Shown: positions 1 to 40,071 of the stretch, piece after piece
Position numbering within the stretch: the first letter of the stretch is position 1
Layout of the letters: each line of letters starts with the position of its first letter
DNA from: a virus
Virus record (IMG/VR): IMGVR_UViG_3300020171_000074
Coordinates: 1-40,071 of that record
Reading direction: 5' to 3' (one strand)
DNA length: 40,071 bases
Program-made: the position numbers and the translations under genes
Notes under the pieces: model-generated
Database searches by the model: none
The model's input: the letters and a program-made list of their open reading frames with translations, nothing else
What the model was told of the DNA's origin: nothing

Positions 1-4
1 CAAG

Positions 5-832
5 ATGACAGAGCATATCATCAAAGGAGAGTATAAGAGCGACCCTGATACAAGAGAGATAGAGTTACATATCTCTGAGATATTCTTGCCTACTAAGCAA
101 GATAATACTGCCGCATCTACAGATATCCCTGAAGAGGAGATACATACTCTAATGAATAGGCTCATCAATGAGGGTAAAGACACTATGGACTTGCGTCTGC
201 ATTGGCATAGTCATGCTGATATGAGGACTTTCCATAGTGGTACAGATGAGGACAATTACACTACACTATTAACTGGAGAGTGGTTTGTCTCCCTAGTTAT
301 CAACAAGTCTATGGATATACTAGGCAGGATAGACTATCGTAAGCCCATAGCGTTAAGTGTAAGTGGTGTTCCCATCTATATATGGTCTAATGCTACTTCA
401 GATGTTGAGGATAAAGTAGCACGTAATCTCAAGGCATTGAAGGAATATGAAGACAGTAAGCCAACATTTCCTACTTACGGTACTTATGGATATGGTAAGA
501 AAGAGAGATACTTTGATAGAGACGCAGGAGAGTGGAAGGACATTACTGACTGGAACGAGGTAGAGTGGGACATGAACTTCAAGACGTGGAGGAAAGCTCC
601 CAAAGATAAGCGGGGTAAACTAATAGGCTTCGACTATAATCCCGAAGATGCTAAGGCAGACCCTGCTCTTGTGAATGACTTTAACACTATGTATCCTAAC
701 AAAGATGGAAAGGAACTTACGGCGGAGTTAGCCAGTAAGTTCAGTGCTTGTAATGCCTGTAACTGTAAGGACTGTCTAGATAGGAACATGTGTATAGACT
801 GGCAGGAGTATACGTATGGCTTACACTACTGA
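5..832 (+). CDS. JAB/JAMM-family metalloprotease (deubiquitinase-like), probably cut at its N-terminus by the window edge
   Basis: Residues 68-81 read H-S-H, seven residues, then S-G-T-D, which is the zinc motif H-x-H-x7-S-x2-D of JAB/JAMM isopeptidases that cut ubiquitin-like or other C-terminal tags. The preceding segment (E-I-F-L-P around residue 25) matches the strand that normally follows the catalytic Glu, so that Glu should lie upstream. The reading frame is open to base 2 and no ribosome site can be seen, so the Met at 5 is probably internal. The C-terminus carries a Cys cluster (about residues 247-263, C-x2-C-x-C-x2-C-x5-C) that could bind zinc. The next gene overlaps by 17 bp. The partners, a ThiF-like E1 and a second JAB-like protein, lie 0.5-1.2 kb downstream. 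The family call is firm; the substrate is unknown. Confidence 0.8.
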   Translation: MTEHIIKGEYKSDPDTREIELHISEIFLPTKQDNTAASTDIPEEEIHTLMNRLINEGKDTMDLRLHWHSHADMRTFHSGTDEDNYTTLLTGEWFVSLVINKSMDILGRIDYRKPIALSVSGVPIYIWSNATSDVEDKVARNLKALKEYEDSKPTFPTYGTYGYGKKERYFDRDAGEWKDITDWNEVEWDMNFKTWRKAPKDKRGKLIGFDYNPEDAKADPALVNDFNTMYPNKDGKELTAELASKFSACNACNCKDCLDRNMCIDWQEYTYGLHY

Positions 833-1031
833 GGAGTATGTATGTAGTAATGTGAGAAACTGTGAACAACAAACACAGAGGGATAACTACTGCCTTCGTA
901 GTGTGCCTCATATGAAAGTACCAGCATGTAGAACACATATTTGTAGGGGCAAGAATGTTAGATGTGTCCCTATCAAGACTATGCGTGATATAGCATTCGT
1001 GGAATGGTTACTTGGGAGACAAGATGAGTGA
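816..1031 (+). CDS. small Cys-rich protein, first of a tandem related pair
   Basis: This 71-residue protein starts inside the end of the JAB gene behind GGAG with a 7-nt gap. It has six cysteines in a pattern shared with the next gene: (V/I)-C-S-x-(V/I)-R-x-C near the N-terminus, a middle pair, and V-R-C-V-P-I-x-T near the C-terminus. Such spacing suggests zinc binding, but no named family is recognised. Its place between a JAB protease and an E1-like enzyme in overlapping genes suggests it works with them; this is inferred from position only. Confidence 0.7.
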   Translation: MAYTTEEYVCSNVRNCEQQTQRDNYCLRSVPHMKVPACRTHICRGKNVRCVPIKTMRDIAFVEWLLGRQDE

Positions 1032-1290
1032 AAGTGTAACGATATGTAGTGCTATACGGACTTGTATATTTATTGAGGGTGCCCCAGATAGGCGTTGTGT
1101 TCATAAGCATCCTCATACTAGGAGTACTCCTCTACACAGGTGTAATAAGAGCGGTTGCCAATATGCTAAGGAGGATACTACTGGTTCTAATATAACAAGT
1201 CCAACTGTAAGATGTGTCCCTATTTCTACTATTAAAGATGACGTGCTATCACACAGATTACTACTAGAGGAGGTATTAAGTGGAGAATAG
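1024..1290 (+). CDS. small Cys-rich protein, second of a tandem related pair
   Basis: This 88-residue protein starts at the ATG at 1024 behind GGGAG with 5 nt spacing; the in-frame TTG at 1012 has no such site. It overlaps the preceding gene by 8 bp. It repeats that gene's layout: I-C-S-x-I-R-x-C, a central C/H-rich segment (RRCVHKH, HRCNKSGC) and V-R-C-V-P-I-x-T. The pair most likely arose by tandem duplication and divergence. The middle is longer and richer in His and Cys than in the first copy. Zinc binding is likely and function unknown. It overlaps the E1-like gene by 11 bp, so translation is probably coupled. Confidence 0.7.
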   Translation: MSESVTICSAIRTCIFIEGAPDRRCVHKHPHTRSTPLHRCNKSGCQYAKEDTTGSNITSPTVRCVPISTIKDDVLSHRLLLEEVLSGE

Positions 1291-2011
1291 ATTTATTAGG
1301 CAGAGTGGTCTGATAGATGGGAGTATATTTGCTACTCCTATCTGTGTGATAGGAGCAGGTGGTATCGGCTCGTTTACCACACTAGCACTGGCAAAGATAG
1401 GTTTCACGGAGATACATATCTGGGACTATGACATAGTAGAGGAACATAATCTGCCTAGCCAGTTCTATCCTATGGAAGCAGTAGATAGATACAAGGTAGA
1501 CGCTCTATATGATATGATATATGACTTTACACATGTTCAGTTAACTAAACACGAAGAGTGGAACAAGCACGAGCCTCTTACTGGTGTGGTGGTATCTGCT
1601 GTAGATAGTATGGACACACGTAGAGAGATATTCAATGCTATAACGGATAATCCAGAGGTGAGACTATTCGTAGATGGACGTATGGGTGGTAATCAATTGG
1701 AGATATATACGTGTAACACTATGTCTCAGGAAGATAAAAGGAGATATAGCAAGACACTATGCTCTGATGAGGAAGCCGCCAATACTCCATGTACAGAGAG
1801 AGCAGTCATGTATAATGTACTTACTATTGGCTCTTGGATAACTAACCAGATAAGACTGGTGTTATCTGATAAAGAATATAAGAGAGAGATGATACTGGAT
1901 ATGGAGAATATGATGCTGCTCTTGCCAGAAGAGAGGAAGGCTAAGAGAAGACGGAGAGTGCCTAATGTTATGCCTGTAGTAGAGAAAGTAGAGGTGGCAG
2001 ATGAAGTGTAG
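1280..2011 (+). CDS. ThiF/MoeB/HesA (E1-like) adenylating enzyme
   Basis: E1-like enzymes adenylate the C-terminus of ubiquitin-like or sulfur-carrier proteins. Visible family landmarks are the N-terminal Arg motif (RFIRQ, residues 4-8), the nucleotide loop V-I-G-A-G-G-I-G (23-30), the D-x-D-x-V-E-x2-N-L segment (49-58), Lys72, the V-S-A-V-D element (105-109), and a C-terminal core with Cys171 where relatives carry a reactive Cys. The paired zinc CxxC motifs of classical MoeB/ThiF are absent. At 243 residues it is a minimal single-domain form. The start is GTG at 1280 behind AGGAGG with 6 nt spacing, overlapping the previous gene. It lies between a JAB protease and a degenerate JAB-like protein, so a tagging or untagging role is inferred. 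No ubiquitin-like partner or E2 is obvious nearby. Confidence 0.85.
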   Translation: MENRFIRQSGLIDGSIFATPICVIGAGGIGSFTTLALAKIGFTEIHIWDYDIVEEHNLPSQFYPMEAVDRYKVDALYDMIYDFTHVQLTKHEEWNKHEPLTGVVVSAVDSMDTRREIFNAITDNPEVRLFVDGRMGGNQLEIYTCNTMSQEDKRRYSKTLCSDEEAANTPCTERAVMYNVLTIGSWITNQIRLVLSDKEYKREMILDMENMMLLLPEERKAKRRRRVPNVMPVVEKVEVADEV

Positions 2012-2429
2012 GATTACAGAACAGGTAAGAGATACCCTTGTAGATAGTAGTGATTCTGTTGAAGACGAGGACAGAGCAGAAGCATTTCTACTAGGGAGTG
2101 ATAGAGATGGTGTGATAGATACTGTAGAGAAACTACATGCTACTGGAGGGTGTCACACTCTACCATATGTTCATTCTGCTAGTATATCTACTGCTATGAT
2201 AAGTATTATAAAGAAAGATAGAAGCCCCACAGGTATAGCAAGGACAGGTAAGTTCAAGGCAAAAGGTAGTAAGAGACATCATATGATGGAAAATGGTATC
2301 ACTAGGTTGCTAAAGACCAGCAATGATATGTTATTTGTGTCTGTTGGCATAGATGGTATTATAGCAGAACTATGCCATAAGAAGGCTAGTGATAATATAC
2401 TACTAGATATAGAGATACTAAGGAGATAA
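2001..2429 (+). CDS. possible catalytically dead JAB/MPN-like protein
   Basis: The start overlaps the ThiF-like gene by 11 bp. I see a faint JAB/MPN layout: R-A-E-x-F-L-L-G (residues 25-32) resembles the catalytic-Glu strand E-x-x-G-L-L-x-G. Later, G-I-A-R-T-G-K (78-84) sits where G-x-x-H-S-H is expected, followed by S90-x2-H93 where S-x2-D is expected. If this alignment holds, Glu27 and Ser90 are kept while both His ligands and the Asp are replaced. MPN-minus subunits are known partners of active JAMM proteases. The resemblance is by eye only and could be wrong; otherwise it is an unknown 142-residue protein of the JAB/E1 cluster. Confidence 0.55.
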   Translation: MKCRITEQVRDTLVDSSDSVEDEDRAEAFLLGSDRDGVIDTVEKLHATGGCHTLPYVHSASISTAMISIIKKDRSPTGIARTGKFKAKGSKRHHMMENGITRLLKTSNDMLFVSVGIDGIIAELCHKKASDNILLDIEILRR

Positions 2430-2432
2430 CCT

Positions 2433-2888
2433 ATGGCTACAACTACGACTGGGGCTATACAGATAGGTGATAGAGTAGCATACGTGAGTGGTATCTATGG
2501 AGATACAGAACGTGCTAACCCTCTATGGGGTGGTAGACAAGGTAACGTATGCGGTGTAGTAGCTAATATAGATGACACATTTGGAGGTTATACTGTCCAA
2601 TGGTCTAATGGCACTCATAATGGATATCGCTTAGAAGACTTAAGACTTCTATCTAAAAAAGGGGAATTACCAGACGACCTACCCAAAGAGTTAACTTTCT
2701 ATGTCCGTGTAGCAGGTATCAACCTTAATGGATATTCGTATCTAGGTATAAATGCGGCACTTAAACTATATGAGGAATATCTAGCAAAAGCGAGAGGTGG
2801 TAGGAGAAAGAGTAAGACTATCCCGTTTGTAGACTGGCTACGGACACATACACCGAAGTCAACTACTACCAAGTATAGAACATGGTAG
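2433..2888 (+). CDS. unknown protein with an N-terminal SH3-like (MIB/HERC2-like) barrel
   Basis: It starts 3 bp after the previous stop behind AAGGAG. Residues about 11-75 look like a small beta-barrel: G-D-R-V-A-Y near the start, G-x-V-C-G-V-V-A-N-I in the middle, then V-Q-W-S-N-G-T-x-N-G-Y-R-x2-D-L. The last segment resembles the W-x-N-G-x3-N-x-Y-R signature of MIB/HERC2 domains, which in eukaryotes occur in ubiquitin ligases. That link is suggestive given the neighbouring E1 and JAB genes but unproven, since KOW/SH3-like barrels are common in phages. The C-terminal half (about 85-151) is basic and unrecognised. Confidence 0.6.
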   Translation: MATTTTGAIQIGDRVAYVSGIYGDTERANPLWGGRQGNVCGVVANIDDTFGGYTVQWSNGTHNGYRLEDLRLLSKKGELPDDLPKELTFYVRVAGINLNGYSYLGINAALKLYEEYLAKARGGRRKSKTIPFVDWLRTHTPKSTTTKYRTW

Positions 2889-2897
2889 GAGATATCT

Positions 2898-3359
2898 ATG
2901 AAGATAATAAGAGAACTGGAAGTATGGGCTATAATAACAGCGTACAATAAAGAAGATAATGAAAGTCCTCCAGAGGCTCCTGATAAGTTCCTTAGTGAGT
3001 TCATACCTAGAGTAACCAAACGTGCTAAAGAAATGCTTAACTCTCTAGATGACACTAAAGGAGCAGTTCACTGGGGTATAGAGGAAGATGAAGTGCCAGT
3101 ACAGACACTTGCTATAGACCCATCAAGTATGCTTTGGACTACTATGTCTCCTTCTTGGGCTCCTACTATGTTTGTAACAGGAACACCACCTAGTATGACA
3201 CAAAGAGAGTATGAAGCACTAGTACAGGCTCGACAAGATACAGCAAGAGAATCAATAGAAAGAAGCCTATTTGATGGCACTCCTACAATATCTGCTCTAC
3301 GAGAAGCAAGAGGAACAACAGAAGGAGGTGATGTAGAAAGTGAAGAGACAGAAAGATAA
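2898..3359 (+). CDS. unknown protein of the JAB/ThiF cluster
   Basis: This 153-residue protein starts at an ATG behind GTAGGAG. It has no Cys, which argues against an E2-type conjugating enzyme. The N-terminal third looks helical, the middle is rich in Pro, Ser and Thr, and the acidic tail repeats Glu and Gly. I recognise no domain. It overlaps the next gene by 20 bp in another frame, so the two are probably co-translated. Confidence 0.65.
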   Translation: MKIIRELEVWAIITAYNKEDNESPPEAPDKFLSEFIPRVTKRAKEMLNSLDDTKGAVHWGIEEDEVPVQTLAIDPSSMLWTTMSPSWAPTMFVTGTPPSMTQREYEALVQARQDTARESIERSLFDGTPTISALREARGTTEGGDVESEETER

Positions 3360-3645
3360 GTCATTGCCTAATCTACCTGCTGGTGTCACAGTAGGAGAGA
3401 GACCAGAACATATCGAGTTATCATCAAGAGCAGGTTCTGGTAAGTGGATATCAACGATAGAACACTTGAAAGAGATACGAGGGACAACCAAGTGTGTCTT
3501 GATACCACTAAAGGGCTTATCAGAAGCCAACCTTGCTGCAATCAAAGTTGGCATAAGGTCTACCGCTCGGAAGATGGACTTCAAGGAGGATATCAGGTAT
3601 GGTATCCAAGAAGATGTCCTCTATGTATGGTCTAACCCTATTTGA
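3340..3645 (+). CDS. unknown 101-residue phage protein
   Basis: The start is GTG at 3340, behind GGAGG at a rather long distance (about 11 nt), inside the end of the previous gene. The protein is basic at the N-terminus, has a central alpha/beta stretch, and ends in a V-L-Y-V-W-S-N segment. A similar Y-I-W-S-N occurs after the JAMM motif of the first gene, but that likeness is too short to infer kinship. There is no recognised domain. It closes the JAB/ThiF operon apart from one tiny membrane protein. Confidence 0.65.
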   Translation: MKRQKDKSLPNLPAGVTVGERPEHIELSSRAGSGKWISTIEHLKEIRGTTKCVLIPLKGLSEANLAAIKVGIRSTARKMDFKEDIRYGIQEDVLYVWSNPI

Positions 3646-3661
3646 CATATGAGGTGCTACA

Positions 3662-3757
3662 ATGAAGAGTATCTGGACATGGTTGTGGATAATCTTTATT
3701 GTCATACTTATGGTGATGTCGCATAGGGAGGAAGACACTGAAGAGGATGGGTGGTAG
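3662..3757 (+). CDS. 31-residue single-span membrane protein
   Basis: A short open frame starts at an ATG preceded by GAGG, 16 bp after the previous stop. It begins MKSIWTWLW, has one hydrophobic span over residues 8-19, and ends in an acidic, Trp-terminated tail. The N-terminus resembles the 31-residue membrane protein at 10457 (both begin MKxxxTWLW). The role is unknown; tiny single-span phage proteins can be lysis factors or host-membrane modulators. Confidence 0.6.
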   Translation: MKSIWTWLWIIFIVILMVMSHREEDTEEDGW

Positions 3758-3773
3758 TAATAGGTAAGAGTAA

Positions 3774-3842
3774 AGAGATATACATAGTATACTAGAGAGT
3801 ATAGAGTATATTGTGTATATCTCTGTATTCTTATGGTATAAT
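3774..3842 (+). promoter_or_regulatory. promoter with 11-bp inverted repeat (operator candidate)
   Basis: Perfect inverted arms AGAGATATACA (3774-3784) and TGTATATCTCT (3814-3824) flank an AT-rich 29-bp spacer. An extended -10 box, TG-G-TATAAT (3834-3842), follows 9 bp later, so the right arm covers where a -35 box would lie. This is the layout of an operator blocking a promoter for the zinc-finger gene string starting at 3874. No good -35 hexamer is visible, which fits an extended -10 promoter. Between 3758 and 3873 I see no coding sequence. Confidence 0.55.
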
Positions 3843-3873
3843 ATAGTAAGTAGACTAAAGGAGGAGAAGAAAG

Positions 3874-4260
3874 ATGAAAGGCTCTTGTAAATATCACTGC
3901 TATAACAACTGGTGCAACGCTAAACAAAAAGAAGTCAAGCTGGGAGAATGTGAACGGTGCGAGGAATACATAGAGTATATTATGAAAGCACAATGCAAAC
4001 ATAGCGATACAGGTTTATGCGGGGAATGTTTTAGGAAGGAGATATACAAGATTATTGATGGTCTTAAAATAAGTTGTTCTGTTTGCAATGCCTTTATAAC
4101 AGGAGTGGATAAAGATAAGATAGCCCACGCTCTCCCCGCTCATATCCCCGCCCCTGAAAAGGTATGCCCTATTTGCGGTAGTGAATGTGGATATGAAGAG
4201 TTTTACAAATGTCCCAAATGTCAAGGTACAGGAAATCTCCCCACACCTAAGGAGAAATAA
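3874..4260 (+). CDS. zinc-ribbon protein with several CxxC pairs
   Basis: This 128-residue protein follows an excellent AAGGAGG site. It contains at least six CxxC or near-CxxC knuckles: CERC, CGEC, CSVC, CPIC and a C-terminal CPKCQGTG that matches the CxxCxGxG repeat of DnaJ-type zinc domains. It probably folds as a chain of zinc ribbons binding nucleic acid or protein. It opens an operon of tiny genes whose codons are richer in AAA, GAA, TTT and ATT than the genes on either side, suggesting separate origin. Its last codons (KEK) double as the ribosome site for the next gene. Confidence 0.75.
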   Translation: MKGSCKYHCYNNWCNAKQKEVKLGECERCEEYIEYIMKAQCKHSDTGLCGECFRKEIYKIIDGLKISCSVCNAFITGVDKDKIAHALPAHIPAPEKVCPICGSECGYEEFYKCPKCQGTGNLPTPKEK

Positions 4261-4397
4261 TGAGATATTTTGTTAAGAGTGGTTCTAAAATTGATTGTCT
4301 AATGGGTGTCGCAAAAGAAAAAACCCAAATCAATCTTCTTTATTATTTATGGCTTACCCTTTTGGGTTATAGCACTTTTGCCGAGAAGGAGAAATAA
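4260..4397 (+). CDS. 45-residue unknown protein, translationally coupled
   Basis: The ATG at 4260 overlaps the preceding stop (TAATG) and has AAGGAG 5-6 nt upstream. The predicted product has an aromatic, hydrophobic C-terminal half (INLLYYLWLTLLG) that could touch a membrane. Like its predecessor it ends in KEK because the next gene's ribosome site is encoded in its last codons. An inverted repeat (AACCCAAA ... TTTGGGTT) lies inside. The start context supports it; the protein itself is not recognised. Confidence 0.5.
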   Translation: MRYFVKSGSKIDCLMGVAKEKTQINLLYYLWLTLLGYSTFAEKEK

Positions 4398-4576
4398 TGG
4401 CAGGGAACTGGAGAGATAAGACGTGTGAGAAATGTGAGTTTGGGGTAAATAACCGTTGTCATAGATTTCCCCCAACAACAATAGATGACAAAACTTTTTA
4501 TCCTCGAATTTCTAATAATAGAGGATTAGGCATAATTGATTTTATGAAGTCTTGTGCAGAATACAAGGAGTCCTAA
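4397..4576 (+). CDS. 59-residue four-Cys zinc protein
   Basis: The ATG at 4397 overlaps the previous stop (TAATG) with AAGGAG 5-6 nt before. The sequence shows C10-x2-C13, C21-H22-R-F-P-P and a late C52-A-E-Y. This matches a common small phage layout in which two N-terminal Cys, a C-R/H-R-x-P-P turn and a final C-(G/A)-E-(F/Y) bind one zinc. Function in this family is not established. It is too short for most gene callers but well supported by start site, coupling and motif. Confidence 0.75.
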   Translation: MAGNWRDKTCEKCEFGVNNRCHRFPPTTIDDKTFYPRISNNRGLGIIDFMKSCAEYKES

Positions 4577-4845
4577 TGGCAGGGAAGAAGAAGGTATCAA
4601 AGCATGTTTGCAATTTTAGGGAAATTAACAAATTTGGGAATCCAGCTTATCAATGTGGATGTGGAAAGTATATTATACCAGAAAGAGCTACTCCACCCTA
4701 TTTCATTGGAGAAAATAATTATATTAGTGGAGGAACATTAGAAGGCGTTTTTGAGGTATTGGAGGACTTACAAAGGAGACACGATGAAATAATAAAATAT
4801 TTGCACCATATTAGAAAACAACTGCCTACGGGCAAGAAAGGGTGA
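4576..4845 (+). CDS. unknown small protein with CxC knuckle
   Basis: I place the start at the ATG at 4576 (89 residues), which overlaps the previous stop and follows AAGGAG by 5 nt; an upstream in-frame ATG at 4552 lies inside the preceding gene without a site. The N-terminus is basic, then come H-V-C-N-F and Q-C-G-C-G-K-Y, consistent with a small zinc site. The C-terminal half is a predicted amphipathic helix. The gene's first bases resemble those of its upstream neighbour. Confidence 0.7.
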   Translation: MAGKKKVSKHVCNFREINKFGNPAYQCGCGKYIIPERATPPYFIGENNYISGGTLEGVFEVLEDLQRRHDEIIKYLHHIRKQLPTGKKG

Positions 4846-4846
4846 G

Positions 4847-5035
4847 ATGAAAGAAAAATTAAAGCCTTGTCCGTTCTGTGGGGAAAAGAATATTGATTTA
4901 TGGCCCCTGGAAGATAGAGGAAGAAAATTCAAGGCTCCTGTTTGTAATAATTGCGGAGGAACTATCTGTGAAAATTACGTTGCGGGGCCAAGCACAAAGA
5001 AACTTATAAAATTATGGAATAGGAGAAGCCAATAA
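4847..5035 (+). CDS. Lar-family-like zinc protein
   Basis: This 62-residue protein has the Lar restriction-alleviation family plan: an N-terminal K-P-C-P-F-C-G-E, a central V-C-N-N-C-G-G, and a C-terminal L-W-N-R-R. Rac prophage Lar lessens type I restriction of incoming DNA, but most phage members of this family are untested, so anti-restriction is only a possibility. It begins 1 bp after the previous stop within the coupled operon. Confidence 0.8.
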   Translation: MKEKLKPCPFCGEKNIDLWPLEDRGRKFKAPVCNNCGGTICENYVAGPSTKKLIKLWNRRSQ

Positions 5036-5065
5036 TATGCCCACCACTAACATAGGAGAGATGAG

Positions 5066-5299
5066 ATGAAAGAAAAAGATATACCCACCACACTGAAGGA
5101 GATAGTAGATAATTGTTATTTAAGAGGTGCTGATTCTTGGCATACAAGCGTTTATTGTGATAGAAAAGAAGTGGTAGACACCGCCATCCTCACCATAAAG
5201 AAATGGGCAGAGGAGAAGGTTCCGAAGAAGGAACACCTTAAATTCGGAAGGAATGAAGCCATAGACGAAACTCTGGCTAACATTAGGAAATCGGAATGA
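5066..5299 (+). CDS. unknown 77-residue protein
   Basis: The ATG follows GGAGAG. The product is Lys/Glu-rich, probably helical, with an internal W-H-T-S-V-Y-C segment. No domain is recognised. The last codons form part of a 16-bp sequence (5273-5288) repeated ahead of the gene at 5498. The stop overlaps the next start (ATGA). Confidence 0.65.
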   Translation: MKEKDIPTTLKEIVDNCYLRGADSWHTSVYCDRKEVVDTAILTIKKWAEEKVPKKEHLKFGRNEAIDETLANIRKSE

Positions 5300-5481
5300 A
5301 GATAATTAGGACAAAAAGATTTGGTTTGTATTTAAGTAAAGATTGTATCTGTTATAGATTTATTCTAGTAGAGTTTAGTTGGACAAAATATCTTTATCCT
5401 TGTGAAATAGTGATTGTTATTTTGGGGATATGTTTAACACTTTTCTTTGGGACAAAAAAACAGGAATTAGACGCTGGCTAA
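5296..5481 (+). CDS. small membrane protein
   Basis: This 61-residue protein starts in an ATGA overlap with the previous stop. A basic N-terminus is followed by two hydrophobic stretches, the second (about 36-52, EIVIVILGICLTLFF) long enough to span a membrane. Two close Cys (residues 17 and 19) lie in the first half. Role unknown; a helper for membrane-located phage functions is one possibility. Confidence 0.6.
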   Translation: MKIIRTKRFGLYLSKDCICYRFILVEFSWTKYLYPCEIVIVILGICLTLFFGTKKQELDAG

Positions 5482-5497
5482 CATTAGGAGGTAGGGA

Positions 5498-5617
5498 ATG
5501 ACCGCTACTGCTTGTAAAGTTTGTAAAAATGGGGACATGAAAATTTTTGATACTAAGAAACAAAAATGGGTATTGATAAAAGCGAAGAAGAAACGACACC
5601 TCCAGCAGAACTTGTAA
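5498..5617 (+). CDS. 39-residue CxxC protein
   Basis: A very strong AGGAGG site precedes the ATG at 5498. The product starts MTATACKVCKNGDM, giving one CxxC knuckle, and is strongly basic after residue 18. It may bind nucleic acid with zinc shared between two chains, since only two Cys are present. It is the last gene of the small zinc-protein string. Bases 5618-5695 hold nothing I recognise. Confidence 0.6.
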   Translation: MTATACKVCKNGDMKIFDTKKQKWVLIKAKKKRHLQQNL

Positions 5618-5695
5618 TAAAGTGGAGATAGTTTCACGCCCGTCATAAAAACCCCGCACACACACGCCCACGACGATAAATAGCATAATATATGC

Positions 5696-5723
5696 TTGAC
5701 TTTTAGCAACTCTGTGGTATACT
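5696..5723 (+). promoter_or_regulatory. sigma70-like promoter, copy 1 of a three-copy motif
   Basis: TTGACT (5696-5701), a 16-bp spacer ending in TGTGG, and TATACT (5718-5723). The TG-G before the -10 makes it an extended -10 promoter. The same arrangement recurs at 7135-7162 and, on the other strand, at 16325-16352. It drives the helicase region. Confidence 0.8.
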
Positions 5724-5737
5724 TTCACCAAGGAGCA

Positions 5738-5942
5738 TTGTCATGCCCGACGAGAGAATGCCATGTCTCACCTTGCGTTTCTCCAAGAAACGAGCATCGT
5801 ACTGCATCATGTCATACCTGCCACATCCGTCGCACAAACATAAGAGCCATCATCAATGAATGTAATCTCTCATAAGAGCATTAAGAAAGGATGCCTCATC
5901 TGTCCTAATCTAACCTATAAAAGGATAATGGAGAAAGAGTGA
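5738..5942 (+). pseudogene. broken small zinc-finger (HNH-like?) gene
   Basis: Two overlapping frames together look like one small Cys protein. Frame one (5738-5875, TTG start) encodes six Cys including S-C-H-T-C-H-I-R-R and runs to N-E-C-N-L-S, then stops at TAA. Frame two (+1, 5856-5942) encodes K-K-G-C-L-I-C-P-N and ends in a GTGA overlap with the helicase start, as a real gene would. Joined, they give a CxxC...CxxC arrangement seen before the catalytic part of some HNH proteins, though no HNH follows. A third frame from the ATG at 5743 (38 codons) has the better-spaced AAGGAG. I read this as a decayed or frameshifted gene; a sequencing error or programmed +1 shift at UCA-UAA-G is also possible. 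Confidence 0.4.
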
Positions 5943-6925
5943 TATCTAAAGCAGATATAGCACCACTTATAACTGGAGAGGCTATAACCCTAGCTATGGC
6001 AGCCTCTAAGGAGTCTCGTAAGCCTATTGCTGAGGGATTTCTATATGAGCAAACCATAAATATGATGTGTGCTGACCCTGGCGTAGGAAAGTCCACTATT
6101 TCTACTCAGGTAGCAGTAGAGTTAGCAGCAGGCCTACCTGTCTTCGGAGTGTTCAAAGTAGTACGGCCCATGAAGATAGTATATGCCCAAACAGAGCGTC
6201 CCTTAATTGAGTGGATGGAACGTGTTGAACTCCTAAGTGCAGTATATCCAATAGTTAAGGAGAATCTATTCGTGACAGACGAGTTCCAGAAGCTAGACAT
6301 GCTCAATCCTAGCCATGTAACTATCGTAATAGATTGCTTGAAGAGAGATTGCCCTGATGCAGATGTCATATTTCTAGACCCTATATATGCTATGATATCA
6401 GGTGGATTGTCACAAGATATTCCAGCATCAGCATTTACACATGCTATGAGTGCTATACAGAAAGCTACTGGCGCTACTCTATGGTATAACCATCATACAG
6501 TAAGAGCACAGCTCAACAGAGATGGCATTGAGGTACAGAGACATGACCCCTCCTATGGCTCTAGATGGCTAACTGCCCACGTCACAGGGCAGTACCAGTT
6601 GGTGACTACCAAGGAAGGTACTACCTTGCATGTGAAGAAGGATAACTATGGCATTCTACCTAGCACAGTAATCCTGCATTACGACCATGAGATAGGCCTT
6701 TGTAGTATACCAGAGTCAGAACTACCTGCAGTTGAAAGGGTTAGGAACTTTATCAAAGCTCAGGGCATGATGAAGAAGCCCTTCTTTTTCAATGACATTT
6801 GTGACGGAACCAAGCTGTGCACTCGAACAGTTCGAAAAATCGTAATGCACAGCTCTATTTCTGAAATGGTAAAAGTTGTAAGTACCAATCGTAACAAGCA
6901 CTTATATCAAATGAGGGGCTCATAA
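5939..6925 (+). CDS. RepA/RecA-type replicative helicase (AAA_25-like)
   Basis: This 328-residue ATPase has Walker A A-D-P-G-V-G-K-S-T (45-53), Walker B D-V-I-F-L-D (142-147) and a following Y-N-H-H-T (183-187) typical of RepA-like hexameric helicases. It probably unwinds DNA at the phage fork. Residues after about 270 look like a winged-helix tail (D-I-C-D-G-T-K-L-C-T-R-T-V-R-K-I), which could bind the repeated AGCTGTGCA boxes lying in and just after the gene. The start is GTG behind GGAG with 5 nt spacing, overlapping a broken upstream frame. No primase domain is present. Confidence 0.8.
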   Translation: MISKADIAPLITGEAITLAMAASKESRKPIAEGFLYEQTINMMCADPGVGKSTISTQVAVELAAGLPVFGVFKVVRPMKIVYAQTERPLIEWMERVELLSAVYPIVKENLFVTDEFQKLDMLNPSHVTIVIDCLKRDCPDADVIFLDPIYAMISGGLSQDIPASAFTHAMSAIQKATGATLWYNHHTVRAQLNRDGIEVQRHDPSYGSRWLTAHVTGQYQLVTTKEGTTLHVKKDNYGILPSTVILHYDHEIGLCSIPESELPAVERVRNFIKAQGMMKKPFFFNDICDGTKLCTRTVRKIVMHSSISEMVKVVSTNRNKHLYQMRGS

Positions 6926-7010
6926 ATGCCCCAAAAAGAGCTGTGCAGTGCACACCTCTATATATATATATACGAAACACAGTACACATTGCACAGGTCT
7001 TCCCTGCACT
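6813..7010 (+). repeat. iteron-like AGCTGTGCA boxes and AT-rich tract (candidate origin)
   Basis: AGCTGTGCA occurs at 6813-6821, inverted at 6846-6854, and again inside AGAGCTGTGCA at 6937-6947; the last two match over 11 bp. Shorter TGCACA/TGCACAG copies lie at 6949-6954 and 6990-6996, and TGCACT at 7005-7010. An alternating (TA) tract sits at 6957-6972. Repeated boxes plus an easily melted tract beside a helicase gene is the usual look of an iteron origin. The 6926-7134 gap otherwise holds a near-palindrome CCTAATTTAGG and a small GGCG/CGCC hairpin, and no convincing gene. Confidence 0.5.
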
Positions 7011-7134
7011 ACCCTAATTTAGGTAGCATACTTCTTAAATCTCCTTAAATAAGTCCTGGAAAGTGCTCCGAAGTTTTAGGGGCTTTGGCGTATCCTACCG
7101 CCATAAGGAAGGAAACTTTATTTTCATGCACCCC

Positions 7135-7162
7135 TTGACAAATGCCAAAAATGTGGTATACT
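7135..7162 (+). promoter_or_regulatory. sigma70-like promoter, copy 2 of a three-copy motif
   Basis: TTGACA (7135-7140), a 16-bp spacer ending in TGTGG, and TATACT (7157-7162). It matches the promoter at 5696 in boxes, spacing and the TGTGG-TATACTT core. It lies 40 bp ahead of the glycosyltransferase start and settles that start. Confidence 0.85.
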
Positions 7163-7201
7163 TGCGTTATCGACGAGGCGAGATGCCTGAAAGGAACAAA
7201 T

Positions 7202-8125
7202 ATGACAAATGCGAATCGTAAGGTCCTCATCATCAAGCTTGGATATTCCGAAACCCTCACCCCAGAAATAACCGATGAAGTTAGCCTTGGAGATGTGCTG
7301 CGTAGTACAGCATTGTTGCATCTCTATAGGAATGATAGAGTTACGTGGCTAACTGACTCCCTGGCAATACCACTTCTATTTGGCATACCTAATGTAGAAG
7401 TAATCCCATACAACATAACTAACATATTACGCATCCAGGAAGAAGAGTTCGATATAGTTATCAACCTGGAGAAGGTCCCTGGTATATGTGCGCTAGCTGA
7501 CCAGGTCAAGGCATGGCAGAGATATGGTTTCAGATTTGACGCAAAGTCAGGTGGCACAGAGGCTTACCTACATTCTGCTGAAGCACTGTATATAGCTAGT
7601 GATGCTGAGAGGAAGAAAGCTAATAACAAGCATTGGCTAGAGTTGCTATATGAGATGGTAGGTCAGAGATGGAATGGAGAGCTATATATGCTGGGCTCAT
7701 ATGTACCCAGCTATGAGAAGCATGATGTAGGACTCAACTACAGGGCTGGCAGGAAGTTCCAGGGTAAGCAATGGTCTAACAATTGCTGGGATGACCTGGA
7801 GCACATACTTACCATGAAGTATCACCAAACTACCTGCTTCCAACCAAAGGAGACTGGGCTCTATGACTATATGGAGTGGTTGTCATCGTGTCATACTGTT
7901 ATCTCCAATGATAGTCTAGGTCTGCATCTAGGTATGGCTATGGGAAAGCATGTCATAGGTCTCTTTGGGCCTACGCCGTGCAGGGAGATGCCTCCATATG
8001 AGAAGGGTACATGGATACAGAGAGAGAAGATGGAAGATATTACGCCAGAAGAGGTTGAGATGTGCCTATTGGATAGAGGTCTAATACAAAAGGAGAGTAA
8101 ATATGATGGACCCAAAGATGGATGA
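7202..8125 (+). CDS. GT9-type (heptosyltransferase-like) glycosyltransferase
   Basis: The protein has the GT-B plan of glycosyltransferase family 9. The N-terminal K-V-L-I-I-K-L-G-Y-S plus S-L-G-D-V-L-R-S-T-A (28-37) matches the acceptor half. The C-terminal S-C-H-T-V-I-S-N-D-S-L-G-L-H-L-G followed by G-L-F-G-P-T-P is the donor-nucleotide signature. Family members move heptose or related sugars onto lipopolysaccharide; here the acceptor could be phage DNA, virion protein or host surface sugar. I start at the ATG at 7202 (307 residues) behind AAAGGA. An earlier in-frame ATG at 7142 lies between the -35 and -10 boxes of the promoter and cannot be used from it. The stop overlaps the next gene by 23 bp. 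Confidence 0.8.
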   Translation: MTNANRKVLIIKLGYSETLTPEITDEVSLGDVLRSTALLHLYRNDRVTWLTDSLAIPLLFGIPNVEVIPYNITNILRIQEEEFDIVINLEKVPGICALADQVKAWQRYGFRFDAKSGGTEAYLHSAEALYIASDAERKKANNKHWLELLYEMVGQRWNGELYMLGSYVPSYEKHDVGLNYRAGRKFQGKQWSNNCWDDLEHILTMKYHQTTCFQPKETGLYDYMEWLSSCHTVISNDSLGLHLGMAMGKHVIGLFGPTPCREMPPYEKGTWIQREKMEDITPEEVEMCLLDRGLIQKESKYDGPKDG

Positions 8126-8324
8126 GAGAATATTTAATAGTGCCAAAACTGGAAAGAAGAGAAGAGGACAGATGCATCTACTTAGATATCTAGAAGGTGG
8201 AAGACTAACCCAGAGACAAGCTATCACAGCTAAATGTTATGATTGTAATGGTATGGGGGAGAGTGATGAATGTGATATATTTTCTTGCTCTCTTTACCCG
8301 TATAGCCAATTTAGGGGGAAATGA
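8103..8324 (+). CDS. small phage zinc-finger protein
   Basis: This 73-residue protein begins behind AGGAG (ATG at 8103, with a second ATG at 8106). A basic N-terminal half is followed by A-K-C-Y-D-C-N-G and C-D-I-F-S-C-S-L-Y-P-Y. The C-x2-C...C-x4-C-x-L-Y-P-(F/Y) pattern is common in small phage proteins of unknown role and fits one zinc site. The gene overlaps the glycosyltransferase end and shares ATGA with the next open frame. Confidence 0.75.
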   Translation: MMDPKMDERIFNSAKTGKKRRGQMHLLRYLEGGRLTQRQAITAKCYDCNGMGESDECDIFSCSLYPYSQFRGK

Positions 8325-8461
8325 CAAAGATGCCATCTACAAGCCCAGTATTTCTTCTACAGGGCCTCCCACATGAGGCTGTAGCATCATATAGGTTAAG
8401 TGGCTACCTAGGTGTGGGCTTACCCCCATTTGAGCACAAAATGAGAGATATCATAATATGA
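8321..8461 (+). CDS. 46-residue unknown protein (probable)
   Basis: The ATG at 8321 sits in an ATGA overlap with the previous stop and has AGGGGG just upstream. The product has balanced composition (starting MTKMPSTSPVFLLQGLP) and ends at TGA 8459-8461, which again forms ATGA with a following frame. The same DNA contains a strong hairpin at 8357-8384 (GCCTC/GAGGC above CTACA/TGTAG), so an RNA role cannot be excluded. Confidence 0.45.
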   Translation: MTKMPSTSPVFLLQGLPHEAVASYRLSGYLGVGLPPFEHKMRDIII

Positions 8462-8628
8462 AAGAGTGCTTCCACACTCATGGGGGCTATCACAGGACTA
8501 TTTCGGCTTACCCCCTGTGTAGTCCTGAGTCCACCCAGCCAGGTATGATAGCTAAACCTGGCACACTCTGTGCGATACTAGAGATATTAGCCACAGTGGC
8601 ATATATACACAATACAATAATACAATGA
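8458..8628 (+). CDS. 56-residue open frame, possibly coding
   Basis: The ATG at 8458 overlaps the previous stop (ATGA) and the stop at 8626 touches another ATGA, but the ribosome site is weak. The product, starting MKECFHTHGG, has three Cys and a hydrophobic C-terminal stretch. The DNA is full of hairpins: 8-bp arms 8493-8500/8520-8527, 7-bp arms 8538-8544/8556-8562, and 5-bp arms 8561-8565/8569-8573. Either this is a small gene or this part of the 8325-8639 gap is a structured RNA. Confidence 0.35.
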   Translation: MKECFHTHGGYHRTISAYPLCSPESTQPGMIAKPGTLCAILEILATVAYIHNTIIQ

Positions 8629-8639
8629 GAGGAGAGACG

Positions 8640-8975
8640 ATGGCAGAATCAATGTGGTGTACATGCAAGGAACCAAAAGCATTGGTTGGTTCTTCGGTGG
8701 TCGTTCCTGGTATGAAAGATGGAATATCTGTACAGGCTAGCTTTCCGCAGTGCCAATGTGGTAGACCTATAGCTAAGATAGAGGATAAGATAGATGACTT
8801 CAAGTTCGACACTAACACAGTATTGTATCTAATATATCTCCTACATATCTCTAACATAGTGACTCGCAACAACATACGAGAGATGTTAGATAATGTCAAG
8901 AAGCCATTGCCTAGTCAGGGAGTAATCAAGTTCCTGATGGAGAAGTCAACTGAAGATAAGATTGGCAGATGGTAG
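8640..8975 (+). CDS. small zinc-ribbon protein
   Basis: I start at the ATG at 8640 (111 residues) because AGGAG lies 5 nt upstream; the in-frame ATG at 8625 shares ATGA with the preceding frame but has no site. W-C-T-C-K (6-10) and Q-C-Q-C-G-R-P (about 37-43) form a compact C-x-C...C-x-C site. A helical C-terminal half follows. Function unknown. Confidence 0.65.
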   Translation: MAESMWCTCKEPKALVGSSVVVPGMKDGISVQASFPQCQCGRPIAKIEDKIDDFKFDTNTVLYLIYLLHISNIVTRNNIREMLDNVKKPLPSQGVIKFLMEKSTEDKIGRW

Positions 8976-9073
8976 ACAAGCAGTCTCTCGCTAAGCTGAG
9001 AGCAAGACGTATCCCTAGTAAGAAGAAGAAGGAGTCAAGGAAAGTCTATGGACGAGCCAAAAGAGTTATATGA
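8969..9073 (+). CDS. 34-residue highly basic peptide (possible)
   Basis: An ATG at 8969 lies inside the end of the previous gene, and the frame ends 25 bp inside the nuclease gene. The product is almost half Lys/Arg with a run of four Lys. The ribosome site is weak (GAAGATAAG). Bases 8976-9047 are otherwise empty between two coupled genes, which supports it. It could bind nucleic acid. Confidence 0.35.
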   Translation: MVDKQSLAKLRARRIPSKKKKESRKVYGRAKRVI

Positions 9074-9965
9074 TAAAGATGGTCATCTAGTACCTGAGGC
9101 TGACTTGCCTATAGTACCTCAGTTAGCTCTAGATAAGTATGATTATACCATGTTATCCACATTCCTGACATGCAGACGTAAGTATCAGCTTAGGATAATA
9201 CGTGGTCTCGTAGGTCTCCAGCCACCTACTGCTGCTGAGTTTGGCAGGTGTATACATCTGGCTCTAGATGAGTGGTATGATAGTCACGATGCTGAACTCT
9301 CTAAGAAGACATTCACTGATAACTTCGTAGAGAATCCAGAAGATGAGAAGAGGACATTTGCAGTGGGTCTCAAGTCACTATCTCTCTACTTCGAGAAGTA
9401 TGCATACGAGCCATTCAAGGTGCTGAAGATAGAAAAGATATTCGATATACCCATGGGAGACTGGTCTCTCATTGGCAGGATAGATAAGATAATAGAATGG
9501 GATACTGCTATCATGTGTCTAGACCATAAGACAACGAGTAGGTTAGGGCATGAGTTCTTCTATAAGATTAAGCCTAACATGCAGTTCGATGGATACATAC
9601 TTGCTGCTAGAAGACTGGGGTATCCTACATGTGATAGTGTTCTGCTGGATGCTCTCCTGACTGCTAAGGGATTGTGTGTGCCTGCTCAGTTGTCTAAACT
9701 TACTCCCTTAGCTAGAGACATAGCATCTCGCACACCTGAGGAGTTAGTAGAGTATGTACAAGATGTCAATGATATAGTAGCAGATATAAGAGAGTGTTAC
9801 AGTAGAGATAGATGGTATCGTAACACTGAGAGCTGCTGTGACTATGTACAATGTGAGTATCGTAAGATATGTAAGGAGGCTCCAGATATTCGTGAGGCTA
9901 TCATTGAGCAGGAGTACAAGACAGATTACTGGGACCCTGCGAAACATGTAAAGGAGGATGCATGA
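9048..9965 (+). CDS. PD-(D/E)XK exonuclease, RecB/Cas4-like, with Fe-S type cysteines
   Basis: This 305-residue nuclease shows the RecB-family order: G-R-C-I-H-L (66-71, motif His70), G-R-I-D (143-146) and D-H-K (159-161), the last two being the metal-binding PD-(D/E)XK residues. One Cys before motif I (Cys42) and three or four near the end (263, 264, 269, 275) match the four-Cys Fe-S cluster of AddB/Cas4-type nucleases. It would resect DNA to give ssDNA for the downstream Sak4-like recombinase, as in other phage recombination modules. The stop overlaps the next start by 4 bp. Confidence 0.85.
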   Translation: MDEPKELYDKDGHLVPEADLPIVPQLALDKYDYTMLSTFLTCRRKYQLRIIRGLVGLQPPTAAEFGRCIHLALDEWYDSHDAELSKKTFTDNFVENPEDEKRTFAVGLKSLSLYFEKYAYEPFKVLKIEKIFDIPMGDWSLIGRIDKIIEWDTAIMCLDHKTTSRLGHEFFYKIKPNMQFDGYILAARRLGYPTCDSVLLDALLTAKGLCVPAQLSKLTPLARDIASRTPEELVEYVQDVNDIVADIRECYSRDRWYRNTESCCDYVQCEYRKICKEAPDIREAIIEQEYKTDYWDPAKHVKEDA

Positions 9966-10189
9966 TAATGATAAGTAAGGGTGAAATAAGCCATCTAATA
10001 AATGATGTATACCAAGCAGTTGAAGAAAGTAGGTTAGGTAAGATAGCAGAAATAAAGGAAGGCAAGTTGACAATTAACGCCATTCCTTATAATGCTTTCC
10101 TATACCTGCTCTCTGGCTTGTGCCCTAAATCAGTTGAGGCCTCAGGTAGCATGGAAATGAGAGAACCAATGGAACCTTGGCAAAAATAA
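9962..10189 (+). CDS. unknown 75-residue protein
   Basis: It starts in an ATGA overlap with the nuclease stop; a second ATG lies two codons on. It is mixed helical with the sequence I-N-A-I-P-Y-N-A-F-L-Y-L-L in the middle. Not recognised. Position suggests a helper of the nuclease/recombination group. Confidence 0.65.
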   Translation: MIMISKGEISHLINDVYQAVEESRLGKIAEIKEGKLTINAIPYNAFLYLLSGLCPKSVEASGSMEMREPMEPWQK

Positions 10190-10203
10190 AAGGGGTCAAT
10201 AAC

Positions 10204-10440
10204 ATGAAGTTCGACCATGTAGCTAACTCCCTACCTGATGCTCTAGGTATGGATAATACTATGTTAGAGTATGTACATAATATGATAAGTATATATGCTG
10301 CTGCACCTGGCGAGAGCAGGGTAAGTAAGATGATACAGCGTATCATAGTAGATGAGACTCTCGACGATAAATCCAAGTTCTATGGGATGTTTCTCCTGGG
10401 GCGTACCTATGAGAAGCGTCTCCCACGTCATTACAAATAG
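10204..10440 (+). CDS. unknown 78-residue protein
   Basis: I start at the ATG at 10204 behind AGGGG; an in-frame TTG at 10177 lies in the previous gene without a site. The product is mostly helical and ends in a basic tail (EKRLPRHYK). Not recognised. Confidence 0.65.
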   Translation: MKFDHVANSLPDALGMDNTMLEYVHNMISIYAAAPGESRVSKMIQRIIVDETLDDKSKFYGMFLLGRTYEKRLPRHYK

Positions 10441-10456
10441 GAGAGGAGAAGGGAAA

Positions 10457-10552
10457 ATGAAGCATTATTTGACATGGTTATGGGTTGGGGCGATTATATG
10501 TTTTCTCTGCTTGTTGGCGATACAATTATTAAAAATCAATTTAGGAGGGTAA
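10457..10552 (+). CDS. 31-residue single-span membrane protein
   Basis: The ATG at 10457 follows AGGAGAAGGG. The product begins MKHYLTWLW, has one hydrophobic span (about 7-24) and ends in I-N-L-G-G. It resembles the 31-residue protein at 3662 in length and N-terminus. A longer in-frame start at 10352 lies inside the previous gene and is rejected. Confidence 0.6.
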   Translation: MKHYLTWLWVGAIICFLCLLAIQLLKINLGG

Positions 10553-10555
10553 AAG

Positions 10556-10828
10556 ATGACGATAAACAAGGCAATGGTAATCCTTAAGGCTCTTAACTCA
10601 AGGCGTTGCGAGTTAACGTCTCTAAGGTCTCAGGTGTCCACTAAGGAGTGGTATCCTGGAGACAAAGAGAAGGTCGTAGAGCCCCAGTATGACGTCAAAC
10701 AGCTCGATAAGAAGATAGTCGAGCTAGAGAACGCTATACTGGAGATAGACTCTAATATCAAGGAGTCTAACGCTAGGACGAATATAGACGATATAGACGT
10801 AAAGGCTCTTCTCTCTCCACTTTCGTAG
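10556..10828 (+). CDS. coiled-coil protein, DIP1984-like in pattern
   Basis: This 90-residue protein starts 3 bp after the membrane peptide, behind TAGGAGG. Two helical segments (about 2-27 and 45-72) would form a coiled-coil hairpin. The phrases L-D-K-K-I-V-E-L-E and I-K-E-S-N-A-R-T resemble DIP1984-type small proteins, whose function is unknown. The family resemblance is weak and by eye. Confidence 0.6.
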   Translation: MTINKAMVILKALNSRRCELTSLRSQVSTKEWYPGDKEKVVEPQYDVKQLDKKIVELENAILEIDSNIKESNARTNIDDIDVKALLSPLS

Positions 10829-10847
10829 AAGGGGGATAGGGTAGAGT

Positions 10848-10974
10848 TAGTCGGTATCTACTCTTTTGTTGTCGGCTGAAGGCCATGTTGTTATTGTAGT
10901 TAGGAGGCACTAACACAAATGGTTGTTGATTGAGGCCTCTTATCAACTGATACTTGTCTTGTAGATACCGACTA
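10848..10974 (+). ncRNA. structured RNA candidate: 14-bp closing stem enclosing hairpins
   Basis: TAGTCGGTATCTAC (10848-10861) is perfectly complementary to GTAGATACCGACTA (10961-10974). The enclosed 99 nt holds at least two further hairpins: GTTAG/CTAAC (10899-10903/10910-10914) and GTTGAT/ATCAAC (10925-10930/10942-10947), plus a weak GGC/GCC arm (10874/10882). No open frame of useful length crosses it. It ends 46 nt before the GroES-like start, so it is either a 5' leader element of that operon or a small RNA. I match it to no known riboswitch. A small palindrome GTATAT-ATG-ATATAC follows at 10983-10997. Confidence 0.6.
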
Positions 10975-11020
10975 CGTCTAGAGTATATATGATATACACA
11001 CAATAAACAAAGGAGGGAAG

Positions 11021-11332
11021 ATGGCAACGACGTATTGGCCAATGTCAGACTGGATGGTAATTGAACCAGAAGGGAAAAAAGTATCTAACCTGCTATTACC
11101 TGATGGGGCAGATGACCCAGAGAAGGATGAGTCAAGAGTGTTCGTAGTCAAGAGAGTAGGCCCAGGACACTGGGATGCTAACCAATGGATAGAGCCCAAG
11201 GTCATGGCAAAGGACAAGATACTTGTGGCGGGATTCGCCATAGGTAAGGTGATACATGACGGTAGACCACTGTATCTAGCTAGAGCTAGAGATGTAGTAG
11301 TGATAGTGAGAACAGAAGAGGAGATAAACTAA
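11021..11332 (+). CDS. GroES-like (Cpn10) co-chaperonin
   Basis: The 103-residue length and order fit Cpn10: an N-terminal barrel strand D-W-M-V-I-E-P, a loop with the hydrophobic tripeptide L-L-L-P-D (the part that docks onto GroEL in homologues), V-V-K-R-V-G-P-G, then K-D-K-I-L-V-A-G-F and a final A-R-D-V-V-V-I-V strand. It may redirect host GroEL to fold phage proteins, as T4 gp31 does. It follows AAAGGAGGG and heads the operon with the Sak4-like gene two bases downstream. The structured element at 10848-10974 lies in its leader. Confidence 0.7.
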   Translation: MATTYWPMSDWMVIEPEGKKVSNLLLPDGADDPEKDESRVFVVKRVGPGHWDANQWIEPKVMAKDKILVAGFAIGKVIHDGRPLYLARARDVVVIVRTEEEIN

Positions 11333-11334
11333 CC

Positions 11335-12105
11335 ATGCTCGAATTTGATTTAGCAGGTATCAAGCCAGAGTTACGTAAGATACTCCTGATAGGAGCGGAG
11401 GGTACAGGCAAGACTAACTTCATCAAGACAATGCCTAAGCCTATCTATTGCTTCAGCTTCGACAAGGGATATCTTACTCTAGCTGGTGAGGAAGGCATCA
11501 AGATAGGCCTGTGTATGGATGAGGACAGATATCGTCCTAAGGCATATGCGGAGTTCGTCAAGAAGTTCGACGCTCTTAAGGCAGGAGAGAAGTACAAGTG
11601 GCCAGATGGTCGTGAAGAGCCATACCAGACTATAGCTCTAGATAATATCTCTTTCTTATCTACTATGCTATATGACCACCTGCAGTATGTCAATGCTAAC
11701 ATTGATAAGCCAGGTGGGTATGCGGTGTGGGGGCTAGTCAAGTCTAAGCTGCGAGATATCATAAGTAAGAGTATAGTGATAGCTAACTATGTAGTATGTA
11801 CCGCTCTTATCAACGTAGACAAAGATGATTTGACTGGTGAGATATTCTTCCTGCCTAACCTGGAAGGCAGCATGAAGAACGAGGTTGGTGCCTGGTTCGA
11901 TGCTGTCTTCTATATGACAGTCGATAAGAAGCCAGACGGTGACAAGATGTACAAGCTCATCACGGTAGGTGAGCGCAGGCAGAAGGCTAAGATTAGACTG
12001 CCTAGTAAGATAGCAGATGCGGTGTCTGCTGTAGATGTCCAGGACTTTGCTATCTTGTCTAAGAAGATAGAGGATGCCTGGGCCAAACAGTCGATTGTCA
12101 AGTAG
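11335..12105 (+). CDS. Sak4-like RecA-family recombinase (AAA_24)
   Basis: This 256-residue ATPase has Walker A G-A-E-G-T-G-K-T (20-27) and a Walker B-like Q-T-I-A-L-D-N (98-104). The overall length and the later basic W-F-D-A-V-F-Y...G-E-R-R-Q-K-A-K-I-R-L stretch fit Sak4-type single-strand annealing proteins. It likely pairs ssDNA made by the upstream PD-(D/E)XK nuclease, with the following gene as ssDNA-binding partner. It starts 2 bp after the GroES-like gene, so the two are translated together. Confidence 0.8.
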   Translation: MLEFDLAGIKPELRKILLIGAEGTGKTNFIKTMPKPIYCFSFDKGYLTLAGEEGIKIGLCMDEDRYRPKAYAEFVKKFDALKAGEKYKWPDGREEPYQTIALDNISFLSTMLYDHLQYVNANIDKPGGYAVWGLVKSKLRDIISKSIVIANYVVCTALINVDKDDLTGEIFFLPNLEGSMKNEVGAWFDAVFYMTVDKKPDGDKMYKLITVGERRQKAKIRLPSKIADAVSAVDVQDFAILSKKIEDAWAKQSIVK

Positions 12106-12141
12106 AGATACTCTGGCATAGACAAATGAGGAGGGTAGCAG

Positions 12142-12534
12142 ATGTTAGTAAGAGCAAACCCAAATGCCGAAGTCAAGACATTTGAGACGGTCAAGCCTGG
12201 TACGTACAGGATGCGTATCAAGACAGTTGAGGATAGAAATCCTGGGAAGAATGACCTCAAGATAACTCTTGAGCATATCACTCCTGCGGCAGAGATGGTA
12301 GGCCTAGATGGTGCAGCTCTTACAGGTCTTCCTGGTTCTCTCTTCGACTATATCATGTTAGCCGAGGACAAACAGTGGAAGTTCAGGCAGTTAACTGAGG
12401 CTGCTGGTCTGCCCTGGGGAGACTATGACCCCCTCGTCGAGCTAGTAGGTAAAGAGCTAGATGTAGCAGTTAAGACTGAGGCATACGAAGGTGAGTTACG
12501 CAACAAGGTCAGCAGGTACATCTTAGCGAAGTAG
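12142..12534 (+). CDS. probable ssDNA-binding or recombination accessory protein
   Basis: This 130-residue protein begins behind AGGAGGG. The beta-rich N-terminal half (P-G-T-Y-R-M-R-I-K-T-V-E-D-R then D-L-K-I-T-L-E-H) looks like an OB-fold or DUF669-type protein. These often follow Sak4 genes in phages and bind ssDNA. The C-terminal half (L-P-W-G-D-Y-D-P-L-V-E-L-V-G-K-E-L-D-V) fits that class. The assignment rests largely on gene order. Confidence 0.6.
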   Translation: MLVRANPNAEVKTFETVKPGTYRMRIKTVEDRNPGKNDLKITLEHITPAAEMVGLDGAALTGLPGSLFDYIMLAEDKQWKFRQLTEAAGLPWGDYDPLVELVGKELDVAVKTEAYEGELRNKVSRYILAK

Positions 12535-12551
12535 TTAACTGGGGCGTCTAC

Positions 12552-12579
12552 AGGGGAGGGCTGCGGTAAACTCTCCCCT
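12552..12579 (+). other. intergenic hairpin
   Basis: AGGGGAG (12552-12558) pairs with CTCCCCT (12573-12579) around a 14-nt loop, 20-odd bases before the next gene. There is no T-run after it, so it is not a standard terminator. It may slow transcription or protect mRNA ends between the ssDNA-binding gene and the downstream genes. Confidence 0.45.
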
Positions 12580-12603
12580 CAGTCCCACTAAGGAGATATG
12601 CGA

Positions 12604-13191
12604 ATGGACAGTAGCGAGTTAAACAACATAGCGATGGCATATGAAGAGTCCCTCCTGGCACAGAATCTCACCAAGGCAGAGTTGATAATGTTGCTAGCTC
12701 TTGTTAAGGCTAGAATAAGTATCAGGATAGCTACAGCACCAACGGAGACTCCTGTACGTAAGCCTAGTATTAGTGAGAGACCTCATAAGACAGTAGCAAA
12801 GAAGACTCCAGTCAAGACAGTCAAGCCACCCACCAAGAAGTCAGTGGCATATGACCCACAGTTTGACCCACCGCCTCCAATGACAGGAGACCCCGTGCCA
12901 CCCAGGAATGAGCCATCTAAGGGTAAAGTGATAATACCTAAGAATACTGCAGCTATATGTGATGCATGCAGGAAGGTGGTATATATTACTAACAAGGATG
13001 TCACTGAGGGTATGGCATATGATGACTTCGCTGCAGCATTCACTCCTACTGACCCTGGTATTGAGCTCATAGGAGAGAGTATAGACTTACAGAATATAGA
13101 TGGTAACATATCTGTTGACTGTCCAGCCTGTAACGCACCTAAGGCTCTGTATCTAATTGGGAGGAGAGTCAATAGTGAATCCCTGGAGTAA
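12604..13191 (+). CDS. unknown protein with central Pro-rich linker and C-terminal zinc ribbon
   Basis: I start at the ATG at 12604 (195 residues), 8 nt after AAGGAG; the ATG at 12598 is only 2 nt from it. There are three parts: a helical N-terminus (to about 45), a Lys/Pro/Thr-rich linker (about 45-105) and a zinc ribbon with C-D-A-C near 120 and C-P-A-C near 177. The layout suits a scaffold-like DNA-binding protein working beside the polymerase. No named family. Confidence 0.65.
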   Translation: MDSSELNNIAMAYEESLLAQNLTKAELIMLLALVKARISIRIATAPTETPVRKPSISERPHKTVAKKTPVKTVKPPTKKSVAYDPQFDPPPPMTGDPVPPRNEPSKGKVIIPKNTAAICDACRKVVYITNKDVTEGMAYDDFAAAFTPTDPGIELIGESIDLQNIDGNISVDCPACNAPKALYLIGRRVNSESLE

Positions 13192-13402
13192 GAAAAGAGT
13201 AGGGACAGTAGACCCACTTGATGCCTGGAGTGAGATAGAACATTACAAAGAGCATAAAGATTTAATAGGAAAGATATACATATCTAGCCAAGAGCATATA
13301 GATATACTACATAATATAACAATTGTATTATGTGATTTATACAGGAGAATAAATGAACTGGAGCGAGAGAAGGGTAGAGGGCATAGGTCCAGTACCAGCT
13401 AA
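13175..13402 (+). CDS. unknown 75-residue protein
   Basis: The GTG at 13175 has GGAGGAG 8 nt upstream and overlaps the previous gene; an in-frame TTG at 13157 lacks a site. The product is mostly helical, ends in an Arg/Ser-rich tail and overlaps the polymerase gene by 50 bp in another frame. Not recognised. Confidence 0.6.
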   Translation: MNPWSKKRVGTVDPLDAWSEIEHYKEHKDLIGKIYISSQEHIDILHNITIVLCDLYRRINELEREKGRGHRSSTS

Positions 13403-15647
13403 GATTATGTTTATAGGTGAAGCCCCTGGTGAGCATGAGGATAAGTTAGGTATTCCTTTCGTTGGCTTAGCTGGCCAAGTGCTAGATGGTATACTAGCAG
13501 AAGTAGGTATAGATAGAGCTAGTATATATATCACTAATATTGCCAAACATCGACCCAAGGATAATGACTTCTCTGCCTTTGATGTAGGATACCTTGCACA
13601 GGCTCTAGAGGAAGTAAGAGAAGAGATAACTAGAGTCAGACCCAATATCATCGTACTAGCAGGAGCTATACCTCTACACTATATACTAGATAAGAAAGAT
13701 ATCACTAAGTATAGAGGTAGTGTTCTCGAGTCTAAGTATGGTAAGTGCATCCCTATCATGCATCCTGCTGCTATCGCACGTGACTGGAAGTGGAGGCCTA
13801 TCACAGTATGTGATATAGCTAAGGTCAAGAAGGAGGCTGAGTATCCTGCCATCAGGAGAGAAGAGCGTAACATTGTAGTCATGCCATCTTATGAGATGGT
13901 GATAACTGCTCTTGATGGAATCAGTAAGAACAAGAATAAGATATCCTTTGATATTGAGACAGAGACTGGCCAGATTAACTGTATAGCTTTAGCAATATCT
14001 TTCCAGACAGCAATATCCATCCCCTTCTGGTTTGGAGCGTCTGGTTCACTATGGTCTTCCGAGCAGGAATTAGAGATATGGTCTAAACTCAAGTATATTC
14101 TAGAGGACCCCAGTATACCTAAGATAGCCCAGAATGCACAGTATGATATGACTATACTGAGAGATAAGTATAACATAAGAGTCAAGGGACTATGGCTAGA
14201 TACTATGATAGCCTTCCATGCTCTCTACCCTGAGTTACCCAAGAATCTCGCTCTGATGACATCTCTCTATACTGATATACCATACTATAAGTATATGATT
14301 AAGTCAGATGACATGACTGAGTTCTTTCGGTATAATGCCCTAGATGCTCTGGCTACATATGAGTGTGCAGAGAAGATATATGCTGAGATGGTGGAAGCTG
14401 GAGTCGACAAGTTCTACTATGAACACATGCATTCTCTCATTGAACCCATCATGGCTATGAATGAGAAGGGAGTACTGTTAGATGACAAGCTTAGGAAGGA
14501 AGCAATCAAGTTGCTCAAGTGGGAAGTCGAGGAGCTCTCCAAGACCCTACAAGATAGGGTTGGGCATGATATTAATATCAACTCTCCCAAGCAGATGCAG
14601 AAGTGGCTCTACGAGGAGCTCAAGTTACCTGTTCAGTATCAGAAGAGGAAAAGTGGCGAAGGTCTCACCAAGACTCCCTCAGCGGATGAGGAATCTCTTA
14701 TGGCCCTATATTCGCTCACTTCTAATGAGTCACTCAAGATAGTAATAGATATAAGAGAGCGTATGAAATTGGTATCCACATATCTGGAGAAGACCTATGA
14801 CAAAGAAGAGGATGGCTCACATCGTGCGAGAACTACATTCAACATCGCTGGCACCGAGACAGGTAGGCTTAGCTCTAGTGAAACTGTGTACGGCACTGGC
14901 GGCAATTTGCAGAACGTCCCGAAAGGAATCTGCCGTAGGATGTTTATACCTGATACAGGAAAGGTGTTTGTTAATGCTGACTTATCACAAGCAGAAGCCA
15001 GAGTTGTTGCCTATCTTGCCCAGGACGAGAGGCTCATCAAGCTCTTCGAGAACGGTGGAGATATTCACAGACGTAACGCTGCAAATATCTTTGGTAAACC
15101 TGAGGGGGAAGTCACAGAAGAGCAGAGAGAACTCGCTAAACGAATTACTCATGCATCTAACTACAAAATCGGACCTGTTACATTTGCTAAGGAATCGGGC
15201 CTAAGTGTAGCTGAGTCCAAGAGGGTGCTCAACCAGTACTATGCTAACTATCCTCGTATCAAGATGTGGCATATGCAAGTAGAGAGCCAGTTACGCAAGT
15301 CACGCAGTATGACTACCCCCCTAGGCAGGAAGAGGACATTCTTCAATAGGTGGAGTGAGCAGTTGACAAGGGAGGGGATTGCTTACGTGCCTCAAAGTAC
15401 TGTAGTAGATATAGTCAATGATGCCTTGAGAGAGATGTATGGGATATTCCGTAACACTGAGACTAACATCCTGCTGCAGATTCACGATGCCATATTGCTG
15501 CAAACCCCTATAGATGATATAGTTAAGACTATAGAGATAGTAACAAGATGTATGACAAGACCTGTCACTATCAATCATAGGACTCTCACTATACCATGTG
15601 ATATCAGTGTAGGTGGGAACTGGAATGATATGAAGAAGGTAGCATGA
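13353..15647 (+). CDS. uracil-DNA-glycosylase / 3'-5' exonuclease / family A DNA polymerase fusion
   Basis: Three domains lie in 764 residues. Residues 1-155 are family 4/5 UDG-like: G-E-A-P-G-x2-E-D (22-30), P-F-V-G-x-A-G (35-41) and an M-H-P motif (136-138). Residues 195-345 are the proofreading exonuclease: D-I-E (200-202), N261-x3-D265 and Y327-x3-D331. Residues about 360-764 are the polymerase: motif A with Asp543, motif B R592-x3-K596-x7-Y604, motif C I-H-D-A (710-713). Oddities: the UDG part lacks the four Fe-S cysteines of family 4 (no N-terminal CxxC, and K-H-R-P replaces K-C-R-P), and motif C has Ala where Glu is usual. It is the phage replicase. The stop overlaps the next start. 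Confidence 0.92.
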   Translation: MNWSERRVEGIGPVPAKIMFIGEAPGEHEDKLGIPFVGLAGQVLDGILAEVGIDRASIYITNIAKHRPKDNDFSAFDVGYLAQALEEVREEITRVRPNIIVLAGAIPLHYILDKKDITKYRGSVLESKYGKCIPIMHPAAIARDWKWRPITVCDIAKVKKEAEYPAIRREERNIVVMPSYEMVITALDGISKNKNKISFDIETETGQINCIALAISFQTAISIPFWFGASGSLWSSEQELEIWSKLKYILEDPSIPKIAQNAQYDMTILRDKYNIRVKGLWLDTMIAFHALYPELPKNLALMTSLYTDIPYYKYMIKSDDMTEFFRYNALDALATYECAEKIYAEMVEAGVDKFYYEHMHSLIEPIMAMNEKGVLLDDKLRKEAIKLLKWEVEELSKTLQDRVGHDININSPKQMQKWLYEELKLPVQYQKRKSGEGLTKTPSADEESLMALYSLTSNESLKIVIDIRERMKLVSTYLEKTYDKEEDGSHRARTTFNIAGTETGRLSSSETVYGTGGNLQNVPKGICRRMFIPDTGKVFVNADLSQAEARVVAYLAQDERLIKLFENGGDIHRRNAANIFGKPEGEVTEEQRELAKRITHASNYKIGPVTFAKESGLSVAESKRVLNQYYANYPRIKMWHMQVESQLRKSRSMTTPLGRKRTFFNRWSEQLTREGIAYVPQSTVVDIVNDALREMYGIFRNTETNILLQIHDAILLQTPIDDIVKTIEIVTRCMTRPVTINHRTLTIPCDISVGGNWNDMKKVA

Positions 15648-16036
15648 CCTACACCCAAGAGGACCTCAGTAAAATAAGATTGCAATACAACACTAACTTC
15701 GAGAGACTCTTGAGTTCCCACCCAGGTACACAGGAGCATGCTAGGTATGCTAAGTTAGATGAGATACTCTATAAGAGAGAAGAAAAGATACAGAGAGCCT
15801 TAGGTGTATATGCCAAGGACCCCTGTGTATTATCTACCAAGACCTATGAATGTGAAGACTGCATCGGCTACTACAAGAAGAGATATAAGGACTACCACAA
15901 CGGCAAGGGGCAGATGATAAATGTGCCATGCAAGGTAAAGAGAGGGACGCCATGCCCCTATAAGAAATATGCCAAGCAGCCCTGGGAAGATGCTGCTATC
16001 GTACAGGACGTACTGCAGAATACTGAGGATGCATAG
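15644..16036 (+). CDS. unknown Cys-containing protein after the polymerase
   Basis: This 130-residue protein starts in an ATGA overlap with the polymerase stop. The N-terminal half is helical and charged. The second half has C-V-x10-C-E-D-C, V-P-C and T-P-C-P, enough for one or two metal sites. Gene order suggests a replication helper. Not recognised. Confidence 0.7.
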   Translation: MTYTQEDLSKIRLQYNTNFERLLSSHPGTQEHARYAKLDEILYKREEKIQRALGVYAKDPCVLSTKTYECEDCIGYYKKRYKDYHNGKGQMINVPCKVKRGTPCPYKKYAKQPWEDAAIVQDVLQNTEDA

Positions 16037-16148
16037 TAAGTGTCATGTGCATAAGAAGAGGGTGATACCTGTGCATCATGGGTTCTATGTGGATACGATA
16101 GTACCTGATGTAGATGTAGTAAAGGCAGAAGAGGGGAGGAGAGAGTAA
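16029..16148 (+). CDS. 39-residue protein sharing a C-x-V-H-K-K-R-V-I-P motif with a neighbour
   Basis: The ATG at 16029 overlaps the previous gene by 8 bp. The product begins MHSKCHVHKKRVIP; the gene at 16404 contains C-Q-I-H-R-K-R-V-I-P, and the DNA is also similar there. It may be a truncated duplicate of that protein's zinc-finger end. An earlier in-frame ATG at 15990 would add an extra Cys and is an alternative start. Confidence 0.5.
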   Translation: MHSKCHVHKKRVIPVHHGFYVDTIVPDVDVVKAEEGRRE

Positions 16149-16149
16149 A

Positions 16150-16326
16150 ATGAGGGTGGCTATCATAAAAGGATTTTGGGAAGGTACCACTGGTACTCTA
16201 ACAGGAGTCAGAGCTAAGTCTGGGGAGTATGAAGTTATAATCAATACTGATATATGGGGAGATGTTCCTATTTGGTTGCAGAAAGATGAGTTTGCTCCCC
16301 CCTATAACCCTCCTCTTATTACATAG
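16150..16326 (+). CDS. 58-residue SH3/KOW-like protein
   Basis: The ATG at 16150 follows GGGGAGGAG and comes 1 bp after the previous stop. The product looks like one small beta-barrel: V-A-I-I-K-G, G-T-T-G-T-L-T-G-V, Y-E-V-I-I and V-P-I-W-L-Q-K-D-E-F. Such barrels in phages often bind nucleic acid or host RNA polymerase. Its stop codon overlaps the -10 box of a promoter pointing the opposite way. Confidence 0.65.
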   Translation: MRVAIIKGFWEGTTGTLTGVRAKSGEYEVIINTDIWGDVPIWLQKDEFAPPYNPPLIT

Positions 16327-16352
16327 TATACCACATAACTCACAGAAGTCAA
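16325..16352 (-). promoter_or_regulatory. antisense copy (copy 3) of the TTGAC-N16-TATACT promoter motif
   Basis: On the - strand: TTGACT (16352-16347), a 16-bp spacer ending in TGTGG, and TATACT (16330-16325). Boxes, spacing and the TGTGG element match the promoters at 5696 and 7135. Transcription would run leftwards, antisense to the small genes and the polymerase gene. No convincing - strand gene lies just downstream. Confidence 0.65.
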
Positions 16353-16403
16353 GAGGTGAGAGAAAATAAATATGCCACTGGCTCAACATAGGAAGATAGC
16401 AGA

Positions 16404-16622
16404 ATGAGACATCATAGACCCATTGTCATAGCAGAGCTGGGAGGTACCCCTGTACATAGGATAACTACAGAGAGGGTATGTGCAAGGAAGGACTGTATCA
16501 CTATCCTTAGCGGCTACAATCCCTCTAGTCTATGCCAGATACATAGGAAGAGAGTGATACCCAAGGGGGCAGGTTTTAAGATGTCCAACCCAAGGCCTGC
16601 AACTTGTAAAACTTCTCATTGA
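16404..16622 (+). CDS. small zinc-finger protein, last gene of the left block
   Basis: This 72-residue protein has C-A-R-K-D-C (26-31) and L-C-Q-I-H (44-48), together a likely single zinc site, followed by R-K-R-V-I-P. The last 47 bp overlap, on the opposite strand, the end of the PurD-like gene, so the two operons run into each other. No bidirectional terminator is visible between them. Confidence 0.6.
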   Translation: MRHHRPIVIAELGGTPVHRITTERVCARKDCITILSGYNPSSLCQIHRKRVIPKGAGFKMSNPRPATCKTSH

Positions 16623-17577
16623 CATTCTTGCCGATATCTATTCTGTATTGTAGGTCTCTAGCCTTGATGTTCTCTATGGTACGGTAGGCTCTCCTGCAAG
16701 CCTCTTGTGGTGATACTCCCCTGGCAGTGATGTATCCTATGTTCCCTGATAACTCTCCAGTCTGGTAGCTCTCTCCACTACTCACTACATCCATAAGCCA
16801 GCTGTGCTTGATATTGAGTGGGTTGAGCCCATCAACGGGGAATATCATTTCTGGCTTGGCGTGGGGATATGGATACACAGATAACATTACTCCTGCCACC
16901 CATGGGTCAAGAGGCCTAAGCTCTGTGCTAGATTCATTGAATATGCTGAGCAGGATATCAGACTTGGATATCTTGCTATTCTCATATATAGCAGTAGTAT
17001 ATGGCCTAGTCAGGTCAGCAGAGATATCTCTCACGTATACCTCTTTATCTACTATACACTCCACGCTGAAACATCCCTTATGTCCTGCCTTACGCAGGAA
17101 CCTCTCCAGGGGCTCCAGTATCTCTTTGACCAGCTTGGACTTATCTACATTAAAGTATGCAAGGTAGCCTGAGCTGTCGATATCAGTACCGACATCACCA
17201 GACATCATCTTAGTGTAGTTGAACACCAGACTCTTACTGATAAACTTATTGCCATTGAACCAACAAGAGACTATTACTGGTACGCCATGTGTAGTCTCTG
17301 TGGCTGGCTTATATCCTATAGCAGATATGATATTATCTTTATAGTTAGTATCAGTAGAGAGTATAGCACTCCACTGGGAGGGACCTAGGACCCTGCTGCC
17401 TCTAGCCCTGAGCATATCAGCTAGTCTAGTAAATATAGATGAGTCAATGATGCTTATATCAGGTATGAGAGCACCCTCAGTCCATCCTGTGCTTACTGTG
17501 ACTGAGTGGCCTTCCTTTGACATATGTGCTGCTATGCCACAGCCAAATCCTGTAGCCGTGAAGATACATAGTTTCAT
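16576..17577 (-). CDS. PurD-like (phosphoribosylamine-glycine ligase-like) ATP-grasp-type protein
   Basis: The C-terminus (I-T-A-R-G-V-S-P-x-E-A-C-R-R-A-Y then L-Q-Y-R-I-D-I-G) closely follows the end of PurD. Earlier, V-L-G-P-S-Q-W-S-A and G-N-K-F-I...T-K-M-M-S-G-D-V-G fit PurD-like core segments. At 333 residues it is about 100 shorter than cellular PurD, and the ATP-grasp middle looks reduced, so purine synthesis is doubtful. It is the last gene of the virion operon, far from nucleotide genes. It might join an amino group to a nucleotide, protein or cell-wall compound. Fold similarity is fairly sure; the reaction is not. Confidence 0.65.
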   Translation of the reverse strand: MKLCIFTATGFGCGIAAHMSKEGHSVTVSTGWTEGALIPDISIIDSSIFTRLADMLRARGSRVLGPSQWSAILSTDTNYKDNIISAIGYKPATETTHGVPVIVSCWFNGNKFISKSLVFNYTKMMSGDVGTDIDSSGYLAYFNVDKSKLVKEILEPLERFLRKAGHKGCFSVECIVDKEVYVRDISADLTRPYTTAIYENSKISKSDILLSIFNESSTELRPLDPWVAGVMLSVYPYPHAKPEMIFPVDGLNPLNIKHSWLMDVVSSGESYQTGELSGNIGYITARGVSPQEACRRAYRTIENIKARDLQYRIDIGKNVNEKFYKLQALGWTS

Positions 17578-17593
17578 CGCTTACTCCTTTCGC

Positions 17594-19360
17594 TTAGTAC
17601 TGTGGGTTATAACTTTCCCCTTGGCCTCCTATGGCCATTCCTTGAGAAGCTTTCAATATACTTGGGTCTACGAGACCTGACATGACACCATCCCTTATAG
17701 CCTTAGCAGCAGGAGTGGTCTTACGTGACAATAGACGCTGATAAAGTAAAGATGTGGCTCTAGGAGATGTAGCAAGTGTAGCACCACCAAATCCTGCAGC
17801 CATCATAGGATTACCTATGACAGCTCCACCGACAGTACCAGCACCAAGGATAGATGTGGTCTTAGTAGGCCACCATTCCTTAGCCTCATTATTAGCTATA
17901 GCATCCTGTAATCTCTTGACGAACTTCTTACTGCCAGGTATAGTAGCCTCAAATCTCTTGAGTGCATCTATGGCAGGTCCATTAGTCTTAAGTAATGTAG
18001 CTCTCTCAGCTGGTGAGACACCTGACATAGATGTAGTGAGAAGTTTGTCAAGTGAGAGGTCTCCCTCTAGAGGCTTACCACCTCTTATGTCCATGAGCTC
18101 ACTATACTTGGCATTAGCCTTAAGCCAATCCTTAGGAGCTGTTAGCTTGACCTGTTCATCTATGGCATTTATAGCTTTGCGTACCCCACCATGATTGGTC
18201 TCTTTGTATATCTGAGAGAGTTTATCCTTCCAACCAGAGATAGTCCTGAGAGGAACATTACCACCATATTGAGCTAGGTCAGCCTCAATCTGTCCAATAG
18301 CATTATAGATTTCCTCGTCTATAGGAGTATTGAATGCAATATTACCTTTAGCATCTCTACTTATGCCACCATGGTCTACGAGGTCTTTAAGGAGTGTCCT
18401 TGTAGGTGACTTCTTAGCATCTATCTTTATTGCAGTCTTGGCATACTTGCTATCTAACTTACCTACATCATCACCTAGCTTCTTAAACTGAGACTCTACC
18501 AATGCCCTGACATTGCTTACCTCTTTGTTCAACTGTCCTGCTATATCATCGACACTCTGTCCTGGCTTGATAAACCCAAATCTATTCTTGACAGCGTATC
18601 TACCCCAGTCAGGACTGCCTCTAAGCATGACAGCGATGTGAGCTCTAGCAGCAGCTTTGACAGTAGCATCTGCACTACTACCTACTAGCTTAGTAGCACC
18701 CTTACGTATAGCAGCTAGTCCTGGTTTGACTGCTCCATAACCAGGAAGCATAGTCGTACCAGCAAGACCAGCTAACTGTGATAATGGTTCAGGGACTCCC
18801 ATACCTCTAGTTATGTCACCTATCTCTGTAGGAGTCTCCCCTGTGATACTCTTAGCAGTAGTCTTAGCCATATCTGGTAGCAGAGTACGTGCTGACTCTG
18901 GAGTGAGTTTCCCTGAGAGAACATTCTTCAATGTCCTAACAGGACCCCATATAGGGTCAACATCTATTCCATGTCTCTGCATAGTAACACCTGGAGCAGT
19001 CACTCCACCCTCGATACTCTGGTATCCAGCACCAAGTAACTTTAGCATCATTGCTGGGGTCTTTGCTGCCCAGTGTCTTGTCTTGCCTAGGACATTAAGG
19101 TTGGCATTCTTCGCTGGATTGTATAGGGCCTCATTAGCCACAGCTTCCCAGGCATTAGGTCTCTCTTCTGCCATCTTAGCAGATTCCTGTGTCATGGGGT
19201 TGTAGCCAGAGATGACTTTCTCACTTGCTACAGTCTTAGGCAACATACCGTAGGCATCAGGATATTTAGTAGCTAGAGCTGTAGCTAAGTCCTCGTCTGA
19301 CTTATTATCATATTGTGGGTACTTATCTCTGAATACCTGTAATGCTGAGATAGGCATCAT
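17594..19360 (-). CDS. internal virion / DNA-ejection-type protein
   Basis: This 588-residue protein has the N-terminal F-R-x-K-Y-P-Q-Y-D-x2-S-D-x-D-L segment seen in large internal or ejection proteins of podovirus-like phages. The rest is Ala/Lys/Gly-rich, helical, with hydrophobic stretches (about 210-230 and 515-545) that could enter a membrane during DNA delivery. It lies with two other such proteins downstream of the tail genes. GGAGG is 3 nt from the first ATG and 6 nt from the second (19357), so the true start may be one codon later. The first ATG overlaps the previous stop. Confidence 0.7.
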   Translation of the reverse strand: MMPISALQVFRDKYPQYDNKSDEDLATALATKYPDAYGMLPKTVASEKVISGYNPMTQESAKMAEERPNAWEAVANEALYNPAKNANLNVLGKTRHWAAKTPAMMLKLLGAGYQSIEGGVTAPGVTMQRHGIDVDPIWGPVRTLKNVLSGKLTPESARTLLPDMAKTTAKSITGETPTEIGDITRGMGVPEPLSQLAGLAGTTMLPGYGAVKPGLAAIRKGATKLVGSSADATVKAAARAHIAVMLRGSPDWGRYAVKNRFGFIKPGQSVDDIAGQLNKEVSNVRALVESQFKKLGDDVGKLDSKYAKTAIKIDAKKSPTRTLLKDLVDHGGISRDAKGNIAFNTPIDEEIYNAIGQIEADLAQYGGNVPLRTISGWKDKLSQIYKETNHGGVRKAINAIDEQVKLTAPKDWLKANAKYSELMDIRGGKPLEGDLSLDKLLTTSMSGVSPAERATLLKTNGPAIDALKRFEATIPGSKKFVKRLQDAIANNEAKEWWPTKTTSILGAGTVGGAVIGNPMMAAGFGGATLATSPRATSLLYQRLLSRKTTPAAKAIRDGVMSGLVDPSILKASQGMAIGGQGESYNPQY

Positions 19361-20496
19361 CTACCTCCGAATAATTCCAAGGGGTCACTGTTTCCACTTG
19401 GTGCAGCTGTACCACCCTTATTTCCTACTAATTCCTCATATGACTTCCCACCGCCAAAGGTCATACTAAGGTCATCGAGGTTGATATCTCCACGAGCGGT
19501 AGATATAAGCTTCACCATAGTATCGAACTCTCTCTTATACACATTGAGGTCTCTCTTAATCTGTGTTCGTGTCTTGCCCTGTGTATTCACGAGACGGAAG
19601 ACCAGCTTAGCCTCAAATGGAGTTAACTGCTTACCACCACGAGCGAAGGGAATCAAGTTCTTGAGATGGTTCATGTAGTTGAGAGCATCTCTAGTATCAG
19701 AACTCATTTGAGAAGTGAGTAGAGGATTTCCTATATCTACAGCTGACTGACGCATGAAGCCATCTGTGGCACCTTTATCTACAAGCTTACCTAACTCAGT
19801 AATAGCGTTACCAACAGTACCTCTGGACGCTACTACTTTGCCTTCCTCTAGATTATAGGGCTTTGCAGATTCTCTAGCTCTAGTCTCAGCTCCAGCCATA
19901 GTAGCAGCACCCTCAGGAAATCCTAGACTTAGGCCACCTATATTAGCACCAGTAAGTACTGGGGCATTTCCACCTACAGCACTTGCACGTGGGGCATTCA
20001 TGTCTTGTGGAGTCTGTGGAGCTTCAGGAGCTTGTAGACCACCTCCCATACCAGGAATATTACTAAGTACTTTAGCTTCTGCTATAGACTTAGCACCTGC
20101 ACCTCTCTGTTGCACAGACTCAGCAGGAGCAGCCATAGATGTAGTCATCTTCTTGAACTCTGGGTCACTCAACAACTCTTGCATCTTAGGACCATAAGCC
20201 TGCCCTACCATAGTAGTAACATACTTCATCCTCTGGTCAGGGTCTGTGAAGAGGTCAGCAGCTTTCTCTAAGAGGCCAGTAAATAACTTAGCCTGCTCAG
20301 CTTTAGTGTCCCATAGACGCTTATCTATCTCAGAGTCAGTAGCCTTAGATTGCATCTTAGCATTATCTTGGTAATACTTAAGCATACCTATCTTATATGT
20401 ATAGTCCTGCTCTTGTGCCTGCTGCTTCTGCATTCTATCAGCATAGGCATTGAAGTCATTGTTTGGTGCTTCTCTCTGTAGTACTTGTATAGGCAT
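19357..20496 (-). CDS. probable internal virion / ejection protein
   Basis: I start at the ATG at 20496 (379 residues), which shares TAATG with the previous stop and has GGGAGGGG just upstream; longer in-frame starts to 20565 lie inside the preceding gene. The N-terminus begins M-P-I-Q-V-L-Q and is Gln-rich and helical. A Gly/Ala/Pro-rich middle (about 125-200) follows, then an alpha-helical C-terminus. There is no enzyme motif. It is placed with the neighbouring ejection-type proteins by order and composition. Confidence 0.6.
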   Translation of the reverse strand: MPIQVLQREAPNNDFNAYADRMQKQQAQEQDYTYKIGMLKYYQDNAKMQSKATDSEIDKRLWDTKAEQAKLFTGLLEKAADLFTDPDQRMKYVTTMVGQAYGPKMQELLSDPEFKKMTTSMAAPAESVQQRGAGAKSIAEAKVLSNIPGMGGGLQAPEAPQTPQDMNAPRASAVGGNAPVLTGANIGGLSLGFPEGAATMAGAETRARESAKPYNLEEGKVVASRGTVGNAITELGKLVDKGATDGFMRQSAVDIGNPLLTSQMSSDTRDALNYMNHLKNLIPFARGGKQLTPFEAKLVFRLVNTQGKTRTQIKRDLNVYKREFDTMVKLISTARGDINLDDLSMTFGGGKSYEELVGNKGGTAAPSGNSDPLELFGGR

Positions 20497-21512
20497 TAGT
20501 AGCCCCTCCCAAAGTTGAGAGCATTCTTCTGGCTCTGCAGGTATTTGTCCCATTCTGTCATCCATCCTGACTGGGCTGCTGGTGCCATCGTGCTGCTGAA
20601 GTTAAAGTTAGATGGTACGTTCATGGCACCAGGCATGCTATTAGCAATGGCTCCATAACCTGCTGAGCCTGCCGAAGGAAGCATGGATGGGTCAAAGCCT
20701 CCTGTGAATTGAGTGGATGTACCACCACCTCCAGCACCAGACATTCCATAAGAACTAGCTAGACCACCAGCAGCCTGTAGGGCATACGCCCAAGGATTCG
20801 GAGGAGCCTCCTGATACTGTGCAGATACAGAGCTTACTCCTAGAAAGTTAAGAGCTGTATCTAGATATGACTTATATTCATTATTACCACGTACCCACTC
20901 GTTATACTTAGCTGTAAGGTCATACTGTTGCACCAGTCTAGGAGCGGCTTCTAATGCCTGTCCAGTAGTAGCTAATCCCGCAGCTACAGGCCCAGCCGTA
21001 AGAGGAGCATACATAGCTTCATGCTGTAACTCAGCACGTTTGGCAGCAAGAGTATCAGTCAAGTCAGTGTAACTCTTCTGAACTGCATTAGCTCTAGCTG
21101 AACCGTAATATGTATTACCAGGACCTGACCAAGCCTCAGCCAATGCAGGGTCAACCTGCTCCTTCTGTATCTTCATCATCGGGTCAACTTGTGCCTTCTG
21201 CCAGTAGTTCTCATCTATCTTACCAGTGAGGAGAGGGTCGAGTCCCTGGAGAGCTTTGGCATAAGATGTACGCCATTGGTCAAGACCAGTCTGTTCACCA
21301 GCCGTCCAAGGAGCAGTAAGTTGGCCCTGATAAGTCTGTGGCCCAGCAGCTATCTTGCTATTTATCTGGGGACCCATAGTCTGCATAACAGACTTCTGTT
21401 CAGGGTTTAGCTGACCATACGGGTCATATTCCCATTTACCTTTACTGGCATTCTTTGCGTTGAGGTAACTACCAGCAGCACTTGCTATAGCCCCCACTAC
21501 CAATGGCCACAT
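20496..21512 (-). CDS. probable internal virion / ejection protein with N-terminal membrane segment
   Basis: This 338-residue protein begins with a short hydrophobic stretch (M-W-P-L-V-V-G-A-I-A-S-A-A-G) followed by polar, Gln/Asn/Tyr-rich sequence. Such an N-terminus is common in small podovirus ejection proteins. The C-terminal third is Gly/Ser/Ala/Met-rich and probably flexible. The ATG follows GGAGGTGG. Function is inferred from position between the collar fibre and two larger internal proteins. Confidence 0.6.
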   Translation of the reverse strand: MWPLVVGAIASAAGSYLNAKNASKGKWEYDPYGQLNPEQKSVMQTMGPQINSKIAAGPQTYQGQLTAPWTAGEQTGLDQWRTSYAKALQGLDPLLTGKIDENYWQKAQVDPMMKIQKEQVDPALAEAWSGPGNTYYGSARANAVQKSYTDLTDTLAAKRAELQHEAMYAPLTAGPVAAGLATTGQALEAAPRLVQQYDLTAKYNEWVRGNNEYKSYLDTALNFLGVSSVSAQYQEAPPNPWAYALQAAGGLASSYGMSGAGGGGTSTQFTGGFDPSMLPSAGSAGYGAIANSMPGAMNVPSNFNFSSTMAPAAQSGWMTEWDKYLQSQKNALNFGRGY

Positions 21513-21529
21513 ATTACCACCTCCTCTTG

Positions 21530-22333
21530 TTATACATACTTGATGATATAATTCATTACTATATAAGGTTGCATATTATTATGAGCTACTCCGCCTGTAG
21601 TAGTATACCAAGCAAGAGATGCACCAGTACCTATAGCTACGTTCGCTGGTGCGCCAGACCACGTGTTAAATAGGACTAGGTTAGCCATATTAGAGTTAAC
21701 TAACACGCTCTTTTCCATGCCACTACTAGCAGCTAAAACAAAAGTGCTCCCAGTAGTACCAGAACCATTGAGGTAGGTCTCTCCCTGACCAGCTCCCACG
21801 GGTATCCTACCTTTACAGTTAGGTACATAGAAGTGAGCGGCGTCAGCGGCACCATAAGCACTGCCTATTGCTGTCCACAATAAATTATAAGGGGCAGCTG
21901 TAGTATAAGAGGCACCATCACATAATAAGTAAGAAGTGGGAGCAGTACTAGCAGCCCAAGTTAGTACACATCCTACAGGAACTGCTCCTCCCCAAGAAGG
22001 GGCACCAGTATTACTATGAGTTGTAAGCACAAGACCATCAGCAGACGCAGCAATGAATCTCCAATCGGTACCATCAAAGGATAGCACATCGCCAGTAGCT
22101 ACTCCTGTTACATCTACATCAGTTAGAGCAGCAAACGTGACAGGCATAGTACCTACAGTAGTAGTAAGAGTATCTAAGTCATCTCTTATCAGAGCATCAT
22201 TAGCAAAGTTACCCCGATGTGTCTGCTCTATAGCCATCTTCACGGACTGGAGCCATATCTTCATGGCAGGGTCAGACACATTCGGTACCACTGGTAACTG
22301 CAAGTTCCTAGATGTAGGTAGATTTGTAGCCAT
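21530..22333 (-). CDS. tail fibre protein with phage tail collar domain
   Basis: In 267 residues, the N-terminal part (1-60) looks like an attachment helix. Residues about 116-185 form a tail collar domain: V-P-V-G-C-V-L-T-W, L-L-C-D-G-A-S-Y, Y-N-L-L-W-T-A-I-G-S-A-Y-G and F-Y-V-P-N-C-K-G-R-I-P-V-G-A-G. The end N-N-M-Q-P-Y-I-V-M-N-Y-I-I-K is the usual close of such proteins. It would form a trimeric fibre or spike contacting the host. Its ATG overlaps the previous stop (TAATG). Confidence 0.85.
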   Translation of the reverse strand: MATNLPTSRNLQLPVVPNVSDPAMKIWLQSVKMAIEQTHRGNFANDALIRDDLDTLTTTVGTMPVTFAALTDVDVTGVATGDVLSFDGTDWRFIAASADGLVLTTHSNTGAPSWGGAVPVGCVLTWAASTAPTSYLLCDGASYTTAAPYNLLWTAIGSAYGAADAAHFYVPNCKGRIPVGAGQGETYLNGSGTTGSTFVLAASSGMEKSVLVNSNMANLVLFNTWSGAPANVAIGTGASLAWYTTTGGVAHNNMQPYIVMNYIIKYV

Positions 22334-23958
22334 TAGTCATTCACCTGTGAACCATTCACAAAGTCTATTGAGATATACCTTACATGTATAGACTCATTAG
22401 TACCTGTATTAGATATCCTGACACGTATCTCCTCATCTGCTCTGTCTATATCGAACTCATGGAGGTCCCAGAAACTATCAAGAGTAGTGCTGCCAAGAGA
22501 ATACCAAGTGCTGCCCTCATCGCAGGAATAATGGAGAGCAGCTGTACCTTGCCCAAACATCTCAACTGATATCTTCTGGTATCTTGACTCGCTATCCTCA
22601 TATCTTGAGGGATTGTACCTATCCTTAGTAAGAGGGTCTACTTCATTTATGGCTGAGAAGTCTTTGGTCTCGAAGATGAATGAGCGGGCAGCAGAGGTAC
22701 CAGATTCAGAGATAGAATATACCATCTTATCCCTCTTGACTACCCTACCTGACCTATCTCCATAAAGATTGACAGCAGCTCCAGCTAAGGCAAAGAGGTC
22801 TCCAAACTTCCAGTCCTGTGCTCCTATATTACCTACTAAATCCCCTATAGTGATATTAGATACTCTAGTATGTATACCCTCAGCTGTATATGGGTCATCT
22901 ACTTTATACCATGCGTTATCTCTTACCTTATATATATAACATGTATTACATGTAGTAGAAGTACCAGTAGGGATATGAACTCTCAGTTCATCATCTTCCT
23001 TGATATACTCCAACCATGCTACAGCCATAGCGGAGCGGTTCATGTTAGCAAGGTAATCTGCCTTGATAGCCATGCCTATAGGTTCATAGTCTGTGTTGCC
23101 ATAGTGTTTGTAGATATTATCCCATGAGAGGAAGTAGTTTACTGAGCCATCAGAGACTACAGACCTGCGAGATACCACACCTTTACCATTGATGACCTTG
23201 ATAAATGTGTAGACTCCTGTACCACCTACCCATTGCTGGAGATAAACTGAGTTCTCACAATAGATATCTACACCACCAGCTATCTTCTGTTGGCACATGA
23301 TACCGCCTTCCATGTCCAGCACATCTACAAAGCCAGAGTATCCAGTGGTCCAGTCAGATGCTGTGTGGGCTAATGCTCCAGCCTTGGTCCAGCGTACCCG
23401 CTTAAAGCAGTCTATGCCACCCTCGTATACTCTATAGAGATTAAGATGATTAGAGTAACTCTCTAAAGCATATGCTTTATATGAGGATGCTCCTACTAGA
23501 CCTGTACCAGTAGATGTAGAAGTAGGTTTATACTGAACCACCTCTTTACCATTGACATATATCATCTCCTCATTATGCATGCATGCTGACCAGAAGTCAT
23601 TGAAGGTGCCTGTGGCATAAGCTATGGAGTCAATGAGGAACCCATCAGCCGTGGTAGCTGTACCTATGTTAGGCATATACCTATACATTCTAGTATGAGA
23701 GAATGCTTGTAACACTGTACTATCAGGGAAGTTAGCTTCAAAGATGAGGTTGATAGGAGCTCCTATTACAGAGTGTGTGCTGGCAATGGTCCCTGTAGCA
23801 TAGAGAGATGTACCAAAGTCCTTCTGTACTATACCATAGTAGGCATTGGCATTCTCTAAGTGAGGAGATGACCTAGCAGTAATGATAGTAGAGGGAGCAT
23901 CTACATGTATACCTTCTATAGGAGTGAATACTTCAAATGTATTCTGTCTAAGAGTCAT
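22333..23958 (-). CDS. tail stabilisation / tail hub protein (P22 gp10-like)
   Basis: This 541-residue beta-rich protein opens with V-F-T-P-I-E-G-I-H-V-D-A-P-S-T and S-S-P-H-L-E-N-A, the type of start seen in P22 gp10-like stabilisation proteins that plug the portal-adaptor channel in short-tailed phages. Repeated Y/W-rich blade-like segments suggest a beta-propeller. A CxxC pair (S-T-T-C-N-T-C-Y) lies near residue 345. The order adaptor, minor proteins, gp10-like, collar fibre fits a podovirus tail. Confidence 0.7.
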   Translation of the reverse strand: MTLRQNTFEVFTPIEGIHVDAPSTIITARSSPHLENANAYYGIVQKDFGTSLYATGTIASTHSVIGAPINLIFEANFPDSTVLQAFSHTRMYRYMPNIGTATTADGFLIDSIAYATGTFNDFWSACMHNEEMIYVNGKEVVQYKPTSTSTGTGLVGASSYKAYALESYSNHLNLYRVYEGGIDCFKRVRWTKAGALAHTASDWTTGYSGFVDVLDMEGGIMCQQKIAGGVDIYCENSVYLQQWVGGTGVYTFIKVINGKGVVSRRSVVSDGSVNYFLSWDNIYKHYGNTDYEPIGMAIKADYLANMNRSAMAVAWLEYIKEDDELRVHIPTGTSTTCNTCYIYKVRDNAWYKVDDPYTAEGIHTRVSNITIGDLVGNIGAQDWKFGDLFALAGAAVNLYGDRSGRVVKRDKMVYSISESGTSAARSFIFETKDFSAINEVDPLTKDRYNPSRYEDSESRYQKISVEMFGQGTAALHYSCDEGSTWYSLGSTTLDSFWDLHEFDIDRADEEIRVRISNTGTNESIHVRYISIDFVNGSQVND

Positions 23959-23966
23959 ACTATCTC

Positions 23967-24761
23967 CTAAGCTTTAATCTCTGTAATTGTTATGGATGAT
24001 GTAAGCTTACCACCATAATACCTAGACGCTCCAACCATATTCATACGAGTGGTTCCTGCGTTAGGCCCACCCACTCGTGCAGTAAATGTCATAGCAGCTG
24101 TAGTAACTGCAGTTACATAGAAGCTGTGTGGTATCACGATGCCTATACCACCAGCACAATATACTGGTCCACTTACAGCTATAGCATTTGCTGTGGTTCC
24201 CTGAAACAAAGCTACTGCTAACTGATTAGCGACGCTATTATCACCGAACCATAATACATCTATCTTAAGTTTATTAGAAGTACTAGTAGGTGTAATAGCC
24301 CGTGACATGTATTCATCACCCTCAGTAATTTGGGGAATGGTATCATCATAGGGAAGTAATGTGGTTCCTGTAACTGTTGTAGTATATAGAGAATTTACTA
24401 CCTGCAGAACAGCACCAGTGCTAATTATTGGTAAGATTCCATCAGTAAGTTGTATCTCAGCTGTATCTACAGCAAAGAATAGAGCATCTCCAGTAGTACC
24501 CACAGTCTTGACATAGATAGCACCCTGTTGTGCCGTACCAGAGGCTACAGCAATTGTAGGAGCAGCTGCTACTCTTGTCATTGTAACATAAAGGTGCTTT
24601 CCTGCTTGAGTTGTTCCAGTCTGGGCAGAGGGCCATTGATGCTCATTAGCCATACGCAGGCGTACACCCTTCTTCATATCTACCATATGGTCATCTATGG
24701 TATTAGCTACACTATTATTATCTGGTATAGCTTCGTCCCACACCACCCCGTCATATGCCAT
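23967..24761 (-). CDS. structural protein, probably tail or fibre
   Basis: This 264-residue protein is rich in Thr, Ala, Val and Gly with alternating strand-like segments, as in head fibres and tail decoration proteins. The N-terminus (V-W-D-E-A-I-P-D-N-N-S-V-A-N-T-I-D-D-H) is more polar and may dock to the virion. No enzymatic motif. The ATG follows GGAGGTGAG. Confidence 0.6.
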   Translation of the reverse strand: MAYDGVVWDEAIPDNNSVANTIDDHMVDMKKGVRLRMANEHQWPSAQTGTTQAGKHLYVTMTRVAAAPTIAVASGTAQQGAIYVKTVGTTGDALFFAVDTAEIQLTDGILPIISTGAVLQVVNSLYTTTVTGTTLLPYDDTIPQITEGDEYMSRAITPTSTSNKLKIDVLWFGDNSVANQLAVALFQGTTANAIAVSGPVYCAGGIGIVIPHSFYVTAVTTAAMTFTARVGGPNAGTTRMNMVGASRYYGGKLTSSITITEIKA

Positions 24762-24777
24762 TTAACTCACCTCCCGA

Positions 24778-25125
24778 TTACCACTTTCGAGTAACTACAC
24801 CACCTATGATACCACCAGCTTTACCATCCCAGTTGAATACCCCAGCTCCAAGTGTCACCGCCCAAGGCTTCTCTGACATCTGTATCTGTACATTTGACTG
24901 GTCTATCATACCTATCTTAGAACCAGGCAGAGCATACACCTTAGGCTTATTCATTTGCTTATCAGGAGCAGGAAATATGAAGTGCCAGACATTCATTCCC
25001 CCTGCAATAAGGAGCCCTACTAGGACTATGGTAAGACATATTCTCCAGCCATAGCCCAGTGCCTTGAACCATGCTTCTGGTCCTCCACCAGCTATAAAAT
25101 ACTTAGGGCTAAACTTTCCTTCCAT
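24778..25125 (-). CDS. membrane-anchored protein
   Basis: This 115-residue protein has one clear membrane span (about 28-50: R-I-C-L-T-I-V-L-V-G-L-L-I-A-G-G) and a mainly polar C-terminal domain ending in Gly-rich sequence. The N-terminus is short and basic. It starts directly after the stop of a 31-residue membrane peptide. Together with the next three small genes it may form a lysis or membrane-interaction cassette; this is inferred from topology alone. Confidence 0.6.
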   Translation of the reverse strand: MEGKFSPKYFIAGGGPEAWFKALGYGWRICLTIVLVGLLIAGGMNVWHFIFPAPDKQMNKPKVYALPGSKIGMIDQSNVQIQMSEKPWAVTLGAGVFNWDGKAGGIIGGVVTRKW

Positions 25126-25221
25126 TTACTTCATTCCTAGCCATTTCTTAATCTTGAGTCTGCTCCTGTAGATAAACGCTGCTACACCTACTAATACAAC
25201 TATAACAATGATGGTTGTCAT
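25126..25221 (-). CDS. 31-residue membrane peptide
   Basis: The ATG at 25221 follows GGAGG with 6 nt spacing, and the stop abuts the next start. The product is one hydrophobic span (TTIIVIVVLVGVAAFIY) followed by a strongly basic tail (RSRLKIKKW). The layout suits a small holin-like or inner-membrane peptide. Too short for standard gene calling but well placed. Confidence 0.65.
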   Translation of the reverse strand: MTTIIVIVVLVGVAAFIYRSRLKIKKWLGMK

Positions 25222-25222
25222 C

Positions 25223-25435
25223 CTACGCCTCCTTTGGTTTAGGCTCATCGGAACCTATGTGGTCATACCTAGCTTTGAGTGTATCAGCATGATGCGACGC
25301 CAAGGCTAGGTTCATCTCAGGAGTGAGCTCCGACGCAGGAACCCACTTCCCATCCAACCATGCTCCAGTTACACGACATACGAATACGAATCCGCCTATT
25401 GTAATCATCTGGTGGTCATCATATCCTGATTCCAT
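25223..25435 (-). CDS. unknown 70-residue protein
   Basis: I start at the ATG at 25435, 5 nt after GGAGG, rather than at upstream Mets inside the preceding gene. The product carries a hydrophobic strand pair (I-T-I-G-G-F-V-F-V-C-R-V) and an acidic, Pro/Lys-rich tail. Not recognised. Confidence 0.6.
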   Translation of the reverse strand: MESGYDDHQMITIGGFVFVCRVTGAWLDGKWVPASELTPEMNLALASHHADTLKARYDHIGSDEPKPKEA

Positions 25436-25436
25436 G

Positions 25437-25643
25437 TTATCCTCCATGACCATTTGACTTGATGAAGTCCTTGAGGTCCTCTATACGTACATCTATATGT
25501 TCCTTGAGAGAAACGAATCTAGTGTCCAGAGTATCGGCTAGAGTATCGTGTATTCTCTCACAGTCACCCTTCTTGACACAGCCATTGCCATTGTGGTTGT
25601 CTTTACTCTTACCAAGAGTTATGTCTAGACCGAGTATGTTAAT
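25437..25643 (-). CDS. 68-residue coiled-coil-like protein with an ATT start codon
   Basis: A clear coding frame runs from 25643 to the TAA at 25437-25439, but its first half has no ATG, GTG or TTG. An ATT lies 6 nt after a perfect AGGAGG, giving the start M-N-I-L-G-L-D-I. Downstream come N-G-C-V-K-K-G-D-C-E-R-I-H and a regular amphipathic helix (about 31-63). The last codons (GGA GGA) form the ribosome site for the next gene, so the frame fits the operon on both sides. AUU starts are rare (infC is the classic case) and usually weak or regulated. Confidence 0.7.
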   Translation of the reverse strand: MNILGLDITLGKSKDNHNGNGCVKKGDCERIHDTLADTLDTRFVSLKEHIDVRIEDLKDFIKSNGHGG

Positions 25644-25654
25644 AGTGCACCTCC

Positions 25655-26497
25655 TTATATATCTCCCCAGAAAGATGTACGTGGGGTCATGATACCTGCT
25701 GCTGCTCCTGTAGGAGCCTCAGTGATACTGTAAAATCTTCTCTTTATAGGTTGAATGAAACAATATGGTTCAGAATACAGTTGCTGGATTTCGGAGGGGG
25801 AGAGGGCACGGGAGTAGATATATAGACGCCCAAACTTACCGTTTATTGTATTAGTATCGGGCTGTCCAATTATAAATCCCGACCAATCCTCATTTAAACC
25901 ACTTGTAAATGTTTTTTTTGCGAGTAAATTTCCATTTTTATAAAATCTTCCAGAACCATAAGCAAATCCAGGGTTACCCGAGTCAATAGTAAATACAAAA
26001 TTATTCCAAGAATTTCTAGTAACTGTTCCAAGAGGTAATTCTGTAGGAGTAAATCTATCACCATTATCCCCTCCAACTCCACAATATACGCCACTCCCAG
26101 ATTCTGTATGAAACCTAAAACAATTCCATCCAGTAGTAAGTTCGCCAATAGTTTGATTATAATCTGCAGTAGTTAGTGGATATAATGCAAAAACTATACT
26201 GAACGGAGAAAATGCATCAACTACCATTTTGAAATTGGGTATATTTATATAATCACCATTACCATCAAAGTTTGTCGCAATACCTTTTACTGACGATGAC
26301 CAATTCGTGTTTCCTACTAAAGTGCCATTATTCCCCTTTACTAAATCCCTAACTATATTCCCGCCCCCCTCATTCATAAGCCACGCTCCGACAAGACCTT
26401 GAGAGAGAGGATGACCCCAATCAATCTCACTACCTACTGGAGGTTTCTCCGTACTCCAGGGTCTCTTATGGAAGAAATAGAAGGGAATTTCCGACAT
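25655..26497 (-). CDS. LamG/concanavalin-like lectin-fold virion protein
   Basis: In 280 residues, the core (about 30-230) is a LamG-type jellyroll: L-V-G-A-W-L-M-N-E-G-G-G, N-N-G-T-L, A-T-N-F-D-G-N-G-D-Y-I, F-S-I-V-F-A, and W-N-N-F-V-F-T-I-D...G-R-F-Y-K-N-G-N-L-L. Such domains decorate phage heads or tails and may bind sugars. Codons here are richer in AAT, TTT and ATT than neighbouring virion genes, and T-runs occur, suggesting recent acquisition. The end A-G-I-M-T-P-R-T-S-F-W-G-D-I resembles a conserved tail of similar phage lectins. Confidence 0.8.
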   Translation of the reverse strand: MSEIPFYFFHKRPWSTEKPPVGSEIDWGHPLSQGLVGAWLMNEGGGNIVRDLVKGNNGTLVGNTNWSSSVKGIATNFDGNGDYINIPNFKMVVDAFSPFSIVFALYPLTTADYNQTIGELTTGWNCFRFHTESGSGVYCGVGGDNGDRFTPTELPLGTVTRNSWNNFVFTIDSGNPGFAYGSGRFYKNGNLLAKKTFTSGLNEDWSGFIIGQPDTNTINGKFGRLYIYSRALSPSEIQQLYSEPYCFIQPIKRRFYSITEAPTGAAAGIMTPRTSFWGDI

Positions 26498-26509
26498 CTA
26501 ATACCTCTC

Positions 26510-27001
26510 TTACGTTACCGTATGATATATTGGCACAAATGTCACAGATAAGTCTCCTGCTGTAGCAGAGAGAGCCAGTCCTGTTTGATTCTGTACAACC
26601 ACTCCAAACTGCGGAGGTATCTCTCCACCAAATATAGGGCTTACCATGAATTCCTTTGTCTGTGCAATTAGTCCTGTAACAGACGTACCAAAGTTAACTA
26701 CAATAGGACCTCTTAGATTCCAGTTAGTAGCTACTGTTATAGCAACGTCTCCATTGGTGCCTGGATTATCATAAGCCGTTCCTGTGCCACCAAAGAGGTA
26801 GACATAAGCAGCCATATCACTAGCATGTGTACCTGTTATAGTCTTTAGTGTAACTACACCCATGTAGTCAGTATACTTACCAGTAGCAGTGTCATTGACT
26901 ACTACTGTACTGCATCTACCAGACGTAGTGGGTAAGCTAGCCAATGTTATTGTTGGAACAATACCAGTACCATAATTTATATAATTCCGTACTTCAGCCA
27001 T
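26510..27001 (-). CDS. beta-rich structural protein
   Basis: This 163-residue Thr/Gly/Val-rich protein has evenly spaced strands and no enzyme motif. The N-terminus reads R-N-Y-I-N-Y-G-T-G. It lies between the LamG protein and a long repeat protein, so a decoration or fibre role is inferred. The ATG follows AAGGAGG. Confidence 0.6.
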   Translation of the reverse strand: MAEVRNYINYGTGIVPTITLASLPTTSGRCSTVVVNDTATGKYTDYMGVVTLKTITGTHASDMAAYVYLFGGTGTAYDNPGTNGDVAITVATNWNLRGPIVVNFGTSVTGLIAQTKEFMVSPIFGGEIPPQFGVVVQNQTGLALSATAGDLSVTFVPIYHTVT

Positions 27002-27012
27002 ATGTTACCTCC

Positions 27013-28404
27013 TTATGTAACGGTGTAGCCAGCAGCAAATCCTGCACACGAGCCAGATGCCGATGGTGTAAATGTAAGTGATTGAGCTGAATTGAGAGCC
27101 AATGGGGTCCGTAGACTAATCACAAAGCCACCCTTAGTTGCTAGATAGACTATACCCTTGGCTGTAGCAGCACTACTGTACCAAGTAATATTCATTGGTA
27201 CATCTACTGAGAATAACATGTCGGTTACATACAGGGTATGCGCTCCTGATGTCATAAGAATATTATTAGTAGCTGTAGTAGCTATAACATAATTACTCCA
27301 GTTGCTAGCATGAGCAGTCCATACAAACGCTCCTACCTTAGCTGTAGTAGCTGCCAAGGTAACACCAGTAGCTGAGAGTACATTGATTACATTAACTGTA
27401 CCTGTAGTGATACTAGCTACAGTTATATTCGTTGCACTAAGGACAGGCATAGCTAAAACAGTACTTACTATAGTAAGTAGTTGTCCAGTAGTATGACATA
27501 TTAATCCACGACCAGACAAGGCACCTGATTGTATACCCATAATAACTATGCCTGTACCAGTCTGCCCTATATCTGTACCGTCTACATACATCTTTACTGG
27601 ATTGGCTAGTGTAACAGTACCTGTGGTAATACTAGCTATAGTTACATTAGAAGCAGATAATACAGGCATAGCAAGAATTGTAGATACAGTAGATACAATT
27701 AGAGGATTAGCAGATGCAGTCACCACTAAGACTGGCATAGCCAAGACTGTAGATACTGTACCTAATGTAAGTATATTACTTACCGTACCTACAGTAAGTA
27801 TAGGCATAGCAAGTACTGAACCTACTGTAGAGACCGTCGCTACTATCCCTAAACCACCAGAGGATATAGTAATTGTACCAGTAGATATATTACCTACTGT
27901 ATCAAGATAGCCTATACCACCTGTGGTATTTATGAGAATAGCACGGGCTGTGGTGGCTACTACACCTAGTAATACAGTACCTGTAGCTGTTGCACCCATA
28001 TCGGTAGCAGCAACTGTGTACTGTTGGCCACCTCCCACAGCTGGCATGGCACCTATCACTAAGCCACCAGTAGTAGTGACAACTAAAGCCCGTCCTGTGG
28101 TGGCACCTGACTGGAGTCCTATTATCATACTACCTGTAGCTGTGGCACCCATATCAGTATTAGCAGCCGAGTATTGCTGTCCACCACCAACTGCAGGCAT
28201 CGAGTCTATAATTAAACCTCCAGTTGTACTGAGGATTAGGGCTCTACCAGTGGTGGCTCCAGACTGCTTGCCAATTACTAGGAAACCAGTACCAGTCGCT
28301 GCAATAGTAGTTGCACCCACAACATACATGGGAGATATACTTACAGTACCCGTAGTCACAGAACTTACTGTTACCTTGCCGCCTACAAAATTAACTTGGC
28401 TCAT
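27013..28404 (-). CDS. long repetitive beta-structured virion protein
   Basis: This 463-residue protein is built from two repeat kinds. The first, about 45 residues and present three times near residues 30-165, centres on G-A-T-A-T-G...Q-S-G-A-T-T-G-R-A-L...T-T-G-G-L-x-I...M-P-A-V-G-G-G-Q-Q-Y. A diverged fourth copy (Q-S-G-A-L-S-G-R-G-L) comes later. The second kind, V-S-T-V-L-A-M-P-V-L plus A-S-I-T-T-G-T-V, recurs through the middle. Nearly all residues are G, A, T, V, S or I. It probably forms a beta-helix or stacked fibre. The last 90 residues (W-T-A-H-A-S-N-W onward) look like a separate globular domain. Confidence 0.7.
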   Translation of the reverse strand: MSQVNFVGGKVTVSSVTTGTVSISPMYVVGATTIAATGTGFLVIGKQSGATTGRALILSTTGGLIIDSMPAVGGGQQYSAANTDMGATATGSMIIGLQSGATTGRALVVTTTGGLVIGAMPAVGGGQQYTVAATDMGATATGTVLLGVVATTARAILINTTGGIGYLDTVGNISTGTITISSGGLGIVATVSTVGSVLAMPILTVGTVSNILTLGTVSTVLAMPVLVVTASANPLIVSTVSTILAMPVLSASNVTIASITTGTVTLANPVKMYVDGTDIGQTGTGIVIMGIQSGALSGRGLICHTTGQLLTIVSTVLAMPVLSATNITVASITTGTVNVINVLSATGVTLAATTAKVGAFVWTAHASNWSNYVIATTATNNILMTSGAHTLYVTDMLFSVDVPMNITWYSSAATAKGIVYLATKGGFVISLRTPLALNSAQSLTFTPSASGSCAGFAAGYTVT

Positions 28405-28413
28405 TTAGAACTC

Positions 28414-28923
28414 CTATGTGACAAGCTCAACACTTCCGTCCTTATTCTTATATACAGGTCTAGCTATGATGATATCTTTATACTTAGGTACTTCTATCTC
28501 TTTAACCTTATAGACTATCTTTATCTGTTCTATCTCTTTATCTACATATACTGGCTTATCTATAGTGACTGGTTTCTCAGTAACCACCACCTTCTCCACC
28601 AGTTTCGGGACCTCGATTATCTTCTCCACATACTTAATGCGTGGTACTTCTACTACGATATCCTTGAACACTGGACGCTCAACTGTCACGTCCTTGTATG
28701 TCACCCTGTCAACGGAAACAGTCTTGTGCTCAACATCCACCGTCTGAGTCTTGACATGTTCCTCATCAACAATAGCACGGGTGACATGCATGTCATCATA
28801 TATCAACTTGGGTACTCTTACTTCATACTCCACAAACTTGGGTACCTTTACTTCCTCAAGTCTCCTGACAATCTTGACATCCTCAATGATTCGCACATTG
28901 CCATCTGTGACTTCTGCCTTCAT
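28414..28923 (-). CDS. valine/proline repeat protein (alveolin-like pattern)
   Basis: Almost all of this 169-residue protein is a loose 8-12-residue repeat built on V-x-V-P or E-V-P plus charged residues: E-V-K-V-P-K, V-R-V-P-K, V-E-V-P-R, I-I-E-V-P-K, T-I-D-K-P-V, I-E-V-P-K-Y. It resembles the Val/Pro repeats of alveolins, which form extended filaments in alveolate eukaryotes. Here it more likely makes a stiff beta-rod in the virion. It is highly charged, unlike the Thr/Gly-rich neighbours. The likeness to alveolins is of pattern only. Confidence 0.65.
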   Translation of the reverse strand: MKAEVTDGNVRIIEDVKIVRRLEEVKVPKFVEYEVRVPKLIYDDMHVTRAIVDEEHVKTQTVDVEHKTVSVDRVTYKDVTVERPVFKDIVVEVPRIKYVEKIIEVPKLVEKVVVTEKPVTIDKPVYVDKEIEQIKIVYKVKEIEVPKYKDIIIARPVYKNKDGSVELVT

Positions 28924-28932
28924 CGCAACCTC

Positions 28933-29307
28933 CTATCTCGCAAACTCCACTATTACATTAAGTACTGTAGCTACTGATGCTACATTGGTATAAGTTACTC
29001 TTAAGTCTTCATCAGCTAACATAGGTTCAAGAGCTGGAAACTCTAGGTCTATACCAGCGTATGCTCCCTGGTTATAGATAGTATCAGCTATAGTATCAAT
29101 TACAGTACTACCCGCAGAGTTATTGTAATGAGCTATGGTAATATAATCTCCTATGCCGTATGCATCAGGTATGAGCTGGAGACTGTTGATGACTACCTGA
29201 TGAGCTGTATCAATATGTAGGACATAGGACGCAGCTGATGAGCTGACTATGAGCTGGTATCCCTTGAAATATGAACCACCTTGCTTTACTCTTTTACCTA
29301 GAGCCAT
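28933..29307 (-). CDS. small structural protein
   Basis: This 124-residue beta-rich protein has a basic N-terminus (A-L-G-K-R-V-K-Q-G-G) and alternating hydrophobic strands. No motif. It sits in the run of minor head or tail genes after the adaptor. Confidence 0.6.
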   Translation of the reverse strand: MALGKRVKQGGSYFKGYQLIVSSSAASYVLHIDTAHQVVINSLQLIPDAYGIGDYITIAHYNNSAGSTVIDTIADTIYNQGAYAGIDLEFPALEPMLADEDLRVTYTNVASVATVLNVIVEFAR

Positions 29308-29317
29308 CGCATCCTCC

Positions 29318-29587
29318 TTATGAGACCTTAGACTTCTTGTATCCTATCATGAAAGCTAATCCCGCTGAGGACGTAAGTTCAAGAGGACCAGATATAGCTA
29401 TAGGAATAGCCCAAGTCATCTGTCTATCAGCAGACATTGTCAACAAAGTAACTGCACCTACCTTAAGTGTAACCGTTCCAGCTAAATCACTGCAACGATG
29501 TACACTAGCTAACTGTACATTAGTACCTATAGCTATAGCAGTACCTGTAGTAGCTAAGTATTGCATAGCAGTAAATGGCGCACTCAT
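29318..29587 (-). CDS. small structural protein
   Basis: This 89-residue protein is Ala/Thr/Leu-rich with one Cys. Its beta-rich composition resembles neighbouring minor virion proteins. The ATG follows GGAGG. Not recognised further. Confidence 0.6.
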   Translation of the reverse strand: MSAPFTAMQYLATTGTAIAIGTNVQLASVHRCSDLAGTVTLKVGAVTLLTMSADRQMTWAIPIAISGPLELTSSAGLAFMIGYKKSKVS

Positions 29588-29596
29588 ATTACCTCC

Positions 29597-30325
29597 TTAT
29601 GGTATACTCTTACACCAGGGGTTATTCCAATAATCCCCTGTAATCACATTACCACCACCCGCATTGAAAGCCTCTGCCACAGGAGACCAGTCTGGCAGAC
29701 TCTCATCATCAGATACTGCATCGTTTAAGAGAGCTGTGAACTCTGCCTTCCAGGCGAGAGCATCTGTGTATTGCTGTAGGTACATGAATAGCTTATAAGT
29801 CATACCTGCTACCACGATATCATCTTTATCTGGAGTGTATATCACTGTATCAGTAGTAGCGGTGATAGTCGTAGGCCAGATAGAATAGTGGATGGGCATG
29901 ACATATGCAGCATCTGGTATGGGGTTTACATCGAAGGTATTGTCATAGGGTGAGTAGAACACAGGTGTACCAGTGCTGTCCCCAGCAGGATACGGAGTCT
30001 CTCTCACATACTTAGGACGTAGTTTCATAGCAAGCTTACGAGAGTTAGTACCATTTATGAGTATGATATCATAGATAGACTTCCACCCTGTGGGGAACGT
30101 ATAAGCCTGTGTGCTAGCTACAGTTATAGATGTGCCTGCCACACTGGAACTGGTAACCTTACACTCTATGAAGTCACGCTTACGTGCCATCATGTACATG
30201 ATAGAGTTAAGCCACTCTATACCCTTAGTAGTCATGGTAGAACCTGAACGTGTCTGTCCTGTACCAATCCTACTGGCATTATCCAGGGCTCTATCAATAA
30301 GAGCGGAGGCTAATGTGTTAGCCAT
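29597..30325 (-). CDS. head-tail adaptor protein (podovirus gp4/gp6-like)
   Basis: This 242-residue protein opens with a helix-rich segment (A-L-I-D-R-A-L-D-N-A...W-L-N-S-I-M-Y-M-M-A-R-K-R-D-F) typical of adaptors that sit under the portal. A central beta insert follows and a late helical stretch M-T-Y-K-L-F-M-Y-L-Q-Q-Y...W-K-A-E-F-T-A-L-L-N-D-A. This matches the general layout of short-tail connector proteins such as P22 gp4. Gene order after capsid genes and before tail genes agrees. Confidence 0.7.
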   Translation of the reverse strand: MANTLASALIDRALDNASRIGTGQTRSGSTMTTKGIEWLNSIMYMMARKRDFIECKVTSSSVAGTSITVASTQAYTFPTGWKSIYDIILINGTNSRKLAMKLRPKYVRETPYPAGDSTGTPVFYSPYDNTFDVNPIPDAAYVMPIHYSIWPTTITATTDTVIYTPDKDDIVVAGMTYKLFMYLQQYTDALAWKAEFTALLNDAVSDDESLPDWSPVAEAFNAGGGNVITGDYWNNPWCKSIP

Positions 30326-30339
30326 AGCTGCTCCTTAGA

Positions 30340-30555
30340 TTATAGTCCTACACCATATGCCGTACCGACTACCGTTGCTATCTTGGTAGAGACTGTCATC
30401 GTTAAGAGAGCTCTTGCACCGCTCTTGTCATAGGTGAAGACACCTCGCTGAGCAACTGTACCAGTACCAGTAGCTACAATAGCTGTCTTGACTGGATACC
30501 GCAGGCACCGTTTCTTTGCCCCTATCATCTGTGATAACCTTGTACGAACTGTCAT
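30340..30555 (-). CDS. small basic structural protein
   Basis: This 71-residue protein has an Arg/Lys-rich N-terminus (T-V-R-T-R-L-S-Q-M-I-G-A-K-K-R) followed by a Thr/Ala/Val-rich, strand-forming half. The ATG follows AAGGAGGAAG. Not recognised; likely a minor head protein. Confidence 0.6.
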   Translation of the reverse strand: MTVRTRLSQMIGAKKRCLRYPVKTAIVATGTGTVAQRGVFTYDKSGARALLTMTVSTKIATVVGTAYGVGL

Positions 30556-30570
30556 CTTCCTTCCTCCTTT

Positions 30571-31620
30571 TTATGCTACTTCTACCTTAGGCTTAAGCCT
30601 CTCTTCAGCCTCTTTCATCTTGTTATGTAACATATATTGGTGTTTCTCCATATCTTCAGTTGAGATATTTACCACACCTCCTGTTGCCCTGGTCTTGGCT
30701 AGGCCCATCTGGAAGTAGGCATCCCTGGTCTCCCTATTGATACCCCTATGGTTAAGCCACACGCCCATATGGGCATGCTCGGTAAGACCTGCTTCCAACA
30801 GTCTGTCAGCAAACCAGGAATCAGTGGGATAATTCTCAGTGCAATGGAACCAGGGTTTCTTTATCTTATCGAACACTGATAACTTCATGAGAGTAAATGC
30901 AAACGGAATGAGGTCACATTGCTGTATCGTGTTATCAGCAGTTGCACCGCATACTGGGCAGAACTTAGCGTCCCAGTGAGACATGCCAAAGTTGCACTTA
31001 GGGCACTGGCACGGTATCTCATATAGACGATACATTGAGTTATCTACTGGCATATCAATGACCTTGCGTTCTGCATTGAATCTCCTGAATGCACACATCG
31101 CATAAGGGAAGCCAGATGCGTACATGACCCCACCGATGACATCTTTGTCAGCAGCGAGGAGTTTCTCGACATCAGCTAATGTGATATCATAGATATCATC
31201 ATCCATCAGGAGTATGTGAGTACACTTGTTATGTTGAGCTATCTCTACGAGACCTATCTCCGCCATATGAACAGGCTTACGATACATGAAGTAGTAACCT
31301 GCCTCGAAGTTCTTATCCTTCATGGTGCAGATAGAAGTCCAGAACTTGAGGAAACTCTCCACGAACTCATGTGAGTAAGAGAGTATAGGTACACCTATCA
31401 TTATCCTAGGTTTAGTAGGAGCATCTACTCTTACGTTATCACCTACTATTGGAGCAAAGCTCTCACCATCACTAGAGGGATGCGGTACATCAGTTGGCAA
31501 CCCTGGTACTATAGGAGCCTCTGGTAACTCTACTTTAGGGTAATCCACCGCAGGCATCTTAAACGATTCACCAGTTGTCGCAGTCGGTTCAACTACATTC
31601 GCATCTTGCACGTTACTCAT
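30571..31620 (-). CDS. GT-A type glycosyltransferase with inserted zinc ribbon
   Basis: In 349 residues, after a 65-residue Pro-rich leader comes a GT2-like GT-A domain: I-M-I-G-V-P-I-L-S (73-81), then I-L-L-M-D-D-D-I (136-143) with the metal/nucleotide-sugar DDD, and W-L-N-H-R-G near the end. Residues about 204-224 insert a zinc ribbon, C-Q-C-P-K-C and C-P-V-C, uncommon in this fold. It sits among head genes and shares ATGA with the methyltransferase gene just upstream, so both may modify virion or host surface molecules. The leader may be flexible or virion-bound. Confidence 0.75.
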   Translation of the reverse strand: MSNVQDANVVEPTATTGESFKMPAVDYPKVELPEAPIVPGLPTDVPHPSSDGESFAPIVGDNVRVDAPTKPRIMIGVPILSYSHEFVESFLKFWTSICTMKDKNFEAGYYFMYRKPVHMAEIGLVEIAQHNKCTHILLMDDDIYDITLADVEKLLAADKDVIGGVMYASGFPYAMCAFRRFNAERKVIDMPVDNSMYRLYEIPCQCPKCNFGMSHWDAKFCPVCGATADNTIQQCDLIPFAFTLMKLSVFDKIKKPWFHCTENYPTDSWFADRLLEAGLTEHAHMGVWLNHRGINRETRDAYFQMGLAKTRATGGVVNISTEDMEKHQYMLHNKMKEAEERLKPKVEVA

Positions 31621-32225
31621 CTCGCTTCTCCTTTTCTTTTACACCATAGCATCTGCACGATGTGGTTAATGTCAATGCTACTACCCTTGTACTCTGCTTC
31701 ATCTACTATTCTCATATCACCTGTCTGATATACAGTCTTGATTATATCAAACTTCTTACTTACCATGTCTGCTAAATCCTTGCTACTATATTCTACTACA
31801 TGTAATATGTTATCTGTGGGAGCAGTCTCTTTAGCTAATGGAGTGCTCAGGAACAGGTATTCACCCACCTCGGCAGCAAAGTCCAGGAACTCTTCTGAAT
31901 TGTGCAGATGTTCGATGAGTTCCATAGCCACAATGACATCGAACCTCGATTTCTTCCTGTCTATCTTCTCCCAAGGAACAGCATAGAAATGTATAGTACC
32001 TGGCGTCTTTCCAGGAAAACTATATGTTGCCAGTCTTATATCCTCATTATCCTTCAAACAAGGGTCTATTCCTACTATGGCTTTAGCAAAGTATACCATC
32101 ATACCAGTGCAAGCACCGTATCCACAACCTATGTCAAGGACAATCTTATCATCAACATAACCTTGGTCCATCACGTATTCATATCGCTGAAAATGGCGTG
32201 TTACAGGGAAATTAGGGTGGTTCAT
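31617..32225 (-). CDS. class I SAM-dependent methyltransferase
   Basis: The 202-residue protein has motif I I-V-L-D-I-G-C-G-Y-G-A (28-38), the acidic strand end A-I-V-G-I-D-P, and D-V-I-V-A-M-E-L-I-E-H-L as the motif IV region, typical of Methyltransf_11/23 enzymes acting on small molecules, sugars or lipids rather than on DNA bases (no D/N-P-P-Y/F). Its stop overlaps the glycosyltransferase start, so a joint glycan-modification role is likely. The substrate is not known. Confidence 0.8.
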   Translation of the reverse strand: MNHPNFPVTRHFQRYEYVMDQGYVDDKIVLDIGCGYGACTGMMVYFAKAIVGIDPCLKDNEDIRLATYSFPGKTPGTIHFYAVPWEKIDRKKSRFDVIVAMELIEHLHNSEEFLDFAAEVGEYLFLSTPLAKETAPTDNILHVVEYSSKDLADMVSKKFDIIKTVYQTGDMRIVDEAEYKGSSIDINHIVQMLWCKRKGEAR

Positions 32226-32241
32226 CGCATCCCTTCTTACT

Positions 32242-32276
32242 CCCCAGAGAGAGCCTTCAAGGGGCCCTCTCCAGGG
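32242..32276 (-). other. intergenic hairpin after the decoration gene
   Basis: Arms 32247-32251 and 32267-32271 (5 bp) continue inward after one mismatch with 3 bp and outward, past a 2x2 loop, with 3 G-C pairs at 32242-32244/32274-32276. No T-run follows on the - strand. It lies between the decoration-type gene and the methyltransferase and may limit readthrough or stabilise the upstream message. Confidence 0.5.
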
Positions 32277-32291
32277 AAGCAGTTAACTACG

Positions 32292-33041
32292 TTACGGAGC
32301 TATCGTTAAGTACACTGGAGTTGCATGAGACTCCACACCTACACCGATGCTCTGTCCTATCTGCATACCACCTGCCGTATAAGCACCGATGGTCAGAAGG
32401 TCCTGTACGCCACCAGAGACAGCAACTGTAAGAGCTATGCCTGCTCCAATTGCCGTTGAAGCCTTAACAGCTGTGGGACCCCAAGTCTGTAGCCAGAAGT
32501 AGTTACTTGTGGTTATAGAGCACGGAGCCACGCCAGCGGCTAGAGCGGTGACAGCGTTGCCTATCAAGACCCTGTTGTATAAGCAAGGAGTCAAGGAACC
32601 AGGACCAGCAGCTACCGTTCCAGGGATACTGTCATAGAGGTAGAATGCTACTGCAGCACCTGCTGCATGGGACTTGATACGGAACATGCCACCACCACCA
32701 GCTAATGCCGTAGATGCTACGGTTACGTATCCTTCAGCATACTGGTCAACTAAGACCTCATTACCTACACTAGCTGAGCAGGTAAGGAAGTCCTTTCCAG
32801 CGGTCTGGGCGGATATCGTCAGGATAGCACTTTGATGAGACGCTATCACTGCAGGCACGCAAAGCAAATCACCTGCTTTAACATTAGCAGAAGTAGACAA
32901 CCTCGCATAATGGAATATCTTATCTCCAACATGGAGACGAGTTCCGAGTCTCGCTTTTTGTGTGGACGACTCCTCATAGATACCTTGGTCTACAGGTATC
33001 TGAGGCTCCAGGATACTAATTATGTTGCTTGGAACTGACAT
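32292..33041 (-). CDS. probable capsid decoration / head protein
   Basis: This 249-residue protein lies just after the capsid genes. The opening (A-R-L-G-T-R-L-H-V-G-D-K-I-F-H-Y-A-R-L...V-K-A-G-D-L-L) resembles head proteins found next to capsid genes in podovirus-like phages. The rest is Ala/Gly/Val/Thr-rich beta structure. Hairpins flank it on both sides (32242-32276, 33076-33097), which may set its dosage apart from its neighbours. Confidence 0.65.
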   Translation of the reverse strand: MSVPSNIISILEPQIPVDQGIYEESSTQKARLGTRLHVGDKIFHYARLSTSANVKAGDLLCVPAVIASHQSAILTISAQTAGKDFLTCSASVGNEVLVDQYAEGYVTVASTALAGGGGMFRIKSHAAGAAVAFYLYDSIPGTVAAGPGSLTPCLYNRVLIGNAVTALAAGVAPCSITTSNYFWLQTWGPTAVKASTAIGAGIALTVAVSGGVQDLLTIGAYTAGGMQIGQSIGVGVESHATPVYLTIAP

Positions 33042-33075
33042 TGTATTTCTCCTTTTGCCTTTTAGGCTGGCTCAA

Positions 33076-33097
33076 GAGCCCCATTGGCTTGGGGCTC
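33076..33097 (-). terminator. hairpin after the capsid C-terminal segment (attenuator-like)
   Basis: GAGCCCC (33076-33082) and GGGGCTC (33091-33097) form a perfect 7-bp stem with an 8-nt loop. It lies 14 bp past the stop of the capsid C-terminal segment in the - strand message. The T-run is poor, so partial termination or RNA stabilisation is more likely than a full stop. Confidence 0.5.
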
Positions 33098-33110
33098 AGG
33101 AGATGTTACG

Positions 33111-33206
33111 TTACGCAGCTATTGTGATAAGAACTCCAAGAGACTTTCTCCTGGTAGCTACGAGGTTAAGCTTAATTACTATCTGCATAACTCTATCTAA
33201 CAGAGC
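33111..33206 (-). CDS. separated C-terminal segment of the major capsid protein (putative exon 2)
   Basis: Downstream of the homing endonuclease, a frame without its own start encodes A-L-L-D-R-V-M-Q-I-V-I-K-L-N-L-V-A-T-R-R then K-S-L-G-V-L and stops at 33111-33113. The pattern (hydrophobic strand, N-L-V-A-T-R-R-K-S-L-G-V-L) is the kind of end found on phage capsid proteins, while the main capsid frame stops just before the endonuclease. If exon 1 ends after the CAT codon at 33762, this segment joins in phase and gives a 366-residue capsid protein. No ribosome site precedes it. Confidence 0.65.
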   Translation of the reverse strand, partial: ALLDRVMQIVIKLNLVATRRKSLGVLITIAA

Positions 33207-33763
33207 CCTGCAGGAACTACTACCTCAAGTTGCTCTTCCCTGAGGATTGGACTGTCGCATACATTGATGGATATACCATCAATGTCTTCTTCGCTCAGTC
33301 TCTGTAGGTGCAAACCACGATGATTTAAGGCTTTCATCTGCTGATACAATTCTTCACGTAGGGCTAATTCTTCTTTGGACAAACTCCTACGTCCAAAACC
33401 AGTATGCTTATAGCCATTTACACGCTTTTGAAATTGTATAGCAATACGGGCGTTTTCTTTCTTCAAGATTAAATAAGGCTCAATCTTGGTGAGAAAGTCT
33501 ACAGCTTGCTTTGTCCATAACTGCCATGCGTAGTAGTCAGACCATTTACCATTGTTGTTGTCTGCATGTTTATAGGGAGTCTCATTTACGTGCCCACTCC
33601 ACCAAGCTACCATCTTTTTTAGAGGAGCATTCTTAGTCATAGCAACACGTATATGTACTTGATACCAAGCAACTCCACTTGGACGCAATCTCTTATCTAT
33701 GGTAATTGTTCCTTCACCATCGATAAGACCAGCTGTATAGGCCCTCTTTACTGCCTTATTCAT
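33197..33763 (-). CDS. LAGLIDADG homing endonuclease
   Basis: The 188-residue protein has one LAGLIDADG motif (Y-T-A-G-L-I-D-G-E-G-T, 9-19), so it probably acts as a dimer. The middle (W-Q-L-W-T-K-Q-A-V-D-F-L-T-K-I-E-P-Y-L) fits the family. The ATG overlaps the end of the capsid frame. The expected family end lies near L-N-H-R-G (about 144-148); the last 40 codons overlap DNA with group-I-intron-like pairings, so they may be intron core read as protein. Such enzymes spread their host intron by cutting intron-less alleles; here the target would be the capsid gene. Confidence 0.88.
   Translation of the reverse strand: MNKAVKRAYTAGLIDGEGTITIDKRLRPSGVAWYQVHIRVAMTKNAPLKKMVAWWSGHVNETPYKHADNNNGKWSDYYAWQLWTKQAVDFLTKIEPYLILKKENARIAIQFQKRVNGYKHTGFGRRSLSKEELALREELYQQMKALNHRGLHLQRLSEEDIDGISINVCDSPILREEQLEVVVPAGLC
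33207..33761 (-). mobile_element. group-I-intron-like element interrupting the capsid gene
   Basis: The element lies between the two capsid segments. Near its 3' end (- strand) I see ACAGAGACTG, a 10-bp hairpin ACATTGATGG/CCATCAATGT (33285-33276/33270-33261) and GACAGTCC. GACTG (33300-33296) pairs with CAGTC (33254-33250) across that hairpin, the P7-P8-P7' order of group I introns. A CCTCA/TGAGG hairpin (33245-33241/33227-33223) then fits P9. Another 7-bp hairpin lies at 33374-33397. I could not resolve P1, P3 or P4-P6, and the exact ends are a best guess (exon 1 ending in T, last intron base G). Confidence 0.55.
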
Positions 33764-34766
33764 GGTCGCTTCCTAAGGATGACCTCAAAAGTTCTTCCGC
33801 CTCAGTTACGGCGTCGTAGGAGGTTTCTCCAGAATCAGAAGAAGTTTTATAACCAGTTAGATGTAAGTCCTTGTAGGACAACTGGTTAGGTATCGATTTC
33901 CACTCTGTAGGTGAAAAGTTAATGTCAGGGTCAATCACTAGACCGATGTATTCAGTATTAAGCATGTACATGTAACCAGCGGTGCACTGTCCCGACCAAA
34001 TGACGGGCTGGCCCTTGAAGGTTATCGTATCGACCATCGCATCAGCAGCCTGCTTGTTGACCGTCTGACGTTGTTCCATGACCTCATCTTCGTACAACTC
34101 ATACGAAGTCTGGTCAGTGACAAGCAAGTTCGGGTTCTGCGTAGCCATACCCTTACCGCAGGTATTATAGAGGTTACGCATGTCGCTCAGTAAGTAGACC
34201 GAAGCTGCACCAGTAGCCGTCTTGGTCTTGTTCTGCCACCAAGAGTAGGTCAATTGGTTGATGTTACCGACTGAAGTGCTGCTGGTCGGTGTCGGGTCTA
34301 TTAACTCTAACAGACCTTCAGGGTCCTTAGAGCCGTTGCCTGTACCATCTCCAAAGAGGAAGGTCTCGAACTTGTCGGTAAGAGACTTGGTCAGGTTGTC
34401 AATCTTAGCGTTAGCTAAGTTGAGATGCTGCGATTTCGATTTGTTCTTAGCATCGTCAGTATAGTAACGGACGATAGAACCAGCCACGAATTTCCATTCG
34501 TACTGCGCTACGGTGAGGAACTTGGTATCCGATATAGAGATAGTATCACCTCTACCCAAGGAAGTAACGGTTTCGTTCTTTCCATAGGAGAGATTAACTT
34601 CCAAATAGCGGCCACCAGTCCCGTCGAACTTGATACCGCCCCTAGCTTTCAATATCTTATAGAAAGTAGCATCGTCGAATAACTGGTCTACGACACCATC
34701 TCTACGATTGTTGAAAGTAGAAGCATACAAGTCGTCGAGCTGTTCTTCTCTGGTAGGATTAGCCAT
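33756..34766 (-). CDS. major capsid protein, main segment (putative exon 1)
   Basis: This 336-residue frame follows the scaffold gene. The N-terminus (E-E-Q-L-D-D-L-Y-A-S-T-F-N-N-R-R-D-G), the later S-L-G-R-G-D-T-I-S-I and W-K-F-V-A-G-S-I-V-R-Y-Y, and the N-P-N-L-L-V-T-D-Q-T-S-Y-E-L-Y-E segment fit an HK97-fold capsid protein of the kind used by many podovirus-like phages. It stops at TAA 33756-33758, 5 bases after the ATG of the endonuclease, without the usual terminal strand. That strand appears to be encoded at 33111-33206. Unspliced message would give a truncated capsid protein. Confidence 0.85.
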   Translation of the reverse strand: MANPTREEQLDDLYASTFNNRRDGVVDQLFDDATFYKILKARGGIKFDGTGGRYLEVNLSYGKNETVTSLGRGDTISISDTKFLTVAQYEWKFVAGSIVRYYTDDAKNKSKSQHLNLANAKIDNLTKSLTDKFETFLFGDGTGNGSKDPEGLLELIDPTPTSSTSVGNINQLTYSWWQNKTKTATGAASVYLLSDMRNLYNTCGKGMATQNPNLLVTDQTSYELYEDEVMEQRQTVNKQAADAMVDTITFKGQPVIWSGQCTAGYMYMLNTEYIGLVIDPDINFSPTEWKSIPNQLSYKDLHLTGYKTSSDSGETSYDAVTEAEELLRSSLGSDHE

Positions 34767-34787
34767 TAAAGTACTCCTTAATCAACG

Positions 34788-35465
34788 TTAGAGCGTCTCC
34801 TTACCTTTGCCAACTACAGTATCCCAGGCATCATTAGCTGCAGCATTCTTGTCCTTGCCAAATGACTTAGGAGTGATTGTCTCACGAGGAATAGTGCCTG
34901 AAGGCTTCTCTGTACCAGATTTAACCTTCCTGCCCTTTTCATCGTCAGTCTCCTCAGTTGGTTTGATGCTGCCTACTTTTGCTAACAAGTACGCCTGTTC
35001 AATAGTAAGTGGTGTTGGTGACGATTCGAGAATCTCTTTTGTCTTATCCCTGTAGGTTTCAAAGTCATCATGAGCTTTCATGACTTCCTGGAGCTCAAGC
35101 ATTGCGAGCACGTCAGAGAGGGTAGCGTTTAGCCTGCCTATCTTCTGCTCGTATTGAGGAAGAAGCTCATCACGCACCCTGTCTACAGCTAGGTCAAGGA
35201 TTTGCTTTGAGGTCATCTTAGCGATATCCTCATCCTTGATAGCCGAGGCAGCAGTAGCCGCTGGACTCTTCTTCTTCTCTAAGTATGCTATATACTCAGG
35301 GTCTAACAGAGATAACTTCGCTTGGTCCAACTCACCTCTGAGTTTCTCGACAGCAGTCTTGCTGTCAGTAGTGAGCTTCTCGAAATCGTCCTTGGGGACG
35401 TATTTTGTTATGTCAATCGCTGCTGGAGCCGTCTCGCCTGGCTTTAACGCTATTTGGTCGCTCAT
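34788..35465 (-). CDS. scaffolding protein
   Basis: This 225-residue highly charged, helical protein sits directly before the capsid gene. It has a disordered Pro-rich start, a long coiled-coil middle (about 30-150) and a Lys/Thr/Gly-rich basic C-terminus suited to touching the capsid shell. Size, composition and gene order match phage scaffold proteins that guide prohead assembly and then leave. Confidence 0.8.
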   Translation of the reverse strand: MSDQIALKPGETAPAAIDITKYVPKDDFEKLTTDSKTAVEKLRGELDQAKLSLLDPEYIAYLEKKKSPAATAASAIKDEDIAKMTSKQILDLAVDRVRDELLPQYEQKIGRLNATLSDVLAMLELQEVMKAHDDFETYRDKTKEILESSPTPLTIEQAYLLAKVGSIKPTEETDDEKGRKVKSGTEKPSGTIPRETITPKSFGKDKNAAANDAWDTVVGKGKETL

Positions 35466-35480
35466 TTCAGTGTCTCTCCT

Positions 35481-35714
35481 TTATAGTAGTGATTCTTGTA
35501 ATGTTGGTTTGGCAGCTCTCCTGATACTGTGCCCATATGAGACATACGCTCTACGTATGGTACGTTGTATCAGTTCTACATCCTTACCCGTCCAATGTCC
35601 TGTAAACTTGAAGTCCACCTTTTCTCCTTCTACACCAATGTAGATAGAGAGTCTACGTATCTTGCCATTCTCGCTCACCTCCGATATAGGTCTCGTGACC
35701 TTTGTCTCTGTCAT
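35481..35714 (-). CDS. unknown small protein between portal and scaffold
   Basis: I start at the ATG at 35714 (77 residues), 5 nt after AGGAGG. An ATG at 35738 shares ATGA with the previous stop but has a weak site, so it remains an alternative. The core has strand-like R-R-L-S-I-Y-I-G-V and K-V-D-F-K-F-T-G, then a basic helix (I-Q-R-T-I-R-R-A-Y). Not recognised. Confidence 0.6.
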   Translation of the reverse strand: MTETKVTRPISEVSENGKIRRLSIYIGVEGEKVDFKFTGHWTGKDVELIQRTIRRAYVSYGHSIRRAAKPTLQESLL

Positions 35715-35734
35715 CGCTTCCTCCTTTCTCTTTG

Positions 35735-35989
35735 TCATGCTAGTCTCTTTCTAACTTCCCAGCCACGACCCTGAGATTTAGGTTTCATCAGAGCCCGTGG
35801 CATTACTCCATGTTTCTCACATTCACGTATTAGATGCTCTTTCGAGTCTATCCTCAAGTGAGGATTATCTTTATCTATATGCTCCCATTCACCTTGGCAC
35901 CAGTCATCAGTGGCAATGTGAACAGTCTCAGGTTTATGACCACACCACACACATTCATCAGCAGGCCACCCTGGGTGAATCTCACACAT
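35735..35989 (-). CDS. small zinc-finger protein after the portal gene
   Basis: I start at the ATG at 35989 (84 residues), 4 bp after the portal stop; the longer in-frame start at 36106 lies inside the portal gene. It has M-C-E-I-H-P-G-W-P-A-D-E-C-V-W-C-G-H-K and a later W-C, giving C-x2-H...C-x2-C. The end is strongly basic (K-S-Q-G-R-G-W-E-V-R-K-R). Function unknown. Confidence 0.65.
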   Translation of the reverse strand: MCEIHPGWPADECVWCGHKPETVHIATDDWCQGEWEHIDKDNPHLRIDSKEHLIRECEKHGVMPRALMKPKSQGRGWEVRKRLA

Positions 35990-35993
35990 CTTA

Positions 35994-37748
35994 TCAACCA
36001 CCAGGCATCCCTCCACCGCCAGTTTTCTGACGAGACATAAGTTGAGCTGCCATGGCAGGTGGGACTGCCATATTAGGTGACATGCCAGGAGCCATACCAC
36101 CACCACCCTGGGGACCCATAGATTGAGACAAGAGCTTGTCTACATTGATGCCATCATACTGGGAGAAGAAGTAACGCTGTATCTCCGCAGGAACTGGCAT
36201 ACCTTGCTGAATCTGGCCCTGGTTCATCTCGGACCAGGCTTTAGCCATCTCGACAGCGTCCTGTCTCTTGGTACGTTTGTCCTCAGGGAGAGCATTAGAT
36301 GGGTCTACCTTGATATTGTATTCTCCCTTTATCTCAGAACCAGAGAACTGCAGCCACCATTTCATGCCATCTGGGCCTACGATAGAGCGAACCTGGGGGC
36401 CCTTCCAGTTAGCGAATATTATCTGGTTGAATCTCCTAACTACATTAGAGAGCAGGTCAGCTACCATGTCACGTCTCTCATCGAGTCTTATCTCTTTAGC
36501 CCAGTTGACTACATCTGTCTCTTTAGCGGAGATGTGCGTCTTGCCCTGGTACTCTCCTTGAGATGAGCGGGAGAAGCCAATAGCTTCCCTAACATCTGAG
36601 CGTACTATCTCTCCAGCATTGGCTAAGTCATTGAGTATCCCAGAGTTACCAGGCTGGAGCATCATGACAGATTCAGAGAGAGGACCATCTGTTTCTACCT
36701 CAACGAGAGCCTTGACTTCCTCATTGAGCAGTTTATCTATCTCAGTGGCCTTGATGACACCTTTCTTGACAAGAGCTTTGATGATATCGACCCTACGATG
36801 CTTCATGGCCTGCGTACGTATCTCATTTAACTCCAGCATCTGTGGCTCTATAATACGGGTATCAGGAATGCCATAGATGTAGTCTGGGTCAGGATTGAAA
36901 GCGAGTGTCTCTACAGGTATGCCTTCTATCTGCAGGACATCCTCTTCTTTACGCAGGAAATCGTTGTGGTCCATAGTAAAGGCTACTATCTCGCCTGTCT
37001 TGGCATCACGTACCTGCCAGAGTTCTACCCATTCTCTATCGAGTAATTGCTGCTCGAAGTTATCTTGATATTGCTGTCCCTCAGCAGTTGTACGCTTCTG
37101 GGTAAATGAGCCAGTGAGTTTAGCAGTGTTCTTATATTTCGGGTCCGCTTTGATGTCATCGAGTGGTCTAAAGACCCTCATAGCTACCCATTCAGCGTTC
37201 GCAGCGGACTCGCAACCCCAAGGATATATGACATCTTCAGGACGAGCTCTCAAGAACCAGGGCATACCAGGATTGACATGAGTATTGTATTCTATGCTAT
37301 AACCCTTCTTGTTGAATTGGGTTACAGACATAGCGGACTCACCTGCGAGATGCTTGGGGGAGTAGCCGAACTCTGAGTCATATCCTACAAATCCATTACC
37401 GATGCCGCAGAGGAATGCATCGGTTATCATCTTCTTGAACTGTTCTTTGACTGCTAACTCTCTAAGTAACCAGTTATCGATTGACTCTACTAACTTAGCA
37501 TGGAGCTCATACTCCAGGCCAGGCTTGGTAGGAGTTATGATGACAGCAGGGTTACGAAAGTAGACCTGAGGTACAACTGTGCGTAAGACAGAGAACACCA
37601 GATTGACAGGTATGATACCTTTAGGGAAATTATGGCGATAGTATGACTTATACTGGGCCCAGAGGTCTGACCTGGCATACTTCTGTTGGAACTTGATGCC
37701 GTTCTTGACTGAGAGTTTGTACCACTCTAGACTACGCTCGACTGCCAC
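35994..37748 (-). CDS. portal protein
   Basis: This 584-residue protein fits a podovirus-type portal: an N-terminal helical start (W-Y-K-L-S-V-K-N-G-I-K-F-Q-Q-K-Y), V-L-R-T-V-V-P-Q-V-Y-F-R-N-P-A-V and W-L-L-R-E-L-A-V-K-E-Q-F-K-K-M-I-T-D-A-F-L-C-G-I-G, a long wing/stem and a Met/Gly/Pro-rich C-terminal barrel tail. Twelve copies would form the DNA channel at one vertex. It lies upstream of the scaffold and capsid genes, in the common head-gene order. Confidence 0.85.
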   Translation of the reverse strand: MAVERSLEWYKLSVKNGIKFQQKYARSDLWAQYKSYYRHNFPKGIIPVNLVFSVLRTVVPQVYFRNPAVIITPTKPGLEYELHAKLVESIDNWLLRELAVKEQFKKMITDAFLCGIGNGFVGYDSEFGYSPKHLAGESAMSVTQFNKKGYSIEYNTHVNPGMPWFLRARPEDVIYPWGCESAANAEWVAMRVFRPLDDIKADPKYKNTAKLTGSFTQKRTTAEGQQYQDNFEQQLLDREWVELWQVRDAKTGEIVAFTMDHNDFLRKEEDVLQIEGIPVETLAFNPDPDYIYGIPDTRIIEPQMLELNEIRTQAMKHRRVDIIKALVKKGVIKATEIDKLLNEEVKALVEVETDGPLSESVMMLQPGNSGILNDLANAGEIVRSDVREAIGFSRSSQGEYQGKTHISAKETDVVNWAKEIRLDERRDMVADLLSNVVRRFNQIIFANWKGPQVRSIVGPDGMKWWLQFSGSEIKGEYNIKVDPSNALPEDKRTKRQDAVEMAKAWSEMNQGQIQQGMPVPAEIQRYFFSQYDGINVDKLLSQSMGPQGGGGMAPGMSPNMAVPPAMAAQLMSRQKTGGGGMPGG

Positions 37749-37749
37749 T

Positions 37750-37854
37750 CTACTTACCTTTCTTCTTAGACGACATCATGACACGTAGACGTGAAGCCTT
37801 CATGGCCTTAGGAGATGCTTCTGCTTTGATGACCTTCATAGCTTTGGATGTCAT
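37750..37854 (-). CDS. 34-residue basic Met/Lys-rich peptide
   Basis: The ATG at 37854 overlaps the previous stop (ATGA) and the AAAGGAAAGAAG before it can serve as ribosome site. The product (start MTSKAMKVIKAEASPK) is about one third Lys/Arg. It ends just before the portal start. It may bind packaged DNA; no family known to me. Confidence 0.55.
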   Translation of the reverse strand: MTSKAMKVIKAEASPKAMKASRLRVMMSSKKKGK

Positions 37855-37985
37855 TTCTTCTTTCCTTTCACTACTTTGGCACGACTCTTGACTATCTGAG
37901 AGCCATACTCCCTGGACCATTTCTTTGCTACCTTAGGATGCTTAAGCCACAGAAATTTACGCTGGGCTTCTGACCTAAAAGGCAT
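37851..37985 (-). CDS. 44-residue basic protein with MPFRSEAQRK start
   Basis: The ATG at 37985 overlaps the CHAP gene's stop (TAATG) with GGAGG upstream. The start M-P-F-R-S-E-A-Q-R-K-F-L-W...H-P-K-V-A-K-K-W matches a small basic protein seen near head genes in many phages, with no settled function. It ends in a Lys-rich tail. Both ends overlap neighbouring genes by 1-4 bp. Confidence 0.7.
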   Translation of the reverse strand: MPFRSEAQRKFLWLKHPKVAKKWSREYGSQIVKSRAKVVKGKKK

Positions 37986-38572
37986 TACCAGCCTCCTCCA
38001 GCAGGTCCAGTAGGGACTGTTCCAGTCGGTTGTGCTGGTTGTGCCGCTTGAGCAGGCGTCCTAACATAGCCGAGCAATCTTGGTACAGCACCCTTGGAAT
38101 AAGTAACTCTCTTAACTTTTGCTGGATATGCTCCAACATTACCTTCGATGACTGTAATGCTATCTCTTGTCACTGAATCCACTATACCGACGTGTCCCTG
38201 AGCACTCTTAGGATTTCCCCGTGTAAAGACTGCAATATCACCTGACTGGGGCTCGGTGACTGTCATTCCTGCCTTCCTTGCCTTATTCCACCACTGCTTA
38301 GCCATAGGAAGATAGCCAAAGACATCCTCACCGACATTCTTAGTCATCTGTGACACGAATGAAGAACACCAGGGGTCGCCTTGCCTGCCTCCGAGTCCTC
38401 CAACAAAGGGACCACGATTATTTCCACCTTGTTCACCTTGGCCAATATATTTTCTAGCCTCTGCAGCTACAGCAGGAGATGCTTCTGCTGAGGGCATAGC
38501 AAACTCACTCATGTATGCAGGTATATCTTTGACGAAAGCACCTACTTTCCTAAGATTGGAACTTATTGGCAT
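37985..38572 (-). CDS. CHAP-domain peptidoglycan hydrolase
   Basis: I start at the ATG at 38572 (195 residues), 6 nt after GGGAG; further upstream the frame lies inside the terminase gene. The CHAP core has D-P-W-C-S-S-F-V (66-73, nucleophile Cys69), S-G-D-I-A-V-F, G-H-V-G-I-V (126-131, His127) and E-G-N (143-145), the usual Cys-His-acid/Asn set. A Pro/Ala/Thr-rich tail follows. CHAP enzymes cut cell-wall peptides, in lysis or as virion lysins. Its place between terminase and portal suggests a virion-linked role, but it could be the endolysin. Confidence 0.8.
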   Translation of the reverse strand: MPISSNLRKVGAFVKDIPAYMSEFAMPSAEASPAVAAEARKYIGQGEQGGNNRGPFVGGLGGRQGDPWCSSFVSQMTKNVGEDVFGYLPMAKQWWNKARKAGMTVTEPQSGDIAVFTRGNPKSAQGHVGIVDSVTRDSITVIEGNVGAYPAKVKRVTYSKGAVPRLLGYVRTPAQAAQPAQPTGTVPTGPAGGGW

Positions 38573-40071
38573 CATAGACTCCCAGACCAGCAAGTTGAAC
38601 ATCAAAAGGATAACCATTAGCGGAATGTGAGCGAGACTTGAGTTCTTTCTCGATTTCATCGATACAGAATGGATTCGGCACATTGACTGCAGTCTCCTTG
38701 ATTGGTGCCTTTGCTACTTTCATAAGATAGCCTAAACAGTCAAGAATGTCAACTGTGTGAGAATGAGGATAAAGCTCTAATTCCTCTAAGAGAGGTAACA
38801 TAGTAGGACCGATGTGGAGACCACCATTGGTGACAAGAGGTTCGAGAGCTCGAATACGGAGGTTTTTGGCGTCTTTTCGTCCGTCGAAGGGGAGCCGCTC
38901 TTGTCTAAACCACTCCCCTGTCTGTTCCATTTCTAAGCGTGAGAAATGGCGAATGGCTCTCTGGTATTGTACCTCTTCGATGTAAATCTTTGAGCCAAAC
39001 TGGCGGGAGTGCGCCTTGAACAAAGAGATGACCTCGCTAGGGTTGTATCTCCCTACGTCCAGACGTTTAATCCAGATATGATGGTTGATATCCATGGTGC
39101 CTGTCAATATGACATTTCTTGCTGTTCCCTTGGAATCACCCCATCCTGCGAGGTCAACGATAGTCATGTTCTCAGTATCCTGAGGTGTATCGGAGAGAGA
39201 GTCGTAAATATGGACCATTTCACGCCTGAAAACGATGTCTTCAGTCGCTCTGGGCCTATTTAGGTACTGAGTTTCGAATATTCGGGGCCCTTGAGCTCTT
39301 GCGAGCTGATTTAGGGTATCAAGAGAGTATCTTTCTGGCCAGATGCACTCAGATTCGCCCATGATAGGCCATTTTCCGTCGATTGTGGCATCCATTCTGA
39401 AACATTTATATTGTTTCTCGAATTTCCTGATGTACCAGACGATATCTTGTGGTGCCCAGCGTGTTCCTGTGTTGTCAATGCAGCCTACTGCAGGGTTAGC
39501 AAGTAGGGAGAAGGCCAGTTTGTGCCAGCCGATAGCATTATCGATGTCTTCCTGTGATGGCATGAGCTCTTGACCAGTGAAGTCATCTTTGCGAGCATAT
39601 ATCAAGTCATCCTCGATGATATGGTCGAAATGCTGGGAGATGACCGAACCTCCAGCGCCTACTGCAGTGTAAGTGCCCTCTGTTGCCTTGAGACTACGCT
39701 TGACTTCAGCGACATGGTCACTCCATCTAGTCTTATTGAAATCTGGGATGAGCTCAGGGAATGCTGCACGAAGCCTGTCATTCGTCATCCATTCTTGCTT
39801 AATCTTATATATCATCTTAGCAGCATTATCGATGACATTAGAGGCAATGAGGATACGGACATTGGGTCCTCTGTAGGGATAAATGGATTTGTAGTAGCCC
39901 TGCTCATCGGGGAGGGTAAGCCAGATAGCTTTACCGATGGTGAGGACCCAAGTCTTGAAGAAGGAACGTGGAACATTGGTCTGCCTGAACCTGCCAAAAG
40001 AGGGGTGAGTCGAGAAGTGACACATCTCGCCATGCACATGAGGTACCATATCTCTATAGTCTAACACCTCT
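38550..40071 (-). CDS. terminase large subunit (N-terminus beyond the window)
   Basis: The frame is open to the right edge; the GTG at 40067 is probably internal. The ATPase part has a Walker A-like V-P-R-S-F-F-K-T and Walker B I-I-E-D-D. The nuclease half shows I-V-D-L-A-G-W-G-D-S, K-I-Y-I-E-E-V-Q-Y-Q and H-T-V-D-I-L-D-C-L-G-Y, which carry the acidic residues of the RNase H-like packaging nuclease. The enzyme drives DNA into the prohead and cuts it. It overlaps the CHAP gene by 23 bp. It is the first virion gene seen in this window. Confidence 0.88.
   Translation of the reverse strand, partial: EVLDYRDMVPHVHGEMCHFSTHPSFGRFRQTNVPRSFFKTWVLTIGKAIWLTLPDEQGYYKSIYPYRGPNVRILIASNVIDNAAKMIYKIKQEWMTNDRLRAAFPELIPDFNKTRWSDHVAEVKRSLKATEGTYTAVGAGGSVISQHFDHIIEDDLIYARKDDFTGQELMPSQEDIDNAIGWHKLAFSLLANPAVGCIDNTGTRWAPQDIVWYIRKFEKQYKCFRMDATIDGKWPIMGESECIWPERYSLDTLNQLARAQGPRIFETQYLNRPRATEDIVFRREMVHIYDSLSDTPQDTENMTIVDLAGWGDSKGTARNVILTGTMDINHHIWIKRLDVGRYNPSEVISLFKAHSRQFGSKIYIEEVQYQRAIRHFSRLEMEQTGEWFRQERLPFDGRKDAKNLRIRALEPLVTNGGLHIGPTMLPLLEELELYPHSHTVDILDCLGYLMKVAKAPIKETAVNVPNPFCIDEIEKELKSRSHSANGYPFDVQLAGLGVYDANKFQS

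Follow-up and report, generated by a model that had tools for sequence, protein, structure and literature searches.

Introduction

The major capsid gene of mycobacteriophage LittleE harbors a group I intron with a LAGLIDADG frame, whose splicing was proven by RT-PCR and protein sequence (PMC3706429), and a capsid-gene intron of the lactococcal phage Tuc2009 is known through a citation within the same report. For group I introns in general, the U-G pair at the 5' splice site has been described as critical (PMC8395846); here, we take this wobble as a near-universal hallmark, usual but not strictly defining. Furthermore, the single Rfam model is known to perform poorly for group I subtypes (PMC6125680).

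In this study, we analyzed a 40,071-nt stretch of viral DNA (IMGVR_UViG_3300020171_000074, hereafter the window), in which the major capsid gene on the minus strand is split by an insert that is very probably a mobile group I intron. The first-pass annotation of the window had already proposed a LAGLIDADG-bearing group I intron at this place, and this reading is well supported by our results. The same annotation considered the capsid gene an unusual host, a view that we abandon: 14 of 30 randomly sampled introns of the family described below precede a major-head-protein frame (some of these capsid cases may be near-copies of one another), which together with the LittleE and Tuc2009 precedents makes the capsid gene a usual home.

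Position of the insert within the capsid gene

Between 35000 and 32900 on the minus strand, the capsid ORF (34766-33756), identified as a major head protein by PHROG 9953 (E 1.9e-42), ends abruptly where a LAGLIDADG ORF (33763-33197) begins, its stop overlapping the start of the latter, and a start-less frame encoding ...NLVATRRKSLGVLITIAA resumes past the LAGLIDADG ORF, all of which had been seen previously and is evident from the ORFs. Fifteen capsid relatives were found in viral contigs, with a best amino-acid identity of 92%. In the 10 complete homologues (63-92% identity), homology to exon 1 ends at the insert edge, breaking off at residue 295/296 and restarting at 33200, and the protein reads ...WK.IPNQLDRV.QIV...RR.SLGVL..., either uninterrupted or with 1-2 residues inserted in that motif. 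Likewise, DNA alignment to the close relatives L001 and L002 ends at window position 33880 and restarts at 33201. The insert is thus polymorphic in its presence, being absent from L001, L002, and others, whose site is intact, and the alignment with intronless homologues confirms it and places it at 33881-33201 of the minus strand, giving the following arrangement:

33882..34766, minus strand: exon 1 of the major capsid gene, 295 codons (PHROG 9953 and homologues)
33201..33881, minus strand: putative group I intron, 681 nt, starting with TTGTCC and ending with CTCTG, omega-G at 33201
33111..33200, minus strand: exon 2 of the capsid gene, 29 codons and stop (codon changes relative to L001)

Since GTT is common to both insert edges, the edge itself is ambiguous by 3 bases; however, 33882/33200 is the only join with an intron-terminal G (omega-G) that restores the homologous protein, yielding a capsid of 324 residues. 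The join of 33762 to 33206 put forward earlier, with 366 residues, is therefore wrong. Exon 2 lacks a start of its own, yet its differences from L001 comprise 11 synonymous and 3 nonsynonymous codon changes, with 4/0/13 differing sites at codon positions 1/2/3, a pattern which argues that it is still used as coding sequence and which indicates purifying selection.

The stop at 33756 falls about 125 nt within the insert. Where the capsid frame reads through into the intron (window 33758-33837), the stretch YDAVTEAEELL resembles YDAVAEAEAIL of another relative, L011, third codon positions often differing between the two; this resemblance may have arisen by chance from the P5 stem, or may reflect real coding.

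Ribozyme core and intron family

Rfam searches at gathering and permissive thresholds gave neither a group I nor a group II match in the insert, RF00028 leaving it undetected even at the permissive threshold, and no named phage was matched when the intron was searched by blast. A motif pattern taken from the third insert of the L011 capsid gene and from the window insert was used to collect further phage contigs, which resulted in 307 distinct cores in 283 loci, a total in which the copy from the window itself (L141) and 26 contigs from bacteria or archaea are included. We then aligned the 3' half in 40 related introns, leaving out the window and L011, to obtain the covariance model R1. Within these 40, P7/P8/P9 are paired in 92.0% of cells versus 69.7% in shuffles, with a covariation score of 0.539 versus 0.150; 31 of the introns have A-U as the first P7 pair and the other 9 have G-C, mismatches being absent. 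The group I model match that the general Rfam model fails to give is provided by this held-out family model, which hits the window once, at 33308-33207 (49 bits, E 1.4e-15, E-values of R1 being rough), and scores the third L011 insert at 74.3 bits. The core elements, from the 5' side onward, are:

33882..33888, minus strand: P1 exon strand UAACCAG, complement of 33856-33850
33850..33862, minus strand: internal guide sequence AUCUAACUGGUUA, 13-nt complement of the ligated exons
33838..33844, minus strand: P3 5' strand CUUCUUC, pairing with 33292-33286
33830-33828 and 33779-33777, minus strand: P4, GGA with UCC, weak with 3 pairs (by eye against L011 and compact relatives)
33823-33820 and 33786-33783, minus strand: P5, CCUC with GAGG (by eye against L011 and compact relatives)
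33772..33775, minus strand: P6 5' strand UAGG, pairing with CCUA at 33308-33305
33300-33296 and 33254-33250, minus strand: P7, GACUG with CAGUC (held-out covariance model; fold centroid)
33292-33286, minus strand: P3 3' strand GAAGAAG
33285-33276 and 33270-33261, minus strand: P8, ACAUUGAUGG with CCAUCAAUGU (held-out covariance model; fold centroid)
33223..33245, minus strand: P9 hairpin CCUCAGG/CUUGAGG (held-out covariance model; fold centroid)

The P7-P8-P7' order and the P9 hairpin noticed in the first pass were thus recovered by both the covariance model and the fold centroid. Among the helices left without assignment at that time (P1, P3, and P4-P6), P1, P3, P5, and P6 can now be placed, and P4 is weak. 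P4, P5, and P6 were assigned by eye from relatives, P4 and P5 together spanning 33777..33830, while P7, the P3 3' strand, and P8 occupy 33250..33300. P3 is paired at 98.6% in 61 compact relatives, picked by a P3-independent motif, versus 76% in shuffles. The guide comprises CUGGUUA, pairing with exon 1 (P1), and AUCUAA, which forms P10 with the initial six bases of exon 2, and as a whole forms a perfect complement of the ligated junction UAACCAG/UUAGAU that occurs once in the window. Hence, the insert carries a near-complete group I core with P1, P10, P3, P5, P6, P7, P8, P9, and the weak P4, and displays the marks of this class, namely a P7/P8 core with pseudoknotted P3, a guide for both P1 and P10, and a terminal omega-G. 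The group I reading is further supported by the related intron in the L011 capsid gene, located 10 nt upstream, in which P3, P6 (CAAG/CUUG), and P7 are changed on both sides with pairing kept; in comparison with L011, the two strands of P5 as assigned in the window differ as well.

Several observations on the wider family were made in passing. In L118, L187, L191, L075, and L077, compact family introns are paired at about 230-250 nt from each other, a spacing that implies very small exons or tandem introns. In L017 (5750-6830), the capsid gene of another phage type has two adjacent introns, one with an endonuclease on the opposite strand. Copies of the core are likewise present in assemblies of cellular origin (L142-L167, from bacteria and archaea, with model scores of 45-79 bits), including several Omnitrophota, Caldisericales, and one Methanoregulaceae archaeon; these copies may be prophages.

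The LAGLIDADG endonuclease

The insert further contains:

33197..33763, minus strand: LAGLIDADG endonuclease ORF, 188 codons, start in the P6 loop (PHROG 5046 over residues 5-150)

Residues 1-150 constitute the enzyme domain, with the motif AGLIDGEG. A profile of 27 P6-loop endonucleases from the intron family matches I-MsoI, I-CvuI, and I-CreI (E 1.9e-29 for single-chain I-MsoI, about 1e-13 for I-CreI), and PF00961 is matched by 16 of the 27, the window protein reaching it only at E 0.033. By its motif, these profile matches, and a confident structure prediction for residues 1-150 (see below), the window protein is assigned to the single-motif LAGLIDADG enzymes of the I-CreI/I-MsoI type, with their alpha-beta fold; close relatives sought in viral contigs were not found.

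As claimed earlier, the endonuclease frame extends across the core as far as the 3' junction, traversing P7-P8-P9 and stopping just inside exon 2 (33199-33197), but it begins 119 nt within the insert instead of at the 5' junction. AlphaFold predicted the window enzyme with pLDDT mostly above 90 up to residue 150 and of 51-56 from residue 151, and as this drop lies about two codons ahead of the 3' core half (33308), the final 38 codons seem to be no more than ribozyme sequence read as protein. In the 27 scored family endonucleases (26 others and one two-motif enzyme), 24 extend into P7 and 13 go beyond the end of P7', so that core overlap is common in the family; overlap of group I elements and nuclease genes has also been reported in Bastillevirinae phages (PMC11878797). 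The idea that the ribozyme-encoded tail is conserved as protein had to be dismissed, since the frame stops before or inside P7 in 13 of 27 relatives, and one member of the near-identical pair L111/L121 stops early.

The 5' splice-site pair and alternative readings

In this family, the splice-site pair has a fixed register, 19 nt upstream of J3/4. With L141 left out, 150 relatives have a readable P1, of which 138 show U-G at this register and 3 C-G, the other 9 giving mixed pairs in which P1 is possibly misread. A family minority (L092, L105, L114, L119, L134) has a different P1, with a GCGAAA or GGUAAC loop and a bulge near the splice site, and its splice-site pair is unreadable. At the same register, the window has G-C within a perfect seven-pair P1; the U-G wobble is absent, and none of the in-frame alternative joins in the window would create it. 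This leaves three options: the intron may tolerate G-C, its splicing may be poor, or a neighboring U-A pair may serve instead. We tentatively consider the first option, namely a natural and active group I intron that might splice at a Watson-Crick G-C pair, its guide base changed from G to C so as to fit a coding site without U there; this is plausible, though less likely than not.

The second option, a degenerate or dying group I intron left with poor activity in a defective or slow-splicing phage, we regard as unlikely: although it would account for both the weak P4 and the loss of the pair that nearly all relatives retain, the guide matches exon 1 and exon 2 perfectly, the changed base included, and both exon 2 and the endonuclease frame have remained intact. 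Somewhat less likely still is the use of another splice site, namely a U at -1 (33881 or 33880) paired to a guide A, combined with a different 3' site. Two U-A pairs can indeed extend P1, and several in-frame U(-1)/omega-G joins can be drawn, such as 33881/33196 (giving NQYRVMQ) and 33880/33207 (giving NQLALLDRV); besides lacking the U-G pair, however, all of them alter the strongly conserved IPNQLDRV, and P10 fits the 33882/33200 join only.

It is very improbable that the capsid gene was just invaded by an endonuclease gene and now remains unspliced, ending at GSDHE. In favor of this, the 336-codon frame is open and adjoins the endonuclease start, but homologues naturally ending at GSDHE were sought and none occurs among the relatives, the last 29 residues are kept in 10 of 10 complete homologues and still evolve as coding in the window, and the group I core sits exactly in the insert. 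Finally, LAGLIDADG frames occur in inteins and a few group II introns, but either class can practically be discarded here, as the stop in the host frame within the insert precludes an intein, and the 5' end TTGTCC instead of GUGYG, together with the missing Rfam group II match at E up to 10, speaks against group II.

The reading as a mobile group I intron therefore stands as the preferred one, with further support from the fact that I-MsoI and I-CreI are known intron-homing enzymes, and with the G-C pair at the fixed register, the three-pair P4, and the RF00028 miss counting against it.

Proposed splicing and homing

We infer the following course of catalysis, splice-site choice, coupled translation, and homing. 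Folding of the pre-mRNA would bring the guide into pairing with both exons, forming P1 with the last bases of exon 1 and P10 with the first bases of exon 2. P7 would bind an external guanosine, which would attack after CCUAACCAG, whereupon the freed exon 1 would attack after the omega-G (33201), giving a ligated mRNA for the normal 324-residue capsid. Because the endonuclease frame shares sequence with the ribozyme core and has its stop in exon 2, the enzyme would be made from the unspliced precursor only. In this RNA, the capsid frame ends at the endonuclease start codon (ATGAATAA), which might allow coupled translation, and a Shine-Dalgarno-like AGGA ahead of the endonuclease, overlapped by the P6 5' strand, might be masked by P6. 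The endonuclease would then cut intronless capsid genes at the conserved site, and repair would copy the intron in. Translational coupling of host and endonuclease frames as a family trait was rejected, as stop and start lie within 10 nt only in the window, L011, L100, and possibly L082 among 28 introns tested.

Few phage messages are expressed as heavily as capsid mRNA, so its splicing must be efficient, making a capsid-gene intron a strong test of ribozyme performance. With the predicted G-C pair, a natural sequence would offer a direct test of whether the U-G wobble is required, and G-C splicing, if it holds true, would illustrate how group I introns gain access to sites from which they are normally barred. 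Moreover, the intron is a member of a large phage family missed by the general Rfam model, so that in viral contigs many structural genes that are in fact split probably carry a wrong annotation as truncated.

Comparison with known systems

The kind of element described here is already known, and its deviant feature is the splice-site pair. The LittleE intron shares with it the location in a major capsid gene, a similar size (about 0.8 kb), a LAGLIDADG frame, and restoration of the capsid frame upon removal, but differs in having its endonuclease on the opposite strand, U(-1) together with omega-G, another insertion site, and another phage. The capsid gene of L011 (IMGVR_UViG_3300009285_000212; L018 is the same record, with the gene on its reverse strand at 1959-4994) contains three inserts (2007-2671, ~3149-3846, and ~4201-4901), and a LAGLIDADG frame lies in every one of them. 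Rfam group I recognizes the second alone (35.7 bits, E 8e-7), and membership in the window's intron family is limited to the third. This third intron resides in the same gene and likewise has a P6-loop LAGLIDADG frame reading through the core, whereas its position 10 nt upstream, its usual U-G pair, and an endonuclease only 22-24% identical set it apart. Compact phage introns (e.g., in L016, L024, L047, and the CRP-118 insert) have the GAGACTRAGCG ... GCRAYAGTCC core motifs and the 19-nt register in common with the window, but carry no open frame and show U-G at the splice site where P1 is readable. In Roseobacter phage CRP-118 (L358, 2496-2895), the family intron is unannotated and lies between two CDS both named ribonucleotide reductase, which are probably one split gene. 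At the protein level, I-CreI and I-MsoI are, like the window enzyme, single-motif LAGLIDADG enzymes of group I introns, from which the latter is distinguished by low identity and by a 38-residue tail encoded by the ribozyme core.
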